DNA of 64,000 bases, taken from NCBI GenBank assembly GCA_020851375.1, contig JADZCV010000044.1, positions 1-64,000 of the forward strand. Reading direction: 5' to 3'. The translations under genes were made by a program, and so were the position numbers. The number at the start of each line of letters is the position of its first letter. Position 1 is the stretch's first letter. Shown in pieces: positions 1-64,000 of the stretch. The notes under the pieces were generated by a model, which saw nothing but the letters and a program-made list of their open reading frames with translations, had not been told where the DNA came from and did not search any database. The DNA comes from Nitrospirota bacterium. Lineage in GTDB: Bacteria; Nitrospirota; 9FT-COMBO-42-15; HDB-SIOI813.

Positions 1-27
1 CGGGTTCAAATCCCGTCGCCCGCTCCA
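1..27 (+). tRNA. tRNA-Gly, 3' end only
   Basis: Only the T arm and acceptor 3' strand are inside the window. The T stem-loop (CGGGTTCAAATCCCG) is followed by the acceptor strand CGCCCGC, a T discriminator and an encoded CCA at 25-27. A 5' partner GCGGGCG with discriminator U73 is typical of bacterial tRNA-Gly, so the identity is inferred from acceptor and discriminator; the anticodon lies outside the window. Confidence 0.75.
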
Positions 28-50
28 GACTGCATTCTGGTTTATTTATT
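25..50 (+). terminator. Possible terminator after tRNA-Gly
   Basis: CCAGA (25-29) can pair with TCTGG (36-40) across a short loop, followed by the T-rich stretch TTTATTTATT at 41-50. The stem is short and uses the tRNA CCA end, so this is a weak call. It sits between the tRNA and the convergent FmdE-like gene. Confidence 0.35.
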
Positions 51-710
51 AATTACCTGCGGAAAATGGTCTGCTGGTATCTCCCTTACATCAAACAGAC
101 CCGGAAGTTTGTCATCATCAAGGAGTATCATCTTTACCTTTCCCTGCCAGGCCTTTTTAAAGGCCATATGCTCCTCTTTGTTTGCCTGTCCGGTCAAAAC
201 CAGCGGAATCAACTCCCCCATACCCGGGTCTTCAGGCACCACATCCGGATTGTAAGTAACTGACACCGTTTTCCCGGTATCTGTCCTTTGAAAAATAAAC
301 GTATTATATTCAAAATGGTCTTCATCAAACACCAGGAGATTTCTCCTCCTGAACCTCCGTCCTAATCCTGCAAAACCGGTTACCGGCGCTGCACCAGTAA
401 TCAGCGATATGACCTGCGACATGGGGCCGTAAGCGAGGTCTGTAGCCTTACCCTTTACAGCTACCCTGATCTCCCCCCTTACAGGTATCTCCGGCCCATA
501 CAGCGCTGACAATGCCTTTGCCGTTATTTTATAAGCGCCTGATACAGCAGGACATGAGTGTCCTGCAAGCTTGACAGCATCAGGATACTTGAATACAAAA
601 AGCTCCCCCTCCTCCATAGAACCGAGTATGTAAGCAAGAGGGTCCCTGAGCCTTATTGTCTCTGCAACATCAAAAAAATCCTGCTCCCATTTACTTTGAC
701 CTTCTGACAT
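42..710 (-). CDS. FmdE-like domain protein
   Basis: The protein resembles the FmdE domain found in formylmethanofuran dehydrogenase subunit E and in many orphan bacterial proteins. The signature is GHSCPAVSGAY near residue 50, with the His and Cys expected to bind a metal, followed by a beta-rich region in which VRGEIRVAVKGKATDLAYGP is typical of the family. The first ATG (710) is used here; an in-frame TTG at 743 would add 11 residues and start just after the pabB stop. Neither start has a clear ribosome binding site. It is probably co-transcribed with pabB. Nothing else points to methanogenic C1 chemistry, so a specific function is not claimed. Confidence 0.65.
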   Translation of the reverse strand: MSEGQSKWEQDFFDVAETIRLRDPLAYILGSMEEGELFVFKYPDAVKLAGHSCPAVSGAYKITAKALSALYGPEIPVRGEIRVAVKGKATDLAYGPMSQVISLITGAAPVTGFAGLGRRFRRRNLLVFDEDHFEYNTFIFQRTDTGKTVSVTYNPDVVPEDPGMGELIPLVLTGQANKEEHMAFKKAWQGKVKMILLDDDKLPGLFDVREIPADHFPQVINK

Positions 711-746
711 GACCGGATTATAACATTTTTCAGCGATTAGCAAAAG

Positions 747-2099
747 CTACAATAATTCGAGGGTCTTTATTAATGCCTCAGCCTTGTAAAGTGTCTCATT
801 ATATTCCCTGACCGGGTCTGAATCCGCAACTATACCTGCACCAACCTGAACATGCGCCCATCCATCCCTGATCACAAATGTTCTTATAATAATATTAAAG
901 TCCATGTCACCTGTGTTGCTTATATAGCCAAGAGAACCCGTATACGGACCCCGTGCGGTAGGCTCAAGCTCATCAATTATCTCCATGCATCGTATCTTGG
1001 GTACACCTGTTATGGTCCCACCCGGGAAAACAGCGCCAATGAGGTCAAATACATCCCTGTCATCCCTCATCTCGCCGGTAACATTGGACACTATGTGCAT
1101 AACATGTGAATACGGCTCCAGGACCATAAACTCATCAGCGCATACGGAACCAAACCTGCAAACCCTCCCTATGTCATTCCTTACAAGGTCTACAAGCATT
1201 ATATGTTCAGCCCGCTCTTTTTCATCAGAAAGGAGCTCCTTCTGAAGGATCCCATTTATTAATGTATCATCACCACGCGGCCTTGTACCTGCTATAGGCC
1301 TTGTTTCTACAATCCCGTCCTGCAATCTCACAAGCCTTTCAGGAGAAGATCCAACAAGCTGGAAATCACCGGCATCAAAAAATGCAGAGAATGGTGAAGG
1401 ATTTACTTCCCTGAGCACCCTGTACAGGCTCAATGGATCAATACCCCTTATATGGGCCGACAATCTTTGTGAGAGATTTGCCTGAAATATATCACCTGCA
1501 GATATGTACTCCTTGCACCTCTTAACCATGTCTATATATTCTTTTTTTGTAAGGTTGGACATTACCCTCTTTGAGAAAATCTCCGGGCCGGCTTTTAGCA
1601 GCCTGTTTCCCTGTGAAATCTTCCTTTCTACATCACGGATCCTGTCTCTGCACAACCGCTCATCCTGACCGTTCCCTCCTGCAGTTCCCACTATCCAGCC
1701 CTTTCTCAGAACATTATCAAAGGCCACAACAAGGTCTGTACCCAAAAGGACAACATCCGGAATCAGCAGGTCATCAACTGCATTGTGCGGCAGGTTCTCA
1801 AAAAGATGGGCGAAACCATATCCAAAACAACAGACTATACCACCTGTAAAAGGAGGAAGGCCGTCAGTCTTCTCTACCCTTCCGGCTGTCAACAACTCTC
1901 TTAATAGCCGCTCAGAAACATCATGGTCGCCGGCGTTTCCGGCAATAATTATTTTTGGATCAACACCGATAAAGGAGTAGCGGGAAGTTTTTGGGCTGCC
2001 AGCATGACTCTCTAAAAGAAAAGATGGTCCATCTCCCCTTAAACGGATAAAACAATCAAATGGGTCAATCCAGGGTATTTCGTTGTAAAGAGTGTACAT
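747..2099 (-). CDS. pabB: Aminodeoxychorismate/anthranilate synthase component I
   Basis: Chorismate-utilising enzyme of the TrpE/PabB family, about 450 residues, close to the PabB length and shorter than most TrpE. It would aminate chorismate to 4-amino-4-deoxychorismate for folate, using ammonia from a separate glutaminase that is not in the window. The N-terminal domain is followed by the chorismate-binding core with GDIFQANLSQR near residue 203 (NLS favours PabB), PIAGTRPRG near 268 and GAGIVADSDP near the C-terminus. The PIAGT motif carries the Ala of TrpE-type enzymes rather than the Lys of E. coli PabB, so anthranilate synthase component I is the alternative. ATG at 2099 is preferred over a TTG nine bases upstream; TATAAT lies just upstream. 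Confidence 0.75.
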   Translation of the reverse strand: MYTLYNEIPWIDPFDCFIRLRGDGPSFLLESHAGSPKTSRYSFIGVDPKIIIAGNAGDHDVSERLLRELLTAGRVEKTDGLPPFTGGIVCCFGYGFAHLFENLPHNAVDDLLIPDVVLLGTDLVVAFDNVLRKGWIVGTAGGNGQDERLCRDRIRDVERKISQGNRLLKAGPEIFSKRVMSNLTKKEYIDMVKRCKEYISAGDIFQANLSQRLSAHIRGIDPLSLYRVLREVNPSPFSAFFDAGDFQLVGSSPERLVRLQDGIVETRPIAGTRPRGDDTLINGILQKELLSDEKERAEHIMLVDLVRNDIGRVCRFGSVCADEFMVLEPYSHVMHIVSNVTGEMRDDRDVFDLIGAVFPGGTITGVPKIRCMEIIDELEPTARGPYTGSLGYISNTGDMDFNIIIRTFVIRDGWAHVQVGAGIVADSDPVREYNETLYKAEALIKTLELL

Positions 2100-2149
2100 T
2101 TTGGACAATTATATCAGAAAGAACTATATAGTCGTAGTGGAGATTCGTC

Positions 2150-3916
2150 ATGAATCCTGTAAAGGACCATACTAACAATCACTCCTCTGATGAACTCGAA
2201 AAAAAAGCCGTAGTAAAGATGGCATCTGATGTCCTTCTGTCTCTCTCCAAGGCCCTCAAGGCGCTTAAACTCTATCCTGACAATAGTCCTGTAAGGCATA
2301 AGTTCATTTCTGACCTGACAGGGAAATTCACCAAATTTCTTGAAGAATACGGGGACCTGACTTTAGCAGTCAGACAGTATGACCTGCTGTACCAGGGTGA
2401 GGTCGTGTATAACAATCCGGTTAAAGAAGACAGCATCGCGTTCAAATTCTTTGGTGACGGGATACAGGAGGTGGCCTTTTCAGATAACATTGACGAGCAG
2501 GAGCTCCTTGATTTCATCAATGTAATTCAGGGCAACGGAGACCATGCAGACGGTGATGATGACATTGTTACATTGATGTGGCAAAAAGAATTTAAGAATA
2601 TCCGTTACGTTGTTATCGAAGACAGCGGAGATGCTGCTGACGGAAGACCGGAAGGAAAATCTTCAGATGCTGAATCAGTGACGATTAAAAGCGCAGACGC
2701 ACTCAGGAATGCACACAAGTCGGAGAGCGTACACGATCAGACACTGGCAGCGGATGGCAGCAGCGCACCAGGCATCGAACGCGAGATTGAAGAGATTTAT
2801 GGCAAGCCTTTTGATGAAATATTCGTGCTCTCTCCTGATGAGATAAATTCGATCAAACAGGAGATGGAGAGGGAGGCTAAAAGTGATCTTATACTGGAAA
2901 TGCTCGACATCCTTTTTCACATCCTTGAAATTGAAGAAGATGCCGTAAGTTATGCAGAGATAATGAGTTACGTAGAAAAGTCCGTTAAGATGATGACGCT
3001 TTGCGGTGACTATAAACACGCACTCGGGTCATTGAACAGGATCACGGCCATATCCGAAACAGAAAAAGATAACAGACCGGCACATGCTGAGACAGCACGG
3101 GCAACCCTGTATTCCCTTGGTGATGAAGCATTCCTTCAGCAGCTTACCGAATCACTGAATGCAAGCAAAACTGAAAATGTGGACGAACTTTATAATATAC
3201 TTACGATGCTGGACAACAAGGCAATTTCGCCTATGACCACTATGCTGTCAACTCTCGAAAATATAAAGGCCCGCCGGGTCGTCTGCGATGCGCTTGCCGT
3301 AATTGCAAAGGATAACCTTGAATCAGTGCTGAAGAAACTTCAGGATGGCAACTGGTACACTGTCAGAAACATAGTTTATGTCCTTGGAAGAATAGGAGAC
3401 GCAAAGGTATTAAACCATCTGAAGAGGATCAAGGACCATAAGGAACCAAGGGTCCGGAAGGAAATAGTCCATACGCTGTCTGAAATAAAAAGCGACGAAG
3501 CAAAAAACATGCTTGCATCATATCTTAATGACAGCGACAACACCGTCCGCATTGCAGCATTAAAAAGAATCTGCTCCATGGAACACAGGAGGGCATTGCC
3601 GGGCATCCTGCAGATAATATCGTCTGAGGAGTTTGACGGTAAGGAGAGTTACGAGAAGAAGGAACTGTTTGAGGCGATTGCCACACTCGGGACTCAGGAT
3701 CAACTGCCATTTCTAAAAGAGTTGTTGATGAAGAAGTCCTGGTTGTTCGGCAAGTCAAAGGCTGATGAGATGAGGCTACTTTCAGTTCAGGCTCTCACAA
3801 AAATGAAAGTCCCAGGCGCAATGGAGATTATAAGAGAGGGTGCATCATCATCTGACAAGGTAATAAGAAAGATATGTGAAGATACTCTGAGAAGCACTGT
3901 GAAGGGGGAGGTATGA
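2150..3916 (+). CDS. HEAT-repeat protein paired with an HD-GYP gene
   Basis: 588-residue soluble protein with no signal peptide or membrane segment. The N-terminal 130 residues form an alpha/beta module (KALKALKLYPDNSPVR, then VRQYDLLYQGEVVY) found in deltaproteobacterial-type signalling proteins. An acidic linker follows (about 150-215), then helical sequence and several HEAT-type repeats from about residue 370 to the end (for example VRNIVYVLGRIGD and VRKEIVHTLSEIKSDEA). The start has GGAG eight bases upstream. Its stop overlaps the next ATG (ATGA), so it is translationally coupled to the HD-GYP gene. HEAT repeats suggest a scaffold role. The exact function is unknown. Confidence 0.75.
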   Translation: MNPVKDHTNNHSSDELEKKAVVKMASDVLLSLSKALKALKLYPDNSPVRHKFISDLTGKFTKFLEEYGDLTLAVRQYDLLYQGEVVYNNPVKEDSIAFKFFGDGIQEVAFSDNIDEQELLDFINVIQGNGDHADGDDDIVTLMWQKEFKNIRYVVIEDSGDAADGRPEGKSSDAESVTIKSADALRNAHKSESVHDQTLAADGSSAPGIEREIEEIYGKPFDEIFVLSPDEINSIKQEMEREAKSDLILEMLDILFHILEIEEDAVSYAEIMSYVEKSVKMMTLCGDYKHALGSLNRITAISETEKDNRPAHAETARATLYSLGDEAFLQQLTESLNASKTENVDELYNILTMLDNKAISPMTTMLSTLENIKARRVVCDALAVIAKDNLESVLKKLQDGNWYTVRNIVYVLGRIGDAKVLNHLKRIKDHKEPRVRKEIVHTLSEIKSDEAKNMLASYLNDSDNTVRIAALKRICSMEHRRALPGILQIISSEEFDGKESYEKKELFEAIATLGTQDQLPFLKELLMKKSWLFGKSKADEMRLLSVQALTKMKVPGAMEIIREGASSSDKVIRKICEDTLRSTVKGEV

Positions 3917-5331
3917 CAGACAGGATATTCGAAGAAAAAAGGGGTTCTGTCGGAAAAGACTTTACAAATAATCTCTATAAGCTCATGAGGACCGCCCAGA
4001 TTCACGACTCAAGAAATGTTGCAACCATTGCCGCCCTGGATAAGGCAGCAGAGTCTGTAAAAACACTTTTAGACAGCGGCGGCCCATTTCCTCTCAGGCT
4101 TTTTCAGGAACATCTCTTTATAGATGACGTAAAGATACGGGTGGATATTGAAAATTTCCTTGCCTGTACATCCCTCATAAATGAGATGAAGAGGCGCGGA
4201 ATAGGATCAATAGTATTTTTGAGTCAACCCTCGGCAAGTGAGATTGCAGGGTTTGTGTACGCGTTCAATAATGCAGACCTGAAATCTGGTGATCCGTTTC
4301 AGGAGCTTGAAGCCAGACTGTCATCTCAGGGCATAACCAACATTTCATTGCACAGACCGTCAGAAATCAATGACACTCCAATTCACGTGATTCAGGATTC
4401 CAAAGAGATGGCAACGCACCTGTACTTTAAAACACTCACTGCTGTTTCTGACGTCATGGATAGTGCAAAACTCAAGAATGCCGTAGGGATAAAGAAGGCA
4501 AAAAGGCTTGTTCATTCAATGGTAGATTTGATGGTCAAGGAGGAATCCACCCTGCTCGGTCTGACCACGCTAAGGTCCTATGACGAATATACATATAATC
4601 ACTCAGTAAACGTCTCCATCTTGTCTATTGCAATAGGACAAAGGCTCGGCTATAGCAGGAAGGAGATGAGTGACCTTGGCATGGCAACACTTTTTCATGA
4701 TATTGGCAAGATTGACCTGCCGATTGATTTATTGAACAAACCTTCAGAATTTACACCTGAAGAGTGGAAGATTATGAGGACTCACCCTGTTAACGGAGTG
4801 AAAACTCTCCTCAGGTTGAAGGGCCTTCAGGAGCAGGCAATCCGGATGATTCTTGCAAGTTTTGAACATCACCTGAATTACAATCTTTCAGGCTACCCGA
4901 AACTTGCAACCGCAAGGCGGGTAAGTCTCTTCGGAAGGATAACCACTATCTGCGACTGCTACGATGCCCTGACCTCAGCAAGGGTCTATAACCGGTCGCC
5001 GCTCGTCCCGGACAAGGCCCTGTCGTTTATGATGAAAAAAAGTGATACTGCATTTGACCCCCTCTTATTAAAGATATTTGTCAATGTAGTCGGCATATAT
5101 CCGGTCGGCACAATTGTACTTCTGAATACTGATGAGATGGCAGTAGTAGTCAGAGCCAATGCAAATCCTTCAAATATCCACAAACCCTGCATTAAACTGA
5201 TAACTGACCCTCATGGAAATGAAATAGACGGTGAAACCATTGATTTGTCCTGGGAATCAAAGATGGCCATAATCCAATCCATTGACCACAGGAAGTATGG
5301 CATAGATGTAAGCAAATACTTCGTCAATTAA
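3913..5331 (+). CDS. HD-GYP domain protein (c-di-GMP phosphodiesterase family)
   Basis: 472 residues. An N-terminal module (1-165) resembles that of the upstream HEAT protein (PFPLRLFQEHLFIDDVKIR). The HD-GYP domain spans about 215-400. Visible metal-ligand positions are H230, H262-D263 (FHDIGK), H291 and HH at 319-320. The GYP loop reads HHLNYNLSGYP, whereas the usual motif is HHExxDGxGYP, so the Glu and Asp positions are Leu and Asn. A C-terminal 70-residue tail follows. Members of the family hydrolyse cyclic di-GMP. The altered loop leaves catalytic activity uncertain, and a c-di-GMP binding role is the alternative. The ATGA overlap with the HEAT gene argues that the two act together. Confidence 0.85.
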   Translation: MTDRIFEEKRGSVGKDFTNNLYKLMRTAQIHDSRNVATIAALDKAAESVKTLLDSGGPFPLRLFQEHLFIDDVKIRVDIENFLACTSLINEMKRRGIGSIVFLSQPSASEIAGFVYAFNNADLKSGDPFQELEARLSSQGITNISLHRPSEINDTPIHVIQDSKEMATHLYFKTLTAVSDVMDSAKLKNAVGIKKAKRLVHSMVDLMVKEESTLLGLTTLRSYDEYTYNHSVNVSILSIAIGQRLGYSRKEMSDLGMATLFHDIGKIDLPIDLLNKPSEFTPEEWKIMRTHPVNGVKTLLRLKGLQEQAIRMILASFEHHLNYNLSGYPKLATARRVSLFGRITTICDCYDALTSARVYNRSPLVPDKALSFMMKKSDTAFDPLLLKIFVNVVGIYPVGTIVLLNTDEMAVVVRANANPSNIHKPCIKLITDPHGNEIDGETIDLSWESKMAIIQSIDHRKYGIDVSKYFVN

Positions 5332-5358
5332 AAAATCTAAATGAATGGAATTTTAAAC

Positions 5359-5388
5359 TTGACAAATGAAGAAAAGTTCAAGTATTAT
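5359..5388 (+). promoter_or_regulatory. sigma70-type promoter of tusA-perR-sodB
   Basis: A perfect -35 TTGACA (5359-5364) is separated by 18 bases from TATTAT (5383-5388), a 5/6 match to the -10 consensus. The predicted start falls inside the palindrome at 5395-5409. Confidence 0.7.
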
Positions 5389-5394
5389 ATTTAT

Positions 5395-5409
5395 TAGTAA
5401 TGATTACTA
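5395..5409 (+). promoter_or_regulatory. Fur-family (PerR/Fur) operator, perfect 7-1-7 palindrome
   Basis: TAGTAAT-G-ATTACTA is an exact inverted repeat with the 7-1-7 geometry of Fur/PerR boxes. It matches 5 of 7 half-site positions of both TTATAAT (PerR) and TGATAAT (Fur). It lies six bases after the -10 box, over the expected transcription start, where a bound repressor would block initiation. The PerR-type regulator encoded two genes downstream is the obvious ligand, so autoregulation is inferred. Confidence 0.65.
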
Positions 5410-5427
5410 TTATTACGAGGAGAATAA

Positions 5428-5673
5428 TTGATATTACCAGATAAAATTGATTTCAGGATTAACACTATTGGCCAACTCTGTCCAATGCCAATCATTCTGA
5501 CATCAAAAAAAATTAAAGAGATGTCTCCGGGTGATGTCCTTGAAGTAATTTCAGATGATGCAGGAATAAAAAAAGATATGCCTGCCTGGTGTAACACAAC
5601 CAGGAATGAGTACATAGGCCTTGTGGAGGAAAACATGGTATACAAGGTCTATGTGAGGAAGAAAAAGGACTGA
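5428..5673 (+). CDS. tusA: TusA/SirA-family sulfur carrier protein
   Basis: 81-residue TusA-fold protein. The family carries persulfide sulfur on a conserved cysteine for tRNA thiolation, cofactor synthesis or sulfur oxidation. The CPxP signature is seen as LCPMPII near residue 16, followed by the usual SPGDVLEVISDD. The start is a TTG with GAGGAG at 5417-5422 five bases upstream; no ATG fits. Its TGA overlaps the ATG of the next gene by one base, so it is coupled to perR. Linkage to a peroxide regulator and superoxide dismutase suggests a role in sulfur metabolism under oxidative stress rather than general tRNA modification. That is inference. Confidence 0.88.
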   Translation: MILPDKIDFRINTIGQLCPMPIILTSKKIKEMSPGDVLEVISDDAGIKKDMPAWCNTTRNEYIGLVEENMVYKVYVRKKKD

Positions 5674-6059
5674 TGCAACGCCATTCCAAACAGAGGAAAC
5701 TCATATTGGAGGTACTCAAACAAAACAACGGTCATCCAACTGCTGACTGGGTATACAGAGAAGTCAAACGGGAGATACCCAGCATAAGTCTTGGAACAGT
5801 ATATAGAAACCTCAAACTTTTGCAGGAACACGGGGATGTTACAGAAATTTCATGTGATGGCAATGAGGGGCGCTTTGACGGAAACCCTCATCTTCATTAT
5901 CACATCACCTGCCAGAGTTGCGGAAAGATCGTAGATGTAGATAACATTGTACTTAAAGATATGGAGGAAAAGGTGGCGGATGCAACCGGATTTAAGATCA
6001 CTAATCATTGTGTCGGCTTTGCAGGCATATGCCGCGAATGCCAGCATGACACAAATTAA
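5673..6059 (+). CDS. perR: PerR-type Fur-family peroxide-sensing repressor
   Basis: 128 residues: an N-terminal winged helix (1-60) with HPTADWVY, and a C-terminal dimerisation domain. The five regulatory-metal ligands of Bacillus PerR are all present at identical spacing: H21, D69, H75, H77 and D88 (equivalent to H37, D85, H91, H93, D104). Asp at the last position is the PerR-type residue. Two CxxC pairs (CQSC at 80-83, CREC at 120-123) form the structural zinc site. Known family members sense peroxide by iron-catalysed oxidation of the His ligands. It lies between tusA and sodB and behind a 7-1-7 operator, so it probably represses its own operon. An iron-sensing Fur is less likely. Confidence 0.85.
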   Translation: MQRHSKQRKLILEVLKQNNGHPTADWVYREVKREIPSISLGTVYRNLKLLQEHGDVTEISCDGNEGRFDGNPHLHYHITCQSCGKIVDVDNIVLKDMEEKVADATGFKITNHCVGFAGICRECQHDTN

Positions 6060-6074
6060 CAAGGAGGGTACAAA

Positions 6075-6668
6075 ATGTCACACGAGGCAAAAAAGTTTGA
6101 GTTGAAGGGACTGGAAGGACTGTCTGACAGCCAGATTTCTCAGCACAGAGATATTCTTTATGTTGGTTATGTAAACAAGCTAAATGAGATCGAAGACAAG
6201 CTCAAAACTTCGGACCGTACAAAGGCCAATCAGATTTACAGCGAATACCGGGGCCTTAAGGCAGATGAGACATTTGCATTAAACGGTGTAATCCTTCATG
6301 AGTTGTATTTTGAGAACATGGGGGGACGCGGGGGAAATCCAACGGGTCAGATCTCAGATCTCATCAAGAGGGATTTTGGATCGGTTGAAAAATGGACAGA
6401 GGATTTCAAGGCCTGTGGAATGGCTGTACGCGGATGGGTAGTGCTTGCTTACAATCTCTGGGACGGCAAACTCCATAATTATGGCGCTGATGCGCATCAC
6501 TTCAACTTTCCTGCAATGGCCTGGCCACTATTGGTCATGGATGTGTACGAGCATGCCTACACAATTGACTATGGAGTTAAGAGACCGCCTTATATTGACG
6601 TATTTATGAAAAATATCAACTGGGATGTTGCAAACAAAAGGCTCGACAGGATATCAAAACTGTTTTAA
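6075..6668 (+). CDS. sodB: Superoxide dismutase, Fe/Mn family
   Basis: 197-residue cytoplasmic enzyme that converts superoxide to oxygen and hydrogen peroxide. Metal ligands are seen at H24, H75 (LHELYFENMGG), D156 and H160 (MDVYEHAY). A strong ribosome binding site (AAGGAGGG) precedes the ATG. No signal peptide. It lies 15 bases after perR in the same operon, so peroxide-responsive control is likely. The choice of iron or manganese cannot be read with certainty, so the symbol sodB is a convention here. A terminator follows. Confidence 0.93.
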   Translation: MSHEAKKFELKGLEGLSDSQISQHRDILYVGYVNKLNEIEDKLKTSDRTKANQIYSEYRGLKADETFALNGVILHELYFENMGGRGGNPTGQISDLIKRDFGSVEKWTEDFKACGMAVRGWVVLAYNLWDGKLHNYGADAHHFNFPAMAWPLLVMDVYEHAYTIDYGVKRPPYIDVFMKNINWDVANKRLDRISKLF

Positions 6669-6676
6669 AACGACCT

Positions 6677-6731
6677 ATCCCTTTCCCTCTTCCGTTTGAG
6701 GAGAGGGAAAGGACAGGGATCTTCTTTTTCT
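6677..6731 (+). terminator. Rho-independent terminator after sodB
   Basis: A long inverted repeat (ATCCCTTTCCCTCTTCC with GGAGAGGGAAAGGACAGGGAT, one mismatch bulge, loop GTTTGA) is followed by CTTCTTTTTCT. It ends the tusA-perR-sodB operon and abuts the convergent mrp stop. Confidence 0.8.
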
Positions 6732-7772
6732 CTATCCAAGTGCGCTTATCCTTGCTGCCAGCTGCTCAGCAAGGTTTATGAATATCCTGCTTTGAGGAGA
6801 CGCTGCATCCTCTGCAGAAACGGGTCTTCCTGCATCTCCGCCCTCACGTATTTTAAGGTCTATGGGAACCTCGCCCAGGAACGGCACACCAAGCTTCTTT
6901 GATGCAGCCTCCCCGCCTCCATGGCTGAATATTTCCGAACGCCCGCCACAGTGAGGACAGGAGAAGAAACTCATATTCTCTATCACACCCAGAATAGGCA
7001 CATTAAGCTTTCTGAACATAGATATGCCACGCACCACATCAAGAAGCGCAACATCCTGCGGAGTAGTCACAATTACCGCACCTGTTAGAGGCACCTTTTG
7101 TGACAGGGTAAGCTGGACATCACCTGTGCCCGGCGGCAGATCCATAATAAGGTAGTCAAGCTCACCCCATTCTACATCTGTAAGAAGCTGTTCAACAGCC
7201 TTCATAACCATTGGCCCGCGCCAAATAAGCGGGGTATCCTCCGGGATCATAAATCCTATTGACATGAGACTCACACCGTATTTTACAATAGGAATAAGTT
7301 TCTCCCCCCTGATCTCAGGCTTTTCTGTGATACCCATCATAATAGGGATGCTTGGTCCATAAATATCCGTGTCCAGCAGTCCGACCTTTGCACCGGTCTT
7401 CGCCAGGGCTACAGCAAGACTCACACTCACAGTAGACTTTCCTACTCCGCCCTTCCCGCTCGCAACAGCAACAATGTTCTTTACACAGGGAAGTATCTCC
7501 TCATTGCCTGGAATCCTGTGTGCAGAAACACTGGACGTCACCTCCACACTTACGGAAGTAACCCCGTTTATCTGCCTGACTGCCTCTTCAGCAGCTGACT
7601 TTAACTGTCCCTTGACAGGACAGGCAGGTGTAGTCAGCTCCAGATCAAAGGAAACAGCCCCACCCTCTATCTTCAGTTTTTTTATAAAGCCCAGAGAAAC
7701 CACATCTTTTTTGAGGTCAGGGTCCTCTACACTCCTCAAGGCGTCAAACACTTGTGCTTCAGTAACCAACAT
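6732..7772 (-). CDS. mrp: Mrp/ApbC-family P-loop ATPase, iron-sulfur cluster carrier
   Basis: 346 residues. The N-terminal MIP18/DUF59 domain (about 1-80, with TTPACP) is followed by a ParA/MinD-like ATPase domain starting with GKGGVGKS at 106-113. The CxxC motif (CPHC) near the C-terminus is the cluster-bridging site in this family. The protein assembles and transfers 4Fe-4S clusters in the cytoplasm; clients could include the complex I subunits encoded here, though that is only inference. A clear AGGAGGG lies seven bases before the ATG. It stands alone, convergent with sodB. Confidence 0.92.
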   Translation of the reverse strand: MLVTEAQVFDALRSVEDPDLKKDVVSLGFIKKLKIEGGAVSFDLELTTPACPVKGQLKSAAEEAVRQINGVTSVSVEVTSSVSAHRIPGNEEILPCVKNIVAVASGKGGVGKSTVSVSLAVALAKTGAKVGLLDTDIYGPSIPIMMGITEKPEIRGEKLIPIVKYGVSLMSIGFMIPEDTPLIWRGPMVMKAVEQLLTDVEWGELDYLIMDLPPGTGDVQLTLSQKVPLTGAVIVTTPQDVALLDVVRGISMFRKLNVPILGVIENMSFFSCPHCGGRSEIFSHGGGEAASKKLGVPFLGEVPIDLKIREGGDAGRPVSAEDAASPQSRIFINLAEQLAARISALG

Positions 7773-7855
7773 AGTCCCCTCCTTAGTCTTTCAGTTACAT
7801 ATCTATATAATCATATTACTGCAGGAGAGGTCAATTAAATATGACGGAGGTCATA

Positions 7856-8482
7856 TCAGAAGGGTACCTTTAGTCCAAGACCTATATAATTCCTGTCAAT
7901 CATGTAGTAAGGAATCACACGGTCATCTCCTGTGTAGACGCGGAGGGCATTTAAGGATGTATGGACAAGGGCAGCCATAAATATCTTGCTTCTGTCAATG
8001 CCTGTAGTGTCTGAGATGCCAATAGGGTCAAACTTGCCATTCTTGTATGGGGCTACATAATAGGCATAAGCTGTATACCATAGAAAATCCGTCATGCTGA
8101 AGAGCATCAGCGCACGATTGTATGTTGTGTTGTTTTCCCGGTACTGACTTAGTGCGAGTTCAAAGGTGCAGTTGGATGCCACTTCTCCTGCAAGGTGATA
8201 ACCCGGTTTCGCCTTATTATCAATCTTTGTAACTGTACTCAGTCCAAGGAAGAAGCTGTTTTTGTCTCTGGTAAAGAAATTCAGGTTGTTGCCTTCTGCC
8301 CCAGCCTGATTCGCTATTAAATAGTGTCCTGTTTCATGAATACTGAGATTTGTCAGAAATGCCAGTCCAATTAAAGAAATGTCTTTAAGACCGGCCGCTG
8401 ATGCCTTTGGTAAGGATATTGATGATATTAAGGTTATAAATATGATCAATAATATTGATGATGTAATTTTTCTGCACTTCAC
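7856..8482 (-). CDS. Exported/membrane protein with HExxH motif, unknown
   Basis: 208 residues, no family recognised with confidence. Residues 1-30 look like a cleavable signal peptide (KASAA before Gly31) or a membrane anchor. A second hydrophobic stretch leads directly into IHETGHYLIA, giving H49-E50-x-x-H53, the zinc-binding motif of many metallopeptidases in a hydrophobic setting reminiscent of M50 site-2 proteases. AGEVASN near residue 100 may be part of the same fold. Later hydrophobic segments (about 120-140 and 168-185) suggest further membrane contact. No M50 NPDG-type motif is evident, so protease activity is not assured. The gene is AT-richer than its neighbours and stands alone. 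Confidence 0.6.
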   Translation of the reverse strand: MKCRKITSSILLIIFITLISSISLPKASAAGLKDISLIGLAFLTNLSIHETGHYLIANQAGAEGNNLNFFTRDKNSFFLGLSTVTKIDNKAKPGYHLAGEVASNCTFELALSQYRENNTTYNRALMLFSMTDFLWYTAYAYYVAPYKNGKFDPIGISDTTGIDRSKIFMAALVHTSLNALRVYTGDDRVIPYYMIDRNYIGLGLKVPF

Positions 8483-8659
8483 TGGCCTGCCTGTGCCTTA
8501 ATTGATGAATTTCAAACTGAATATCGGCAGGTGTTTACAACTACTTAATGAGCCATGCAGCAATTAAATAAGGCCTTAATGTTTTACTCTCTGACTCCGA
8601 ATAAACCTCAGCGCCTGAAAGCTGACGAACAAAATATTACAATCAACAGGAAACCACAT

Positions 8660-8914
8660 ATGAAAATTAATGAGATTGAAAATCATGCATCGCATCATCT
8701 CAATAAAGGCCCACTGAGCGGAAAAGGGAAGAAAAAAAAGGATTACTCTTTAAGCCTGCATGTTAACGGACAAGCAGGGCACGTATCAGTTAAGGTTATA
8801 GACAATAAGTCAAAAGAAACTATCAGTGAACCCTCATCGCAGGAGCTGCGGGAAATTCACGATCAGATATACGATATGGCAGGAAGATTATACGACAAAA
8901 AAGTGTTAAAATAG
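8660..8914 (+). CDS. Small FlaG-like protein
   Basis: 84 residues from the ATG at 8660, which has AGGAAA seven bases upstream; an upstream in-frame ATG at 8555 has no such site. A basic linker (GKGKKKK) precedes SLSLHVNGQAGHVSVKVIDN and a helical C-terminus. This resembles the FlaG domain, which controls flagellar filament length, but the IPPEE motif is degenerate. No flagellar genes are in the window. The function is uncertain and the family link is weak. Confidence 0.5.
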   Translation: MKINEIENHASHHLNKGPLSGKGKKKKDYSLSLHVNGQAGHVSVKVIDNKSKETISEPSSQELREIHDQIYDMAGRLYDKKVLK

Positions 8915-8920
8915 CCGGGC

Positions 8921-9274
8921 TTATCCCGATTTACTCTTTTTGAGAAATTCTGCCAGTGCAACTGCATTGTTGTATTTCATGTCCCTTGCGCTGAATAAAA
9001 GTGTTATAACACCTTTTTTTGCCTCCTTCATAAGGAGCCGGCATTTATCCGTCTGAGACTCAAGCTCAATGAAGTAGCGGCGCCGGAACTCATCCCATTT
9101 ATCAGGGTCGTGATTAAACCAGCGGCGAAGGGAATCACTGGGAGCCAGATCTTTAAACCAGCCGTCTAATTTGAGTGAATCCTTGCTGACGCCGCGCGGC
9201 CAGAGCCTGTCCACGAGGTATCTGCAACCATCATCAGGCTCTGTACTGTCATAGACACGTTTCAGTTTAATCAT
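8921..9274 (-). CDS. DUF488 family protein
   Basis: About 117 residues from ATG 9274 (GGAAG just upstream); an ATG at 9301 would add nine residues and overlap the upstream gene more. The DUF488 signature is clear: RVYDSTEPDDGCRYLVDRLWPRG-like N-terminus (Trp-Pro-Arg-Gly conserved) and a C-terminal helix with AVALAEFLKK. The biochemical role of the family is unknown. It follows yaiI with a short overlap, so the two are likely co-transcribed. Confidence 0.8.
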   Translation of the reverse strand: MIKLKRVYDSTEPDDGCRYLVDRLWPRGVSKDSLKLDGWFKDLAPSDSLRRWFNHDPDKWDEFRRRYFIELESQTDKCRLLMKEAKKGVITLLFSARDMKYNNAVALAEFLKKSKSG

Positions 9275-9281
9275 ACTTCCA

Positions 9282-9725
9282 TCACACTCTGATGCCTTCA
9301 ATCAATTCTATAAAGTTCTCCCTGAACCTGTCATCGTCATCCCTGTGTCTTGCTCTGGGTCCCTTAACACGTCCGCCACCCCGCCTCTGTCTCGCTGATT
9401 GATGCCTCTTTTCGAGAAGTGAATCAATGGTGCGCTCTGTATAAACCCTGCCTGACGGGGAGATGGCATGAACACCGTTTCCAAGCACCAGGGAAGCCAA
9501 CCCGTAGTCAGAAGTAACTACTATATCGCCTGATGAAGCCCTGTTAATTATCGCAATGTCAACTGCCTGAAATGAAGAATCAACCCGCAGGACCGACATT
9601 CCTTCACGCTCATTAATATTATGGGCCATGCTGACAACCATAGTAACCCTTACACCACGCCGAAGGGCCTCTTCATGTATTATATCCCTTACAGGACATG
9701 CATCTGCATCTACATAAATCTGCAT
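9282..9725 (-). CDS. yaiI: YaiI/YqxD family (DUF188) protein
   Basis: 147 residues. The start MQIYVDADACPV is the hallmark of the family, which is related to PIN-like nucleases and has conserved Asp residues (DADACP, VTSDYGLA). The C-terminal region is Arg-rich (RQRRGGGRVKGPRARHRDD), as usual for DUF188, and suggests nucleic-acid contact. Activity has not been established for the family to my knowledge. It lies nine bases after the glutamate dehydrogenase stop and overlaps the DUF488 upstream start. Confidence 0.85.
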   Translation of the reverse strand: MQIYVDADACPVRDIIHEEALRRGVRVTMVVSMAHNINEREGMSVLRVDSSFQAVDIAIINRASSGDIVVTSDYGLASLVLGNGVHAISPSGRVYTERTIDSLLEKRHQSARQRRGGGRVKGPRARHRDDDDRFRENFIELIEGIRV

Positions 9726-9734
9726 GGCAATTAT

Positions 9735-11000
9735 TTACGGATATAATCCCCTCGCCACGTGGGCATCAGCCAGTCTCCTGATCGAAATTGCCATGGCAGC
9801 CATCCTCATATCCACTTTCTCGGAGAGAGAAAATCCAAGCACCCTGTTAAATGCAGTAACAATAAAGTCATGAAGCTTCTCATTTATTTCCTTCTCCTTC
9901 CAGAAATATTTCTGCAAATTCTGAACCCATTCAAAATACGAGACAATAACCCCGCCGGAATTTGCAAGTATATCAGGGACAACGAATATTCCTCTTTCCC
10001 TCAAAACCGCATCCCCCTCTTTGGTTGTAGGGTTATTTGCCCCTTCGACAACCATTCTGCATCTTAATTTATGGGCATTATCTCCCCGGATCTGCCCTGA
10101 CAGCGCAGCAGGAATTACTACAGTGCACTCAGTCTCCAGCAACTCCTCATTTGAAATAATCTCTCCCTCAGGATAGCCCTGAAGTGTGCGCCTTGAATTC
10201 TTATGGTCAGTGACATTGCCTATATCCAAGCCGTTTTTGTTGTAGATGCCGCATGTGGAATCACTCACTGCCACAACCTTTATTCCCAATTCAGTCAGGA
10301 AGCGGGCAGCAAATGCGCCGACATTGCCAAAACCCTGGACGACAGCCGTTGCCCCCTCACAGTTAATTCCAAGGAGTTTCATGGACTCAATAACTACAGA
10401 TACAACACCCCTGCCTGTAGCCTCCTCCCTTCCGAGAGAACCGCCTATACAGATCGGCTTGCCTGTTACAACACCAGGCGCCGCATATCCCCTTTGATGA
10501 CTGTACGTATCCATCATCCATGCCATGACATGCTCATTAGTTCCAACATCAGGAGCCGGAATATCATTATCAGGACCTATTATTGGAAATATCTCTGCAG
10601 TGTAGCGTCTTGTAAGCCGCTGCAGCTCCTGCTTTGATAAACTCCTGGGGTTGCACCTTATGCCTCCCTTGGCGCCGCCATAAGGCAGGCCTGTCAGTGA
10701 ACACTTCCAGGTCATGTTCATTGCAAGCGATGCCACCTCGCCGAGGTTTACTTCCGGATGGTATCTGACCCCGCCTTTTGTAGGACCAAGAATGGAATCA
10801 TGCTGAACCCTGAACCCCTGAAAGATATGCACTTCTCCATTGTCCATCCTGATGGGCATTGTCACGCAAAGCGCCCTCTGCGGCAGTCTAAGCCTATTCC
10901 ATATATTAGGGTCGAGGCGAAACCACTCTGCAGCAGCATCAAACCGGGCCAGGACATCCCTGTATGATGATGAATCGAATTCTGATGGAATTTCAGTCAT
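9735..11000 (-). CDS. gdhA: Glutamate dehydrogenase (Glu/Leu/Phe/Val family)
   Basis: About 421 residues. It interconverts glutamate and 2-oxoglutarate plus ammonia with NAD(P). The N-terminal substrate domain has GPTKGGVRYHP and the active-site Lys region GLPYGGAKGGI. The Rossmann domain has VQGFGNVGAFAARFL. The APDVGTNEHVMAWMMD motif is typical of hexameric GDH. ATG 11000 is chosen because GAGGA lies seven bases before it; the upstream alternative at 11033 would overlap the MBL gene. Cofactor preference is not clear from the sequence. Leucine or valine dehydrogenase is unlikely given length and motifs. Confidence 0.9.
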   Translation of the reverse strand: MTEIPSEFDSSSYRDVLARFDAAAEWFRLDPNIWNRLRLPQRALCVTMPIRMDNGEVHIFQGFRVQHDSILGPTKGGVRYHPEVNLGEVASLAMNMTWKCSLTGLPYGGAKGGIRCNPRSLSKQELQRLTRRYTAEIFPIIGPDNDIPAPDVGTNEHVMAWMMDTYSHQRGYAAPGVVTGKPICIGGSLGREEATGRGVVSVVIESMKLLGINCEGATAVVQGFGNVGAFAARFLTELGIKVVAVSDSTCGIYNKNGLDIGNVTDHKNSRRTLQGYPEGEIISNEELLETECTVVIPAALSGQIRGDNAHKLRCRMVVEGANNPTTKEGDAVLRERGIFVVPDILANSGGVIVSYFEWVQNLQKYFWKEKEINEKLHDFIVTAFNRVLGFSLSEKVDMRMAAMAISIRRLADAHVARGLYP

Positions 11001-11010
11001 ATTACAATCC

Positions 11011-11841
11011 TCAACTAATCTCCATCCCATCATACGCCAGTTCTATGCCCGGCGGAAGATCACTATTCACTTTACTGTGATCAAACGTATGGGACAGGTG
11101 TGTTAGAAACGCACGCTCCGGCTTCAGCTCCCTTATGACTTCAATGGCCTGATCAAGACCATAGTGTTTTGCATGCGGTTGATACCTTGTTGCATCGAGA
11201 ATAAGTATTTTAGTCCCCTTAAGCTGCTCTTTCGTATCTTCAGGCATACCATTGCAGTCAGTAAGATACGAGACATCATTTATCCGGTACCCCAAAATGG
11301 TCAAATCCCCATGAAATATTTTAAGAGGCTTTATCCTGAGACCGTACAAAACAAAGTCGCTGCTGACAATATTAATATCGAGTCTCGGAATCCAGTCACT
11401 CCTTGCAGATCCATCGAAGATGTAACTGAATTTATGGCGTATGGTCTCCATGGTATCAGACCTGCCATAACATGGAATAGCTTCACCCTGAATATGGTTG
11501 AAAGAACGCAGGTCGTCTATGCCATGAATATGGTCTGCATGCGCATGTGTAAAAAGTACCGCATCTACCCTCTCTATACTGCATCTGAGGGCCTGAAACC
11601 TCAAATCTGTCGTTGTATCAATAAGTATGTTCCGTACTCCCGCTGCACGGTGATCAGCCCCGCCGGGACTGACTGATACAGCGGGGACAGAATTAAATTC
11701 TGTCCCCGTGTCTTCGGCAGTTATAAGAATAGATGACCGTGTCCTCTTGTTCCTTGGGTCATCTGACCTGCAGACATCACATTTACAACCGATTACAGGG
11801 ACGCCGGTTGACGTACCTGAACCGAGAAACAGGACTTTCAT
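11011..11841 (-). CDS. PhnP-like MBL-fold metallohydrolase
   Basis: About 276 residues. The N-terminus (KVLFLGSGTSTGVPVIGC) and the Zn motif HAHADH near residue 99 place it with the PhnP/cyclic phosphodiesterase branch of metallo-beta-lactamase proteins. CDVC near residue 22 matches the extra Cys site of that group. The substrate is unknown. Residues about 42-68 form an insertion between the usual beta strands SSILI and NILIDT; it contains a 27-base palindrome read in frame (see the repeat at 11682). ATG 11841 overlaps the ferredoxin stop (TAATG); a GTG at 11850 is the alternative. No phn genes are nearby. Confidence 0.8.
   Translation of the reverse strand: MKVLFLGSGTSTGVPVIGCKCDVCRSDDPRNKRTRSSILITAEDTGTEFNSVPAVSVSPGGADHRAAGVRNILIDTTTDLRFQALRCSIERVDAVLFTHAHADHIHGIDDLRSFNHIQGEAIPCYGRSDTMETIRHKFSYIFDGSARSDWIPRLDINIVSSDFVLYGLRIKPLKIFHGDLTILGYRINDVSYLTDCNGMPEDTKEQLKGTKILILDATRYQPHAKHYGLDQAIEVIRELKPERAFLTHLSHTFDHSKVNSDLPPGIELAYDGMEIS
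11682..11708. repeat. 27-base perfect palindrome inside the MBL gene
   Basis: CGGGGACAGAATT (11682-11694), a single A, then AATTCTGTCCCCG (11696-11708). The arms are 13 bases and exact. It codes for residues about 48-57 of the MBL protein without breaking the frame. GGGGACAG/CTGTCCCC palindromes are common as dispersed REP-type repeats in many environmental bacteria. Classification as a REP/MITE remnant is inference. Confidence 0.7.
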
Positions 11842-12167
11842 TATCCCCACGCACTATCCGGAATTACGAGCCTTTCTACAGGTTTGCCGTTTTCAATGTG
11901 CTGATCCAATATTTCATTGACATGTTCCGGTTTCACCCCCTGATACCATACGGCATCCGGGTATACAATCACAATCGTTCCTGAGCTGCACATTCCGACA
12001 CATGTAGAACCGGTAAGAATGACCCTGCCAAACAAGCCTCTTTTCTCCATCTCTTCAGAAAATTTCATAACAACCGGTTGCGCACCCTTTTCTCCGCATG
12101 ATCCTTTGGGATGCCCCGGTTGACGGGTGTTAGTGCAGACAACAATATGGTGTTTTGGCTTAGGCAT
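11841..12167 (-). CDS. Thioredoxin-like [2Fe-2S] ferredoxin
   Basis: 108 residues. Cysteines C11, C24, C56 and C60 have the spacing of the thioredoxin-like 2Fe-2S ferredoxin family related to the NuoE fold, with RQPGHPKGSC and STCVGMC. It is probably a soluble electron carrier or sensor; the partner is unknown. A strong GAGGAGG precedes the ATG. It is first in a run with the MBL gene and gdhA. The 139 bases upstream, shared with divergent rnr, hold TGTCAA at 12226-12231 (TTGACA on the minus strand) but no convincing -10 box. Confidence 0.85.
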   Translation of the reverse strand: MPKPKHHIVVCTNTRQPGHPKGSCGEKGAQPVVMKFSEEMEKRGLFGRVILTGSTCVGMCSSGTIVIVYPDAVWYQGVKPEHVNEILDQHIENGKPVERLVIPDSAWG

Positions 12168-12306
12168 CTTGAATTCCTCCTCTTTTAAAATATAGAAAAA
12201 TACGTTAACCTATAAGGAGGCTTACTGTCAAGTCGGCTTCATGGCCGGCTTCAGACAGGGAATGATCACAGCACTGCCGTATGGTCTGATAATGGAGGAC
12301 TGAGGA

Positions 12307-14421
12307 ATGAAGTTTACACGAAACGATATACTGAGGCTTATGCAGGGCAGGGCATACCGTCCCCTTCTGCTCACAGAACTGATGGCAGTACTATCAGTAC
12401 CAAAGAAGAAACAGGATACGTTCTACGAAACATTGGAAAAGATGCTGGGTGATGGCTTGATAGTCAGGATACGCGGGGACCGCTACGGCCTTCCTGAGAA
12501 GATGAATCTTGTAACAGGCGTTCTTCAGGGTCATGCAGACGGTTACGGTTTTGTGATCTCCGGTACAGAAGGCATACAGGATGTGTTCATCCCCCGCAGG
12601 AGCATGATGGGGGCGATGCATAACGACAAAGTGGTCGCGAGAATCGAGGCATCCGGAAGAGACGGTAAGAGAGAGGGACGAATTATCAGAATTATTGAGA
12701 GATTTCACAAAAAGATTGTAGGCCGGTTTGAAAAGGGAAGGAATTTTGGTTTCATCATACCGACAGACAGAAAAATATGTTATGACCTTTTCATTGCCCC
12801 CAAATACTTCCATGGGGCAAAGGACGGCGACCTTGTCGTAGCTGAAATCACTGCATACCCTCAGAAGTCGCGGAACCCGGAAGGTGAGATTATAAAGGTC
12901 CTTGGAAAGGCAACGACACCTGGCATTGACACAGAGGTGATAATTGAAGAATACGGGCTTCCAGCGGTATTCTCCCAGGAGATTCTGTCAGAGGCGGAAT
13001 CTCTTCCGGATGAGGTTACAAATGAAATGATGCAGGGCCGGCGGGACCTTCGCAGCCTTACGACAGTGACAATTGACGGGGAAAGGGCAAAGGATTTTGA
13101 CGATGCTGTTTCTATTGAAAAAACTGCCGGAGGGAAATATATCCTGTGGGTACATATTGCAGATGTAAGCCACTATGTCCCGTGGGACTCTCCCCTTGAT
13201 CAGGAGGCATACTCGCGCGGAACAAGCGTCTACCTGCCTGACCGTGTAATACCTATGTTCCCTGAGAAACTATCCAACCATATATGCAGTCTTAATCCAA
13301 AGACGGACCGTCTTACCATGACTGTAGAAATGCTGTTTGATCACAACGGCATCCGGACTGATTATAAGATTTATGAAAGCGTTATCAACAGCAATGAGAG
13401 GATGACATATACCAATGTCAGCAAGGTACTGCAAGATCAGGATCAGGAAATAATATCCAGATATGCAGGGCTTGTGGACACATTTCTGCTTATGAAGGAG
13501 CTGTGCCTTAAGATACGCTCCAAACGGATGAAGCGTGGCAGCATAGATTTTGATCTGCCGGAGCCTGAGATAATACTGGACCTTCAGAGTAACACAATAG
13601 ACATCGTTAAATCAGTACGGAACATAGCACATCAAATAATTGAGGAGTTCATGATTTCCGCCAATGAAACAATTGCCCGCCACATGTCCGGCAAACCAAT
13701 TCCTTCAATTTACAGGGTGCACGAGCCGCCTGATGAAGACAAGATCTCTGAGTTCAACGAGTTTATATCGGAAATAGGTTACAGCCACAAGCTGATACAT
13801 CAGAATCCCAAAACATTCCAGAAATTGCTGCATAAATTGACCGGCAGGCCGGAAGAGGCATTGATTAACCAGCTCCTGCTGCGCACCATGAAGCAGGCAA
13901 GATATGCAGTAGAGAACATCGGGCACTTCGGCCTTGCGTCACAGCATTATACCCATTTTACATCGCCAATACGCAGATACCCTGACCTGATTGTGCACCG
14001 CCTGGTAAAGGATACCATTAAACGGCGTTATCTGAAAAAGGATATAAGGCAGCAGCTTGATGTCATCCTTCCTGAGATTGCAAGTCAGACATCAGCAAAA
14101 GAACGTATGGCAATGGATGCTGAAAGGGACGTTGTAGAATTGAAGAAGCTCCAGTATATGCAAAATAAGATCGGGACTCAATATGATGGTGTGATATCAG
14201 GGGTTACTTCATTCGGATTCTTCGTAGAACTGGAAGACATTCTTGTAGAAGGCCTCGTTCGTGTAACTTCAATGTATGACGATTTCTACAGGCTGGATGA
14301 GAAAGGACACAGACTTCTTGGTGACAGATCCAGGAAGATATACAGGCTTGGAGACAGCGTACGTGTTCGCCTTGAAAAGGTAAATATGGAAAACAGAAAG
14401 ATAGACTTCACCCTGGTATAA
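12307..14421 (+). CDS. rnr: Ribonuclease R
   Basis: 704 residues; a processive 3'-5' exoribonuclease of the RNase II/RNB family that degrades structured RNA and supports quality control. Domains in order: winged helix (1-65), two cold-shock/OB domains (about 66-200), the RNB catalytic domain with AKDFDDAV at 261-268, and a C-terminal S1 domain (about 620-704). The catalytic Asp residues are present. The basic C-terminal tail of E. coli RNase R is missing, as in many lineages. GGAGG lies upstream of the ATG. It is followed 15 bases later by two DUF507 genes. Confidence 0.93.
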   Translation: MKFTRNDILRLMQGRAYRPLLLTELMAVLSVPKKKQDTFYETLEKMLGDGLIVRIRGDRYGLPEKMNLVTGVLQGHADGYGFVISGTEGIQDVFIPRRSMMGAMHNDKVVARIEASGRDGKREGRIIRIIERFHKKIVGRFEKGRNFGFIIPTDRKICYDLFIAPKYFHGAKDGDLVVAEITAYPQKSRNPEGEIIKVLGKATTPGIDTEVIIEEYGLPAVFSQEILSEAESLPDEVTNEMMQGRRDLRSLTTVTIDGERAKDFDDAVSIEKTAGGKYILWVHIADVSHYVPWDSPLDQEAYSRGTSVYLPDRVIPMFPEKLSNHICSLNPKTDRLTMTVEMLFDHNGIRTDYKIYESVINSNERMTYTNVSKVLQDQDQEIISRYAGLVDTFLLMKELCLKIRSKRMKRGSIDFDLPEPEIILDLQSNTIDIVKSVRNIAHQIIEEFMISANETIARHMSGKPIPSIYRVHEPPDEDKISEFNEFISEIGYSHKLIHQNPKTFQKLLHKLTGRPEEALINQLLLRTMKQARYAVENIGHFGLASQHYTHFTSPIRRYPDLIVHRLVKDTIKRRYLKKDIRQQLDVILPEIASQTSAKERMAMDAERDVVELKKLQYMQNKIGTQYDGVISGVTSFGFFVELEDILVEGLVRVTSMYDDFYRLDEKGHRLLGDRSRKIYRLGDSVRVRLEKVNMENRKIDFTLV

Positions 14422-14436
14422 TGTTAATATATTTTC

Positions 14437-14718
14437 ATGAAATTCAAAAAAGAACGGGTTTCAATCCTTGCCACCGGTATTTTCGAAGGTCTCCTGAAGA
14501 ACGGACTTATTTCTGCAAACGTCCCGGCAGAAGAACTGATCAGAAAAATTGAAAATACTGTTATGGATGATCTGATGATCGAAGACAAACTCAATGAAGA
14601 GGTCCGGGAAATTCTGAAAAGTCATTCAAAACAGCTTGAGAAGGAGAGTGTAAATTATCAGAAGATGTTTCAGATGGTCAAAGACAAGCTTGTTAAGGAA
14701 AGGGGATTAATTCTCTGA
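14437..14718 (+). CDS. DUF507 family protein (first copy)
   Basis: 93-residue helical protein matching DUF507, a small family found in Aquificae, Nitrospirae and Deltaproteobacteria. The conserved parts are the N-terminal helix with a hydrophobic face and LKSHSKQLEKESVNYQKMFQ near the C-terminus. No signal peptide or membrane segment. It lies 15 bases downstream of rnr and one base before a diverged second copy, so all three are likely one operon. The function is unknown. Confidence 0.75.
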   Translation: MKFKKERVSILATGIFEGLLKNGLISANVPAEELIRKIENTVMDDLMIEDKLNEEVREILKSHSKQLEKESVNYQKMFQMVKDKLVKERGLIL

Positions 14719-14719
14719 T

Positions 14720-14992
14720 ATGATAATGAGCGAAGACAAGATAAACCATCTGTCACACCTAATTTTAAAGGGCATTAAGGATGCGCCCGTTACGTTCAAG
14801 GCAGACGATGTGTCGGTATTGAGGGAGATCAAACGTTTGATTTCCGCTGAGGTTCACATAGATGAAGAAGTGGATGCAATTGTAAGAAAAAAACTGGCCG
14901 CTTATACCAAAAAGACAGATGAAGGAACCCCTGACTGGAACCACCAGTATAATCGCTTCTTTGAAGAGGAGATGAGGAAGCGCAGGAGATAA
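14720..14992 (+). CDS. DUF507 family protein (second copy)
   Basis: 90 residues, also DUF507: ILKGIKDAPVTFKADD, then REIKRLISAEVHIDEEVDAIVRKKL, and a Tyr/Phe-rich C-terminus (WNHQYNRFFEEEMRKRRR). It shares the pattern of the preceding gene but at low identity, so the pair looks like an old tandem duplication, possibly a heterodimer. ATG 14720 or 14726 are both possible. The gene ends inside a bidirectional hairpin. Confidence 0.75.
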   Translation: MIMSEDKINHLSHLILKGIKDAPVTFKADDVSVLREIKRLISAEVHIDEEVDAIVRKKLAAYTKKTDEGTPDWNHQYNRFFEEEMRKRRR

Positions 14993-15007
14993 TCACCCTC
15001 TCCTGCG
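14981..15007. terminator. Bidirectional terminator hairpin between convergent operons
   Basis: CGCAGGAGA (14981-14989) and TCTCCTGCG (14999-15007) are exact 9-base arms around a 9-base loop. On the + strand the hairpin is followed by a T-rich stretch (TCTTTTCCTTT). It overlaps the ends of the second DUF507 gene and of the small membrane protein gene. Confidence 0.5.
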
Positions 15008-15226
15008 GGATATCTTTTCCTTTATCTCATGCAGTTTTGCATATTGTTTTGGAAATACGGTCCTGAGCTTGGACAAATTCCGCCTTACAAATGAGCTTGA
15101 CCTTGAGATTAACGCGATCCCGATTATAAACGGCACAAAACCAGGGAAAAATGGAAGCAGGAACCCTGCCAGTCCTATAACTATCAATACAGAACCGGCT
15201 GCAAAATAGACAGAGCGTTTAACCAT
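14993..15226 (-). CDS. Small membrane protein, PGPGW/DUF454-like
   Basis: 77 residues with two predicted membrane segments (about 7-26 and 29-44) joined by a short PFFPGFVPF turn, then a basic cytoplasmic tail. This pattern resembles the small PGPGW or DUF454 membrane proteins. It is the last gene of the sulfur-carrier operon, four bases after the JAMM protease gene. Its role there is unknown and it may be a passenger. Confidence 0.6.
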   Translation of the reverse strand: MVKRSVYFAAGSVLIVIGLAGFLLPFFPGFVPFIIGIALISRSSSFVRRNLSKLRTVFPKQYAKLHEIKEKISRRRG

Positions 15227-15229
15227 ATA

Positions 15230-15628
15230 CTACTGAAGGTCTGTAGCCGCTGTTGTAATTTCCCCGCCCGTTATATTGAAACTCCCGGTCTTTGTCTCCA
15301 TCCTGTCATTGACAGAGATGATTATGTAGACCGCCTCCGGATAATAGGCAAGCTCCACATCTGTCCGTGAAGGAAAGGCAGGGTGATTGGGGTGCGAATG
15401 GTATATTGCCTTGAGTTCCGTTCCAAGTGACCTCATCTCTTTAAAGACCCTCATCTGCTCAGCCGGATCCATAAGGTATCTTGTCCTTGACTGGTCAATA
15501 TTGGACATAGGATATATGTGCGATACCACGCCGTTTTTTCCACCAAGTATCCCGCAGCACTCGAGGGGAAAATCATTCTTTGCGTGTTCAATCATTGATT
15601 CCGCAATTTCAGGTGGAATTCTCAGCAT
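15230..15628 (-). CDS. mec: JAMM/MPN+ metalloprotease (Mec+ / QbsD type)
   Basis: 132 residues with a complete JAMM motif: E23 (LECCGILGG), H77 and H79 (HSHP), S87 and D90, in the canonical HxHx7SxxD spacing. Small bacterial JAMM proteins cut after the Gly-Gly of sulfur-carrier proteins: Mec+ of Mycobacterium releases cysteine from the CysO-Cys adduct, and QbsD trims the C-terminal residues of QbsE. In this operon both types of substrate are possible, since one carrier ends in GG and the other in GG-Phe-Ala. It lies 19 bases after the second moeB-like gene. Confidence 0.88.
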   Translation of the reverse strand: MLRIPPEIAESMIEHAKNDFPLECCGILGGKNGVVSHIYPMSNIDQSRTRYLMDPAEQMRVFKEMRSLGTELKAIYHSHPNHPAFPSRTDVELAYYPEAVYIIISVNDRMETKTGSFNITGGEITTAATDLQ

Positions 15629-15647
15629 GGATAACTGGGGACAACGG

Positions 15648-16454
15648 CTATATCTTAAGTGTACAGCTCTGCTCGTAGTCCATCAACCCGGTAATCTTTT
15701 TCTCTTTGCCACACAGAAAACAGTTTGGATCTTTTTGAGTCCTGACCTTCAGGAACTTCATACCAAGCGCATCATATATCAACAGGTGGGACGCAAGCGA
15801 GCTGCCTATTCCAAGCACCTCCTTGACAGCCTCTGTAGCCTGTATCACGCCGACTGTCCCGGCCAGGACGCCAAGGACGCCGGCCTCCTGACAACTTGGC
15901 ACAAGGCCCGGCGGAGGAGGCTCAGGATAAAGGCACCTGTAGCAGGGATGTCCGTCATGAGGCTTTAACGTGGTAACCTGTCCTTCAAACCTGAAGATAC
16001 TGCCGGAAATGAGCGGTTTTCCGCTGAAGAAACATGCATCATTTACAAGAAACCTTGTGGGGAAGTTATCTGACCCGTCAAGGACAAGGTCATAATCCTT
16101 TATTATATCCATTATATTCGCAGAAGAGAGCCTTTCCCTGTAAGGAACCACCTTAACATCAGGGTTCAATGCCCCAAGGGTTTCCCTTGCAGACTCAACC
16201 TTTGGTTTATTAAGCGTCTTCATGGAATGGAGTATCTGTCTCTGTAGATTGGACATATCAACGACATCGTCATCAATAATACCGATAGTGCCAACCCCTG
16301 CAGCGGCAAGATAGAGGGCAACAGGAGAGCCAAGCCCGCCTGCGCCGGTAATAAAGACCCTGGCTTCACAGAGCTTCTCCTGCCCCTTTCCACCAACTTC
16401 TGAAAGGATTATATGCCTGCTATATCTCTTAACCTGCTCCTCAGTAAAATCCAT
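15648..16454 (-). CDS. moeB: MoeB/ThiF/HesA-family E1 activating enzyme (second copy)
   Basis: 268 residues. The ATP site GAGGLGSP near residue 37, SNLQRQ, and DGSDNFPTRFLVND are standard for E1 adenylating enzymes. Two CxxC pairs (CYRC and CFLC) form the structural zinc site, and the conserved Cys is in PSCQEAGV. There is no rhodanese domain. It should adenylate the C-terminal Gly of a MoaD/ThiS-type carrier so that sulfur can be added as a thiocarboxylate. The nearest carrier is the GG-ending protein two genes upstream. It is a paralogue of the E1 at 18238-19038. Confidence 0.9.
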   Translation of the reverse strand: MDFTEEQVKRYSRHIILSEVGGKGQEKLCEARVFITGAGGLGSPVALYLAAAGVGTIGIIDDDVVDMSNLQRQILHSMKTLNKPKVESARETLGALNPDVKVVPYRERLSSANIMDIIKDYDLVLDGSDNFPTRFLVNDACFFSGKPLISGSIFRFEGQVTTLKPHDGHPCYRCLYPEPPPPGLVPSCQEAGVLGVLAGTVGVIQATEAVKEVLGIGSSLASHLLIYDALGMKFLKVRTQKDPNCFLCGKEKKITGLMDYEQSCTLKI

Positions 16455-16461
16455 ACAATTC

Positions 16462-16701
16462 CTATTCTATAATATTTCTTTCTATAGGTTCTACTTTAAC
16501 TCCCTTAGCTCGCAGGGATTCAACGGCCTTCTCTATCTCGCCCGATTCACCCTCCAGTTCAAGCTCAACCCATCCGGTCTTCTCTCTGACATCCGCCCTT
16601 CTTACATTGGTAACAACTTTAAACTCCCGGCCTAACTGGTATATGAGAGGCTCCTTGATCTTGTCTTCAGGGAAATTAATCCTGATTCTGTAATATGACA
16701 T
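16462..16701 (-). CDS. NIL-domain protein
   Basis: 79 residues forming a single ferredoxin-like (ACT-like) NIL domain: YRIRINFPEDKIKEPLIYQL and VELELEGESGEIEKAVESL. NIL domains occur at the C-terminus of the methionine transporter ATPase MetN, where they bind methionine, and with ferredoxin modules in proteins tied to homocysteine synthesis in methanogens. Here it stands alone, without ferredoxin Cys motifs, between the GG carrier and an E1 gene. A role as amino-acid sensor or accessory subunit of this sulfur pathway is inference. Confidence 0.82.
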   Translation of the reverse strand: MSYYRIRINFPEDKIKEPLIYQLGREFKVVTNVRRADVREKTGWVELELEGESGEIEKAVESLRAKGVKVEPIERNIIE

Positions 16702-16705
16702 CAGT

Positions 16706-16981
16706 CTATCCTCCGGCTATTGCAGGGACAATAGAAACCTCGTCGCCATCCGAGAGAGCCGTATCACTGCCCTGTTTAAACCTTATATCTTCCTCATTAA
16801 CGTAAATGTTTACAAAGCGCCTCAGGTTTCCTGCCTCATCACAAAGCCGTTCTTTAATTCCGGGATATCTTACTTCGAGGTCTCCAAGCATCTCTCCTAT
16901 TGTCTTTCCTGATGCATCAATCTCGCCCTGTCCGTCAGTCAATCTGCGTAATGGTGTGGGAATTCGTACCTTAATTGCCAT
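16706..16981 (-). CDS. cysO: MoaD/ThiS-like sulfur carrier ending in Gly-Gly (CysO type)
   Basis: 91-residue beta-grasp protein with the MoaD/CysO pattern ([15 protein letters not shown], then [13 protein letters not shown]). It ends exactly in Gly-Gly, so it needs no trimming before adenylation. In the known CysO pathway the carrier thiocarboxylate gives its sulfur to a PLP enzyme. Here thrC lies immediately upstream and the NIL and E1 genes downstream. MoaD for molybdopterin is the alternative, but no other moa gene is present. The symbol indicates type, not proven substrate. Confidence 0.82.
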
Positions 16982-16991
16982 GTATCACCTC

Positions 16992-18263
16992 TTATGATTT
17001 TTCCCTGATGTTCAAAGACTTTTCAAATGCATCCATAGAAGGGTCTATCCTTACGACATCGCCGACAGCGTTTATCACAGCCTCCTGTGTCTTTAAACCA
17101 TTCCCCGTAACATAGGCCACTACACTCTCATCCGCCGGTATAAGCCCCTTCATGACCAGCTTCTTCAGAACAGCTATAGTGACCCCTCCTGCTGTCTCGG
17201 CAAAGATCCCTTCAGTCCTGGCAAGGAGCTTAATCCCTTCAATGGTCTCTGTATCAGAGACGGCATCAACACTCCCCTTGCTCTCATGAACAGCCTTTAG
17301 TGCATAGTATCCATCTGCCGGGTTGCCAATCGCAATTGACTTGGCAATAGTCTTCGGTTTAACAGGCTTTATAAAGTCCCTGCCTTCTTTAAAGGCTGAG
17401 GCTACAGGGGAACATCCTTCTGCCTGTGCTCCATTCACCTTTGTATGCACACTGTCTATCAATCCAAGAGTCTTAAACTCATTAAACCCCTTCCATATTT
17501 TTGTCAACAAAGACCCGGATGCAACAGGAACAACCACATGGTCAGGCGCCTTCCACCCAAGCTGTTCGGCTGTTTCAAATGCCAGCGTCTTTGACCCCTC
17601 AGCATAATATGGTCTGATATTTATGTTGACAAATGCCCAGTTATACTCCCCTGCCACTTCACTGCACAACCTGTTTACATCATCGTAATTTCCGTTAACA
17701 GCAACAACAGTGGGAGAGTATATCAGACTGCCAAGTATCTTGCCTGCTTCAAGGTCCCCGGGTATAAACACATAACACTGAAGCTTTGCCTCAGCCGCAT
17801 GCGCTGCCACGGAATTTGCGAGATTTCCTGTTGACGCACAGGCAACTGCAGTAAAACCAAGTTCCTTAGCCCTCGTAATGGCAACTGCCACTACCCTGTC
17901 TTTAAATGACAGCGTCGGGTGATTGACCGTATCATTCTTGATATAGAGCTTATTAAGACCAAGCTCTTCTCCAAGATTCTTCGCATGGATCAGGGGTGTA
18001 AAACCGGCATACAGGCCAACAGTCGGCAGGCCTTCAACCGGAAGGAGATCGGCATATCTCCAGAGGCTCCCGGGACCGTTCTCAATGCGCTCCCGGCTTA
18101 TCTGTTTTTTGATCTCATCGTAATTATAGTCAACTTCGAGGGGACCAAAACAGAACTCACATACGTGCAGTGCAACAGCCGGATATAACTTTCCACACTC
18201 CCTGCATTTAAGTCCTTTGATTTTTTGTTTTAAAATATCAGATGCTGCAGACTTCTTGTTCAT
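16992..18263 (-). CDS. thrC: Threonine synthase-like PLP enzyme with N-terminal zinc ribbon
   Basis: 423 residues. An N-terminal zinc ribbon (C20, C23, C35, C38) precedes a fold-type II PLP domain with the Schiff-base Lys at 121 (LSFKDR) and ASTGNLANS. The family converts O-phosphohomoserine to threonine. It sits between an E1 gene and a Gly-Gly carrier, so it may be the housekeeping ThrC or a variant using O-phosphohomoserine with carrier-bound sulfur; only the former is established. The start overlaps the upstream E1 gene by 26 bases and no other in-frame ATG, GTG or TTG fits near the conserved N-terminus, so translation is probably coupled. Confidence 0.85.
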   Translation of the reverse strand: MNKKSAASDILKQKIKGLKCRECGKLYPAVALHVCEFCFGPLEVDYNYDEIKKQISRERIENGPGSLWRYADLLPVEGLPTVGLYAGFTPLIHAKNLGEELGLNKLYIKNDTVNHPTLSFKDRVVAVAITRAKELGFTAVACASTGNLANSVAAHAAEAKLQCYVFIPGDLEAGKILGSLIYSPTVVAVNGNYDDVNRLCSEVAGEYNWAFVNINIRPYYAEGSKTLAFETAEQLGWKAPDHVVVPVASGSLLTKIWKGFNEFKTLGLIDSVHTKVNGAQAEGCSPVASAFKEGRDFIKPVKPKTIAKSIAIGNPADGYYALKAVHESKGSVDAVSDTETIEGIKLLARTEGIFAETAGGVTIAVLKKLVMKGLIPADESVVAYVTGNGLKTQEAVINAVGDVVRIDPSMDAFEKSLNIREKS

Positions 18264-19038
18264 AATCTATCAATTCTTTAATCGTAGGATTTTCGCCGCA
18301 TACAGGACACTTTGGATTTTTCCTGATTTTGATCTCCCTGAACTCCATCTTGTGGGCATCAAAAGTCATCAATCTGTCTTTAAGCGGTTGCCCTATGTTT
18401 AGTATTAACTTTAGCACCTCTGTCGCCTGTATCGTACCTACTACCCCGGCAAGGACGCCGACCACACCTGCCTCCTGACATGTCGGTATAAGCCCTGCAG
18501 GCGGCGGACTGTTAAACACGCACCTGTAACAGGCCGTCTTATGCGGCACAATAGACATAACCTGTCCTACAAACCTGAGTATCCCGCCATGTACGAGGGG
18601 CTTGTCAGCAAAAACTGCTGCATCATTTGCTAAAAATTTTGCCGGGAAATTATCGGTACCGTCAAGAATAACGTCATACTCCTTGAAAAGTTCCAATGCA
18701 TTACGCGAGGTCAGAAGTTCATGATATGTTTTTACCTCTACATCCGGATTAAGCGCCTCTATTTTCTCTTTAGCAGAAATTACCTTTGGTTTATCAATGT
18801 CAGGTGTCTGATGGATTATCTGCCTCTGTAAGTTAGAGAGGTCGACGACATCGCCATCAATGATACCAAGCACTCCAATCCCGGCTGCCGCAAGGTAATA
18901 TGCCGCAGGAGATCCAAGCCCTCCGGCGCCGATTACGAGCACCCTGGATTGGCGGATCTTCTTCTGCCCCTTGCCTCCGACCTCAGGAAGGATTATATGC
19001 CTGCTGTACCTCTTAATCTGATCATCAGTAAAACTCAA
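18238..19038 (-). CDS. moeB: MoeB/ThiF/HesA-family E1 activating enzyme (first copy)
   Basis: 266 residues, clearly paralogous to the E1 at 15648-16454 (same start pattern, VKRYSRHIIL versus IKRYSRHIIL). GAGGLGSP, SNLQRQ, DGTDNFPAKFLAND, and zinc CxxC pairs (CYRC, CPVC) are all present. No rhodanese domain. It lies between cysK and thrC, and its natural partner by position is the GG-FA carrier at the head of the operon. Its stop overlaps the thrC start by 26 bases. Confidence 0.9.
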   Translation of the reverse strand: MSFTDDQIKRYSRHIILPEVGGKGQKKIRQSRVLVIGAGGLGSPAAYYLAAAGIGVLGIIDGDVVDLSNLQRQIIHQTPDIDKPKVISAKEKIEALNPDVEVKTYHELLTSRNALELFKEYDVILDGTDNFPAKFLANDAAVFADKPLVHGGILRFVGQVMSIVPHKTACYRCVFNSPPPAGLIPTCQEAGVVGVLAGVVGTIQATEVLKLILNIGQPLKDRLMTFDAHKMEFREIKIRKNPKCPVCGENPTIKELIDYEQEVCSI

Positions 19039-19093
19039 TTATAGCCTCCATGCCAGGTTGACGTTCAAAAATGCACAGTTGCAGCGTCAACCT

Positions 19094-20023
19094 CTACATT
19101 CTGAAGTATTTTTCTATGCTGATATAACGCTCTCCTGTATCGCACAGTACTGTGACTACATTCTTTCCGGCCCCCAATTTCTTTGCTACCTTCATCGCGG
19201 CAAAGACATTGGCCCCTGAGGATATACCGACCATAAGCCCTTCTTCTTTTGCAAGCAGTTTTGCTGTTTCAAATGCCTCATCATCTGTCACAGGGACTAT
19301 CTCATCAATTACATCCCTGTTCAAGACCCTCGGTATAAAACCTGCTCCGATACCCTGGATCTTGTGCGGTCCGGGAGAACCACCAGATATAACAGGAGAT
19401 GACGCAGGTTCAACCGCAATTATTCTGACACCCTTTTTGCGCTCTTTAAGAACCTCGCCTACACCTGTTATAGTGCCTCCTGTGCCAACTGCCGCAACAA
19501 AGGCGTCTACCTCTCCATTCATTACATCCCATATCTCAGGCCCTGTTGTCCTCCTGTGGGCATCAGGATTGGCAGGGTTTGAAAACTGGTCCGGCATAAA
19601 GTAGTCCGGATTTTCTTTAAGAAGCCTCTCTGCCTCTATAATGGAACCTTTCATTCCATCTATGGCAGGTGTTAACACGACCCTGGCACCAAAGGACGTG
19701 AGAAGTCCAAAGCGTTCTGTACTCATACTCTCCGGCATGACAAGTATAGCCTTGTAACCCTTGACCGCAGCAACAAGGGCCAGTCCAATACCGGTATTCC
19801 CGCTTGTAGGCTCTATAATAGTATCACCAGGGCGAAGCCTTCCTGCCTTCTCTGCCGCCTCTATCATACTCAGGCAGATACGATCCTTTATGCTGCCTCC
19901 GGGGTTAAATAACTCCATCTTTGCATAAACACTGCCGCCGCTGAGGCCAGGCATTTTATTAATCTTTACCATGGGGGTATTGCCTATAAGGTCAATGGAA
20001 TTTCTGTATATATTCTTACTCAT
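19094..20023 (-). CDS. cysK: Cysteine synthase (CysK/CysM family)
   Basis: 309 residues, PLP-dependent. The Schiff-base Lys is K46 (GGSIKDR), with TSGNTGIGLA at 73-82 and GTGGTITGVGEVLK. The family makes cysteine from O-acetylserine (or O-phosphoserine) and a sulfur donor. The ATG overlaps the stop of the carrier gene upstream (ATGA), a strong sign that this enzyme takes sulfur from that carrier, as CysM does from CysO in Mycobacterium. Whether it uses free sulfide, thiocarboxylate or both cannot be read from the motifs. Confidence 0.92.
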   Translation of the reverse strand: MSKNIYRNSIDLIGNTPMVKINKMPGLSGGSVYAKMELFNPGGSIKDRICLSMIEAAEKAGRLRPGDTIIEPTSGNTGIGLALVAAVKGYKAILVMPESMSTERFGLLTSFGARVVLTPAIDGMKGSIIEAERLLKENPDYFMPDQFSNPANPDAHRRTTGPEIWDVMNGEVDAFVAAVGTGGTITGVGEVLKERKKGVRIIAVEPASSPVISGGSPGPHKIQGIGAGFIPRVLNRDVIDEIVPVTDDEAFETAKLLAKEEGLMVGISSGANVFAAMKVAKKLGAGKNVVTVLCDTGERYISIEKYFRM

Positions 20024-20223
20024 GCAAATCCCCCTCCCATGAAATAGAGAAATTCTAACTCATCACCATCTTTTAATTGTGTAGTTCCATAGTCATCACG
20101 TTCGATCATCTTCGAATTGACTTCAACAGCTACCATCCTCGGCTCTACATTCCTCGCCTTTAAAATGTCCAGGACTGAAATCACATCTGTATTCTCTTCT
20201 TTGCCATTAATCCTGATTCGCAT
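20020..20223 (-). CDS. ThiS/MoaD-like sulfur carrier ending GG-Phe-Ala
   Basis: 67 residues from ATG 20223, which has GAGGAGGGG upstream; the longer reading to 20325 runs into the promoter and is rejected. Beta-grasp pattern MRIRINGKEENTD, DILKARNVEPRMVAVEVN, DGDELEFLYFMGGGFA. It ends in Gly-Gly-Phe-Ala, not Gly-Gly. The codons read GGA GGG GGA TTT GCA TGA. Carriers of this type (QbsE, HcyS) are known to need a JAMM protease to expose Gly-Gly, and one is encoded seven genes downstream. The first gene of the operon; its stop overlaps the cysK start. ThiS for thiamine is possible but no other thi gene is near. Confidence 0.83.
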   Translation of the reverse strand: MRIRINGKEENTDVISVLDILKARNVEPRMVAVEVNSKMIERDDYGTTQLKDGDELEFLYFMGGGFA

Positions 20224-20245
20224 AATATACTGCCCCTCCTCAAAG

Positions 20246-20273
20246 ATTATATAAAATAGCAGGAATGCGTCAA
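20246..20273 (-). promoter_or_regulatory. sigma70-type promoter of the sulfur-carrier operon
   Basis: On the minus strand, TTGACG (20273-20268) is separated by 16 bases from a perfect TATAAT (20251-20246), about 23 bases before the carrier ATG. A second TTGACA lies upstream but at unsuitable spacing. Confidence 0.6.
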
Positions 20274-20424
20274 AGTTGTCAAGTGCGTGTATATTTAAAT
20301 GGGTGCTGTCAAAATGAGTTGACAAGTATTAATTAAAGTGTTAGTCATATAGAAAACAGCCTGTCAGAAGGAGGTGAAAATAACTTAAGAAATCAGATTG
20401 AATAACAAACTCAGGAGGTGCCTT

Positions 20425-20673
20425 ATGGAATCAAAGGTTAGCTCAACATCAGAGAAAATACTGGTGTTGGTTAAAGAAAAGGGTTGCATATCATTCTCAG
20501 AGTTAGAATCATGCCTTACTGATTCGTATAATGTAATATTCCTTGCGATTGACAAGTTGGTTCGTGAAAACAAGATCAACCTTCAGCGAAACAGAGCAGA
20601 TTATCTCCTGTCCACTCCAAGCTTTGGCGTGAAAGTAAGTGACATTGTTATAGACAAGGTCCTAATGCATTAA
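20425..20673 (+). CDS. Small winged-helix-like protein
   Basis: 82 residues from ATG 20425, which has AGGAGG eight bases upstream. The sequence looks like a compact winged helix: SEKILVLVKEKGCISFSELE, then NVIFLAIDKLVRENKINLQ and a beta-hairpin (RADYLLSTP). No other domain is seen. It lies alone between the divergent sulfur operon and nrdJ and could be a regulator of either; that is a guess from position only. Confidence 0.6.
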   Translation: MESKVSSTSEKILVLVKEKGCISFSELESCLTDSYNVIFLAIDKLVRENKINLQRNRADYLLSTPSFGVKVSDIVIDKVLMH

Positions 20674-20733
20674 AAGGTTTGCCAAATCAGATGAGTATTG
20701 CTTCTATGTTCAGCACTATGATATTTTATTATT

Positions 20734-22467
20734 ATGATATCGCGGCGGCTGTCAGAGAATGCCTTAAAAGTCCTTAAAAAAAGATACCTTAAGAAAAACC
20801 CTCAGGGTAAAGTTGTCGAGAACCCCGCCGGAATGTTTCACCGGGTAGCATTTCACGTTGCACAATCTGAAAGAAAATTCAAAACAGGCAAGAGTACGGA
20901 ACAAACTGCTGTCAGGTTTTATGAAATGATGTCGAGATTGGAGTTCCTGCCAAACTCCCCGACATTAATGAATGCAGGCAGGGAACTAGGACAACTTTCT
21001 GCATGTTTTGTCATCCCAATCGAAGACTCTCTAGATTCCATATTCCAGGCTGTAAAAAATACTGCACTGATACACCAGACAGGGGGAGGCACAGGCTTTT
21101 CTTTCAGCAAACTTCGTCCTAAAAACGACCGTGTGTCTACAACAGGGGGCATAGCAAGCGGCCCTGTATCTTTCATGAAGGTATTTAATACAGGCACGGA
21201 GGTAATAAGACAGGGTGGAACGCGCCGGGGCGCGAATATGGGTGTCCTGAGGGTTGACCATCCCGACATATTGGAATTTATATGGGCCAAGGATGACCCT
21301 AAGGAACTCGTAAATTTTAATATATCAGTGGCTGTTACAGATAATTTCATGAAGGCCGTCAGGCTTGACAGGACTTATCCGCTTCTAAACCCCAGAAATA
21401 AAAAGACCGTACGGCATCTAAATGCCAGGGAAGTACTCAAACAGATATCAGCAGCCGCATGGAAGTCCGGGGATCCCGGGATCATCTTCATTGACCATAT
21501 TAACCGGACAAATCCAACCCCTGAGATCGGGCAGATAGAATCAACAAATCCATGCGGAGAGCAGCCGTTGCTGCCATACGAATCCTGCAATCTCGGCTCC
21601 ATAAACCTTACGAAAATGCTGCATAAAAAAGGGAATAAATTCAGCATTGATTACGAAAAACTGTCAAGGACAACAGAGGATGCTGTCCGTTTCCTCGATA
21701 ATGTCATAGAAATTAATCGCTATCCCCTGCCTGAAATTGAAAAGGTCACAAAAGGAAACAGAAAGATTGGGCTTGGCATAATGGGCTTCGCAGATACACT
21801 GATATTGCTTGGCATCCCATATAATTCAGAAGATGCGCTGAAAACTGCCGGTGATATTATGGGATTCATACAGCAGGCTTCAAAGAATGCTTCTTATAAG
21901 CTGGCAAAAGAAAGGGGCGCATTCCCCAATTATAATAACAGCATTTATTACGGTCCCGGTTCACTTCCCTTAAGGAATGCAACGACCACTACCATAGCGC
22001 CGACAGGCACTCTCAGCATAATTGCAGGCTGTTCCGGCGGAATTGAACCCCTCTACGCCGTAAGCTACGCAAGGGATGTGCTCGACAGCATAAGGCTTGT
22101 TGAGATTAATCCAATTTTCAGGAGAATAGCCTCGTCTGCCGGAATATATAATGAAGAACTGGTCTCTGCGATATCACGCAGGGAATCAATTCAGGAAATT
22201 CCATCAATCCCGGGCGAGATAAAACAATTATTTGTAACGGCATTTGATATTACTCCGTCATGGCATGTACGGATGCAGTCTCAATTTCAGAAGTATGTTG
22301 ACAATGCAGTCTCAAAGACTATAAATCTTTCTGCAACAGCCTCAGCACAGGATGTGGAAGAGGCATTTCTCACAGCATTCAGACTCGGGTGCAAAGGGGT
22401 CACCGTCTTCAGAAATGGAAGCAGGCCGAAACAGGTGCTAAGTTGCACAAATGTTCTGTTATGCTGA
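20734..22467 (+). CDS. nrdJ: Ribonucleotide reductase, class II (adenosylcobalamin-dependent)
   Basis: 577 residues. It reduces ribonucleotides to deoxyribonucleotides using a B12-derived radical, without oxygen. Visible motifs: LSENALKVLKKRYL at the start, FLPNSPTLMNAG, ALIHQTGGGTGFSFS, NPCGEQPLLPYESCNLGSINL-type core near residue 270, and ATTTTIAPTGTLSIIAGCSGG. The protein is on the short side for NrdJ and ends in CTNVLLC, so a C-terminal pair C571/C577 could supply the reducing thiols; no zinc ribbon follows. The ATG has no good ribosome binding site. amrB follows 35 bases later. Confidence 0.92.
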   Translation: MISRRLSENALKVLKKRYLKKNPQGKVVENPAGMFHRVAFHVAQSERKFKTGKSTEQTAVRFYEMMSRLEFLPNSPTLMNAGRELGQLSACFVIPIEDSLDSIFQAVKNTALIHQTGGGTGFSFSKLRPKNDRVSTTGGIASGPVSFMKVFNTGTEVIRQGGTRRGANMGVLRVDHPDILEFIWAKDDPKELVNFNISVAVTDNFMKAVRLDRTYPLLNPRNKKTVRHLNAREVLKQISAAAWKSGDPGIIFIDHINRTNPTPEIGQIESTNPCGEQPLLPYESCNLGSINLTKMLHKKGNKFSIDYEKLSRTTEDAVRFLDNVIEINRYPLPEIEKVTKGNRKIGLGIMGFADTLILLGIPYNSEDALKTAGDIMGFIQQASKNASYKLAKERGAFPNYNNSIYYGPGSLPLRNATTTTIAPTGTLSIIAGCSGGIEPLYAVSYARDVLDSIRLVEINPIFRRIASSAGIYNEELVSAISRRESIQEIPSIPGEIKQLFVTAFDITPSWHVRMQSQFQKYVDNAVSKTINLSATASAQDVEEAFLTAFRLGCKGVTVFRNGSRPKQVLSCTNVLLC

Positions 22468-22502
22468 GATCAGCGCGGGGGATTCGTCCTCCAGGGGGGA
22501 TT

Positions 22503-23306
22503 ATGATCAGAAAACCCGCAGTAGCCGGCTACTTTTATCAATCTTCACCGGATGGTTTGAGAAAGCAGGTAGGGAAATTTGTAAATGCTGATGCTGTCCG
22601 CATCAAAGCCATCGGTGTGCTTTCTCCTCATGCAGGGCTTATCTACTCAGGAGCAGCAGCAGGGGCGGTATTCTCCAGGGTCCTTCTGCCGGAAACTTTT
22701 ATTCTGATCGGACCCAATCACACAGGTATGGGGGCGCCAGTCTCAGTGTTTTCTGATGGTGAGTGGTCAATGCCGAACGGGACAGCCGTGGTTGATTCAG
22801 TGCTTGCACGGGCTATTACCGGAAAATCGAGATATGCATCAGAAGATTATGATGCACATACAGGAGAACACAGCCTTGAGGTGCAGATACCATTTATTCA
22901 ATACTTCATCAGGGATGTCAGGATCGTCCCTGTTACAATGATGAGCACTGCACTTGAGATATGCAGGGAGGTAGGTATCGCTATCAGTTCTGCAATCAAA
23001 GAGACTCAAAGGGATGTGCTTATAGTTGCAAGCTCTGACATGACCCATTATGAATCCGCCAGGTCAGCCGGGGAAAAGGATCATAAGGCGATAGAAAAGA
23101 TACTCGCCCTTGATCCGGCAGGCCTTCACCATACTGTAAAGGAGAACGGTATTACCATGTGCGGCTTTGCACCGGCAGTCACAATGCTGTATGCAGCCCT
23201 GGAACTGGGCGCAACAACAGCAACTCTCGTAAAATACATGAACTCAGGTGATGTAAGCGGGGATTATGATCAGGTGGTGGGATATGCAGGGATGACAATA
23301 AGCTGA
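22503..23306 (+). CDS. amrB: AmmeMemoRadiSam system protein B (MEMO1 family)
   Basis: About 267 residues from ATG 22503 (AGGGGG just upstream); the longer reading frame overlaps nrdJ and is rejected. RKPAVAGYFYQSSPDGL, LSPHAGLIYSG, IGPNHTG, and SSDMTHYE are hallmark motifs. The fold resembles class III extradiol dioxygenases, with possible metal ligands in the two His motifs. In many genomes it is clustered with AmmeMemoRadiSam A and a radical SAM protein; neither is in this window. Its reaction is unknown to me. Confidence 0.88.
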   Translation: MIRKPAVAGYFYQSSPDGLRKQVGKFVNADAVRIKAIGVLSPHAGLIYSGAAAGAVFSRVLLPETFILIGPNHTGMGAPVSVFSDGEWSMPNGTAVVDSVLARAITGKSRYASEDYDAHTGEHSLEVQIPFIQYFIRDVRIVPVTMMSTALEICREVGIAISSAIKETQRDVLIVASSDMTHYESARSAGEKDHKAIEKILALDPAGLHHTVKENGITMCGFAPAVTMLYAALELGATTATLVKYMNSGDVSGDYDQVVGYAGMTIS

Positions 23307-23317
23307 CAAAATTAACA

Positions 23318-24064
23318 TCACATTCCAAACTCATACTGCAATATGGACAATGCAACAACAGGGGCAGTTTCTGTACGAAGGATCCGGCTTCCGAGAGAAA
23401 CAGGGGTAAATCCGGCATTCACCGCCATTTCTACCTCCTCATGAGTAAAACCTCCTTCAGGGCCTATAAGTAATATTATAGTCTTTACGCCATCCTCAGC
23501 CTCTCTGGCATCACATATTGCCCCTTTTATCCCCTTATTCTTTTCTCCTTCATAAAGCAGGAGGTTTAAATCACCTTTTCTAAATGATGTTATATAATTA
23601 TGCAGGGAGACCGGAGGCGTTATATCAGGCACATCAAGGCGGTTTGACTGCTGGGCAGCCTCAAGTGCAATCTTCTTCCATCGTCTTAACCTGTCCTCAA
23701 CCCTTTCCTTTTCTATTTTTACAACAGTCCTCTCTGAAACAAGGGGCGTTATGGAATTAACGCCGAGTTCTGTTGTCTTTTGAATGATAAAATCTATTTT
23801 AGGTCCTTTAGGCAGCGACTGAACTAAATGAATTGAAACTGCCGGACATTTTGATTTGCCTGTCGTTTTTATTATTTCACCAACAAACAGATCATGACCT
23901 GTATGTGTGGCAAGCACTGCATACTTAGTCCCATCTTCGTCAACACAGAATATCATTTCCCCCTTTTTTATGCGCAATGAGTCACGCAGGTGTTTTAATA
24001 GTTCACCTGTTATTCTCACTTTATTATCCGTTAACTGATTTTTATTGATGAAGAATACAGACAC
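23318..24064 (-). CDS. rsmE: 16S rRNA m3U1498 methyltransferase RsmE
   Basis: 248 residues: an N-terminal PUA-like domain and a C-terminal SPOUT methyltransferase domain with the knot motif LIGPEGGFTHEE and LGSRILRTETAP. It methylates U1498 of 16S rRNA using S-adenosylmethionine. It follows dnaJ by about 40 bases, a common pairing in bacteria, and is probably the last gene of the heat-shock operon. Confidence 0.92.
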   Translation of the reverse strand: MSVFFINKNQLTDNKVRITGELLKHLRDSLRIKKGEMIFCVDEDGTKYAVLATHTGHDLFVGEIIKTTGKSKCPAVSIHLVQSLPKGPKIDFIIQKTTELGVNSITPLVSERTVVKIEKERVEDRLRRWKKIALEAAQQSNRLDVPDITPPVSLHNYITSFRKGDLNLLLYEGEKNKGIKGAICDAREAEDGVKTIILLIGPEGGFTHEEVEMAVNAGFTPVSLGSRILRTETAPVVALSILQYEFGM

Positions 24065-24106
24065 GTTTTATCCCCGATAAACACCAGTGTCCGATCATTG
24101 TGCAGC

Positions 24107-25207
24107 TCAGAAAATATCCTTTACCTTCTGAAAGAAGCTGCCGCTTCCGGTATTTATTTCTTCACCGGAGACTCTGGCGTACTCCTCCAGGAGTTCCTTC
24201 TGTTTCGGGGTAAGTTTCTTGGGGATCCGGACATCAACTGTTACGATCTGATCACCTGTGCCATACCCCCTGAGGTCAGGAATTCCCTTGCCTTTTATGC
24301 GTAGAGCACTGCCTGGCTGAGTGCCAGGCGGTATATTAAGAGACACATCTCCTTTCAGAGTGGGGACTTCGATTTTGGAACCCAGGGCAGCCTGGACGAA
24401 ACTAACAGGTACCTGGCACAGGACATCATTGCCTTCCCTGACAAAAAAAGGATGCTCTTTAACTGTAATGACAATATAGAGGTCACCGGGAGGTCCGCCG
24501 TCAACCCCTGCCTCACCCTCATTGGCAAGCCTCAACCTCGAACCAGATTCAACTCCTGGTGGGACTTTAACGGATAGCGTGCGCTCCTTCTGTATCCTCT
24601 TTCTGCCATGACATGTGTCACATGGATCTGTTATGAGGCGCCCCTCTCCATTGCAATGCGAACAGGTCCTTGCGAGTGTGAAAAAACCCTGCTGGAATCT
24701 GACCTGACCGGTACCTTTACAGGTAGGGCAAACAGAAAGTTTTGTGGAAGTCTTTGATCCGGTACCGTTGCAGGAGGCACATGCCTCCATTCGTGGTATG
24801 CTTATCTTTGTCTCAAAACCAAATGCAGCCTCTTCAAATGATATCCCAAGATTGTATCTTAGATCCGCACCTTTCTGGCTGCGCCTTCCCCGTCTTGTAC
24901 CAGCACCAAAGAAGTCTTCAAAGATGTCCTCAAATATATCTCCAAAGCCACCGAACCCCTCGCCGCCGCCAAACCCTGCGCCTTCCATCCCATGCCCGAA
25001 TGTATCATACTTCCGGCGCTTTTCAGGGTCACTCAATATCTCATAGGCCTCATTCGCCTCCTTAAACTTCTCTTCGCCCTCTTTATCTCCCTGCGTCTTA
25101 TCAGGATGGTAGCTGTGGGCAAGCCTGCGGTAGGCCCTCTTTATATCATCAGCCGTTGCATCACGTCCGACACCAAGCACCTCATAATAATCTCTCTTAT
25201 TGGCCAA
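24107..25207 (-). CDS. dnaJ: Chaperone DnaJ
   Basis: 366 residues: J domain (1-70, with HPD in YHPDKT), Gly/Phe-rich linker, central zinc domain with four CxxCxGxG-type repeats ([32 protein letters not shown]) and a C-terminal substrate-binding region. It stimulates DnaK ATPase and delivers substrates. It lies 55 bases after dnaK. Confidence 0.97.
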
Positions 25208-25262
25208 CGCTTATCCGCTCCAGAAGCTTTTTCATGTCCAAAATAAATAAGGCGGGAACTGC

Positions 25263-27197
25263 TTACTTCTTATCCTTATCCACTTCCTCAAAATCCGCAT
25301 CCACCACATCCTCTTTAGGCTTGCCCTCTGAACCCGGTTCTGCTCCCTCGCCATGCCCTCCGGCCTCAGAACCTCCACCTGCCTGCTGTGCAGATGCCTT
25401 CTTGTACATCTCCTCTGCAAGTTTATGAGAAACCGTGCTCAGTTCCTGTATTGCGCTCTTAATTGAATCAACGTCATTGGACTCCAAAGCCTTTTTCGTT
25501 TTATCAATAGCAGCCTGGATACTCGTTTTTTCATCCGCTGATACCTTGTCACCAAATTCAGTCAGAGACTTTTCAACGGAATAGACCATATTATCTGCCT
25601 CATTCCTGGCCTCAGCAAGCTGTTTCTTTTTCTTATCATCTTCAGCATGAGACTCTGCATCCCTGACCATCTGCTTTATCTCGTCCTCGTTCAATCCGCT
25701 CGAGGCAGTAATCCTTATTGACTGCTCTTTACCCGTAGCCTTATCCCTGGCAGATACATGGACTATACCGTTTGCATCAATATCAAATGTCACTTCAATC
25801 TGGGGAATGCCGCGCGGTGCAGACGGGATACCCATGAGCTCGAACATCCCAAGCATTTTATTGTCTCCAGCCATCTCCCTTTCACCCTGGCAGACCTTTA
25901 TCGTCACAGCCGTCTGATTGTCTGCAGCGGTTGAAAAAATCTGACTTTTACGTGTAGGAATGGTACTGTTTCTCTCAATTAATTTTGTAAAGACCCCGCC
26001 CAGTGTCTCAATACCGAGTGAAAGAGGCGTCACATCAAGCAGAAGGACATCCTTGACCTCTCCTTTCAATACGCCACCCTGGATTGCAGCCCCTACAGCA
26101 ACTACCTCATCCGGATTGACGCCCTTATGTGGTTCTTTGTCAAAGAAGTCACGAACCACCTTCTGTACCTTGGGCATCCTTGTCTGTCCTCCAACCAGCA
26201 CAACCTCATCTATCTCCTTTGCCGTAACACCGGCATCCTGCATTGCCTTGCGGCAGGGAACTACTGAGCCGTCAACCAGGTCGTCTGTGAGCTGTTCCAG
26301 CTTCGCCCTTGAAAGCTTCATCGTAAGATGCTTCGGACCTGATGCATCTGCAGTGATGAAAGGAAGATTGATGTCTGTCTCCATTGAAGATGACAGTTCT
26401 ATCTTTGCCTTTTCAGCAGCCTCCTTCAGTCTCTGAAGGGCCATCTTGTCTTTTCTGAGATCAATCCCCTGATCTTTCCTGAATTCTTCAGCCATCCAGT
26501 CAATGATCCGGAGGTCAAAATCGTCCCCTCCAAGGTATGTATTACCATTAGTGGATTTGACCTCAAATACCCCCTCACCAATCTCAAGGATCGAGACATC
26601 AAACGTCCCGCCGCCGAGGTCATAAACCGCTATCCTCTCGTCCTTTTTCTTATCAAGACCATACGACAAGGATGCTGCCGTCGGTTCATTTATAATTCTC
26701 AGTACATTGAGACCTGAAATGCGCCCTGCGTCTTTCGTGGCCTGTCTCTGGCTGTCGTCAAAGTATGCAGGAACAGTAACTACTGCCTCTGTAACAGTTT
26801 CTCCAAGATAATCTTCCGCAGTCTGCTTCATTTTCTGAAGGATCATGGCGGATATCTCTGCCGGACTGTACGCCTTGCCCCTGGCCTCTACATGCGCATC
26901 ACCGTTAGATGCCTCAACAATCTTATACGGAAGCCTCTTCCTTGCCTCGCTGACTTCCTGTGAGTTAAACTTGCGGCCGATCAGCCTCTTTATTGAAAAT
27001 ATCGTGTTTTCCGGATTTGTTATTGCCTGGCGTTTGGCTATGGCGCCAACCAGCCTCTCACCTTTTTCTGTAAAAGCAACGACAGATGGCGTAGTCCGGC
27101 TCCCCTCAGAATTGGGTATAACCACAGGCTCCCCGCCTGTCATGACAGCTACACACGAATTAGTAGTACCAAGATCTATCCCAATAACTTTACCCAT
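25263..27197 (-). CDS. dnaK: Chaperone DnaK (Hsp70)
   Basis: 644 residues: N-terminal ATPase domain starting [13 protein letters not shown], with [11 protein letters not shown] and [10 protein letters not shown], then the substrate-binding domain ([16 protein letters not shown]) and a C-terminal lid ending in an acidic EEVD-like tail ([12 protein letters not shown]). Cytoplasmic folding chaperone acting with DnaJ and GrpE. An AGGGAGG ribosome binding site and a probable promoter lie upstream. Confidence 0.98.
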
Positions 27198-27237
27198 GAT
27201 ATTAATCCTCCCTTAATAAGAATAACCAATCCAATTC

Positions 27238-27266
27238 TATATAATCATCATACGCTGTGATTTCAA
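27238..27266 (-). promoter_or_regulatory. Probable promoter of dnaK
   Basis: On the minus strand TTGAAA (27266-27261) and TATATA (27243-27238) are 17 bases apart, in the grpE-dnaK gap. CTTGAAA also matches a sigma32 -35 element, but the sigma32 -10 (CCCCAT) is absent. I see no CIRCE repeat here. Confidence 0.45.
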
Positions 27267-27285
27267 GTCTAAATTAAGGTAATTT

Positions 27286-27858
27286 TTACCCTGCTCCCTT
27301 TTTCCTTGCAACACTTACAAGGGAATGCCTCAGGACCCTGTCATTGAGGAGATAACCCTTGCGGAACTCTTCAACTATGATATTATCTTCATGTTTGTCT
27401 GACTCTGCCATTGAAACAGCGTGATGCTTCGATGGGTCAAATGCTTGTCCTACAGACTCAATAGATTGAACCCCGTTTTTTTCAAAAACCCCCTTAAACT
27501 CCTTCATTGTCAACTCAAGGCCGTCTATAAGAGAGTCAAAATCCTTCTTCTCTCTTGAATGAGTTATCGCACGCTCCATATTGTCAATGACAACCAGAAG
27601 GTCGCCAAGTATCTTCTCATTGGCATATTTTACAGAGTCAGTCATCTCCCTGTTCATCCTCTTCCTGAAGTTATCCATCTCTGCAAGAGCCCGTACATAT
27701 TTATCCTGTAAATCCCTGCACTCAGCCTCTTTCTTCTCCAGAGCCTCACGGATAGAGGCAACACCCTCTTCTCCGGTTGTATCTCCCTCCGGCATATCCC
27801 TGTCCCCGGCAGCCGTGTTATCCTCATCATTGAAATAATTATTTTTCACCTTGTTCAC
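27286..27858 (-). CDS. grpE: Nucleotide exchange factor GrpE
   Basis: 190 residues: an acidic disordered N-terminus (1-30), a long coiled coil with KYVRALAEMDNFRKRMNRE, and a C-terminal beta domain (VGQAFDPSKHHAVSM, VEEFRKGYLLNDRVLRHSLV). It releases ADP from DnaK. It follows coaX by 25 bases, so it is probably co-transcribed with birA-coaX as well as part of the heat-shock block. No hrcA is present in the window. Confidence 0.96.
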   Translation of the reverse strand: MNKVKNNYFNDEDNTAAGDRDMPEGDTTGEEGVASIREALEKKEAECRDLQDKYVRALAEMDNFRKRMNREMTDSVKYANEKILGDLLVVIDNMERAITHSREKKDFDSLIDGLELTMKEFKGVFEKNGVQSIESVGQAFDPSKHHAVSMAESDKHEDNIIVEEFRKGYLLNDRVLRHSLVSVARKKGAG

Positions 27859-27883
27859 CTCCGTTTACCAGAAAATCCATTCT

Positions 27884-28654
27884 TCAGGCAACTGAATTCA
27901 TCTCAAACACTAACCTGAGCCCCTCAAGGGTCAGCATCGGGTTAATCTCTTTTATACTTCTTGTATGTGATGAAATCAATTCAGCCAGTCCACCGGTTGC
28001 TATAACATAGGGTTCTCCGGTTATCTCTTTTTTCATCCTTTCGACCAACTCATCTACCAGCCCGGAATAACCATATATGATACCGGATTGAATGCTGGAG
28101 ACAGTGTCTGTGCCTATCACTGTCTCAGGCAGTTCCAGTGATATCTTTGGAAGCTTTGCCGCCCTCTGTGACAATGCATCCAGAGAGATCATAATACCCG
28201 GGACAATGACACCACCCAGATATTCTGAATCCTTACTGACTGCGCAAAGTGTTGTCGCCGTTCCAAAATCAATGATTATAACAGGTCCTCCGTAAATAGT
28301 ACAGGCTGCAACAACATTCACAATACGGTCAGCGCCTACTTCCTTTGGGTTTTTGTAGCCTATCTTTATGCCTGTCCTGGTATTTTCATCTACAAACAGA
28401 GGGGTAACCTTAAAATACCTTTCCACCATCTTCCTGATTGTGGTTGAGAGAAGCGGAACTACAGAGGCAATAATAACAGAGTCTATGGCCCTTACCCCGG
28501 CATTGGCAGATTTGACAGCCTCACGGAAGAGTATGCCGTATTCATCGGCAGTCTTATGCTGATCCGAATTTATGCGCCAGTAATCAATGAGATTCTGATT
28601 CTCATATAACCCGAACACTATATTTGTATTTCCAACATCTATAGCAAGTAGCAT
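27884..28654 (-). CDS. coaX: Type III pantothenate kinase
   Basis: 256 residues of the ASKHA fold. MLLAIDVGNTNIVFGLY is the phosphate-binding start; GADRIVNVVAA and IIDFGTATTLCAV are the other signature motifs. It phosphorylates pantothenate, the first step of coenzyme A synthesis. It lies seven bases after birA, a frequent pairing. Confidence 0.95.
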   Translation of the reverse strand: MLLAIDVGNTNIVFGLYENQNLIDYWRINSDQHKTADEYGILFREAVKSANAGVRAIDSVIIASVVPLLSTTIRKMVERYFKVTPLFVDENTRTGIKIGYKNPKEVGADRIVNVVAACTIYGGPVIIIDFGTATTLCAVSKDSEYLGGVIVPGIMISLDALSQRAAKLPKISLELPETVIGTDTVSSIQSGIIYGYSGLVDELVERMKKEITGEPYVIATGGLAELISSHTRSIKEINPMLTLEGLRLVFEMNSVA

Positions 28655-28661
28655 AGCCTTT

Positions 28662-29651
28662 CTACCTTATTATTGATACATCCCCTGCATATATAATCCT
28701 TTTTCCGCTTCCGTCAAGGTTCAGGACAAGTCCGCCCTCAGGTGTAAGGTCTTCTGCAACTCCCGTGATCTCTTCACCCGGCAGAGAGACCCTGATGCGC
28801 CTGTCAAGGATATCACATCCTTTGCGCCATCTGCTGAAGATTGACATTACTCCGCCATTCCTGAGCTCTTCATAGTCCTCTTCCAGTATTTCAATCAGCA
28901 TCAACAGCAGGTCCGTGCGGTCCACCTTCTTTCCAAGGCATTCTGCAAGAGATGTTGCCGGCATTCGAAGCCCGTCAGGAAAATCTCTCTCTTTCATATT
29001 AACATTAATACCTATCCCTGCCACAATATGGTTTATACGTTCCTGTTCCGCATTCATCTCCATCAGGATGCCGGAAACCTTCTTCCTGTCAATCAGTATG
29101 TCATTCGGCCACTTGATTTGTGTCCTGAGGCCTGTAACCTCAGTAATCGCCCTCGCTGTCGAAACTGCAGACATCATGGTCATCACAGGGGAATATTGCG
29201 GCGACAGATCCGGTCTAAACAGTATTGAAAGGTATATATTTACATATTTTGGAGAAACCCATGTCCGGCCCATCCGTCCTTTGCCGTGCGACTGTCCTTC
29301 TGACAGAACCACGAGGCCTTCTGCGGCCCCGCTTCCCGCCTTCTCCATTGCAACATTATTGGTGGAATCAACCTCATCAAAAAAGAGGATTTCTTTCCCG
29401 ATAATCCGCTTACCCACCCTTGTTCTTATATCATCAGGAGAGAGCCGGTCAGGTATTTCTATAAGTCTGTATCCTCTGGAAGGGATGCTCTCTATTACGT
29501 ACCCTTTCTTTCTTAAAGATTCGATGTGCTTCCAGACTGCGCTCCTTGTGAGCTTTATCTTGCTGCTGATGTGCTGGCCTGATACGAAGCTATCGCTGTT
29601 GTTCTTGAGTATACTGATAATCAGGTTATCTATTTGATATGTCTGCTTCAT
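28662..29651 (-). CDS. birA: Biotin-protein ligase / biotin operon repressor BirA
   Basis: About 329 residues: an N-terminal winged helix (ILKNNSDSFVSGQHISSKI), the catalytic BPL domain with GKGRMGRTWVSP and KWPNDILI, and a C-terminal SH3-like domain (RIRVSLPGEEITGVA). It attaches biotin to carboxylases; the helix-turn-helix suggests that it also represses biotin genes. ATG 29651 is preferred; a TTG at 29669 would start inside the upstream repeat. Confidence 0.93.
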   Translation of the reverse strand: MKQTYQIDNLIISILKNNSDSFVSGQHISSKIKLTRSAVWKHIESLRKKGYVIESIPSRGYRLIEIPDRLSPDDIRTRVGKRIIGKEILFFDEVDSTNNVAMEKAGSGAAEGLVVLSEGQSHGKGRMGRTWVSPKYVNIYLSILFRPDLSPQYSPVMTMMSAVSTARAITEVTGLRTQIKWPNDILIDRKKVSGILMEMNAEQERINHIVAGIGINVNMKERDFPDGLRMPATSLAECLGKKVDRTDLLLMLIEILEEDYEELRNGGVMSIFSRWRKGCDILDRRIRVSLPGEEITGVAEDLTPEGGLVLNLDGSGKRIIYAGDVSIIR

Positions 29652-29667
29652 CCGAAAATCACCGTCC

Positions 29668-29802
29668 AAATCCCCCCTCTCCCCCCTTTAATAAAGAGGG
29701 GAGCTGATTTCCCTCTTTTATACAGAGAAGAATTACTTTCCCCCTTTGTAAAGTGTGGGAACTGATTTCCCCCTTTGTAAAGGGGGACTAAGGGGGATTT
29801 TC
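29668..29802. repeat. Composite of AAATCCCCC...GGGGGATTT palindromic repeats
   Basis: At least three related elements lie end to end. 29668-29710 reads AAATCCCCCC...CCCCCCTTTAATAAAGAGGGG...CTGATTT. 29762-29802 is a near-complete copy in inverse orientation (CTGATTTCCCCCTTTG, then AAAGGGGGACTAAGGGGGAT). Two decayed copies lie between (about 29705-29760). Each can form a hairpin. Such G/C-run palindromes are common dispersed repeats in environmental bacterial genomes. No coding potential is seen. Confidence 0.75.
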
Positions 29803-29854
29803 ATCTGTCTTTGTGAGCCCTGAGCTGTGAGCGTGCCGAACAGTCGAAGGGTTC

Positions 29855-30190
29855 ATGACGGTTCACTCGAAAATCCCTGTATACCCGTCATTCCCACGGA
29901 ACCTGTCCCCGCATGATTTAAGCGGGAAGTGGGAATCCAGAACCAGGCCACCGTTCTGGATTCCCGCTTACGCGGGAATGACGTTTTCATTAACCCTGGT
30001 GAGCCTGAGGCCATGACGGTTCACTCGAAAATCCCTGTATACCCGTCATTCCCACGGAACCTGTCCCTGCAGGATTTAAGCGGGGAGTGGGAATCCAGAA
30101 CCAGGCCCCGGTCTGGATTCCCGCTTACGCGGGAATAACGTTTTCGTGAACCCTGGTGAGCCTGAGGCCATGACGGTCCACCTGAAAACG
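29855..30190. repeat. 158-base tandem repeat built on a CGTCATTCCC palindrome
   Basis: Copy 1 (29855-30012) and copy 2 (30013-30169) are nearly identical, 158 and 157 bases long, both beginning ATGACGG; a third copy breaks off after about 20 bases. Each contains an interrupted inverted repeat, CGTCATTCCC...GGGAATCCAGAAC against TCTGGATTCCCGCTTACGCGGGAATGACG, the form of widespread MITE-like intergenic elements. The rest of the 29652-30230 gap, including 29803-29854, holds no gene that I can see. Confidence 0.8.
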
Positions 30191-30230
30191 CTCCTGTGAA
30201 AATGCACCCTTAAACACTGCTAATGATGTT

Positions 30231-31100
30231 TTATACCTTCGCAATGTCCATACTTATATTTGCCCAGTCCGCCGCATGTGTCAATGCGCCGACAGATATA
30301 AGGTCCACGCCTGTTAATGCAACATCCCTGACCCTGTCAAGTCTCATGCCACCTGAAGCCTCTATCACTATCTTTCGATCAGACTGCTCCCTGATAATCC
30401 TGACAGCTTCCCGCATCATCGGGGCATCCATATTATCGAGCATGATAATGTCCGCCCCACCCTGCACGGCATCAATTACCTCATCAAGATCTTTTACTTC
30501 TATTTCAATTCTCAATGTGTGAGGACAATTATTCTTTGCCGCGGATAAGGCCTCTCTCACCCCTCCGGCAAGCTCAATATGATTTTCCTTTATCAGGACT
30601 CCGTCAGACAAGCCATATCTGTGATTGGCACAGCCTCCAACCCTCACGGCATATTTTTCGAGACTCCTGAGTCCTGGAGTTGTCTTCCTGGTGTCCACAA
30701 TACGTACAGGCAGGTCTTTTACTGCGTCTGAAAATTTTCTGGACAGCGTAGAAATGCCGGAGAGCCTCTGCAGGAAATTAAGGGCCGTCCGCTCTCCTGA
30801 CAGAAGCGCCCTCCCCTTACCGGATACTCTGGCTACGACAGTCCCAGCGCTGACCAAATCCCCGTCTGATGCAAACACCTGGAAACGTGCATCTCTGTCG
30901 AGCCTCCTGAACACTGCGCCTGCCACGTCAATCCCCGCCAATACAATGTTTTCTTCCGCAGTGATAATCCCCCTGGCAACAATGTTGTCAGGAACTGACA
31001 AGGATGAAGTAATATCACCATGACCCATGTCTTCTGACAAGGCAGCATCTATAGTTTGTTCTATTTCAATTGCTGATAAAAGGCTTTTTAATTCAACCAT
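30231..31100 (-). CDS. nadC: Nicotinate-nucleotide pyrophosphorylase (quinolinate PRTase)
   Basis: 289 residues. Converts quinolinate and PRPP to nicotinate mononucleotide in de novo NAD synthesis. ALSEDMGHGDITS, DTRKTTPGLRSLEKYAVRVGG and ASGGM are signature motifs, with basic substrate-binding residues (RK, HR) in place. The start overlaps the end of valS by 13 bases, so they are coupled. No nadA or nadB is in the window. Confidence 0.95.
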   Translation of the reverse strand: MVELKSLLSAIEIEQTIDAALSEDMGHGDITSSLSVPDNIVARGIITAEENIVLAGIDVAGAVFRRLDRDARFQVFASDGDLVSAGTVVARVSGKGRALLSGERTALNFLQRLSGISTLSRKFSDAVKDLPVRIVDTRKTTPGLRSLEKYAVRVGGCANHRYGLSDGVLIKENHIELAGGVREALSAAKNNCPHTLRIEIEVKDLDEVIDAVQGGADIIMLDNMDAPMMREAVRIIREQSDRKIVIEASGGMRLDRVRDVALTGVDLISVGALTHAADWANISMDIAKV

Positions 31101-33718
31101 GAAAGGTTTGACTCGATTCTCTCTTTTTGATCCATCAATTCCTTATGCTTCTCCTTCTCTTTCAGAACAACATCCTGCGGCGCCCTGGCAACGAAGCTCT
31201 CGTTTGACAGTTTCTTCTCTATCCGGATGATTTCGTCGCAGATACCCTTTAATCTCTTTTCAAGGAGCCCCTTCTCTTTGTCTATATCAATAATTCCCGT
31301 TAGAGGAAGATAGATCTCACCGCCTGCAAAGATCATAATCGCTGAAAGCTCCGGGCGCTTAATATCTGCGCCTGTTACAACATTGCCGGCAGAGGATAGC
31401 CTCTTAATGTAGTCCATCTGTCCCTCAATCAATTTCAGCGCTGCATCGTCGTCAATCTTAAGGTAGACGTCAACTTCTCTGGAAGGTGGGATATTAAGCT
31501 CTGACCTGAGGCTCCGGATATTCTTTATGATTTCCATAACTGATGACATCCTGGATTCAGCGTCCACATCCATTAATGCGGCATCTGCAACCGGATACGG
31601 AGCCTTCATGACTGACGAACCGTGAAGCTGCTGCCATATCTCTTCCGTAATGAAAGGCATGAAGGGATGGAGCATACGCAGTGAGGCATCAAGTACATTG
31701 CCCAGCACAGCAACTGTATTATCCTTTATGCTGCCGCCTTCCTGCATCTGTATCTTTGCAAACTCTACATACCAGTCACAAAACTCCCGCCAGAAAAAAC
31801 CGTACATTGTGCCTGCGGCAAGGTCAAACCTGTACTCGCCAAGCATCTGTGTAACATCTCTGACTGTCCGGTTGAGGCGGCTTAGGATCCACTTGTCAGG
31901 CAGTGTCAACGCTGCCAGGTCAGGGCTCACAGACACATCCTGCATATTCATAAAAATAAACCTTGCAGCATTCCATATCTTATTGCCGAAATTCCTGTAG
32001 CCCCCGATACGTTCTTCCGAGAGCTTTATATCCCGCCCCGGTGAGGCCATTGACGCAAGGGTGTATCTCAGTGCATCCGTGCCATACTTATCCATAATGA
32101 TAAGCGGGTCAATGACATTCCCCCTTGACTTGCTCATCTTCTGACCCTCGGCATCCCTCACAAGGGCATGTATGCAGACATCCCGGAACGGGACATCTCC
32201 CATAAACCTGATCCCCATCATCATCATCCTGGCTACCCAGAAAAAAAGGATATCAAATCCAGTCACAAGCACTGATGTAGGATAGAACCGCTTAAGGTCT
32301 CCGGTCTCCTTTGGCCATCCGAGGGTTGAAAACGGCCATAGTGCAGAGGAAAACCATGTGTCCAGCACATCTTCGTCCTGCCTGATTCCTGTACTCCCGC
32401 AGTGGCTGCATGATGACGGCTCAGTCCTGGAAACGGTAACAGCAGGGCATTTGTCGCAATACCACGCAGGTATCTGATGTCCCCACCAAATCTGCCTTGA
32501 AATACACCAGTCCTTAATATTATTCATCCATTCAAAATATGTATTCTCCCATCCCTTTGGAATAAACCGGACTGAACCATCCTCTGCAGCCTTTATTGCC
32601 GGCTCAGCCAGTGTCTTCATCCTGACAAACCACTGCTTTGATATGTTAGGTTCTATTATAGTCTTGCAGCGGTAGCAATGGCCTACTGCATGAGCATAAT
32701 CCTCTTCCTTAACCAGGGCTCCGCTGTCAGTCATATCCTTAAGGATTGCCTTTCTGCACTGGAAACGATCCATTCCCATGTATGGACCGGCTTCGTTATT
32801 CATGACACCATCATCATCCATGACCTTTATCCTTGGCAGGCCATGCCGGCTGCCTGCCTCAAAGTCATTCGGGTCATGGGCAGGCGTAATTTTTAATGCG
32901 CCTGTGCCGAATTCCATATCAACGATATCATCCGCAATAACAGGTATCTCCCTGCCGATAACAGGAAGAATCAGCTTCCTGCCTATAAAATCCCTGTACC
33001 TCTCATCCTGTGGATTTACGGCAACTGCCGCATCGCCAGGTATTGTCTCAGGTCTTGTGGTAGCAACTATCAGAGAACCGGAGCCGTCTGAAAGGTCATA
33101 GCGCACATGATATAATTTGCCGCGGAGATTCTCATGTTCCACCTCCAGGTCAGACAATGCAGTCATGCATCTCGGACACCAGTTTATTATGTAACTGTCA
33201 CGGAATATCAGGCCTTCCTCATAGAGGCGCACAAAGACCTCCCGCACAGCCTCTGACATTCCCTTATCCATTGTAAAACGCTCCCTGCTCCAGTCGCAGG
33301 AACCGCCAAGGCGCTTCAACTGATAAACAATCGTGCGTCCGTACTGCTCCCGCCATTCCCAGACCTTTTCAACAAATCTCTTCCTGCCGTACTCACTTCT
33401 TGAGCTTCCTTCTGAAGCAAGCTGACGTTCAACCACATTCTGAGTTGCGATACCGGCATGGTCCGTACCAGGCAGCCAAAGGGTATTAAATCCGGACATC
33501 CTCTTCCACCGGACAATAATATCCTGTATGGTGGTATTGAGGGCATGTCCCATATGGAGTGAACCGGTAATGTTAGGGGGCGGGATTACTACGGAAAACA
33601 AAGGACGGCCTTCATCGTGATTTGCCCGGAAATAGCCATTGTCCTCCCAGAATTTATACCACTTCTCTTCTACCTCTTTGGGCTCGTATATCTTATTCAG
33701 TACCTTTGAGTCGCTCAA
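31088..33718 (-). CDS. valS: Valyl-tRNA synthetase
   Basis: 876 residues, class I. The HIGH-type signature is in PPPNITGSLHMGHAL near residue 45 and KMSKS in GQKMSKSRGN near residue 530; an editing domain lies between. The C-terminal 65 residues form the coiled-coil arm typical of ValS. It starts inside the upstream pseudo-receiver gene (26-base overlap) and ends inside nadC. Confidence 0.97.
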   Translation of the reverse strand: MSDSKVLNKIYEPKEVEEKWYKFWEDNGYFRANHDEGRPLFSVVIPPPNITGSLHMGHALNTTIQDIIVRWKRMSGFNTLWLPGTDHAGIATQNVVERQLASEGSSRSEYGRKRFVEKVWEWREQYGRTIVYQLKRLGGSCDWSRERFTMDKGMSEAVREVFVRLYEEGLIFRDSYIINWCPRCMTALSDLEVEHENLRGKLYHVRYDLSDGSGSLIVATTRPETIPGDAAVAVNPQDERYRDFIGRKLILPVIGREIPVIADDIVDMEFGTGALKITPAHDPNDFEAGSRHGLPRIKVMDDDGVMNNEAGPYMGMDRFQCRKAILKDMTDSGALVKEEDYAHAVGHCYRCKTIIEPNISKQWFVRMKTLAEPAIKAAEDGSVRFIPKGWENTYFEWMNNIKDWCISRQIWWGHQIPAWYCDKCPAVTVSRTEPSSCSHCGSTGIRQDEDVLDTWFSSALWPFSTLGWPKETGDLKRFYPTSVLVTGFDILFFWVARMMMMGIRFMGDVPFRDVCIHALVRDAEGQKMSKSRGNVIDPLIIMDKYGTDALRYTLASMASPGRDIKLSEERIGGYRNFGNKIWNAARFIFMNMQDVSVSPDLAALTLPDKWILSRLNRTVRDVTQMLGEYRFDLAAGTMYGFFWREFCDWYVEFAKIQMQEGGSIKDNTVAVLGNVLDASLRMLHPFMPFITEEIWQQLHGSSVMKAPYPVADAALMDVDAESRMSSVMEIIKNIRSLRSELNIPPSREVDVYLKIDDDAALKLIEGQMDYIKRLSSAGNVVTGADIKRPELSAIMIFAGGEIYLPLTGIIDIDKEKGLLEKRLKGICDEIIRIEKKLSNESFVARAPQDVVLKEKEKHKELMDQKERIESNLSWLN

Positions 33719-34574
33719 TTTCTTTTAATATCTCTCTCTCTGCTATATCAGGCAGGATCTCTCTCACTACCCTTTCCGCCACATCAGCAGCAATCTTCCT
33801 GACCATAGTCTCTATCATTTCATCAGTTATCCTGCTTTTTACCTCTGCCTCAACATTTTCAATACTGTACATAAAGGCCGGCGCTGCCTTTTCATGCTCA
33901 TCAGGCTGCCCTGGCCTGTCATCGTGCTCTTTGACATCCACTGCAGTTTCTGTTTCCGCATGTTCTGATGTCATTGGACACATGACGGTTTCATCTGCAC
34001 ACAGAGTCTCCTCATTCATGGCGTTTTCCATTTCAGGAACATTAATAATACCTGTCAGCATTTCAGTGACATCAAAAGACCCTGCCTGAATATTCTCTTC
34101 AATGACGTCTTCCTTAATCTCTGACGCCTTCTTTTCTGAGACCTCCCACCCGAGCAGTTCCTCAATATTCTTCAGTGATTCCTTTACTTCTTCCGGAGGA
34201 ACTGCCTCTTTCTCAAGGTACTCCTTAAGTGTGTTGACAAGCCTTGTCGGGTCAATAGGTTTGTTCACAATCCCGTAATCCAGGGATACTTCAGAGATTT
34301 TATTGAGTAATGGTTCTTCACTTTCAGCAAGAAATATAATGGGTATACTCCTGTATTTCGGATTCTCCCTGATAAACTGACTGACCTCAACACCATTAAT
34401 ACCCGGCAGGGACGGGTTCACAACGATTACATCCGGTACAAATTTGTCTATTGCTTCCATTGCGGAAACGCCATCACCAACCGCCTCTACCTCAAACCCC
34501 TCCAACTTAAGGAAATATGACGCTACCTGCTGCACTACGCCGTCTGAGTCTGCAACAAGAATCCGTTTCCCCAT
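33693..34574 (-). CDS. Pseudo-receiver domain protein (no phosphoacceptor Asp)
   Basis: 293 residues. The N-terminal 120 residues are a CheY-like receiver: acidic D9 and D11 are present and the conserved Lys is in NKPID, but the phosphoacceptor position is Asn53 (VVNPSLPG) and the Thr/Ser position reads Leu (IIFLAES). A long acidic linker follows, then an amphipathic C-terminal helix pair (DMIAADVAERVVREI-type repeats ending EREILKEIERL) seen in deltaproteobacterial FrzS-like proteins. Phosphorylation in the usual way is unlikely; it may act as a docking protein. It overlaps the valS start by 26 bases. No histidine kinase is adjacent. Confidence 0.82.
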   Translation of the reverse strand: MGKRILVADSDGVVQQVASYFLKLEGFEVEAVGDGVSAMEAIDKFVPDVIVVNPSLPGINGVEVSQFIRENPKYRSIPIIFLAESEEPLLNKISEVSLDYGIVNKPIDPTRLVNTLKEYLEKEAVPPEEVKESLKNIEELLGWEVSEKKASEIKEDVIEENIQAGSFDVTEMLTGIINVPEMENAMNEETLCADETVMCPMTSEHAETETAVDVKEHDDRPGQPDEHEKAAPAFMYSIENVEAEVKSRITDEMIETMVRKIAADVAERVVREILPDIAEREILKEIERLKGTE

Positions 34575-34662
34575 GGCTGCTCCTCCGTTCTGAATGTTAT
34601 AAGGACGCTAACATACTACCCCGCAAAGTGTCAAGCCGGACTGCCTAACAGGTTATATCCGC

Positions 34663-35691
34663 TTAATTCAACTTTTTCTTTAATGCGAGGGACCTCTGAT
34701 ACACGGCTACCGCCCTGTCATGTTCCTCAAAGTTATTGGAAAAGTAGTGTGTACCGTCGTTCCTGGATACGAAGTAGAGATAATCAACATTAGCAGGATA
34801 TAAGGCTGCGCGAATAGACTCTATCGTAGGACTGCCTATTGGACCCGGAGGAAGTCCGCGTTGTAAATACGTGTTGTACGACGATTTAAAGATGAGGTGT
34901 TTCTTCTTGAGATCGCCGTCGAAGTCTTCACCAAGTGCATAGATAACAGTAGGATCGCTTTGTAGAGGCATTTTACGTCTTAATCTGTTATGAAAGACCG
35001 CTGAGATAAGGGTTCGTTCACTCTCTGAACCAAGCTCCTTTTCTATTACTGACGCAAGGGTCACGACCTCCTTTATGCTCATATGCAGTTCAGATGCCCT
35101 GGCTGCCATCTCCGGTGTAAAGAGTTTATTGAACCTCATTATCATCTTTCGTACAATCCTGTCAGGTGAACTGTTTTTGACAAAGTAATAGGTATCCGGG
35201 TAGAGAAATCCCTCAAGGCTGTCTGTTTCTGAATCCAGATTCAGCAAACTGATTAATCCATGATTCCTGGTAAGCTGCCTGAATGTCTCTTTGTCCACAA
35301 GACCCTTGTCCTGCAGTATCTCCCCAATCTGGTCAATCCTGGCCCCAACCGGTATTGTCACCGTACGGTAGTTTACCTTCCCGTTCCTGAAAGATGATAT
35401 AACCTCAAAGAGGCTCATATCAGTAGTAAAAAGATACTCACCTGCCCTGACATCCTTGTCTGACAAGAGAACCCTCCCGGCCAGCATAAATAATGTTTTG
35501 TTTTCAATAATACCTTCTTTCTGAAGATTGGCTGCGATCCACTTTAGTGTCACCCCTTCCGGCACCTCAAATATACGCACCTCAATATTCGAGCTCCTCA
35601 TAGTAAGGAGGCTGCTGTATCCCGCTACAGAAATAAGAACAGCAAGAATCACGGCTGTTCCAATGATAATCCTGAACCGGTTAGATTTCAT
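34663..35691 (-). CDS. mltG: Endolytic murein transglycosylase MltG
   Basis: About 342 residues with one N-terminal membrane helix (about 8-28) and a periplasmic LysM-like plus YceG domain. The catalytic Glu is in LASVIEKELGS; other hallmarks are LQSDPTVIYALG, YNTYLQRGLPPGPIGSPT and YLYFVSRNDGTHYFS. It cuts nascent glycan strands and helps set their length. ATG 35691 is preferred over a codon 15 bases upstream. It follows ruvX, a common neighbour. Confidence 0.95.
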   Translation of the reverse strand: MKSNRFRIIIGTAVILAVLISVAGYSSLLTMRSSNIEVRIFEVPEGVTLKWIAANLQKEGIIENKTLFMLAGRVLLSDKDVRAGEYLFTTDMSLFEVISSFRNGKVNYRTVTIPVGARIDQIGEILQDKGLVDKETFRQLTRNHGLISLLNLDSETDSLEGFLYPDTYYFVKNSSPDRIVRKMIMRFNKLFTPEMAARASELHMSIKEVVTLASVIEKELGSESERTLISAVFHNRLRRKMPLQSDPTVIYALGEDFDGDLKKKHLIFKSSYNTYLQRGLPPGPIGSPTIESIRAALYPANVDYLYFVSRNDGTHYFSNNFEEHDRAVAVYQRSLALKKKLN

Positions 35692-35731
35692 CCGAAATAC
35701 ACCCATTTACTACCAGATCGCAGCGTGGGGA

Positions 35732-36151
35732 TTATCCCCCTTTACCCCTGATGCTCATATAATCCTGCAGTATGACTACAGCCGCCATTTTATCAATAAC
35801 CTTTCCCCTCTTCTTTCTGCTGACATCAGCATCAATTAATACCTTTTCTGCAAAACGGGTGCTCAATCTCTCATCCATAAATATAACGGGAACCGTAACC
35901 ACCTTCTTAAGTTCATCCGTAAATCTGGAAACTTTCTCTCCCTGAATGCCAATAATTCCACTCATCATAACAGGCATACCTACAACAATCTCTTCCACAC
36001 CATAGTCTTCCATGATTTTTTTAATTGTTGCAAAATCTCTGTTCTGATCTGAACGGTGAATAGTGGTAAGGCTGTGGGCTGCTATCCCAAGCTCATCGCT
36101 TATAGCAACCCCAATCCTCTTGTCTCCTACATCCAGGGCAAGGATACGCAT
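35732..36151 (-). CDS. ruvX: Putative Holliday junction resolvase RuvX/YqgF
   Basis: 139-residue RNase H-like protein. MRILALDVGDKRIGVAISD, VVGMPVMMSG and FMDERLSTRFAE give the acidic active site. Assigned to pre-16S rRNA 5' end processing and/or Holliday junction resolution in other bacteria. It lies 15 bases after the phasin-like gene in a long minus-strand run. Confidence 0.92.
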   Translation of the reverse strand: MRILALDVGDKRIGVAISDELGIAAHSLTTIHRSDQNRDFATIKKIMEDYGVEEIVVGMPVMMSGIIGIQGEKVSRFTDELKKVVTVPVIFMDERLSTRFAEKVLIDADVSRKKRGKVIDKMAAVVILQDYMSIRGKGG

Positions 36152-36166
36152 CTGCTATACCGGAAG

Positions 36167-36466
36167 TCAGCGGGATTCTTCCAGGTTCTTTACACGGCTT
36201 GAAAGTTCCTGGACAGTCTTTTCAAGCTTCTCAATATCTCTTTTACCAGGCATTGCCAGCTTATCAAGTGTTTTTTCCACTATAGAGCTGATTTTCCTGT
36301 CTATCTCTTCACTGCTCTTCTCTGCCTTTGCCATCACCTCATTCATCAGCTTCGCCGCATCACTCTGATTCAACTCCCCTTTTTTGACAAGATCATCAAT
36401 AAACTCCTTTGCCCGTTCCTGAGCGCCCAGACCTGCGAGCAACGCCTTACGAATTACATCAAGCAT
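36167..36466 (-). CDS. Phasin-like helical protein
   Basis: 99 residues, almost wholly helical, with a C-terminal coiled coil (REDIEKLEKTVQELSSRVKNLE-type heptads). The N-terminus (IRKALLAGLGAQERAKEFIDDLVKKGELNQSDA) matches small proteins annotated as phasins or PHA-synthesis regulators. There is no PHA synthase here, so granule binding is doubtful. Lies between alaS and ruvX. Confidence 0.65.
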   Translation of the reverse strand: MLDVIRKALLAGLGAQERAKEFIDDLVKKGELNQSDAAKLMNEVMAKAEKSSEEIDRKISSIVEKTLDKLAMPGKRDIEKLEKTVQELSSRVKNLEESR

Positions 36467-36503
36467 AACCGCCTCCTTTTCCGGCCGGCCTTAAAGACCG
36501 GCA

Positions 36504-39134
36504 CTACATTCCTGATATTTTTTTAATAACTTCTGCCACCTTATCCAGCGCCTCATTTAATCCTTCAGGCTTCCTGCCTCCGGCCTGAGCCATGTCCGGC
36601 CTTCCCCCTCCGCGGCCATCCACAAGACCAGCTATCTCGTTTATTATATCACGTGCATTGAATTTATCCGATAGGTCTTTGGTTACCATGACCAGAATAG
36701 CAGCCTTGCCATCCACCTCAGCGCCTACAGACACGATCCCTGAACCTATCCTGGAACGAAGTGAGTCCCCAAAATTTCTTAATTCATCTATGTTCATCCC
36801 TTCAGCCCTTTTAGACAGCACCTTTATACCGGCAACCTCGCGGATTTCAGATGCCACATCCTTTGCCTTTGATGCGGCCAGCATATCTTTCAGTCTTGCC
36901 ATCTCCCTTTCCTGCTCCCTGACTGTTGAGACGAGGCGGATTGTCTTTAAAGCGGCATCTTCACGCACCCCTTTTACGGCCTCACAGACCTCTCCGAATC
37001 TGCTTTCTGTATCTTTTGAATATTTCAAAGACGCCTCGCCTGTCAGCGCCTCTATCCTCCTCACTCCTGAGGCAATCCCGCTCTCTGAAATTATCCTGAT
37101 TACCCCTATGTCTCCTGTTGCCTTACAATGCGTACCGCCGCAAAGCTCCCTGCTAAAGTCCTGAACCTGAACGACCCTGACCTCATTGCCATACTTCTCC
37201 CCAAACAGGGCAGTAGCTCCCCCCTTCAGTGCACTGTCAATATCCATTACATGAGTAACAACCGGGACATTTTCCCTGATCTTCTCATTTAACAAACCTT
37301 CGATATCTTCAACCTCTCCTGCTGTCAGCGGTTTGAAATGTATGAAATCAAACCGGAGCCTGTCCGGCTCCACAAGAGAACCTGCCTGTTTGACATGTCC
37401 TCCGACTATCTGTTTTAAGGCAGCCTGCAGCATATGTGTAGCAGTATGGCTCCTTGCAGTACCCTGCCGCAGTCCTTTATTCACTTTCAGCAGACACTCT
37501 TCTCCAACCTTTACAGCGCCGCTGGTAACCCTGGCTTTACTGATGATAATATCAAGCGGTTTTATAGTATCCGTAATATCCATACTGCCTTCAGGCCCAA
37601 GAGCAACCCCTTTATCGCCAACCTGTCCCCCTGACTCGCCATAAAATGGTGTTTTATCGAACACTATCTCAATCTCATCTCCTGAGACTGCCATTTCAAC
37701 ATTAACCCCGTCTTTTAATATGGCTGCTATTCGTCCGGTTGACTCAATCTGCTCATAACCCGTAAATCCGGTCGAGACCCTGGATTTAAGCGACTGGTAA
37801 ACAGGTTTTATCTTCTCCTGACCCACCCATGACCGCCTCGCCCGCTCCCGCTGCGTTTCCATGGCTTCCTGAAACCCTGCATCATCCAGTACGAGTCCGT
37901 TTTCCCTTGCTATCTCTGCAGTAATATCCAGCGGAAATCCGTAAGTATCATAAAGTTTAAACAGGGTCTCTCCGGGGATCGTCCTGCTTCCCTTCTCCTT
38001 AACCTGACGTATAACATCATCAAGGATCTTCATCCCCTGCTCAAGTGTATTTATAAAACCCTCTTCCTCCCTGTGCGTGACAGTAATGATTATATCCCTG
38101 TTCATATAGAGCTCAGGATAGTGCCCCTTCATCAGGTCTATTGCATGATCCACATTTCTGTACAGGAAGGGTTCATTTATTCCAATAAGCCTTGCATGCC
38201 TTGCACCGCGTCTCATTATCCTCCTGAGCACATAACCACGGCCCTCGTTTGACGGCATAACCCCATCACTTATCAGAAAGGATGCAGCCCTGATATGGTC
38301 GGCAATCACCCTTAATGATACACTGTGCCCGGAGTCATATGACACACCTGACTCCTTTGAAATTGCTCTGATCAGGGGCATAAAAAGGTCAGAGTCATAA
38401 TTACTCCTGACACCCTGCACAACAGCCGTTATCCTCTCAAGCCCCATACCTGTATCAATGGACGGCCGCGGAAGCGGTATAAGTTCTCCGGAGGCCTTTT
38501 TCTCATATTGCATGAATACCAGATTCCAGAGTTCAAGGTATCTGTCACAATCACAGCCAACTGTGCACTCAGGCCTTCCACAACCTGTGCCGGCCCCCTG
38601 GTCAATTATAATCTCTGAACAGGGACCGCACGGACCAGTATCCCCCATCTGCCAGAAGTTATCCTTATCCCCAAGCCGGACAAGCCTGTCCTGCTGAATG
38701 CCTGTCATTGTCTTCCATAAATCATATGCCTCATCATCTTTCTTATACACAGAAACCCACAATTTCTCCTCAGGCAGACCGAGCACCCCCGTCAGAAATT
38801 CCCATCCCATGCTTATGGCCTCTTTTTTGAAATAGTCGCCAAATGAAAAATTACCGAGCATCTCAAAAAAGGTGTGGTGTCTGGCCGTAAACCCGACATT
38901 CTCGAGGTCATTGTGCTTGCCTCCGGCCCTCAGGCACTTCTGAATGGAAACCGCGCGACTGTAACCCCTTTCTTCCTCGCCGGTAAATACCCGTTTGAAC
39001 TGGACCATTCCGGCATTGGTAAACAGGAGCGTCGGGTCATCCTGTGGAATTAAAGAGGAGCTCGTAACTACCGTATGGCCATTTCTTCCGAAATATTCAA
39101 AAAAAGACCTTCTTATGTCAGCCGATGTAATCAT
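36504..39134 (-). CDS. alaS: Alanyl-tRNA synthetase
   Basis: 876 residues, class II. Motif 1 to 3 region at the N-terminus (RSFFEYFGRNGHTVV, FTNAGMVQFK), the editing domain with HTATHMLQAAL and CGGTHCKATGDIG, and the C-Ala domain with GGRPDMAQAGG at the end. It charges tRNA-Ala and clears mischarged Ser or Gly. The start overlaps recX by 17 bases, a usual arrangement. Confidence 0.97.
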   Translation of the reverse strand: MITSADIRRSFFEYFGRNGHTVVTSSSLIPQDDPTLLFTNAGMVQFKRVFTGEEERGYSRAVSIQKCLRAGGKHNDLENVGFTARHHTFFEMLGNFSFGDYFKKEAISMGWEFLTGVLGLPEEKLWVSVYKKDDEAYDLWKTMTGIQQDRLVRLGDKDNFWQMGDTGPCGPCSEIIIDQGAGTGCGRPECTVGCDCDRYLELWNLVFMQYEKKASGELIPLPRPSIDTGMGLERITAVVQGVRSNYDSDLFMPLIRAISKESGVSYDSGHSVSLRVIADHIRAASFLISDGVMPSNEGRGYVLRRIMRRGARHARLIGINEPFLYRNVDHAIDLMKGHYPELYMNRDIIITVTHREEEGFINTLEQGMKILDDVIRQVKEKGSRTIPGETLFKLYDTYGFPLDITAEIARENGLVLDDAGFQEAMETQRERARRSWVGQEKIKPVYQSLKSRVSTGFTGYEQIESTGRIAAILKDGVNVEMAVSGDEIEIVFDKTPFYGESGGQVGDKGVALGPEGSMDITDTIKPLDIIISKARVTSGAVKVGEECLLKVNKGLRQGTARSHTATHMLQAALKQIVGGHVKQAGSLVEPDRLRFDFIHFKPLTAGEVEDIEGLLNEKIRENVPVVTHVMDIDSALKGGATALFGEKYGNEVRVVQVQDFSRELCGGTHCKATGDIGVIRIISESGIASGVRRIEALTGEASLKYSKDTESRFGEVCEAVKGVREDAALKTIRLVSTVREQEREMARLKDMLAASKAKDVASEIREVAGIKVLSKRAEGMNIDELRNFGDSLRSRIGSGIVSVGAEVDGKAAILVMVTKDLSDKFNARDIINEIAGLVDGRGGGRPDMAQAGGRKPEGLNEALDKVAEVIKKISGM

Positions 39135-39603
39135 CCTGTTCTGTCCCTTTCAAAACACCCCTGATAATATCATAAGAAAAACCTCTTCGCCTGAGGTAAT
39201 CTGACAATCTGCGGATCTCCCATTTGTCCAGCGGCAGGGAGCCGGACTTTCTGAGTTTTCTCCCGAGCGCCCGGCGGGCTGTATCAGCCTGTGAATAGTC
39301 ACTTGAAACCTTACACAGCACATCGTCAATTATATCCTTTGCAACTCCCTTCTTCCTGAGTGCAGAGACAATCATCTGATGCCCGGCATTCCTCCTGTTT
39401 ACAGCATCAGAAGCAAACCTCTCAGCGTAACGGCGGTCATCTATGTATCCGAGGGCCTCCATTTCAGCAGTGACATTATCAGCTATTTCTGCTGAATGCC
39501 CATTCCTGAGGAGCCTCTCTTTAAGTTCCCTCTTACTCCTGTCGCACATGCCAAGGAGACGCAGTGCAGTTTCCCGGGCCCTGCTTTTTTCATCACTGCT
39601 CAT
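39118..39603 (-). CDS. recX: Regulatory protein RecX
   Basis: About 161 residues of three-helix repeats (ALRLLGMCDRSKRELKERL, YIDDRRYAERFASDAV, YLRRRGFSYDIIRGVL). It modulates RecA filaments. It lies downstream of pilT and recA, so it is linked to recA though not adjacent. ATG 39603 is used; ATG 39624 would overlap pilT. Neither has an ideal ribosome binding site. Confidence 0.88.
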   Translation of the reverse strand: MSSDEKSRARETALRLLGMCDRSKRELKERLLRNGHSAEIADNVTAEMEALGYIDDRRYAERFASDAVNRRNAGHQMIVSALRKKGVAKDIIDDVLCKVSSDYSQADTARRALGRKLRKSGSLPLDKWEIRRLSDYLRRRGFSYDIIRGVLKGTEQDDYIG

Positions 39604-39611
39604 TGACCGGG

Positions 39612-40709
39612 CTATTTCTCCCATTTCGCGTCGCTGTCAGACTGTATCCCTTTGACCTTCAGCGCAAAATCATCCGGATTGTTGCATCGCATTAATGCCT
39701 CATCATAGGTAACCAGGTTGTCCTTAAACAGTTTGTAGAGAGACTGGTCAAAGGTCTGCATGCCATACTGGGAGGCTCCTGTCGCGATAACGTCATGAAT
39801 CTTTCTTGTCTTGTCCTCATCCAATATGCATTCGCGTATGGTTGCAGTTGCGACCAGGACTTCTACTGCCGGCACCCTTCCCTTTCCGTTAGCCCTTGGC
39901 ACAAGCCTCATGGAGATTACACCTTTGATAACCGATGCAAGCTGGAGGCGTATCTGCTTTTGCTGATAGGGAGGAAATATCCCGATAATCCTGTTTATAG
40001 TCTCAACAGCATCCACTGTATGCAGTGTGCTCAGCACAAGATGTCCTGTCTCTGCCGCCGTAATTGCAGTGGAAATAGTCTCGAAATCCCTCATCTCACC
40101 CACGAGTATTACATCCGGGTCTTGTCTTAAGGCGCTCCTGAGTGCGTTTGCAAATGTGTCGGCATCCTGACCAATCTCCCGCTGGTTTATCAGGCTCTTT
40201 TTGTCCCTGTACAGATATTCAATAGGGTCTTCTATCGTCATGATATGCATCGTCTTGTACGTATTGATATGTTCAATCATTGCCGCAAGCGAAGTGGATT
40301 TACCGCTTCCGGTAGTACCTGTAACCAGGATCAACCCCCTCGGTTCAAGTGCGAGCTTTTCCAGTATCTTCGGCAATCCAAGTTCAGATATGGTCATTAT
40401 CTTCATCGGGATTACACGAAACACCATGCCTACTGAGCCCCGCTGCTGGAACACATTTACCCTGAAACGGCCAAGACCGGATACGCTGTATGAGAGGTCT
40501 ACCTCTTTCCTTTCCACAAAGCGCTTCTTCTGTGAATCACTCATCATGGCAGAAAGAATAGCTATGGCAGACTCCTGTGACACTTTTCCCGCACTCTCGA
40601 GTAAGGTCAGCTCTCCATTAATCCTTACAACAGGATAACTTCCTACTTTGATATGCAGGTCAGATGCATTCTGGTTAACAATAATTGCAAGCAGGTCATT
40701 TATTTCCAT
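39612..40709 (-). CDS. pilT: Type IV pilus retraction ATPase PilT
   Basis: 365 residues, hexameric motor ATPase of the PilT/GspE family. N-terminal PAS-like domain (SDLHIKVGSYPVVRING), Walker A GTTGSGKST near residue 131, Asp and His boxes (TIEDPIEYL, GHLVLSTLHT), and the C-terminal TIRECILDEDKTRKI, a divergent form of the AIRNLIRE retraction motif. It powers pilus retraction. It sits between recA and recX, away from other pil genes. Confidence 0.92.
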   Translation of the reverse strand: MEINDLLAIIVNQNASDLHIKVGSYPVVRINGELTLLESAGKVSQESAIAILSAMMSDSQKKRFVERKEVDLSYSVSGLGRFRVNVFQQRGSVGMVFRVIPMKIMTISELGLPKILEKLALEPRGLILVTGTTGSGKSTSLAAMIEHINTYKTMHIMTIEDPIEYLYRDKKSLINQREIGQDADTFANALRSALRQDPDVILVGEMRDFETISTAITAAETGHLVLSTLHTVDAVETINRIIGIFPPYQQKQIRLQLASVIKGVISMRLVPRANGKGRVPAVEVLVATATIRECILDEDKTRKIHDVIATGASQYGMQTFDQSLYKLFKDNLVTYDEALMRCNNPDDFALKVKGIQSDSDAKWEK

Positions 40710-40712
40710 AAT

Positions 40713-41750
40713 TTATCCCGAACCTTTCTTTTCGGTTGTTTTGGCTTCATTCTTTTGCATGCCGCAGGCCTCTTTAATGCTGACTTCTATGTCCTTTGCC
40801 ATAGGGGCATTGTCCTTCAATGTCTGCCTTGCATTCTCCCTCCCCTGGCCAATCCTGTCGCCCTTGTAGGAATACCATGAACCGCTCTTCTCTATGATTC
40901 CCCTGTCAATTCCAATATCGAGCAGCTCACCCAGCCTTGAGATCCCCTCATTAAACAGGATGTCAAACTCTGCCTGCTTGAACGGAGGGGCGAGTTTATT
41001 TTTCACTATTTTAACGCGAACCCTGTTACCTGTAACATCCTGTCCCTCCTTAATCGTCTCAATCTTTCTGATATCAAGTCTCAGCGATGAGTAGAACTTC
41101 AGTGCATTACCCCCCGTAGTAGTCTCCGGGTTTCCGAACATCACGCCAAGCTTCATCCTTATCTGATTGATGAAGATTACAGTTGTCATGGACTTGCTGA
41201 TGGCGGCAGTCAGCTTTCTCAGCGCCTGGGACATTAGTCTCGCCTGAAGTCCCATGTGAGCATCACCCATCTCCCCTTCAATCTCAGCGCGGGGCACAAG
41301 GGCAGCAACAGAATCCACCACAATAACATCAATAGCCCCGCTTCTGACAAGGGTCTCAGCGATCTCAAGCGCCTGCTCCCCTGTATCAGGCTGGGAAATC
41401 AACAGGTCATCAATGCTGACACCGAGCTTTCTAGCATAACTGACGTCCAGTGCATGCTCGGCATCAATAAACGCAGCAACTCCGCCATTTTTCTGCGCCT
41501 CTGCAATCACGTGAAGGGACAGTGTTGTCTTGCCCGATGACTCAGGACCGAAGATCTCCACAACCCTCCCCCTTGGCATTCCACCCACACCGAGCGCAAT
41601 ATCAAGACCAAGGGACCCTGTAGAAATCACCGCCATATCCGCCAGCGTACCGTCTGTTCCCAGACGCATAATAGCCCCCTTGCCAAATTGCTTCTCAATC
41701 TGTGAAAGGGCCAAATCAAGCGCCTTCATCTTTTGATCTTTCTCACCCAT
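40713..41750 (-). CDS. recA: Recombinase RecA
   Basis: 345 residues. N-terminal polymerisation helix, Walker [37 protein letters not shown]-type L2 loop (read in part), and the C-terminal DNA-gating domain. It drives strand exchange and the SOS response. It overlaps thpR upstream by eight bases. I find no convincing SOS box upstream, as the gene lies inside an operon starting at pgpA. Confidence 0.98.
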
Positions 41751-42348
41751 GACCAGTCTCCTTTCTATTGTTCACATATCCTCCTGAATTTAACACAGTG
41801 GAATAAAGATTAGTATACACAGCCCCGGACGGCTTTAAATCACTCTTTATCAGGTGCAGGTTCATGACCTCAAATCTTTCTGGATTAATATCCTTCATAT
41901 CATCAATCAATCCTGACAAATTACCCATACTTCTGTCAGACCGGATGCGCCCAAGTGTTATGTGGGGCGTAAATCTGCGTACTTCTGCGGGGAATCCCAC
42001 CTTCTTTAATTCCTCTTCCACCCGCTTATTAAGTCTCAGGAGTGTGCTGCTGTTGTCCTTCAATCCAATCCAGACCACCCTCGGCCGCTTCATATCAGGG
42101 AACATCCCTATCCCTGAAACAGCAAGTGTAAATGATGATATGCCGTCAACCGCCGCATCCAACGCCTTTTCTATCTTACGGACCCCTGTCTCATCTGTCT
42201 CACCGAAAAACCTGAGTGTAAGGTGCATACCTTCCGGTCTTGTCCAGGAGACATCGGCGCCGGCAGTCTTCAGCCTCTCCTGAATACCTGATATTACAGC
42301 CTTTAATTCTTCCGGCAATGATATTGCTATAAAACAGCGCAACTGCAT
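41743..42348 (-). CDS. thpR: RNA 2',3'-cyclic phosphodiesterase ThpR
   Basis: 201 residues of the 2H phosphoesterase superfamily, with two HxTx motifs: HLTLRF near residue 43 and HITLGR near residue 129. The start [11 protein letters not shown] is typical. Acts on cyclic phosphate RNA ends. The pgpA-pncC-thpR-recA order is common in several phyla. Confidence 0.93.
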
Positions 42349-42366
42349 TACCCACCCTGCAATTTA

Positions 42367-42870
42367 TTATACAATGACCGGCTCTTCCAGCATCATCCTT
42401 AGCATTTCCAGCGCTGCTTCTGACGCCTGCAGCTTTATAATATCCCTGTCACCGTCAAACCTGAACTCCCTGCACTCTGTATGAACAGACGAGGACAAGG
42501 CAATATATACAAGACCGACAGGTTTTGTTTCCGTTCCACCCGAAGGACCGGCTATGCCTGTGACTCCCACTCCGGCCTCAACTCCCCTTAATTTGCGAAT
42601 ACCCTCGGCCATGGCAACTGCAGTCTGACGGCTCACAGCGCCGTAAGTCCTGATAGTCTCATCAGGGACGCTTAAAAGCGCCCTCTTTGCATCATTGCTA
42701 TAGGAAATAACACCGGCATCAAAATAATCAGAACTCCCCGGAACATTGGTTATCCTGTGCCCAATCAAACCACCTGTGCACGACTCAGCAATTGCCAGCC
42801 GCCATCCCTTCTTTCTGAGCAGCCTGCCTATTATCTCTTCAGCAGACTCCACTCCCGGTTTTAGAGCCAT
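42367..42870 (-). CDS. pncC: Nicotinamide-nucleotide amidase (CinA C-terminal domain)
   Basis: About 167 residues, the stand-alone CinA/PncC domain: LAIAESCTGGLIGHRIT near the N-terminus with active-site Ser and Lys (SNDAKRALL), and GVTGIAGPSGGTETKPVG. It deamidates NMN in pyridine nucleotide recycling. ATG 42870 has GGGG upstream; ATG 42882 is the alternative. Both overlap the pgpA end. Confidence 0.92.
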   Translation of the reverse strand: MALKPGVESAEEIIGRLLRKKGWRLAIAESCTGGLIGHRITNVPGSSDYFDAGVISYSNDAKRALLSVPDETIRTYGAVSRQTAVAMAEGIRKLRGVEAGVGVTGIAGPSGGTETKPVGLVYIALSSSVHTECREFRFDGDRDIIKLQASEAALEMLRMMLEEPVIV

Positions 42871-43340
42871 CCTGTCCCCCATCCGATCAATCTGATAAGA
42901 ATACCGGCATAAACGCCCGCCAGGACATCATCAAGCATTATACCCCATCCGCCCCTTAATTTCTCGTCAATTAATCTGATGGGAAATGGTTTCAGAATAT
43001 CAAAGAAACGGAATGCGGCAAAACCTGCAATCAGCAAACTGACACCCGCCGGGAGAAATAGAAAAGTAAAAAAAACACCGGCAATCTCATCTATTACTAT
43101 GTGTGAGCTGTCTTTTGTCTTATAAATCTTCTCAGCCTCACCGGCAATAAAAACTCCGGCGATGAGAGTAAGTATTAGAATTACAGCATATGCTGTATAC
43201 GAAACATCCCGGAGGAAGAAATAAGCAAGGATTCCCACAAGGCTGCCAACCGTTCCCGGCGCAACCGGGGAGTAGCCTGCGAAGAAACCTGAGGCAAGAA
43301 ACCTGATCAGCAGGTTATAGAATGGCCGCACATAAATCAA
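42861..43340 (-). CDS. pgpA: Phosphatidylglycerophosphatase A
   Basis: 159-residue integral membrane protein with four hydrophobic segments. SGFFAGYSPVAPGTVGS, HIVIDEIAGVF and RFFDILKPFPI are diagnostic. It removes the phosphate of phosphatidylglycerophosphate at the inner membrane. First gene of the recA operon; the 54 bases upstream show no clear promoter boxes. Confidence 0.94.
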   Translation of the reverse strand: MIYVRPFYNLLIRFLASGFFAGYSPVAPGTVGSLVGILAYFFLRDVSYTAYAVILILTLIAGVFIAGEAEKIYKTKDSSHIVIDEIAGVFFTFLFLPAGVSLLIAGFAAFRFFDILKPFPIRLIDEKLRGGWGIMLDDVLAGVYAGILIRLIGWGTGWL

Positions 43341-43394
43341 ATTACAAGACTGATACTATCATTGCATGTCATTGCTGTCAATAAAATTGAAATG

Positions 43395-43754
43395 TTATTC
43401 GCTTAAATACGGCTGCTCAAACCCCTCTGCGTAATCCAGATATGCAAGAGTCATGAAATGCTTATGTTCGTTTAACGATTTAAACTGAATCCCGGCAGCG
43501 TAGAAGTCTTCGAGAGACTTGACCCAGCATACCTTTCCTATTACAACCTCTGTCCTGTCTACCTTATATTCATCAGCAAACAGGAGATTTAGTGCAACCT
43601 CACACCCTACTTCCGGCGGTTTACTACAGTAAGTGGCGATTCCGCTGCGGCTGATATTGACTACTATTGCAGTAATAACCTCATTATGAGGGCACTGAAT
43701 GTCTATCTCTTTTATGAAACTGACCCTTTTGTGCCTTCTCTTGTTAGTGACCAT
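43395..43754 (-). CDS. PilZ domain protein
   Basis: 119 residues, a single PilZ domain. The c-di-GMP motifs are seen: RRHKR (RxxxR) near residue 6 and NISRSG (D/NxSxxG) near residue 33. It should bind cyclic di-GMP, in line with the HD-GYP gene at 3913. It stands 21 bases after recR and could be the tail of the dnaX-ybaB-recR run. Confidence 0.87.
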   Translation of the reverse strand: MVTNKRRHKRVSFIKEIDIQCPHNEVITAIVVNISRSGIATYCSKPPEVGCEVALNLLFADEYKVDRTEVVIGKVCWVKSLEDFYAAGIQFKSLNEHKHFMTLAYLDYAEGFEQPYLSE

Positions 43755-43775
43755 ACTACCCCCTGCAGACAGATG

Positions 43776-44372
43776 TTAAATATCTCTTCGTCCTTCCAGC
43801 GATTTGACAAGGGTAAGTTCATCAGCATATTCGATATCACTTCCAACAGGGATACCGTAAGCTATGCGGGTAACGTGAATGCCCATAGGCTTAATGAGTT
43901 TTGTCAGATACATGGCAGTCGCCTCACCTGCCATATCAGGGTCCATTGCGAGGATAAGTTCTTCAACACCATTCTTCTCCACCCTTTTCAGCAGACTTTC
44001 AATCTTGATATCGTCAGGTCCTATGCCGTCAAGAGGAGACAGGGCGCCCATCATAACATGATACAGCCCCTTGTATCCCCCTGTCCTTTCTATAGTATAA
44101 AGCGTACCGGGCTCTTTTACAACAAGGATCTTGCTCCTGTCCCTTTTTGCATCACGGCATATGACACAGGGGTCATCTTCCGTAATATTGTTGCAGACTG
44201 AGCATAACCTGCTCTTGTCCTTCATATCTATGATTGCCTGCCCTATCGCCTTTGCATCAGGAGCCGGCATCTTCAGCAGAAAAAAGGCAAACCTTTGCGC
44301 TGTCTTCTGTCCAACGCCGGGAAGTTTTTTTAGCTCATCAATAAGCCTGCTAAAGGAGGTAACATTATTCAT
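43776..44372 (-). CDS. recR: Recombination mediator RecR
   Basis: 198 residues: helix-hairpin-helix (KKLPGVGQKTAQRFAF), a four-Cys zinc finger (CSVC...CVIC near residues 57-72), and a TOPRIM domain (ILVVKEPGTLYTIE). Loads RecA at gaps with RecF/RecO. One base after ybaB. Confidence 0.96.
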   Translation of the reverse strand: MNNVTSFSRLIDELKKLPGVGQKTAQRFAFFLLKMPAPDAKAIGQAIIDMKDKSRLCSVCNNITEDDPCVICRDAKRDRSKILVVKEPGTLYTIERTGGYKGLYHVMMGALSPLDGIGPDDIKIESLLKRVEKNGVEELILAMDPDMAGEATAMYLTKLIKPMGIHVTRIAYGIPVGSDIEYADELTLVKSLEGRRDI

Positions 44373-44373
44373 G

Positions 44374-44697
44374 CTACATTAAACCCGGGATATTCAATCC
44401 AAGTCCGCCTGTCATTGCCTTCATCTCATCTGCCAGCATATCACGGCCTTTCTTAAGCGCTTCATTTGCAGCCGCAACAATGAGGTCCTGCAGCATCTCA
44501 ATGTCGTCAGGATTCACAACATCACGTTCGATCTTTACTGACAATACCTCCTGACGTCCGTTTGCCGTGACCGTTACCATTCCGCCGCCGGATGATGCCT
44601 CCACGATCTTACCGGCCGCCTCCTCCTGAACCCTGGCAAGCTGTTCCTGCATCTTCTGAGCCTGCTTCATAATATCCCCGAACATCTTTTTTGACAT
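44374..44697 (-). CDS. ybaB: Nucleoid-associated protein YbaB/EbfC
   Basis: 107 residues: N-terminal helix ([18 protein letters not shown]), a beta hairpin with [20 protein letters not shown], and a C-terminal helix. Dimeric DNA-binding protein. Between dnaX and recR, the usual bacterial order. Confidence 0.95.
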
Positions 44698-44703
44698 TTA
44701 CCC

Positions 44704-46407
44704 TTATCCTCCCTTTCTGTTTCTTAACTCTATCAATTCACCGTTGAGTATATCAATTGCGTCTTTCACAATCGGATCTGAGAAGGCTTCTTCAACTTCC
44801 TCCTGCCGCTTCTCGTGAGCAGCAGCCATATATTCAGTCAATGCCGGACTGCCGGATTTCTTTGCAGCCGGGACAGATGCAGTAAATGTAACTCCACATA
44901 TATCAGGCAGATAATTCTTTGCAATCCTGAGAACATGATCCCTGCTGTCTTTTCTCTCAATCAGATTAATAAAAATTGCCCCGCTGCCGTTAAATCCTAC
45001 GGTAAGGATACCATTATCATAGCCTAAAGGAGTTCCCTGTTCAAGATAGGAAGCAAGGCTCGGCCTGCTGTTGTGTATGTCGTTGAGAATATTCTTCCAT
45101 GCAGCAACAGGACATGTATCTGATTTAGATGCCTGAGGGTTAATCTGCTTTTCATCCGGATACTCATTCAATTTATCATCCTGCACATTCTTCTGGACCT
45201 CTTGCGCCTGAAACACGGATGACCGTTTATCGGGTACAGAATTATATTCTGCCCCGGCTGTCTGTTTTACGATCCTGTGTTCCATTTTTTCCAGCCTGTC
45301 AAGTATCTCATCAACCGCAGCAACAGGTCTAAGATTTGAGGCCCTGACAACAGCCATCTCCAGTGAGAACCTCGGATATGGAAACCACTTCATCTCATCA
45401 AGCACCTTTGCGAAAATTACAAACAGTCTCTGCAGATCCACTGTCTGCACATTCTCTGTCAGCCTGCCCATTTCAGCAATGCCCTCTTCCGGCAAATCAA
45501 TAACCTCGGCGCCCATGCCAAGCATGACCATAGTCAGATCTCTCAAATACCCAACAACGTTTGAACAGAACTGCTTCACATCATAGCCACCGTCAATGGC
45601 ATCTTTTATGATCAGCAGGGCCTTTGATGAATCCCTGTTCAATATGCTGAGTACAAATGGGGTTGTCATGCTGTCTGCCAGCCCCAGTATACATGACACA
45701 TCCCCGCCTGTCAGATTGCCTCCTGTATAGGCTATCGCCTGATCAAGGAGACTCAGTGCATCCCTCATACTGCCGTCAGAGGATCTTGCAATTACAGACA
45801 GCGCATCTTCTCCGGCATTAATCCCCTCTGCCTGTAGGATAAACCTGAGACGTTCCACTATCTCCCTGTAGCTTATCCTCCTGAACTGGAAGTGCTGGCA
45901 CCTTGAGTGTATTGTACCTGGAATCTTGTGGGGCTCCGTCGTGGCAAAGATAAAAATCAGATGCGGGGGAGGCTCTTCCAGTATCTTCAGCAATGCATTA
46001 AAGGCCGACGTGGAGAGCATGTGAACTTCATCAATAATATATATCTTGTATCGCCCTCTCATGGGGGCATAGCGGGCATTCTCCTGGAGTTCCCGTACAC
46101 TGTCCACTCCTGTGTGAGACGCCCCGTCAATCTCAATTACATCTACGGAATAGCCATCGGTAATCTCTTTGCACGACTGGCATTTCATACAGGGTGTTGG
46201 GGTCGGGCCATCGGAACAATTAAGAGACTTGGCAAGTATCCTTGCTACAGTAGTCTTTCCAACCCCCCGAACACCTGAAAACAGATATGCGTGTGCCATA
46301 CGATCAGACCTGATCGCATTCTCTATAGTCTTAGATACGTGTTCCTGGCCTGTAAGCTCCTGGAAGGATCTGGGACGCCACTTTCTTGCAAGGACCTGAT
46401 AACTCAT
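44704..46407 (-). CDS. dnaX: DNA polymerase III subunit gamma/tau
   Basis: 567 residues from ATG 46407. MSYQVLARKWRPRSF is the standard start; Walker A GVRGVGKTTVAR near 45, zinc site with CMKCQSC near 75, and DEVHMLS. The C-terminal third is variable and includes a tau-like end. Clamp-loader ATPase. A GTG at 46449 would add 14 residues including a run of Phe and is not conserved in the family. No clear frameshift slippery site for gamma was noticed. Confidence 0.95.
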   Translation of the reverse strand: MSYQVLARKWRPRSFQELTGQEHVSKTIENAIRSDRMAHAYLFSGVRGVGKTTVARILAKSLNCSDGPTPTPCMKCQSCKEITDGYSVDVIEIDGASHTGVDSVRELQENARYAPMRGRYKIYIIDEVHMLSTSAFNALLKILEEPPPHLIFIFATTEPHKIPGTIHSRCQHFQFRRISYREIVERLRFILQAEGINAGEDALSVIARSSDGSMRDALSLLDQAIAYTGGNLTGGDVSCILGLADSMTTPFVLSILNRDSSKALLIIKDAIDGGYDVKQFCSNVVGYLRDLTMVMLGMGAEVIDLPEEGIAEMGRLTENVQTVDLQRLFVIFAKVLDEMKWFPYPRFSLEMAVVRASNLRPVAAVDEILDRLEKMEHRIVKQTAGAEYNSVPDKRSSVFQAQEVQKNVQDDKLNEYPDEKQINPQASKSDTCPVAAWKNILNDIHNSRPSLASYLEQGTPLGYDNGILTVGFNGSGAIFINLIERKDSRDHVLRIAKNYLPDICGVTFTASVPAAKKSGSPALTEYMAAAHEKRQEEVEEAFSDPIVKDAIDILNGELIELRNRKGG

Positions 46408-46475
46408 AATGCCATTACATGCTGCGAAAAAAAACTCTCCGGTTGACACCTGTGGAAATTCTTAAACATTAACCT

Positions 46476-46620
46476 GTTTCCTGAACGCAACCGGGATTAG
46501 ACAGGAGTAACTGCGGCACACAAAGGTGATTGCTTACCGATGCTTCCTTCCGGACCTGTCGGGGTTCACAAGCCTATGTTGCGCAGCCTCCTGCCCTGTT
46601 CCCGGCTGCGTTCAGGAAAC
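46476..46620 (-). ncRNA. ffs: Signal recognition particle RNA (4.5S-type)
   Basis: On the minus strand the domain IV core AGGTCCGGAAGGAAGCA, the most conserved SRP RNA motif, is present at about 46532-46556. It is enclosed by long complementary ends: GTTTCCTGAACGCA (46620-46607) pairs with TGCGTTCAGGAAAC (46489-46476), followed by further pairing (GCCGGGA with TCCCGGT). The length is about 145 nucleotides as drawn, longer than E. coli 4.5S; true ends are not known. It lies between tRNA-Ser(GGA) and dnaX. Confidence 0.9.
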
Positions 46621-46627
46621 AAATAGT

Positions 46628-46648
46628 GAAAATTGCCACGCAATTTTC
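46628..46648 (-). terminator. Hairpin after tRNA-Ser(GGA)
   Basis: GAAAATTGC-CAC-GCAATTTTC is an exact 9-base inverted repeat starting two bases beyond the tRNA CCA end, with the T run on the 3' side of the stem. It may end the tRNA transcript or mark processing. A matching hairpin follows the other tRNA-Ser. Confidence 0.45.
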
Positions 46649-46649
46649 C

Positions 46650-46741
46650 TGGCGGAGAGGGTGGGATTTGAACCCACGGTACCGTTACCAGTACACGTGC
46701 TCTCCAGGCACGCCCCTTAAGCCGTACTTGGGTACCTCTCC
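46650..46741 (-). tRNA. tRNA-Ser (GGA)
   Basis: 92 nucleotides with GGAGAGG/CCTCTCC acceptor, G discriminator and encoded CCA (46652-46650). The anticodon loop CTGGAGA in stem CGTGC/GCACG gives GGA. A long variable arm is present, as expected for tRNA-Ser. T loop TTCAAAT. Confidence 0.95.
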
Positions 46742-46860
46742 GGTCATTTCATGCTATCCTGCAATTTTAGGGGAATTGATATATCAGGTCAAGAGATAAT
46801 TGACCGCATCAATCCAACCAGGATAGTCCCGGCAGTGCCTGATCCTGACTTCACTTCACC

Positions 46861-46875
46861 GTATCATCGTGATAC
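46861..46875. repeat. Short palindrome between the two tRNA-Ser genes
   Basis: GTATCA-TCG-TGATAC is an exact 6-base inverted repeat, nested in CTTCAC (46854-46859) and GTGAAG (46882-46887). The rest of the 189-base spacer 46743-46931 shows no gene. Confidence 0.4.
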
Positions 46876-46910
46876 AGTCATGTGAAGCTATACGCTGCAA
46901 GCTATAAGTG

Positions 46911-46929
46911 AAAATTGCATGGCAATTTT
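46911..46929 (-). terminator. Hairpin after tRNA-Ser(CGA)
   Basis: AAAATTGC-ATG-GCAATTTT, exact 8-base arms, starting a few bases past the CCA end, almost the same as the hairpin after tRNA-Ser(GGA). Confidence 0.45.
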
Positions 46930-46931
46930 TC

Positions 46932-47023
46932 TGGCGGAGAGAGAGGGATTCGAACCCCCGCTGGAGTTACCCCCAGAACTGCTTTCGAGGCAGTCGCCTT
47001 CAACCGGACTCGGCCATCTCTCC
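46932..47023 (-). tRNA. tRNA-Ser (CGA)
   Basis: 92 nucleotides: GGAGAGA/TCTCTCC acceptor, G discriminator, encoded CCA. The anticodon loop CTCGAAA in stem ACTGC/GCAGT gives CGA. Long variable arm, T loop TTCGAAT. Confidence 0.95.
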
Positions 47024-47032
47024 GTGCGGTTA

Positions 47033-47061
47033 AGTATAGTCGAATTTATATTAATAGACAA
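47033..47061 (-). promoter_or_regulatory. Promoter of tRNA-Ser(CGA)
   Basis: On the minus strand TTGTCT (47061-47056), 17-base spacer, TATACT (47038-47033), nine bases before the tRNA 5' end. Confidence 0.6.
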
Positions 47062-47069
47062 TTGACCGT

Positions 47070-47098
47070 TTGACAATGTATTTGCTGCAATATAGAAT
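47070..47098 (+). promoter_or_regulatory. Promoter of the small Cys protein-hemW unit
   Basis: Perfect TTGACA (47070-47075), 17-base spacer, TAGAAT (47093-47098), 16 bases before the ATG at 47115. It is back to back with the tRNA-Ser promoter. Confidence 0.55.
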
Positions 47099-47114
47099 TT
47101 AACACAGGTGAGGT

Positions 47115-47312
47115 ATGAGCAACTGGGGATGTCCACATGAAGTAAATGAAAAATGTACTATCGCAGAGGTCCGGCCGTGTGAACCCGGGATGAAAGGCTG
47201 CATATTGCATGGCCGCTTTGTCATCAGCAATGCCTCGAAAAGGCGCAGTGAAAACAAAAGTGACAAGACGCCCGGGAAATCCTCATCTAAGACACATCAC
47301 CGCAGGAAGTAG
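47115..47312 (+). CDS. Small Cys-containing basic-tail protein
   Basis: 65 residues. The N-terminal half has four Cys (CPHEVNEKC, RPCEPGMKGC) that could bind a metal, followed by HGRFVISNA; the C-terminal third is Lys/Arg/Ser-rich and probably disordered. AGGTGAGG precedes the ATG. It ends six bases before the proposed hemW start. I recognise no named family; the tight linkage to hemW is the only functional hint. Confidence 0.65.
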   Translation: MSNWGCPHEVNEKCTIAEVRPCEPGMKGCILHGRFVISNASKRRSENKSDKTPGKSSSKTHHRRK

Positions 47313-47317
47313 CAGCC

Positions 47318-48457
47318 CTGGAAACCATCGGAATCTATATCCACATACCTTTCTGCAGGACTAAATGCCCCTATTGCAGCTTCGTATCAATTACCCCAGG
47401 TACAATACCTGAAGAAGAATATGTCAGCGCCATATTAAAAGAGATAGATACACGTTACAGCGAGACACAGTCGTCTTACGCTGAAACCGTGTATTTCGGC
47501 GGCGGAACCCCTTCACTCATCTCACCCGGCAGCCTGTCAACTATTCTTTCAGCTATTTCAAACAGGTTCAGGCTGATGAATCCTGAGATAACCATTGAGG
47601 CAAATCCCGGCACGATTGATCCGGCCAAACTCAGGGACTACAAAAAGGCCGGAATAAACCGCATCAGCATCGGCGTCCAGTCATTCAACGACCGGCTGCT
47701 GCAGGGCCTCGGCAGGTACCACAGCAGCAAAGATGCCCGTATTACCTTTGAATCAGCCAGAATGGCTGGATTCGATAACATAGGAATTGACCTGATCCAT
47801 TCCATTTCAGGAGAGTCTTTGCAGGACTGGACAGATGATCTGATGGCTGCGGTATCCCTCTATCCTGAGCATATCTCGGCATACAGCCTTACGATTGAAG
47901 AAGCCACCCCTTTTCATCAGAAACAGGAAAAAGGTTCGCTGGTCCTGCCGCCTGATGAAGAACAGGCGGACATGCTCGTTGCGGCAATTGACACACTTGT
48001 TTCTGCCGGATATGAGCACTATGAAGTCTCAAACTATGCGCTGCCTGGTTTCCGGTCGCGTCATAATCAGACATACTGGACTGGCAGGGGCTATTTGGGT
48101 TTAGGTGTTTCAGCCCATTCATATCACAGAAAAGGATGGGGTATAAGAATAGCAAATACTCCTGACTTCAAAGATTATCTGAGCCGCATAAACAGGAATG
48201 GCACTGCAGTTGATGAAGAGGAAACCCTGTCCAGGGAAAACGCCATGTCTGAGGCAGTATTTTTGAAATTGAGGATGATGGTAGGGATTGACATAAAGGA
48301 CCTTGAAATCAGGTTCGGGATTAAGATTGAAGAAGTATTTAAAGATGCAACAGAGGAGCTGAGGAATGATGGTCTTCTGATCTGTGATAATGACCATATC
48401 AGGCTTACACGCAAAGGTATCCTCTTTTATAATGACGTGGCGCTCAGGTTTGTATAA
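47318..48457 (+). CDS. hemW: Heme chaperone / radical SAM protein HemW
   Basis: About 379 residues, the family's usual length. The radical SAM motif C13xxxC17xxC20 (FCRTKCPYCSF) has Phe after the third Cys, where coproporphyrinogen dehydrogenase HemN has a fourth Cys, so HemW is preferred. TVYFGGGTPSL and INRISIGVQSFND follow. The frame is open from 47291 but has no ATG, GTG or TTG before a GTG at 47489, which would remove the Cys motif. The best start is CTG 47318, with AGGAAG eight bases upstream; ATC 47327 is the alternative. HemW is known as a heme-binding protein that can insert heme into respiratory enzymes. Confidence 0.9.
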   Translation: METIGIYIHIPFCRTKCPYCSFVSITPGTIPEEEYVSAILKEIDTRYSETQSSYAETVYFGGGTPSLISPGSLSTILSAISNRFRLMNPEITIEANPGTIDPAKLRDYKKAGINRISIGVQSFNDRLLQGLGRYHSSKDARITFESARMAGFDNIGIDLIHSISGESLQDWTDDLMAAVSLYPEHISAYSLTIEEATPFHQKQEKGSLVLPPDEEQADMLVAAIDTLVSAGYEHYEVSNYALPGFRSRHNQTYWTGRGYLGLGVSAHSYHRKGWGIRIANTPDFKDYLSRINRNGTAVDEEETLSRENAMSEAVFLKLRMMVGIDIKDLEIRFGIKIEEVFKDATEELRNDGLLICDNDHIRLTRKGILFYNDVALRFV

Positions 48458-48553
48458 AGACACCTGCATAGGGATATTTATTTGACCGTTTAGATGTAAT
48501 CATTTCAGTAAAATCTGAATTCTACCGTTTATATATACCATAGGAGGAAATCC

Positions 48554-49270
48554 ATGGGCGCTTCAACAAAAAATAAAAGGGCTAATGTAAACGCAGATCT
48601 ATCTATAGATCTCAGTCATCTGCATGAGGAGATCAAAAAGGAAATCTCAGGTGTTAACGGGACATTTGATAAGTTCCGGGGACTTCTCGATTCCTTCCGG
48701 GACATCATCCCTGAAGAAAAGCAGCGCTATCAGGCTGCCATCAAGGCATTGTCATGCACTTCAGGATTGAACCAGAACGAAATCCTTGGGGCTGCAGATG
48801 GTCAACTTTCGGAATTGAATAAATTTGAAAAGAAGTTCAAGTCCTCTCTTCCCAACTTGCGCGATGAACAAAAGAGAATGGAATCCAAGTCACTGGAGAT
48901 CCGAATCGAGATATCAGCCCTGCGTGAGAAAATAGCAAGGCTGGAGCTGGAGGAACAGGAAATCCTGAGCAGTACGGCATCACGCGACGATGAGAGAAAA
49001 TCCATTGAAAAGGAAATTGATAATGTGCTGTCAGGAATTGCGGAAGAGATTACAGAAATCAAGAGAAGGGTTGTTGAGTTTACCACCGGAATAAAAGAAG
49101 AAAACCCAAACGGTCTCTTTGAAAACTCTGACTATTCCCAAAAGAATCAGGAATATGAAAATTGCCGCGCCTGCGGACATAAGGCAAAATGGCACGAGCA
49201 GGCAAGAGCATGGAAATGCTCTACCTGCGGCTACGAAGAAGCAGAATTTAAAGATATGCCGGTATTATAG
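48554..49270 (+). CDS. Coiled-coil protein with C-terminal zinc ribbon
   Basis: 238 residues, strong GGAGG before the ATG. Residues about 85-165 are predicted coiled coil (LRDEQKRMESKSLEIRIEIS, then KIARLELEEQEIL). The C-terminus has a zinc ribbon, CRACG near residue 206 and CSTCG near residue 223. No membrane segment. No known family. The pattern resembles CT398-like zinc-ribbon coiled-coil proteins in layout only. Confidence 0.65.
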   Translation: MGASTKNKRANVNADLSIDLSHLHEEIKKEISGVNGTFDKFRGLLDSFRDIIPEEKQRYQAAIKALSCTSGLNQNEILGAADGQLSELNKFEKKFKSSLPNLRDEQKRMESKSLEIRIEISALREKIARLELEEQEILSSTASRDDERKSIEKEIDNVLSGIAEEITEIKRRVVEFTTGIKEENPNGLFENSDYSQKNQEYENCRACGHKAKWHEQARAWKCSTCGYEEAEFKDMPVL

Positions 49271-49315
49271 CCTTCGCTAAAATATTCGCGTCATCGCCTC
49301 TTTCCAGGAATCATG

Positions 49316-50728
49316 CTATCTGAACCGGTATGAGATCAGGAGACCGATGGAATCCTCTTCAAGAGAGGTTTTTGCTCCTGAGTCAGCCGGAAACGGCGTC
49401 ATGGCTGTAAATCCCGCCGGCACATCACCCTTTCCGGTTACTGTTTCTTTAAATGCCTTCTTGTATGCACCGCCAATCCCCCAGTGAGCGCCGAGCTGAT
49501 AATCTAAACCGCATGTCAGGTGTCTCTCTACATAGGCAGGAAAAATCAGGTTATTAAAGACGTCCGCTTCATCAATAGGGGCTTTGCCATAATTGAATCC
49601 GGCACGAAGCGCCAGCCTGTCATTGGCCTGATACTGGGCGCCGATTGCATAAACGTACTGATCTTCCCACCCGAATTCAAGCTTTGTCTGATTTGAATCC
49701 CCGATACCGTTCATATCGGTGTCAAATGAGTTGGAAGGACCTTTAAGAGTCACCTTGTCATGTGTGCCTGACCAGTTCAGCCACTTGATATCAAAATCAA
49801 TCAGCCACTTCTTATCAGGACGAAATGCAATCCCAACAGCAGCCTGCTGAGGATAATCAAGATCCAGCTTGTAGATACCGGCTGTGCCCATTGCCCCATT
49901 ATAGTTCTGTACATCGCCTGATCCAACCCGGTAGTCGCCGTCGCCAAAGACCTGTTCAGTCGCATAAGAAAACCCGATGGTGACCTTATCACTGACATCA
50001 TACAGAGCGCCGACAGTTGCCCCGACCCCCAGCTGATTTGTAGGTCTTCCAAGGTCAAGATTGACATCCATCTGATTATATGCCCCCGGAGCAGGAGGAT
50101 TGAACGGGACACTGCGAAGCCTCTCCATGATTGTTACAGACTGATAGTCAAGATTCAGTGATGCGCCGAGACTCAGTCTGTCATTGACATTCCATGCCAC
50201 AGTCGGCGCCATCTTCCAGAACTGGATACCTGAGAAGCCGTCAAAAGTAACGTCATCATGCGTACCCGGGGCAACCCCTGCCATAGCATCGAGCGCAGTT
50301 CCAGGCATCATAAGCACCTCGCCGTAATCAACGCCAAGTCCTGATGTCGCAAACATGCCGCCCCCAAAATATACATTGTCACGGTTAAATGCCTTTGCAA
50401 CCCATCCTACTGATGGTATGCCATATAATTCAGAGCCTCCGTTGGTGTTTCCGCCTCCCATTGAACCAAAGTCAACAGACCTCACAGGCATAAACGCCTC
50501 CATGCTGAAGTCAGCCCGTTCTCCTACACGCGCCATCCCCGCAGGATTGCTTATCGCCGTCATAGTGTCCAGCGGCGCTGCAGTTACTGCCCCTCCCATG
50601 CTCTTCTGCACCTGGCCTACCCCGATTAATTGATAACCATTCGTCGCCAGCACTGCTCCGGGGAAAACGCAGACTGCTGTCATAGTACACAGGATGATGA
50701 GGGAAATGTATGTGAGGGTGTGTTTCAT
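49316..50728 (-). CDS. OmpP1/FadL-family outer membrane channel
   Basis: 470 residues: signal peptide (1-28, VLATNG), a FadL-type N-terminal hatch (GQVQKSMGGAVTAAPLDTMTAISNPAGMA), then a beta-barrel with alternating strands ending in ISYRFR with C-terminal aromatic-Arg. FadL proteins import long-chain fatty acids or other hydrophobics. AAGGAA precedes the ATG, 26 bases after nuoN, so it may be read from the nuo operon. Substrate unknown. Confidence 0.88.
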   Translation of the reverse strand: MKHTLTYISLIILCTMTAVCVFPGAVLATNGYQLIGVGQVQKSMGGAVTAAPLDTMTAISNPAGMARVGERADFSMEAFMPVRSVDFGSMGGGNTNGGSELYGIPSVGWVAKAFNRDNVYFGGGMFATSGLGVDYGEVLMMPGTALDAMAGVAPGTHDDVTFDGFSGIQFWKMAPTVAWNVNDRLSLGASLNLDYQSVTIMERLRSVPFNPPAPGAYNQMDVNLDLGRPTNQLGVGATVGALYDVSDKVTIGFSYATEQVFGDGDYRVGSGDVQNYNGAMGTAGIYKLDLDYPQQAAVGIAFRPDKKWLIDFDIKWLNWSGTHDKVTLKGPSNSFDTDMNGIGDSNQTKLEFGWEDQYVYAIGAQYQANDRLALRAGFNYGKAPIDEADVFNNLIFPAYVERHLTCGLDYQLGAHWGIGGAYKKAFKETVTGKGDVPAGFTAMTPFPADSGAKTSLEEDSIGLLISYRFR

Positions 50729-50754
50729 CGAAATTCCTTTCTGTTTTGTTATGC

Positions 50755-52194
50755 TTAAACCGGGAATGCCGCCCGCTGAGCCATCTCAAGAAACCATGAC
50801 GGCAGGATGCCAATGACGAGTGTACCGATAACAGCGATGGCAATCGCAATACCGCTGGCGGGCGTAGCCGCAAGATCAAACCTGTGCGTTGGCTCTTTCA
50901 TGTACATCAGCATCACAATGCGTATATAGAAATATGCCGAGACTGCACTGAACAGCACGGCTATAACGGCAAGGGGGATCAGTCCCCTGCTTACAAGGGC
51001 TATGAAGATATAAAACTTGCCTACAAAGCCGCCTGTGGGTGGGATGCCGGCCAGCGAAAAGAGGAATATAAGCATCAGAAATGCCGTCAATTTGTTCGTT
51101 TTGGAGAGGCCCGTATAGTCATGTATATTCTCTCCCCTGAAATCCCCTTTTCTCATCATTATAATGGTACCGAATATACCCATATTCATCAGGGTATAAA
51201 TCAGCATATAGAGCATCACGCTTGATATACCGTCGCGGCCTCCTGCAACAACACCGAGAAGTGCATAGCCGGCATGGGCAATACTGGAGTAGGCAAGCAT
51301 CCTCTTTATGTTGGTCTGTACAAGTGCGAACAGGCTTCCTGTTGCCATTGTGACAACAGCCACAAGCGCAAGTATCGTCTCCCAGCTCGCTGCAACAGGA
51401 CCAAGGGCATCTATGAATACACGGAGAATGGCAGCAAAGGCCGCTGCCTTCGGGCCTACCGACATGAATGCGGTAATTGATGTCGGCGCGCCTTCATAAA
51501 CATCAGGAGCCCACATGTGGAATGGCACTGCAGCAACCTTGAAGCCAAAACCGGCCACAAGAAATATTACTGCAAGCAGCAACGACATATCCATGCTATC
51601 CTGCCCCTTCAGCGCCAAAGCAAGGTCAGTCAACTGAGTAGTTCCTGTCAGCCCGTAAATAAGTGAAATGCCGTATAACAGGACTCCTGATGAGAATGCC
51701 CCAAGGATAATGTATTTCATTGCAGCCTCGTTTGACCTGCCATAATGCTGCGTAAATCCGGTAAGAATGTATATAGAGAGGGCCATCAGCTCAAGCCCTA
51801 CGTAGATGCTCAGCAGGTCTGTGCCTGACGCCATTATCATCATACCGCTAAGGGCAAACAGGATCAGCACATAATATTCTCCATAACTCCCCCCTTCAAT
51901 CTTCATGTAATTTATCGAAAGAAGGATCGCAAGCAGGGTTGCGATATAAAACACAAATTTGAAGAACAGTGCATAACCGTCAAACATGAACATCCGGTCA
52001 AAGATATGGGCTATATTGTCTGAAAGCATCCATGTCTGAGCCCCGGCTATGATGACAACAGCGAGTGACAGATACGCTATAACGTGCTTCTGGCTCTTTG
52101 GCAATACCAGGTCGAACATAAGGAGCAGGCATGCCCCGGCCAGTATGATGATCTCCGGCATACTGAATATTATATTGTTTATGTCAAAATTCAT
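50755..52194 (-). CDS. nuoN: NADH-quinone oxidoreductase subunit N
   Basis: 479-residue antiporter-like membrane subunit of complex I. The TM5 Glu is in YVGLELMALSIYIL and the TM7 Lys in GFGFKVAAVPFHMWAPDVYEGAPT, both in the proton path. About 14 membrane helices. Last nuo gene of the operon, 18 bases after nuoM. Confidence 0.95.
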   Translation of the reverse strand: MNFDINNIIFSMPEIIILAGACLLLMFDLVLPKSQKHVIAYLSLAVVIIAGAQTWMLSDNIAHIFDRMFMFDGYALFFKFVFYIATLLAILLSINYMKIEGGSYGEYYVLILFALSGMMIMASGTDLLSIYVGLELMALSIYILTGFTQHYGRSNEAAMKYIILGAFSSGVLLYGISLIYGLTGTTQLTDLALALKGQDSMDMSLLLAVIFLVAGFGFKVAAVPFHMWAPDVYEGAPTSITAFMSVGPKAAAFAAILRVFIDALGPVAASWETILALVAVVTMATGSLFALVQTNIKRMLAYSSIAHAGYALLGVVAGGRDGISSVMLYMLIYTLMNMGIFGTIIMMRKGDFRGENIHDYTGLSKTNKLTAFLMLIFLFSLAGIPPTGGFVGKFYIFIALVSRGLIPLAVIAVLFSAVSAYFYIRIVMLMYMKEPTHRFDLAATPASGIAIAIAVIGTLVIGILPSWFLEMAQRAAFPV

Positions 52195-52212
52195 GAATAC
52201 CCCTTAAAATTA

Positions 52213-53706
52213 TCATTTAATATACGCAGCCATACTTCCTGCGGCATTGAGCTGTTCCAGCAGATGATTCACGGACGGATGCAGCAGTTCCATAAACGGC
52301 GTTGCGTTCACACCGATCCAAAAGACAAAAATAGCAAGGGCCGCCATTGCAATGAATTCCCTGGTGTTTACATCGCGCGCATCATGTATGTGCCCCTTGT
52401 GATTTACCTCGCCAAGGGCGAACCTTTTATACATACTGAGCAGATAGACTGCACCCAGCATAGCGCCTATGATTGACAGGCCGCCGGCTAACTTGCTGTA
52501 CCCGAAGGCGCCCACCAGGATGAGGAATTCGCCGATAAACGAATTAGTCCCCGGAATAGCAAGCGATGACAGCATGAAAATCGTAAAGAAGGTCGTATAG
52601 ACCGGCACCACCTTGGCAAGCCCGCCATACGCATCAAGCTCCCTCGTATGCGTCCTCTCGTATATCAGCCCTATGCACAAAAACAGCGCCCCTGTTGAGA
52701 TGCCGTGATTTAGCATCTGCATAATGGCCCCTTCAACACCTGCGGAATTGTATACAAACAACCCCAGTGTCACAAATCCCATATGACTTATACTCGAGTA
52801 GGCAATCAGTTTCTTGATGTCGCTCTGGGCAAGTGCAAGATAACCTCCGTAGATGATCCCTATGACAGACATAACCAGTACAATTGGAGTAAAATACCTT
52901 GCCGCCTCCTCAAAAAGAGTAAGGTTAAATCTTATGAGGCCGTATGTACCCATCTTGAGTAGCACGCCTGCAAGTATAATACTGCCTGCGGTCGGCGCCT
53001 CCACATGGGCATCCGGCAGCCATGTATGAAACGGGAACATCGGGACCTTGATTGCAAATGCAATAAAGAATGCAAGAAATACCCAGAACTGGAATGCAAA
53101 CGGATAGTTCTGCTTCATCAGTTCCATAATGTCGAAGGTCTGTCCTCCGGCAAAATAGAGTGCAATAATCCCGATAAGCATGAGCACGCTTCCGGCCAGC
53201 GTGTAGAGGAAGAATTTGATGGCTGCATATATCCTGTTCTTCCCACCCCAGACACCGATGATCAGATACATAGGTATGAGCATAGCCTCCCAGAACAGAT
53301 AGAAGAGGAAGAAATCAAGGGCGCAGAATACGCCTATCATGGCCGTCTGCATGACAAGGAGCGCCATCATGAATTCCTTCACCTTATGCTCTATGGAACG
53401 CCATGACGCAAGAACGCAGATCCATCCAAGCAGGGCTGAGAGGAATATAAAGAGCACACTTATCCCGTCTATGCCCATATGGTATGTAATATTCCAGGAA
53501 GGGATCCAGTTATAATGTTCAACAAACTGCATATTATGTGTCGTGCGGTCGAAATTTAACACAATCGGGATCGCGACCAGGAAATCAACGACAGTAAAAC
53601 CAAGGGCGATCCACCTCGCAGCAGTGTTATTCTTTATAAACAACAGGACTGCAGCGCCCAGCAGCGGAAGGAATGTTACTATGCTCAGTATTGGTAATTC
53701 CATCAA
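52213..53706 (-). CDS. nuoM: NADH-quinone oxidoreductase subunit M
   Basis: 497 residues, antiporter-like. TM5 Glu in FYLFWEAMLIPMYL and TM7 Lys in FAIKVPMFPFHTWLPDAHVEAPT, both retained. About 14 helices. Its start overlaps the upstream NuoL-like gene by four bases (ATGA type). Confidence 0.95.
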   Translation of the reverse strand: MMELPILSIVTFLPLLGAAVLLFIKNNTAARWIALGFTVVDFLVAIPIVLNFDRTTHNMQFVEHYNWIPSWNITYHMGIDGISVLFIFLSALLGWICVLASWRSIEHKVKEFMMALLVMQTAMIGVFCALDFFLFYLFWEAMLIPMYLIIGVWGGKNRIYAAIKFFLYTLAGSVLMLIGIIALYFAGGQTFDIMELMKQNYPFAFQFWVFLAFFIAFAIKVPMFPFHTWLPDAHVEAPTAGSIILAGVLLKMGTYGLIRFNLTLFEEAARYFTPIVLVMSVIGIIYGGYLALAQSDIKKLIAYSSISHMGFVTLGLFVYNSAGVEGAIMQMLNHGISTGALFLCIGLIYERTHTRELDAYGGLAKVVPVYTTFFTIFMLSSLAIPGTNSFIGEFLILVGAFGYSKLAGGLSIIGAMLGAVYLLSMYKRFALGEVNHKGHIHDARDVNTREFIAMAALAIFVFWIGVNATPFMELLHPSVNHLLEQLNAAGSMAAYIK

Positions 53707-55469
53707 CCCCTCACAATCACGGAAAATATAAAGATGATCACCATGATCCCCACAACCATGCCTATGGCATAGTGCTGCAACAGGCCTGTCTGAACCCTTC
53801 TGACGCCTGCACTCAGAGACATAATAATCCCGGCAATTCCGTTAACAGCCTTATCAACCAGGTTTCTGTCAATCCAGAAACCAAGACGCGCAACTGCATA
53901 AATAGACGGCATGACGGCCGTATTCGCTATCTCTGTAATAAAACCTTCCCAGGCGCCGACAGGCTTCCTTGCAAACCACATGAATATGCGAGATCCCTTC
54001 CTGTAGAACCAGTCTGTATCAGCGCTTATCGTAGGCTCAGGATCAAGTTTTTTAAGTAGCAGGAAGAAACCAAGGGCGGTAAACATAAGTATACCGAGTG
54101 CGCTCGTTACATGGTCTGCTGTATAGGGTTCGAAGTGAACCGGATACGGAAGCACCCTGTAGAGCTGTCCCGGTACAACACCGATCGCAATGCACAGAAA
54201 CGCTGCTATGCCCATGGCAATAAGCATGTTCACAGGCGGCTCCTTCGGCCTGAGACCGGAGTCCTTGCCAAAGAACATATAGTACGGGAGCTTGAGGCCT
54301 GTATGAAGAAACGTTCCTGCTGACGCCATTGTCAGAAGCAGTGCAACAACCGGCCTGTGGTCAGCCGCAGCCCCGGCGACTACCATGGATTTACTTACGA
54401 AACCGCTGAACAGAGGAAACGCCGAGATCGCAAACCCGCCTATCATATAGAGCGTCAATGTAACAGGCATGGTCCTGTACAGACCTCCGAGCTCCGTAAG
54501 TTTCCGTCTTCCGGTCATATATATGACAGCGCCCGCCCCCATGAACAGGAGCGCCTTGTAGAGGATGTGAGAAAAGGCGTGAGAGACAGAACCATTGAGC
54601 GTCATATACGTGCCCATGCCGACGCCGGCCACCATGTACCCAACCTGACTTACAATGTGATATGCAAGAAGTCTCCTGCAGTCATTCTCAAGCACGGCAT
54701 ATACAACGCCGTATAGCGCCATAATCACTCCGAGCCATACCAATAATTCCGTTCCCGGGAATGCCCTGACAAGTACGTACACTGCAGTCTTGGTTGTAAA
54801 GGCGCACATGAACACAGCACCTGTAACAGTAGCCTCCGGATATGCATCAGCCAGCCATGCGTGGAGCGGCGGGACAGCAGCATTAAGGATAAAACCAATC
54901 ATTATGAGATAGAAGGCAGCGCTTCCATTCTGCTCAATCGGTCCAAAGAGTATGGACCCTGTCTCTGCATAATGCAGTATAATACCGCCAAGGAGGAATA
55001 CCCCGCCTGCAACATGCACGAGAATATACCTGAAACCTGCATTAACTGCTGACTCTTCCCTCTGGGCAAAAACCAGATAAGCAGAGGCAAACGCCATGAT
55101 CTCCCAGAAAACGAAGAGGGTAAAGTAGTCGCCGGCAAAGGTCACGCCAAGCGCACTTCCTATATAGAAGTATGCCGCCATATGCTGGCCCGCATCCTTG
55201 ACATGCAATCCATACATCATCCCGATAAACGCCATTATGGTAAAGACATAGGAGAATACGAGACTCAGTTTGTCTATTTTGGCAAAAATAATATCGTGAC
55301 CGAGGAAGTTATATACACCATAAGTTCCCTGAGATGCATTTATGCAGATAAGGAATGCAATGGCCGGTATGACAAGAAGATATGCCTTTTGAACCCTTCC
55401 CCATAAAAACGGGATCAGGAAGGCGCCGGCTATAAAAAGTATGGATGGATGGAAGAACGCCTCAGTCAT
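53703..55469 (-). CDS. nuoL: NuoL-like / MrpD-like antiporter subunit
   Basis: 588 residues. The antiporter core is closest to MrpD-type sequences (NAAVPPLHAWLADAYPEATVTG, TTKTAVYVLVRAFPG). The C-terminus (about 480-588) carries the NuoL-type lateral helix and final membrane helix (VDKAVNGIAGII, RRVQTGLLQHYA), so it likely fills the NuoL place at the end of the membrane arm. The TM5 Glu is kept (LFVFWEIMAF), but the TM7 Lys is Asn (FILNAAVPP). It overlaps the 84-residue gene by eight bases and nuoM by four. Confidence 0.85.
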   Translation of the reverse strand: MTEAFFHPSILFIAGAFLIPFLWGRVQKAYLLVIPAIAFLICINASQGTYGVYNFLGHDIIFAKIDKLSLVFSYVFTIMAFIGMMYGLHVKDAGQHMAAYFYIGSALGVTFAGDYFTLFVFWEIMAFASAYLVFAQREESAVNAGFRYILVHVAGGVFLLGGIILHYAETGSILFGPIEQNGSAAFYLIMIGFILNAAVPPLHAWLADAYPEATVTGAVFMCAFTTKTAVYVLVRAFPGTELLVWLGVIMALYGVVYAVLENDCRRLLAYHIVSQVGYMVAGVGMGTYMTLNGSVSHAFSHILYKALLFMGAGAVIYMTGRRKLTELGGLYRTMPVTLTLYMIGGFAISAFPLFSGFVSKSMVVAGAAADHRPVVALLLTMASAGTFLHTGLKLPYYMFFGKDSGLRPKEPPVNMLIAMGIAAFLCIAIGVVPGQLYRVLPYPVHFEPYTADHVTSALGILMFTALGFFLLLKKLDPEPTISADTDWFYRKGSRIFMWFARKPVGAWEGFITEIANTAVMPSIYAVARLGFWIDRNLVDKAVNGIAGIIMSLSAGVRRVQTGLLQHYAIGMVVGIMVIIFIFSVIVRG

Positions 55470-55716
55470 AATAATCCTCTTTCTTCATCAGTTTCCCCTG
55501 ATGGCCCAGGAACTTTGAGACTACAATAATAAGGACGCAGGATACAAAACCATATACAGCTCCCCACCCCGGTATCTTATCCCATATGTAATGGGCATGT
55601 TCCCTGGGAACCACGAAATCAGCGGCAAACACGACAACAAGAATTATGTAGAGAATAATCCTGTTGGTCTTTGCGTTCTTTGAATCACCTATAAAATTAA
55701 CAATCTTTTCAAGCAT
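55462..55716 (-). CDS. Small two-helix membrane protein in the nuo operon
   Basis: 84 residues. Helix 1 about 20-36 (IILYIILVVVFAADFVV), then a conserved-looking loop PREHAHYIWDKIPGW, then helix 2 about 50-67, and a charged cytoplasmic end (MKKEDYYD). No known complex I subunit matches. It is overlapped by the NuoL-like gene and follows the MrpD-like gene, so it is probably an accessory subunit. Confidence 0.7.
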   Translation of the reverse strand: MLEKIVNFIGDSKNAKTNRIILYIILVVVFAADFVVPREHAHYIWDKIPGWGAVYGFVSCVLIIVVSKFLGHQGKLMKKEDYYD

Positions 55717-55743
55717 TGATCGTCTCCTGAAAAAGTCCGTCCC

Positions 55744-57264
55744 TTACCTTATTACCACCTTAGCCAGACTGAGGAAGTAATCCGGATAAATACCAGCTAT
55801 TACGGATATCACTGCCGTTATTACAAGAGGTATCGCAACAAGCGGTATCTCCCTGACTTCGCCATGTCCGTGGCCATGATCATCATGGCTGTCTTTATGC
55901 AGTTCATGGTCCCATTCCTTATGATGAGCGCCCCCCTCTTTTTCAAAAAATGCCTTGTAGGTTATAGGCAGGAAATATGCCGCATTAAGGACTGTACTGA
56001 CAAGCAGGACAATAAGTATAGGCACCTCATGCGCCTCGATCGAACCCATGGCAAGATACCACTTGCTGATAAACCCTGCCGCCGGAGGCACCCCTATCAT
56101 GCTTAGCGACGCTATAAAGAATGCAGTCATCGTCCAGGGGAGTTTTCTCCCTATGCCTGAGAGCTGGCTTATCTCTGTCTTGTGCGCCGCGCAATAAATC
56201 GAACCGGCACAGAAGAACAGTGTAATTTTTGAAAACGCATGATTGGCAATATGCACAATACCGCCAACCATACTGCTCGGTGTCAGCAATACAGCTCCCA
56301 GCACCACATAAGAGAGCTGACTCACAGTTGAGTAGGCAAGCCTTCGCTTAAGATTATCCTGAGTCAGGGCATATACTGAAGATAATATTATCGTGAATGA
56401 AACAACATAGGCTGTTGCGATACCAAGATGAAGGTCACGCAGGAGGTCAACTCCAAAGACATGAAAGACCACACGGAGCACGCAGAAGACACCCATCTTG
56501 ACAACAGCAACTGCATGCAGGAGTGCGCTGACAGGGGTAGGCGCGACCATTGCAGCAGGGAGCCATGCATGAAAAGGCATGATTGCAGCCTTGGCAAAGC
56601 CTATAAGGAAGCATATATAGACCACTGTCAGAAGGATCGGCGAGGCATTCACGCCGGCAAGGAGGCCTTTCGGCGCCAAATCAAGGGTGCCGGCAATATA
56701 GTATGTCAGTACAACAGCGGCCAGCAGGGCTGTCTTTGATGTTCCAACCAGATATATTATATACTTTTTACTGCCTGCCCATGACTCCGGCGTCTCCTTA
56801 TGATAAACAAGCGGATAAGTTGCAAGGCTCAGTATCTCATAGAATACAAGGAGAGTGAACAGATTTGCGGCAAATGCCCCTCCCACTGCGGCAAATATGC
56901 TTACCGTAAAGCATGCAAAAAACCTTGTCTGCGCATGCTCTTTACTGCTTCGCATGTAGCCGACTGAATATACCGACGCCAGTATCCAGAGGAACGACGC
57001 GATCGTGGCAAAGACCATGCCGAGGGCATCCACCCTGAACTTAAAGTCAATGCCAGGCATGACGTTAAACAACGAATACTCAATGGTGTTGCCGGCAAGG
57101 ATGACCGGCGCCATTGAGATTACTATAAGGAACTTCAGGATGGCCGCCACAAATGAGGTAATATCCCTCTGGTTCGGCATCTTATTGAATCCCAGCACTA
57201 CAAAAATAGCTATAAAGGAAACGGATAATGCCAGCAGCGGCCTTACTGATTCTATAACTTCCAC
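55744..57264 (-). CDS. MrpD-like antiporter subunit (fourth, extra)
   Basis: 506 residues, about 14 helices. TM5 Glu in LLVFYEILSLATYPL and TM7 Lys in FAKAAIMPFHAWLPAAMVAPTPVSALLHA are present, so a complete proton path is possible. A cytoplasmic loop near residues 435-460 is very His-rich (HHKEW, HDDHGHGHGE), which could bind metal. It starts five bases after nuoK, where nuoL stands in E. coli, and ends before the 84-residue gene. It gives this complex one more antiporter-type subunit than usual. Alternative: part of an Mrp antiporter, but no other mrp gene is present. Confidence 0.85.
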   Translation of the reverse strand: MEVIESVRPLLALSVSFIAIFVVLGFNKMPNQRDITSFVAAILKFLIVISMAPVILAGNTIEYSLFNVMPGIDFKFRVDALGMVFATIASFLWILASVYSVGYMRSSKEHAQTRFFACFTVSIFAAVGGAFAANLFTLLVFYEILSLATYPLVYHKETPESWAGSKKYIIYLVGTSKTALLAAVVLTYYIAGTLDLAPKGLLAGVNASPILLTVVYICFLIGFAKAAIMPFHAWLPAAMVAPTPVSALLHAVAVVKMGVFCVLRVVFHVFGVDLLRDLHLGIATAYVVSFTIILSSVYALTQDNLKRRLAYSTVSQLSYVVLGAVLLTPSSMVGGIVHIANHAFSKITLFFCAGSIYCAAHKTEISQLSGIGRKLPWTMTAFFIASLSMIGVPPAAGFISKWYLAMGSIEAHEVPILIVLLVSTVLNAAYFLPITYKAFFEKEGGAHHKEWDHELHKDSHDDHGHGHGEVREIPLVAIPLVITAVISVIAGIYPDYFLSLAKVVIR

Positions 57265-57268
57265 TTAA

Positions 57269-57571
57269 TCATCCTTTCATTGTCCTGATCTCATCAACAT
57301 TTAGTGCTGCCTTATTTCTCACAAGCGCTATCAGTATGCCAAGGGCTACAGCAACTTCCGCAGCAGCAACCGTTATTACAAATATGGAGAATACCTGCCC
57401 GCGCAGGTCCTGATGATAGTAGGAAAATGCCACAAGGTTGATATTCACAGAATTTAAAATCAACTCAACCGACATCAGGACTATCAGAATATTCCTTCTC
57501 AGCAACACGCCTGCAGTCCCTATAATGAAGAGGACTGAACTTAAAATTATGTACCATGACACAGGGACCAT
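57269..57571 (-). CDS. nuoK: NADH-quinone oxidoreductase subunit K
   Basis: 100 residues, three membrane helices. The conserved Glu pair is seen in [14 protein letters not shown] and [10 protein letters not shown]. One base after nuoJ. Confidence 0.96.
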
Positions 57572-57572
57572 G

Positions 57573-58076
57573 CTACCTTAGCTCCTTTTTTCCCAATACA
57601 ATGGCTCCCAGCAGCGCCACAAGAAGTATCATTGAAATAATCTCAAACGGGAGAAGGTACTTTGTAAATAATGCGATACCCATCTCCTTAACAGTTCCGT
57701 CAAGCCTTCCGGGTGTAGCAACGGTCATATCAGCAAATTTGCTCCTGGATAATATAAACACCATCTCGGCAACAAGTATAACAAGCAGGGCTATTATCCA
57801 TGAGAACCCGCCGGAAATAAACCTCGTCATGCTTGCCTGGCGAATATCGAGCATCATTATTACAAACAGGAACAGTACCAGGACTGCACCGACATATACG
57901 AATACCTGAACCACTGCAAGGAATGGAGAGCGCAGCAGCACAAAAAGCGCAGCCATCTGAAGGAAGCACACCATAAGAGACAGCACACTGTGCACAGGGT
58001 TTTTCAACGTCACCACCCCTGCTGCCGAGACTATTGCAATAACCGCAAATATAAAAAAGAAGATCATCTCAGCCAT
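57573..58076 (-). CDS. nuoJ: NADH-quinone oxidoreductase subunit J
   Basis: About 167 residues with five membrane helices; [21 protein letters not shown]-type region with the conserved [23 protein letters not shown] 58076 overlaps the nuoI stop (TAATG); a GTG nine bases upstream is the alternative. Confidence 0.93.
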
Positions 58077-58654
58077 TACCACCACCTCTTTTGTGAGCTC
58101 AAATCCGCCTTCACTACAACACCATCTTCATCCCTTTCAAGCCTTGCCCTCGTTATCACACCACCCTCAAAATCAAACGGAACCGGCTGTGGTCCAAGCA
58201 GCTCTTCCTTGGAGCGAAGCTGCCGCTGCATCGTCTTGCCTGCAAGTTCATACTGTCTCCCAAGTCTGAGGGCCTCAGTAGGACAGGCATCTTCACACAA
58301 ACCGCAGAACATGCAGCGCAGGAGATTTATCTCCCATCTTGCGGCAACCCTGTCAGCAATGCCTTTCCCTGTCTTATCCTCCATCGGGACGACTGTAATG
58401 CACTGGGTCGGACAGGACTTGGCGCAGAGCTCGCACCCTACACACAACTCCCTGCCTTCCTTATTCCTGTTCAGGGTATGCAGTCCCCTGAATCTGCTGT
58501 AAGGCACCCATGTCTCTTCATCCGGGTACCTCATGGTTATAGTCTTTGTGAATGTATAGCCGAATGTAACTGCAAGCCCCTGAATGAGGTCTACAAAAAA
58601 GACCTTTTTCAGAAGATCCCTGATGCTGATATTGCACTTTTCGTTTTTGTTCAT
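58076..58654 (-). CDS. nuoI: NADH-quinone oxidoreductase subunit I
   Basis: 192 residues with two 4Fe-4S motifs, CVGCELCAKSCP and CMFCGLCEDACP (clusters N6a and N6b). N-terminal amphipathic region for membrane contact; a C-terminal tail is longer than in E. coli. It overlaps nuoH by four bases. Confidence 0.96.
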   Translation of the reverse strand: MNKNEKCNISIRDLLKKVFFVDLIQGLAVTFGYTFTKTITMRYPDEETWVPYSRFRGLHTLNRNKEGRELCVGCELCAKSCPTQCITVVPMEDKTGKGIADRVAARWEINLLRCMFCGLCEDACPTEALRLGRQYELAGKTMQRQLRSKEELLGPQPVPFDFEGGVITRARLERDEDGVVVKADLSSQKRWW

Positions 58655-59673
58655 ATGATCACCAGCCCGGTAACAAGGATATTCAATAAAGACAGCGGCA
58701 GGAGTATCTTCCAGCCGATTGTCATAAGCTGATCAAACCTGTACCTCGGGAATGTAAACCTTACCCACATAAACAGATATATAAATGCCACTACCTTTAG
58801 CACAAACCAGACAATTCCAGGAAGAAATGATGGTCCATCCCATCCTCCGAAGAACAGGATGACGCCAAGCGTAGATATTGTCACCATAGCCACATATTCA
58901 GTCAGCATGAAGAAAGCAAATCTCATGGCGCTGTATTCCGCATGATATCCTGCGCCAAGTGTACCCTCATCCTCCGGCATATCAAAGGGAATACGGTTAA
59001 TCTCCGCCACGCCGGCTATCAGGAAGATAAAGAACCCGACAGGCTGATATATGATATTCCAGTGCCAGCCATACTGACCCTTTACAATGTCAAGAAGGCT
59101 GAGGGAATTTGCCATCATCACAACCCCAACAGCGGCAAAACTGAGGGCAAGCTCATAACTGATCATCTGCGCGGATGACCTTAATCCGCCAAGCATTGGA
59201 TATTTGCTGTTTGATGCCCATCCGCCGAGTATTATCCCGTAAACACTCAGGCCGGCTATGGCGAGCACATACAGAATTCCCACATTCATGTCCGATATGT
59301 AAAGTGTGAGTTCTTTATTGATAAACGGGATGGTGACACTCTCGCCAAACGGGACAGTCGCGTAAACGGCAAAGACAGGGACCATGGCAATAATGGGCGC
59401 GATCTTGAACAGGAATCTGTCAGCCTTTGCAGGTATGACATCCTCCTTGAACATAAGTTTCAACATGTCTGCAAAGGGCTGAAGCAGACCGTGCGGTCCT
59501 GTGCGGAACGGGCCAAGCCTGACCTGAATATGTCCTGCTACCTTTCTTTCCATATAGGTCAGTGGAAGAGGGAGCATGAACAGTATCAGGGAAACTATAA
59601 CGACCTTGACACAGATCAACAGGACTTCCAGTACATTAACCAGCATCGGATTCATGTTAATTAGTTCAGTCAC
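58651..59673 (-). CDS. nuoH: NADH-quinone oxidoreductase subunit H
   Basis: 340 residues, eight membrane helices. MERKVAGHIQVRLGPFRTGPHGLLQPFAD-type loop (read in part), AEINRIPFDMPEDEGTL-type quinone-site loop, and RFTFPRYRFDQLM. Joins the quinone site to the membrane arm. It begins next to the stop of the cNMP-domain gene. Confidence 0.96.
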   Translation of the reverse strand: MTELINMNPMLVNVLEVLLICVKVVIVSLILFMLPLPLTYMERKVAGHIQVRLGPFRTGPHGLLQPFADMLKLMFKEDVIPAKADRFLFKIAPIIAMVPVFAVYATVPFGESVTIPFINKELTLYISDMNVGILYVLAIAGLSVYGIILGGWASNSKYPMLGGLRSSAQMISYELALSFAAVGVVMMANSLSLLDIVKGQYGWHWNIIYQPVGFFIFLIAGVAEINRIPFDMPEDEGTLGAGYHAEYSAMRFAFFMLTEYVAMVTISTLGVILFFGGWDGPSFLPGIVWFVLKVVAFIYLFMWVRFTFPRYRFDQLMTIGWKILLPLSLLNILVTGLVII

Positions 59674-60144
59674 TTATCTCTTTCTCCCCCACATATAGTT
59701 GATCATTTCAAGATACCTTGAGTTCATTCCCCTCACTATGGTATGGATATGAAATACGATGTTCCGCAGGACCTTATATATCAATCTGGGATTATTATCT
59801 ATCAGTTTTTCGAATTCATCCTTATCAAGGATATATGTCTTCGTATCTGCAATCGCAACTATTGTCGCTGAGCGCGGTTTTTCATCAAGGAACGACATCT
59901 CCCCGAAAATATCTCCGTCTTTATGCAGCATAAGTGTCAGCAGATCCCCTTCAGGAGATGTCTTGCAAGCCTTGACCTCGCCTTTTTTTATGATATAGAG
60001 GGACTGTCCATTTTCACCTTCTTTAAAGACCGTTTCCCCTGTAGCATAGTCCTTTTGTTTCAATGCCCCGGCCAGGACGCCAAGTTCCTGGTCATTGAGG
60101 TCTGACAGAAAACCTATTTCCCGGAGTGACTTTGGATCAATCAT
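59674..60144 (-). CDS. Cyclic-nucleotide-binding domain protein inside the nuo operon
   Basis: About 156 residues. Start at ATG 60144 because GGAGGAG lies six bases upstream; two ATGs at 60150 and 60159 fall in or before that site. It is a single CAP_ED domain: FKEGENGQSLYIIKKGEVKA, GDIFGEMSFLDEKPRSATIVA, where Glu and Arg of the phosphate-binding cassette are present. No DNA-binding domain; the C-terminal helices (NIVFHIHTIVRGMN) replace it. It is inserted between nuoG and nuoH with no gap to nuoH. It could sense cAMP or c-di-GMP and affect complex I, which is inference. Confidence 0.85.
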   Translation of the reverse strand: MIDPKSLREIGFLSDLNDQELGVLAGALKQKDYATGETVFKEGENGQSLYIIKKGEVKACKTSPEGDLLTLMLHKDGDIFGEMSFLDEKPRSATIVAIADTKTYILDKDEFEKLIDNNPRLIYKVLRNIVFHIHTIVRGMNSRYLEMINYMWGRKR

Positions 60145-60182
60145 TTTCATCTCCTCCATGCCGGTTGCAAAAGCCGGCGCTG

Positions 60183-62618
60183 CTAAGCCAGAGATACGCT
60201 TACCCGAGGTAAACCTTCTCCAATCTTAAAAAACATATTAACACAGACATCTGTAAAATTCTCAGGTATAAACACTACTCCTTTTGCCATACCTTCATTT
60301 ATCTTTGCAGTCAGATATGCCTCATGCGATTTACTCTTCACCTTTACCTTTACACCCTCTGTTACACCAAGAGACAGGGCATCTTCTGCGTTCAGCTCTG
60401 CAATGGCCTCATTCATAATCTCCCTGAGCTTTTCAGCCTTAAGTGAAAGCCTCCCTGAATGGTAGAGGCAATTCCCGGTAATCAGGGTAAACGGGTATTC
60501 AGTGTCCGCAGTCCCTGAGGACGGACCTGAAAATTTACCAGTGCTGCCCAGGTGAGAGGATTCACCCCCTGTCAACTGCAGTACCGCCCCGTTACCGTTC
60601 AGGCTTTCAAAACTTATGTCACTGTATCCCGCTACAATCCCTTTGATCTCATCGAATATACCAGCGGCTGATCTGACCCCGAAAGACGGCACCAGTGCCT
60701 CGCCTATGGAGGAAATTATCTCCCAGTCAGCCTTTACATCACCCTGAGGCTCAAACAGCCTGTGTACCCGCTGAACCCGCCCCTCCTGATTTGTAAATGT
60801 GCCGTCTTTTTCTGCGAAGCTTGCTGACGGAAGGACGACATTTGCCATCTTCGCTGTTTCCGTCATGAACATATCCGAAACAATAAGAAACCTGACCTTG
60901 CCAAGCGCCTCCCTTGCAGCCCTGCCGTCAGGAAAATCCGAGACCAGATCTTCACCTGCAAGATAAAGCGCCCCGACCTCTCCCTTCAGAGCAGACTGAA
61001 TAATACCGTCACATCCAAGACCTGTCCCGTCTGCTTTTTTATAACCAGGCAGGAAGGCAGGATGAACACCCATATCCCAGGCCCCTCTCTGGTTGGCCCT
61101 GTCAAGGAGCGGGATAAACCTGACATCCCTGCCAAGTCCTTTAAGTGCAGCCCCAAGTCCATTCAGATAGCTTAACTGCGAGCCGGCCCTGAGGACATCT
61201 GTACCTGCTGCTATGGATACACTGTTTGAGTTCTTTATCAACTCTGCGGCCCCGGCAATCTCCTTATCCGGAGAACCTTTGCCCTGGCCTGTTATAATGC
61301 CGGTAATAGCGCTTATTATTTCACCTTCAGCCCCCGGCCTGCATCTGAATGACATCCTGGCAGAACTATCGAGCCTGACACCACGGGCTGAAACGATGAT
61401 TATGTTCAGCCTCCTGTATGAAGATATCCGGCGGATTATGTAATCTGTTACAGGATTTTCCTCTGAGATGCCCGAACCTATAATAATGAGGGTGTCTGCC
61501 TTTAAGGCATCGTACAGAGAAACACCACCGTTATTTAATCCAGTGACACCTATGAATTCTCTGGCTGACTCACTGCTCCACCTGCTGCCTGTATCAAGGT
61601 TGCCGGATTTAAAGGCCACCCTGATGAGCTTCTGGAACAGATAAAGCTCTTCATTTGTCAGCCTGGCTGAGGCAACGCCACCCATCTTTTCACCCATTTT
61701 CAGAGACTGAGCAAGGCCTTGTTTTATAACATCCATAGCTTCACCCCAAGTAGCAGGCTCAAGTTTTCCATCAACCCTTACAAACGGAGTAACAAGCCTC
61801 TCGTGGCTGTTAATGAACGAATAACCATATCTGCCGCGCACACAAAGTGTCTCATTGTTGATGCCTGTGTCAGGCTTTGAAATAACCCTTAAAACCTCGC
61901 CTTTCCTTGCCTGTACCGTCAACTGGCAGCCTGTACCGCAATAAGTGCAGACAGTATCCGCACCGGTAAGGTCCCATGGCCGCGACTTGTATCTGAATGT
62001 CCTGCTCATCAGTGAACCGACAGGACATACCTCAATACAGTTGCCGCAGTGATCACAATCAAGGTATTCTTTGACAAAACTTGTCTCCTGGGTCCCTGCA
62101 CCGCGTCCTATTGAGCCGATCACATTGGCGCCGACGACCTCGGCACAAATGCGTACACACCTCTTGCACTGGATACACCTGTTGATATTCTGGACTATTA
62201 CAGGACTTAAGATGTAATCCTCTTCATGGAATCTGCGTTTTCTGTCACTGAAAGGACTCTGCCTCGGACCAAACCTGAAAGTCACATCCTGGAGTTCGCA
62301 CTCACCACCCTTGTCACATACAGGGCAGTCAAGCGGATGATTCGCGAGCAGCAGCTCTATCATGGAAGATCTGGCAGACGTTACCACAGGCGACTCTGTC
62401 AGGACCTCCATATTATGCATTACAGGTGTCACACAGGATGGCTGAAGTTTCTTTTGTCCCACTATCTCGACAAGACATACCCTGCACGAGGCAAGCTTGC
62501 TGAGTCTCGCGTGATAACACATGGTAGGGATCTCAAATCCTGCGCTGCGTGCAGCATCAATTATCAGCGTCCCGTCGTCTACAGTTATCTCTTTGCCGTT
62601 TATCTTAACGGTTGCCAT
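60183..62618 (-). CDS. nuoG: NADH-quinone oxidoreductase subunit G
   Basis: 811 residues: N-terminal 2Fe-2S domain (CYHARLSKLASCRVC), the His-Cys3 4Fe-4S site (HPLDCPVCDKGGEC), a two-cluster 4Fe-4S domain (CIQCKRCVRIC, CDHCGNCIEVCP), a fourth 4Fe-4S site (CTYCGTGC...CVRG, the N7 type), then the molybdopterin-oxidoreductase-like domain. Electron wire of the peripheral arm. It overlaps nuoF by 14 bases. Confidence 0.95.
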   Translation of the reverse strand: MATVKINGKEITVDDGTLIIDAARSAGFEIPTMCYHARLSKLASCRVCLVEIVGQKKLQPSCVTPVMHNMEVLTESPVVTSARSSMIELLLANHPLDCPVCDKGGECELQDVTFRFGPRQSPFSDRKRRFHEEDYILSPVIVQNINRCIQCKRCVRICAEVVGANVIGSIGRGAGTQETSFVKEYLDCDHCGNCIEVCPVGSLMSRTFRYKSRPWDLTGADTVCTYCGTGCQLTVQARKGEVLRVISKPDTGINNETLCVRGRYGYSFINSHERLVTPFVRVDGKLEPATWGEAMDVIKQGLAQSLKMGEKMGGVASARLTNEELYLFQKLIRVAFKSGNLDTGSRWSSESAREFIGVTGLNNGGVSLYDALKADTLIIIGSGISEENPVTDYIIRRISSYRRLNIIIVSARGVRLDSSARMSFRCRPGAEGEIISAITGIITGQGKGSPDKEIAGAAELIKNSNSVSIAAGTDVLRAGSQLSYLNGLGAALKGLGRDVRFIPLLDRANQRGAWDMGVHPAFLPGYKKADGTGLGCDGIIQSALKGEVGALYLAGEDLVSDFPDGRAAREALGKVRFLIVSDMFMTETAKMANVVLPSASFAEKDGTFTNQEGRVQRVHRLFEPQGDVKADWEIISSIGEALVPSFGVRSAAGIFDEIKGIVAGYSDISFESLNGNGAVLQLTGGESSHLGSTGKFSGPSSGTADTEYPFTLITGNCLYHSGRLSLKAEKLREIMNEAIAELNAEDALSLGVTEGVKVKVKSKSHEAYLTAKINEGMAKGVVFIPENFTDVCVNMFFKIGEGLPRVSVSLA

Positions 62619-63876
62619 TAACCATACACCTCTTGTTCTTTATATGATACTCAAACTCTTCCGTGAAGTTGTTAAATGCGCCTCTTAGCGCCATAACAGC
62701 GCCGTCACCCAGCGGACAGAATGTCCTTCCGAAAATATCCACGCACAATTTCTTCAGCAACTCCATGTCACCCTCTTTACCCTGACCATGTTCGATACGC
62801 CGCATGACCTTTACAATCCAGTCAAGGCCTTCCCGGCACGGGGTGCACTTTCCGCATGATTCATGATGAAAAAATTCATGAGTGATAAGGGCAGCCTTTA
62901 CTATGCACATGCTGTCATCAATAACGACAACGGCGCCGCTTCCAAGCATCGTACCCTTTGCCGCAAGGGAATCAAAATCCATTGGCGTATCAAGATCCTT
63001 TTCCGTAAGCATTGGAGCTGATACACCGCCTGGTATCACGGCCTTTAATTTCTTCCCCGGCCTGATGCCTCCCGCATGTGTAAATATAATCTCTCTGAGA
63101 GGCGTCCCCATTGGAAGCTCATACAATCCCGGCTTATTCACGCTCCCGCTGATCCCGAACAGTTTCGGCCCCGGGCTCTTTGCCGGACCTATAGAAGCAA
63201 ACCACGCCGCACCCCTGTTGACGATATGAGGTATGCATGCGAGCGTCTCCACATTGTTTATCACAGTAGGCTTTCCAAAAAGCCCGACATGCGCTGGAAA
63301 CGGCGGCTTGATACGCGGCAGTGCCCTCCGCCCTTCGATAGACTCAAGCAGTGCAGTCTCCTCGCCGCAGATGTAAGCCCCAGCCCCCCTGTGCACGTAG
63401 ATATCATGACTGAACTTCGTTCCCAGAATATTCTTCCCAAGGTAGTTCTTCTGATAAGCCTCTTTAATGGCATCCTCGAGCCTGTCTGCACCAAGGCTAA
63501 ACTCTCCGCGGATATAGATATATGATGTATCAGCCCCGATAGCGTATGAGGCGATAACCATACCTTCTATCAACTGGTGGGGGTCATATTCTATGATTGC
63601 CCTGTCTTTGAATGTACCAGGCTCCCCTTCATCAGCATTACAGCAGAGGTATTTCTGCAGAGTCGGGTCCTTGGGGATAAAGCTCCACTTAAGCCCGGTG
63701 GAGAAACCTGCACCGCCGCGCCCCCTTAACCCCGAATCCTTCACCATCTGGATAAGCGAGTCCGGCGTCATCTCAAGCGCCTTCTTCAGGGCCTGATAAC
63801 CGCCGCTGCTCATGTAAGAGGTAAGCTTATATGAATCCGGCATATTTATATTTTTTAAAAGTACTGGTTCAAACAT
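62605..63876 (-). CDS. nuoF: NADH-quinone oxidoreductase subunit F
   Basis: 423 residues. GLRGRGGAGFSTGLKW and ICGEETALLESIEGRR bind FMN and NADH; CGKCTPCREG with a later Cys binds cluster N3. The NADH entry site of complex I. Three bases after nuoE. Confidence 0.97.
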   Translation of the reverse strand: MFEPVLLKNINMPDSYKLTSYMSSGGYQALKKALEMTPDSLIQMVKDSGLRGRGGAGFSTGLKWSFIPKDPTLQKYLCCNADEGEPGTFKDRAIIEYDPHQLIEGMVIASYAIGADTSYIYIRGEFSLGADRLEDAIKEAYQKNYLGKNILGTKFSHDIYVHRGAGAYICGEETALLESIEGRRALPRIKPPFPAHVGLFGKPTVINNVETLACIPHIVNRGAAWFASIGPAKSPGPKLFGISGSVNKPGLYELPMGTPLREIIFTHAGGIRPGKKLKAVIPGGVSAPMLTEKDLDTPMDFDSLAAKGTMLGSGAVVVIDDSMCIVKAALITHEFFHHESCGKCTPCREGLDWIVKVMRRIEHGQGKEGDMELLKKLCVDIFGRTFCPLGDGAVMALRGAFNNFTEEFEYHIKNKRCMVNGNR

Positions 63877-63879
63877 AAT

Positions 63880-64000
63880 CTACCGTAAACCGTTCAGTAT
63901 ATCCTCAACCTTTGCATCATTAAGGTTTTCATAATACTTGTCATTTATTTGCATCATAGGCGCTGTGCCGCATGAACCAAGACACTCAACTGTCGAGAGG
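63880..64000 (-). CDS. nuoE: NADH-quinone oxidoreductase subunit E, C-terminal part
   Basis: The last 39 codons lie in the window; the 5' part is beyond the edge. The visible end contains [20 protein letters not shown], with the second Cys pair of the 2Fe-2S site N1a. The stop is TAG at 63882-63880. Confidence 0.93.

Follow-up and report, generated by a model that had tools for sequence, protein, structure and literature searches.

The question raised by this locus is what a single operon does with two ubiquitin-like sulfur carriers, two adenylating E1 enzymes, a JAMM protease, two PLP enzymes and a stand-alone NIL domain. It lies in a 64,000 nucleotide stretch of contig JADZCV010000044.1 (the window), from a Nitrospirota genome of 2.5 Mb that is 98% complete. 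A preliminary description proposed that the gene set could serve synthesis of cysteine and a second sulfur amino acid, and that is still the best reading. We think it very probable that the operon carries two protein-thiocarboxylate routes side by side, one to cysteine and one to homocysteine, the precursor of methionine, which is most likely the second amino acid. What that description missed is that the MetM/MetO route has already been published, and the homocysteine half is thus not new chemistry.

The operon and its conservation

The nine genes of the operon are on the minus strand (14993-20223, transcribed from 20223 to 14993), with overlaps or gaps of no more than 55 bp. In order of transcription they are:

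20020..20223, minus strand: UblA, a ThiS-like sulfur carrier of 67 aa, ends MGGG-FA (Pfam ThiS 2.5e-11)
19094..20023, minus strand: CysK, an O-acetylserine sulfhydrylase-type PLP enzyme, cysteine synthase A (TIGR01139 447.7 bits, cut-off 350.95; Pfam PALP)
18238..19038, minus strand: E1a, a MoeB/ThiF-type adenylating enzyme, TTG start (PF00899 285.8 bits)
16992..18263, minus strand: most likely a MetM-type homocysteine synthase, annotated ThrC, with an N-terminal four-Cys ribbon (Pfam PALP; tree)
16706..16981, minus strand: UblB, a CysO-like sulfur carrier of MetO type, 91 aa, ends AIAGG (Pfam ThiS 3.2e-19)
16462..16701, minus strand: stand-alone NIL-domain protein of 79 aa (PF09383 1.6e-15)
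15648..16454, minus strand: E1b, a second MoeB/ThiF-type adenylating enzyme (PF00899 274.5 bits)
15230..15628, minus strand: JAMM (Prok-JAB) metalloprotease (PF14464 1.2e-27)
14993..15226, minus strand: small PGPGW/DUF454-like membrane protein (sub-threshold Pfam)

Pfam and NCBIfam domain calls match the original naming of the genes, and the inventory of two carriers, two E1s, a full JAMM, two PALP enzymes and NIL in one operon is confirmed by Pfam. The start of UblA, earlier placed at 20273, is corrected to 20223, where there is an ATG behind a GGAGG, and the gene has a 4-nt overlap with cysK. Against a close relative (L016) pN/pS is 0.08-0.14 for the seven core genes, 0.27 for the JAMM gene and 0.24 for that of the membrane protein, and as all nine are under purifying selection the small ORFs are to be treated as genes.

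The best matches to the operon are in Nitrospirota MAGs, with 94% protein identity to RBG_16_43_11. A check of genome context, which the preliminary description had called for, finds the gene order kept in many Nitrospirota genomes, and it is thus not a matter of chance. UblA-CysK is upstream and MetO and NIL downstream of MetM in 24 distinct loci, plus further examples, and the full order including the downstream JAMM gene recurs in families f1, f3, f9, f10, f17 and others. Family f7 has a variant, JAMM-UblA-CysK-MetM-(TusA-like)-MetO-E1-NIL, with one E1 at the locus, and in families f5, f11, f13, f15 and f16 MetM-MetO-NIL is followed directly by the canonical ThrC gene. The membrane protein gene at the end of the operon is seen in close relatives only, and its product is probably an incidental passenger.

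The enzyme annotated as threonine synthase

The second PLP enzyme exceeds the cut-off of the TIGR00260 thrC model, and was at first taken to be threonine synthase. That name has to be given up, as there is a canonical thrC elsewhere in the genome, between the homoserine dehydrogenase gene (hom) and an apgM-type gene whose product satisfies TIGR02535, the model for a proposed homoserine kinase, and the operon enzyme falls in a separate clade. In score to the Aquifex threonine synthase 2zsj the canonical ThrC reaches 499 bits and the operon enzyme 235 bits. A maximum-likelihood tree divides the sequences with 100/100 support: on the ThrC side are the canonical ThrC of this genome, five Nitrospirota ThrCs and four solved threonine synthases, while the MetM clade holds the operon enzyme, its relatives in Nitrospirota, Aquificota, Cyanobacteriota, Omnitrophota and Nitrospinota, and one Nonomuraea enzyme. 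In the shared domain about 30 columns are fixed in one way in ThrC and in another in the MetM clade, which, unlike ThrC, also has an N-terminal ribbon with four cysteines.

A 2025 paper (PMC12172450) presents MetM from Streptomyces albulus, the subject of Hasebe et al. (2024, doi 10.1128/aem.01247-24), as an enzyme that makes homocysteine from O-phosphohomoserine, with a SAM riboswitch upstream of metM and with homologues in cyanobacteria. In Nonomuraea the gene of the MetM clade is immediately preceded by a SAM riboswitch (RF00162, 68.7 bits) and followed by a carrier gene whose product ends AVAGG. For the present operon SAM riboswitch control was considered and rejected, since the window has no such riboswitch, upstream of the operon or elsewhere, and neither have 21 other related loci. 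Judged by sequence, with the Nonomuraea enzyme standing for MetM in the tree, the operon "ThrC" is not the cell's threonine synthase and is most likely a MetM-type homocysteine synthase. The clade may not consist purely of homocysteine synthases, since a MetM relative from Microcystis makes threonine from O-phosphohomoserine, and has deaminase activity, in vitro (PMC12172450).

The carrier next to this enzyme is conserved with it, the MetM-MetO pair being kept in 67 of 70 non-cyanobacterial and 56 of 57 cyanobacterial loci. MetO, the partner of MetM, is reported to be a thiocarboxylated sulfur carrier. Membership of the MetM clade together with an adjacent GG carrier leads us to treat UblB as corresponding to MetO. 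The nearest solved structure to UblB is M. tuberculosis CysO (3dwg_C, 3.8e-27). The preliminary description set a GG end in one carrier against GG-Phe-Ala in the other. Both kinds of end are indeed present, with the correction that UblA has GGG before its Phe-Ala tail, but the carriers cannot be reliably told apart in this way, since extensions are present in many relatives of UblB too. We have thus dropped the GG end as a family trait of UblB.

The gap in homocysteine synthesis

MetH is present in the genome. A search of the genome for a Cys_Met_Meta_PP enzyme (MetB/C/Y/Z) gave weak aminotransferase-like hits alone (at most 37 bits), and one for HcyBio (DUF39) gave none, which rules out the DUF39 pathway; with no MetY found the Wolinella-type MetY route is also ruled out for this genome. 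A MetM-type enzyme is present in 126 of 148 Nitrospirota genomes; HcyBio is in none of these, 32 have a Cys_Met_Meta_PP enzyme and the other 94 have neither. The 22 genomes lacking MetM are spread over families f4, f6, f11 and f22 and mostly have a substitute in place, which is a Cys_Met_Meta_PP enzyme in 15 and HcyBio in five (all of family f4), with two having neither. An alternative route is thus found in 20 of 22 MetM-less genomes as against 32 of 126 with MetM (Fisher 6e-9, a value that treats related genomes as independent and is inflated by kinship).

These data bear on the possibility that the PLP enzyme is a second threonine synthase, only loosely co-located with carriers that have other uses for sulfur, as in Moco or tRNA. 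The TIGR00260 match and the activity of the Microcystis homologue are in its favour, as is a MoaD-MoaE fusion elsewhere in the genome that needs an E1, when the genome's only E1s are in the operon. We nevertheless think it unlikely, given that a canonical ThrC co-occurs with the operon enzyme, that the differences are fixed clade-wide and the pairing with a GG carrier is strict, that the Nonomuraea orthologue has a SAM riboswitch, and that a genome with MetH would be left with no detectable homocysteine synthase.

The cysteine half

CysK scores above the cut-off for cysteine synthase A but not for cysteine synthase B, and CysE is in the genome. UblA and CysK are fused in five related genomes, of which four are from four genera of family f2 and one is from family f27; the polypeptide is laid out as carrier, GGG, short linker and CysK. 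Every complete UblA row in the alignment has at least one residue after GGG, but its identity is variable (FA, VAKEAV, LI, RT, Q, S, W and others), as would be expected of a carrier whose glycine is always exposed by a protease. A tight tie of the FA tail itself to function is therefore rejected, since only the presence of a tail is constant.

UblA could also be the thiamine carrier ThiS with CysK merely its neighbour in the operon, for it passes the ThiS equivalog model (60.8 bits) and its nearest solved structures are ThiS. However ThiG was not found in the genome, while the same search gave hits in 14 of 14 control genomes, and without ThiG UblA would not be a thiazole carrier. This, the fusions to CysK in two families and the residues beyond GGG in every complete row make the thiamine role highly improbable, and we retain UblA as carrier for CysK. 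Cysteine could also come from a second cysteine synthase (L007), and the UblA branch may thus be conditional.

The shared E1s and JAMM

E1a has the features GxGGLGS, TCQEAG and a Zn tetracysteine, with no rhodanese domain. The two E1 genes of the operon are the only ones in the genome, which has three carrier domains, UblA, UblB and the MoaD-MoaE fusion, and it would follow that the operon E1s must also serve molybdopterin. JAMM has its metal set complete, E...HxH(x10)D (PLECCG, HSHPNHPAFPSRTD), is the only Prok-JAB found in the genome, and may cut the MoaD-MoaE fusion as well. In the 148 Nitrospirota genomes a JAMM gene is present in 124 of 126 with MetM as against 13 of 22 without. Strict pairing of E1a with UblA and E1b with UblB may not be required, as the f7 locus has both carriers with one E1.

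A quite different role for these proteins would be SAMP-like conjugation, with carriers attached to proteins and taken off by JAMM. UblB comes near the SAMP1 model (59.4 bits, cut-off 60) and the only NCBIfam match of JAMM is to desampylase, below cut-off (90.4 bits, cut-off 130), but the two PLP enzymes of sulfur amino acid type in the operon, the carrier-CysK fusion and the tracking with missing homocysteine synthases all speak for sulfur transfer, and we regard conjugation as exceedingly improbable by comparison, though the carriers may conceivably serve both ends.

The NIL protein

The NIL gene adjoins MetM-MetO in 65 of 70 non-cyanobacterial loci; Cyanobacteria keep MetM-MetO but have NIL adjoining in just 3 of 57 loci. 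There are fusions here also, with NIL behind the GG of MetO in one genome (G106) and ahead of E1b in another (G108). The two modules of the preliminary description, carrier-CysK-E1 and ThrC-carrier-NIL-E1 with one JAMM between them, are thus borne out by the conserved order and by the UblA-CysK, MetO-NIL and NIL-E1 fusions. The carrier-CysK and carrier-NIL fusions are unusual proteins, presumably cut after GG in the manner of ubiquitin precursors.

A NIL protein also follows HcyBio in the three genomes covered of the five in family f4 that use HcyBio. In alignment with E. coli MetN, residue N295 corresponds to the conserved N of the NIL family (N[IV][RK][RK]A, with D or S in some relatives), and since N295 matters for transinhibition of MetNI by methionine, our best guess for the role of NIL is methionine sensing. 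We would go further only tentatively, seeing it as quite possible, though a little short of probable, that NIL is a new component of MetM-MetO, perhaps sensing methionine for MetO or its E1, and a control part common to MetM-MetO, the unrelated HcyBio route and the methionine importer MetN, and that one JAMM and two E1s couple the output of cysteine and homocysteine.

Comparison with known systems

In the HcyS-HcyD-HcyF-MetY system of Wolinella, attributed to Krishnamoorthy and Begley in 2011, a JAMM protein reportedly trims a C-terminal extension from the carrier, an E1 takes part and homocysteine is the product. The present operon resembles it in these respects, trimming of UblA being predicted, but has no MetY, with MetM acting on O-phosphohomoserine as the likely replacement.

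The closest likeness for the homocysteine half is to MetM-MetO, as described in PMC12172450, in having a ThrC-homologous enzyme beside a GG carrier, a supply of O-phosphohomoserine and no other homocysteine synthase found. The differences are the addition here of NIL, a dedicated E1, JAMM and a complete UblA-CysK module, and the absence of the SAM riboswitch, a feature of Streptomyces on which the chemistry does not depend.

For the cysteine half the counterparts are CysO-CysM-Mec of M. tuberculosis and types 4c and 4d of Iyer et al. 2006 (PMC1779556), with carrier, cysteine synthase and JAMM, and in some cases E1. Operons with carrier, E1, JAB and cysteine synthase were described in 2006, in a paper that makes no mention of threonine synthase or NIL. 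In contrast to CysO-CysM-Mec, the carrier beside CysK is here ThiS-like with a tail after GGG and the CysO-like UblB is beside MetM, CysK is of O-acetylserine type by model, both E1s lack rhodanese, and there is a further carrier and a further PLP enzyme.

The DUF39/HcyBio-NIL/ferredoxin pathway (PMC5764234) also has a NIL-domain partner beside a homocysteine-forming enzyme, but there is no HcyBio here, the operon NIL lacks a ferredoxin domain, and the HcyBio pathway is not known to use a thiocarboxylate carrier. QbsE/QbsD and PdtH/PdtG (in part PMC1779556) share a ThiS-like carrier extended at its C-terminus, together with JAMM and E1, but are for siderophore sulfur and not for an amino acid.

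The proposed routes

The genes with their order and conservation, the fusions, the place of the enzyme in the MetM clade and the lack of other homocysteine synthases are observations, whereas the catalytic steps, the pairing of E1s and carriers, the JAMM cuts and the role of NIL are what we infer. In the cysteine route JAMM would trim the residues after GG(G) of UblA and an E1 would adenylate the exposed glycine, with a sulfide or persulfide donor then giving the thiocarboxylate, from which CysK would transfer sulfur to O-acetylserine; JAMM would then free cysteine from UblA-Cys. In the homocysteine route an E1 would charge UblB (MetO) in the same way, the MetM-type enzyme would use it with O-phosphohomoserine from the threonine pathway to make homocysteine, and MetH would methylate this. 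NIL would be part of the homocysteine branch, where it most likely binds methionine and acts on the carrier and its E1 as a regulatory or adaptor subunit.

Significance

Each half of the operon has a published counterpart, and it is the joint operon and the constant NIL partner that look new: in the searchable literature we found no report of such a combined operon, of how widely it occurs in Nitrospirota, of NIL as a constant partner or of the fusions. NIL stands out as a candidate new component that can be tested, and with two carrier-based routes in one transcription unit the specificity of E1s for carriers and the sharing of one protease are also directly testable. Enzymes of the same MetM clade are also found in Aquificaceae related to Aquifex aeolicus, a species whose route to homocysteine was listed as unknown (PMC5764234). 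For most Nitrospirota the operon offers a candidate pathway to homocysteine, and hence methionine, where automated annotation sees a duplicated threonine synthase.

Fusions of operon components

In related genomes of families f2 (four genera) and f27 the carrier UblA and CysK form a single polypeptide, on the following DNA stretches (L numbers):

L027 5586-7055, UblA-CysK
L145 3552-4922, UblA-CysK
L176 8271-9536, UblA-CysK
L177 4290-5525, UblA-CysK
L167 4544-5722, UblA-CysK

The cysteine synthase lies directly C-terminal to the ubiquitin-like carrier, and GGG is internal. There are also NIL fusions, each in one genome:

L166 7273-7800, MetO-NIL, NIL after AIAGG
L141 7670-8764, NIL-E1b

Related genes elsewhere

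NIL proteins also follow HcyBio, in a Nitrospirota family without MetM and without JAMM:

L159 7362-7922, NIL protein
L160 7131-7568, NIL protein
L161 7098-7511, NIL protein

In family f7 a TusA-like protein, flanked by MetM and MetO, is a possible sulfur donor:

L149 7527-7868, TusA-like, CPYTF motif

The window's genome has, outside the operon, a MoaD-MoaE fusion with GG internal, for maturation of which the operon JAMM and E1s are the sole candidates found, and a second cysteine-synthase-like gene, scoring between CysK and CysM:

L002 1069-1764, minus strand, MoaD-MoaE
L007 1480-2415, cysteine-synthase-like

Aquificaceae have MetM-type genes without a neighbouring MetO:

L028 569-1795, MetM-type
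L031 7424-8662, MetM-type

In the Aquifex group, where homocysteine synthesis is unexplained, this enzyme is a candidate for that step.
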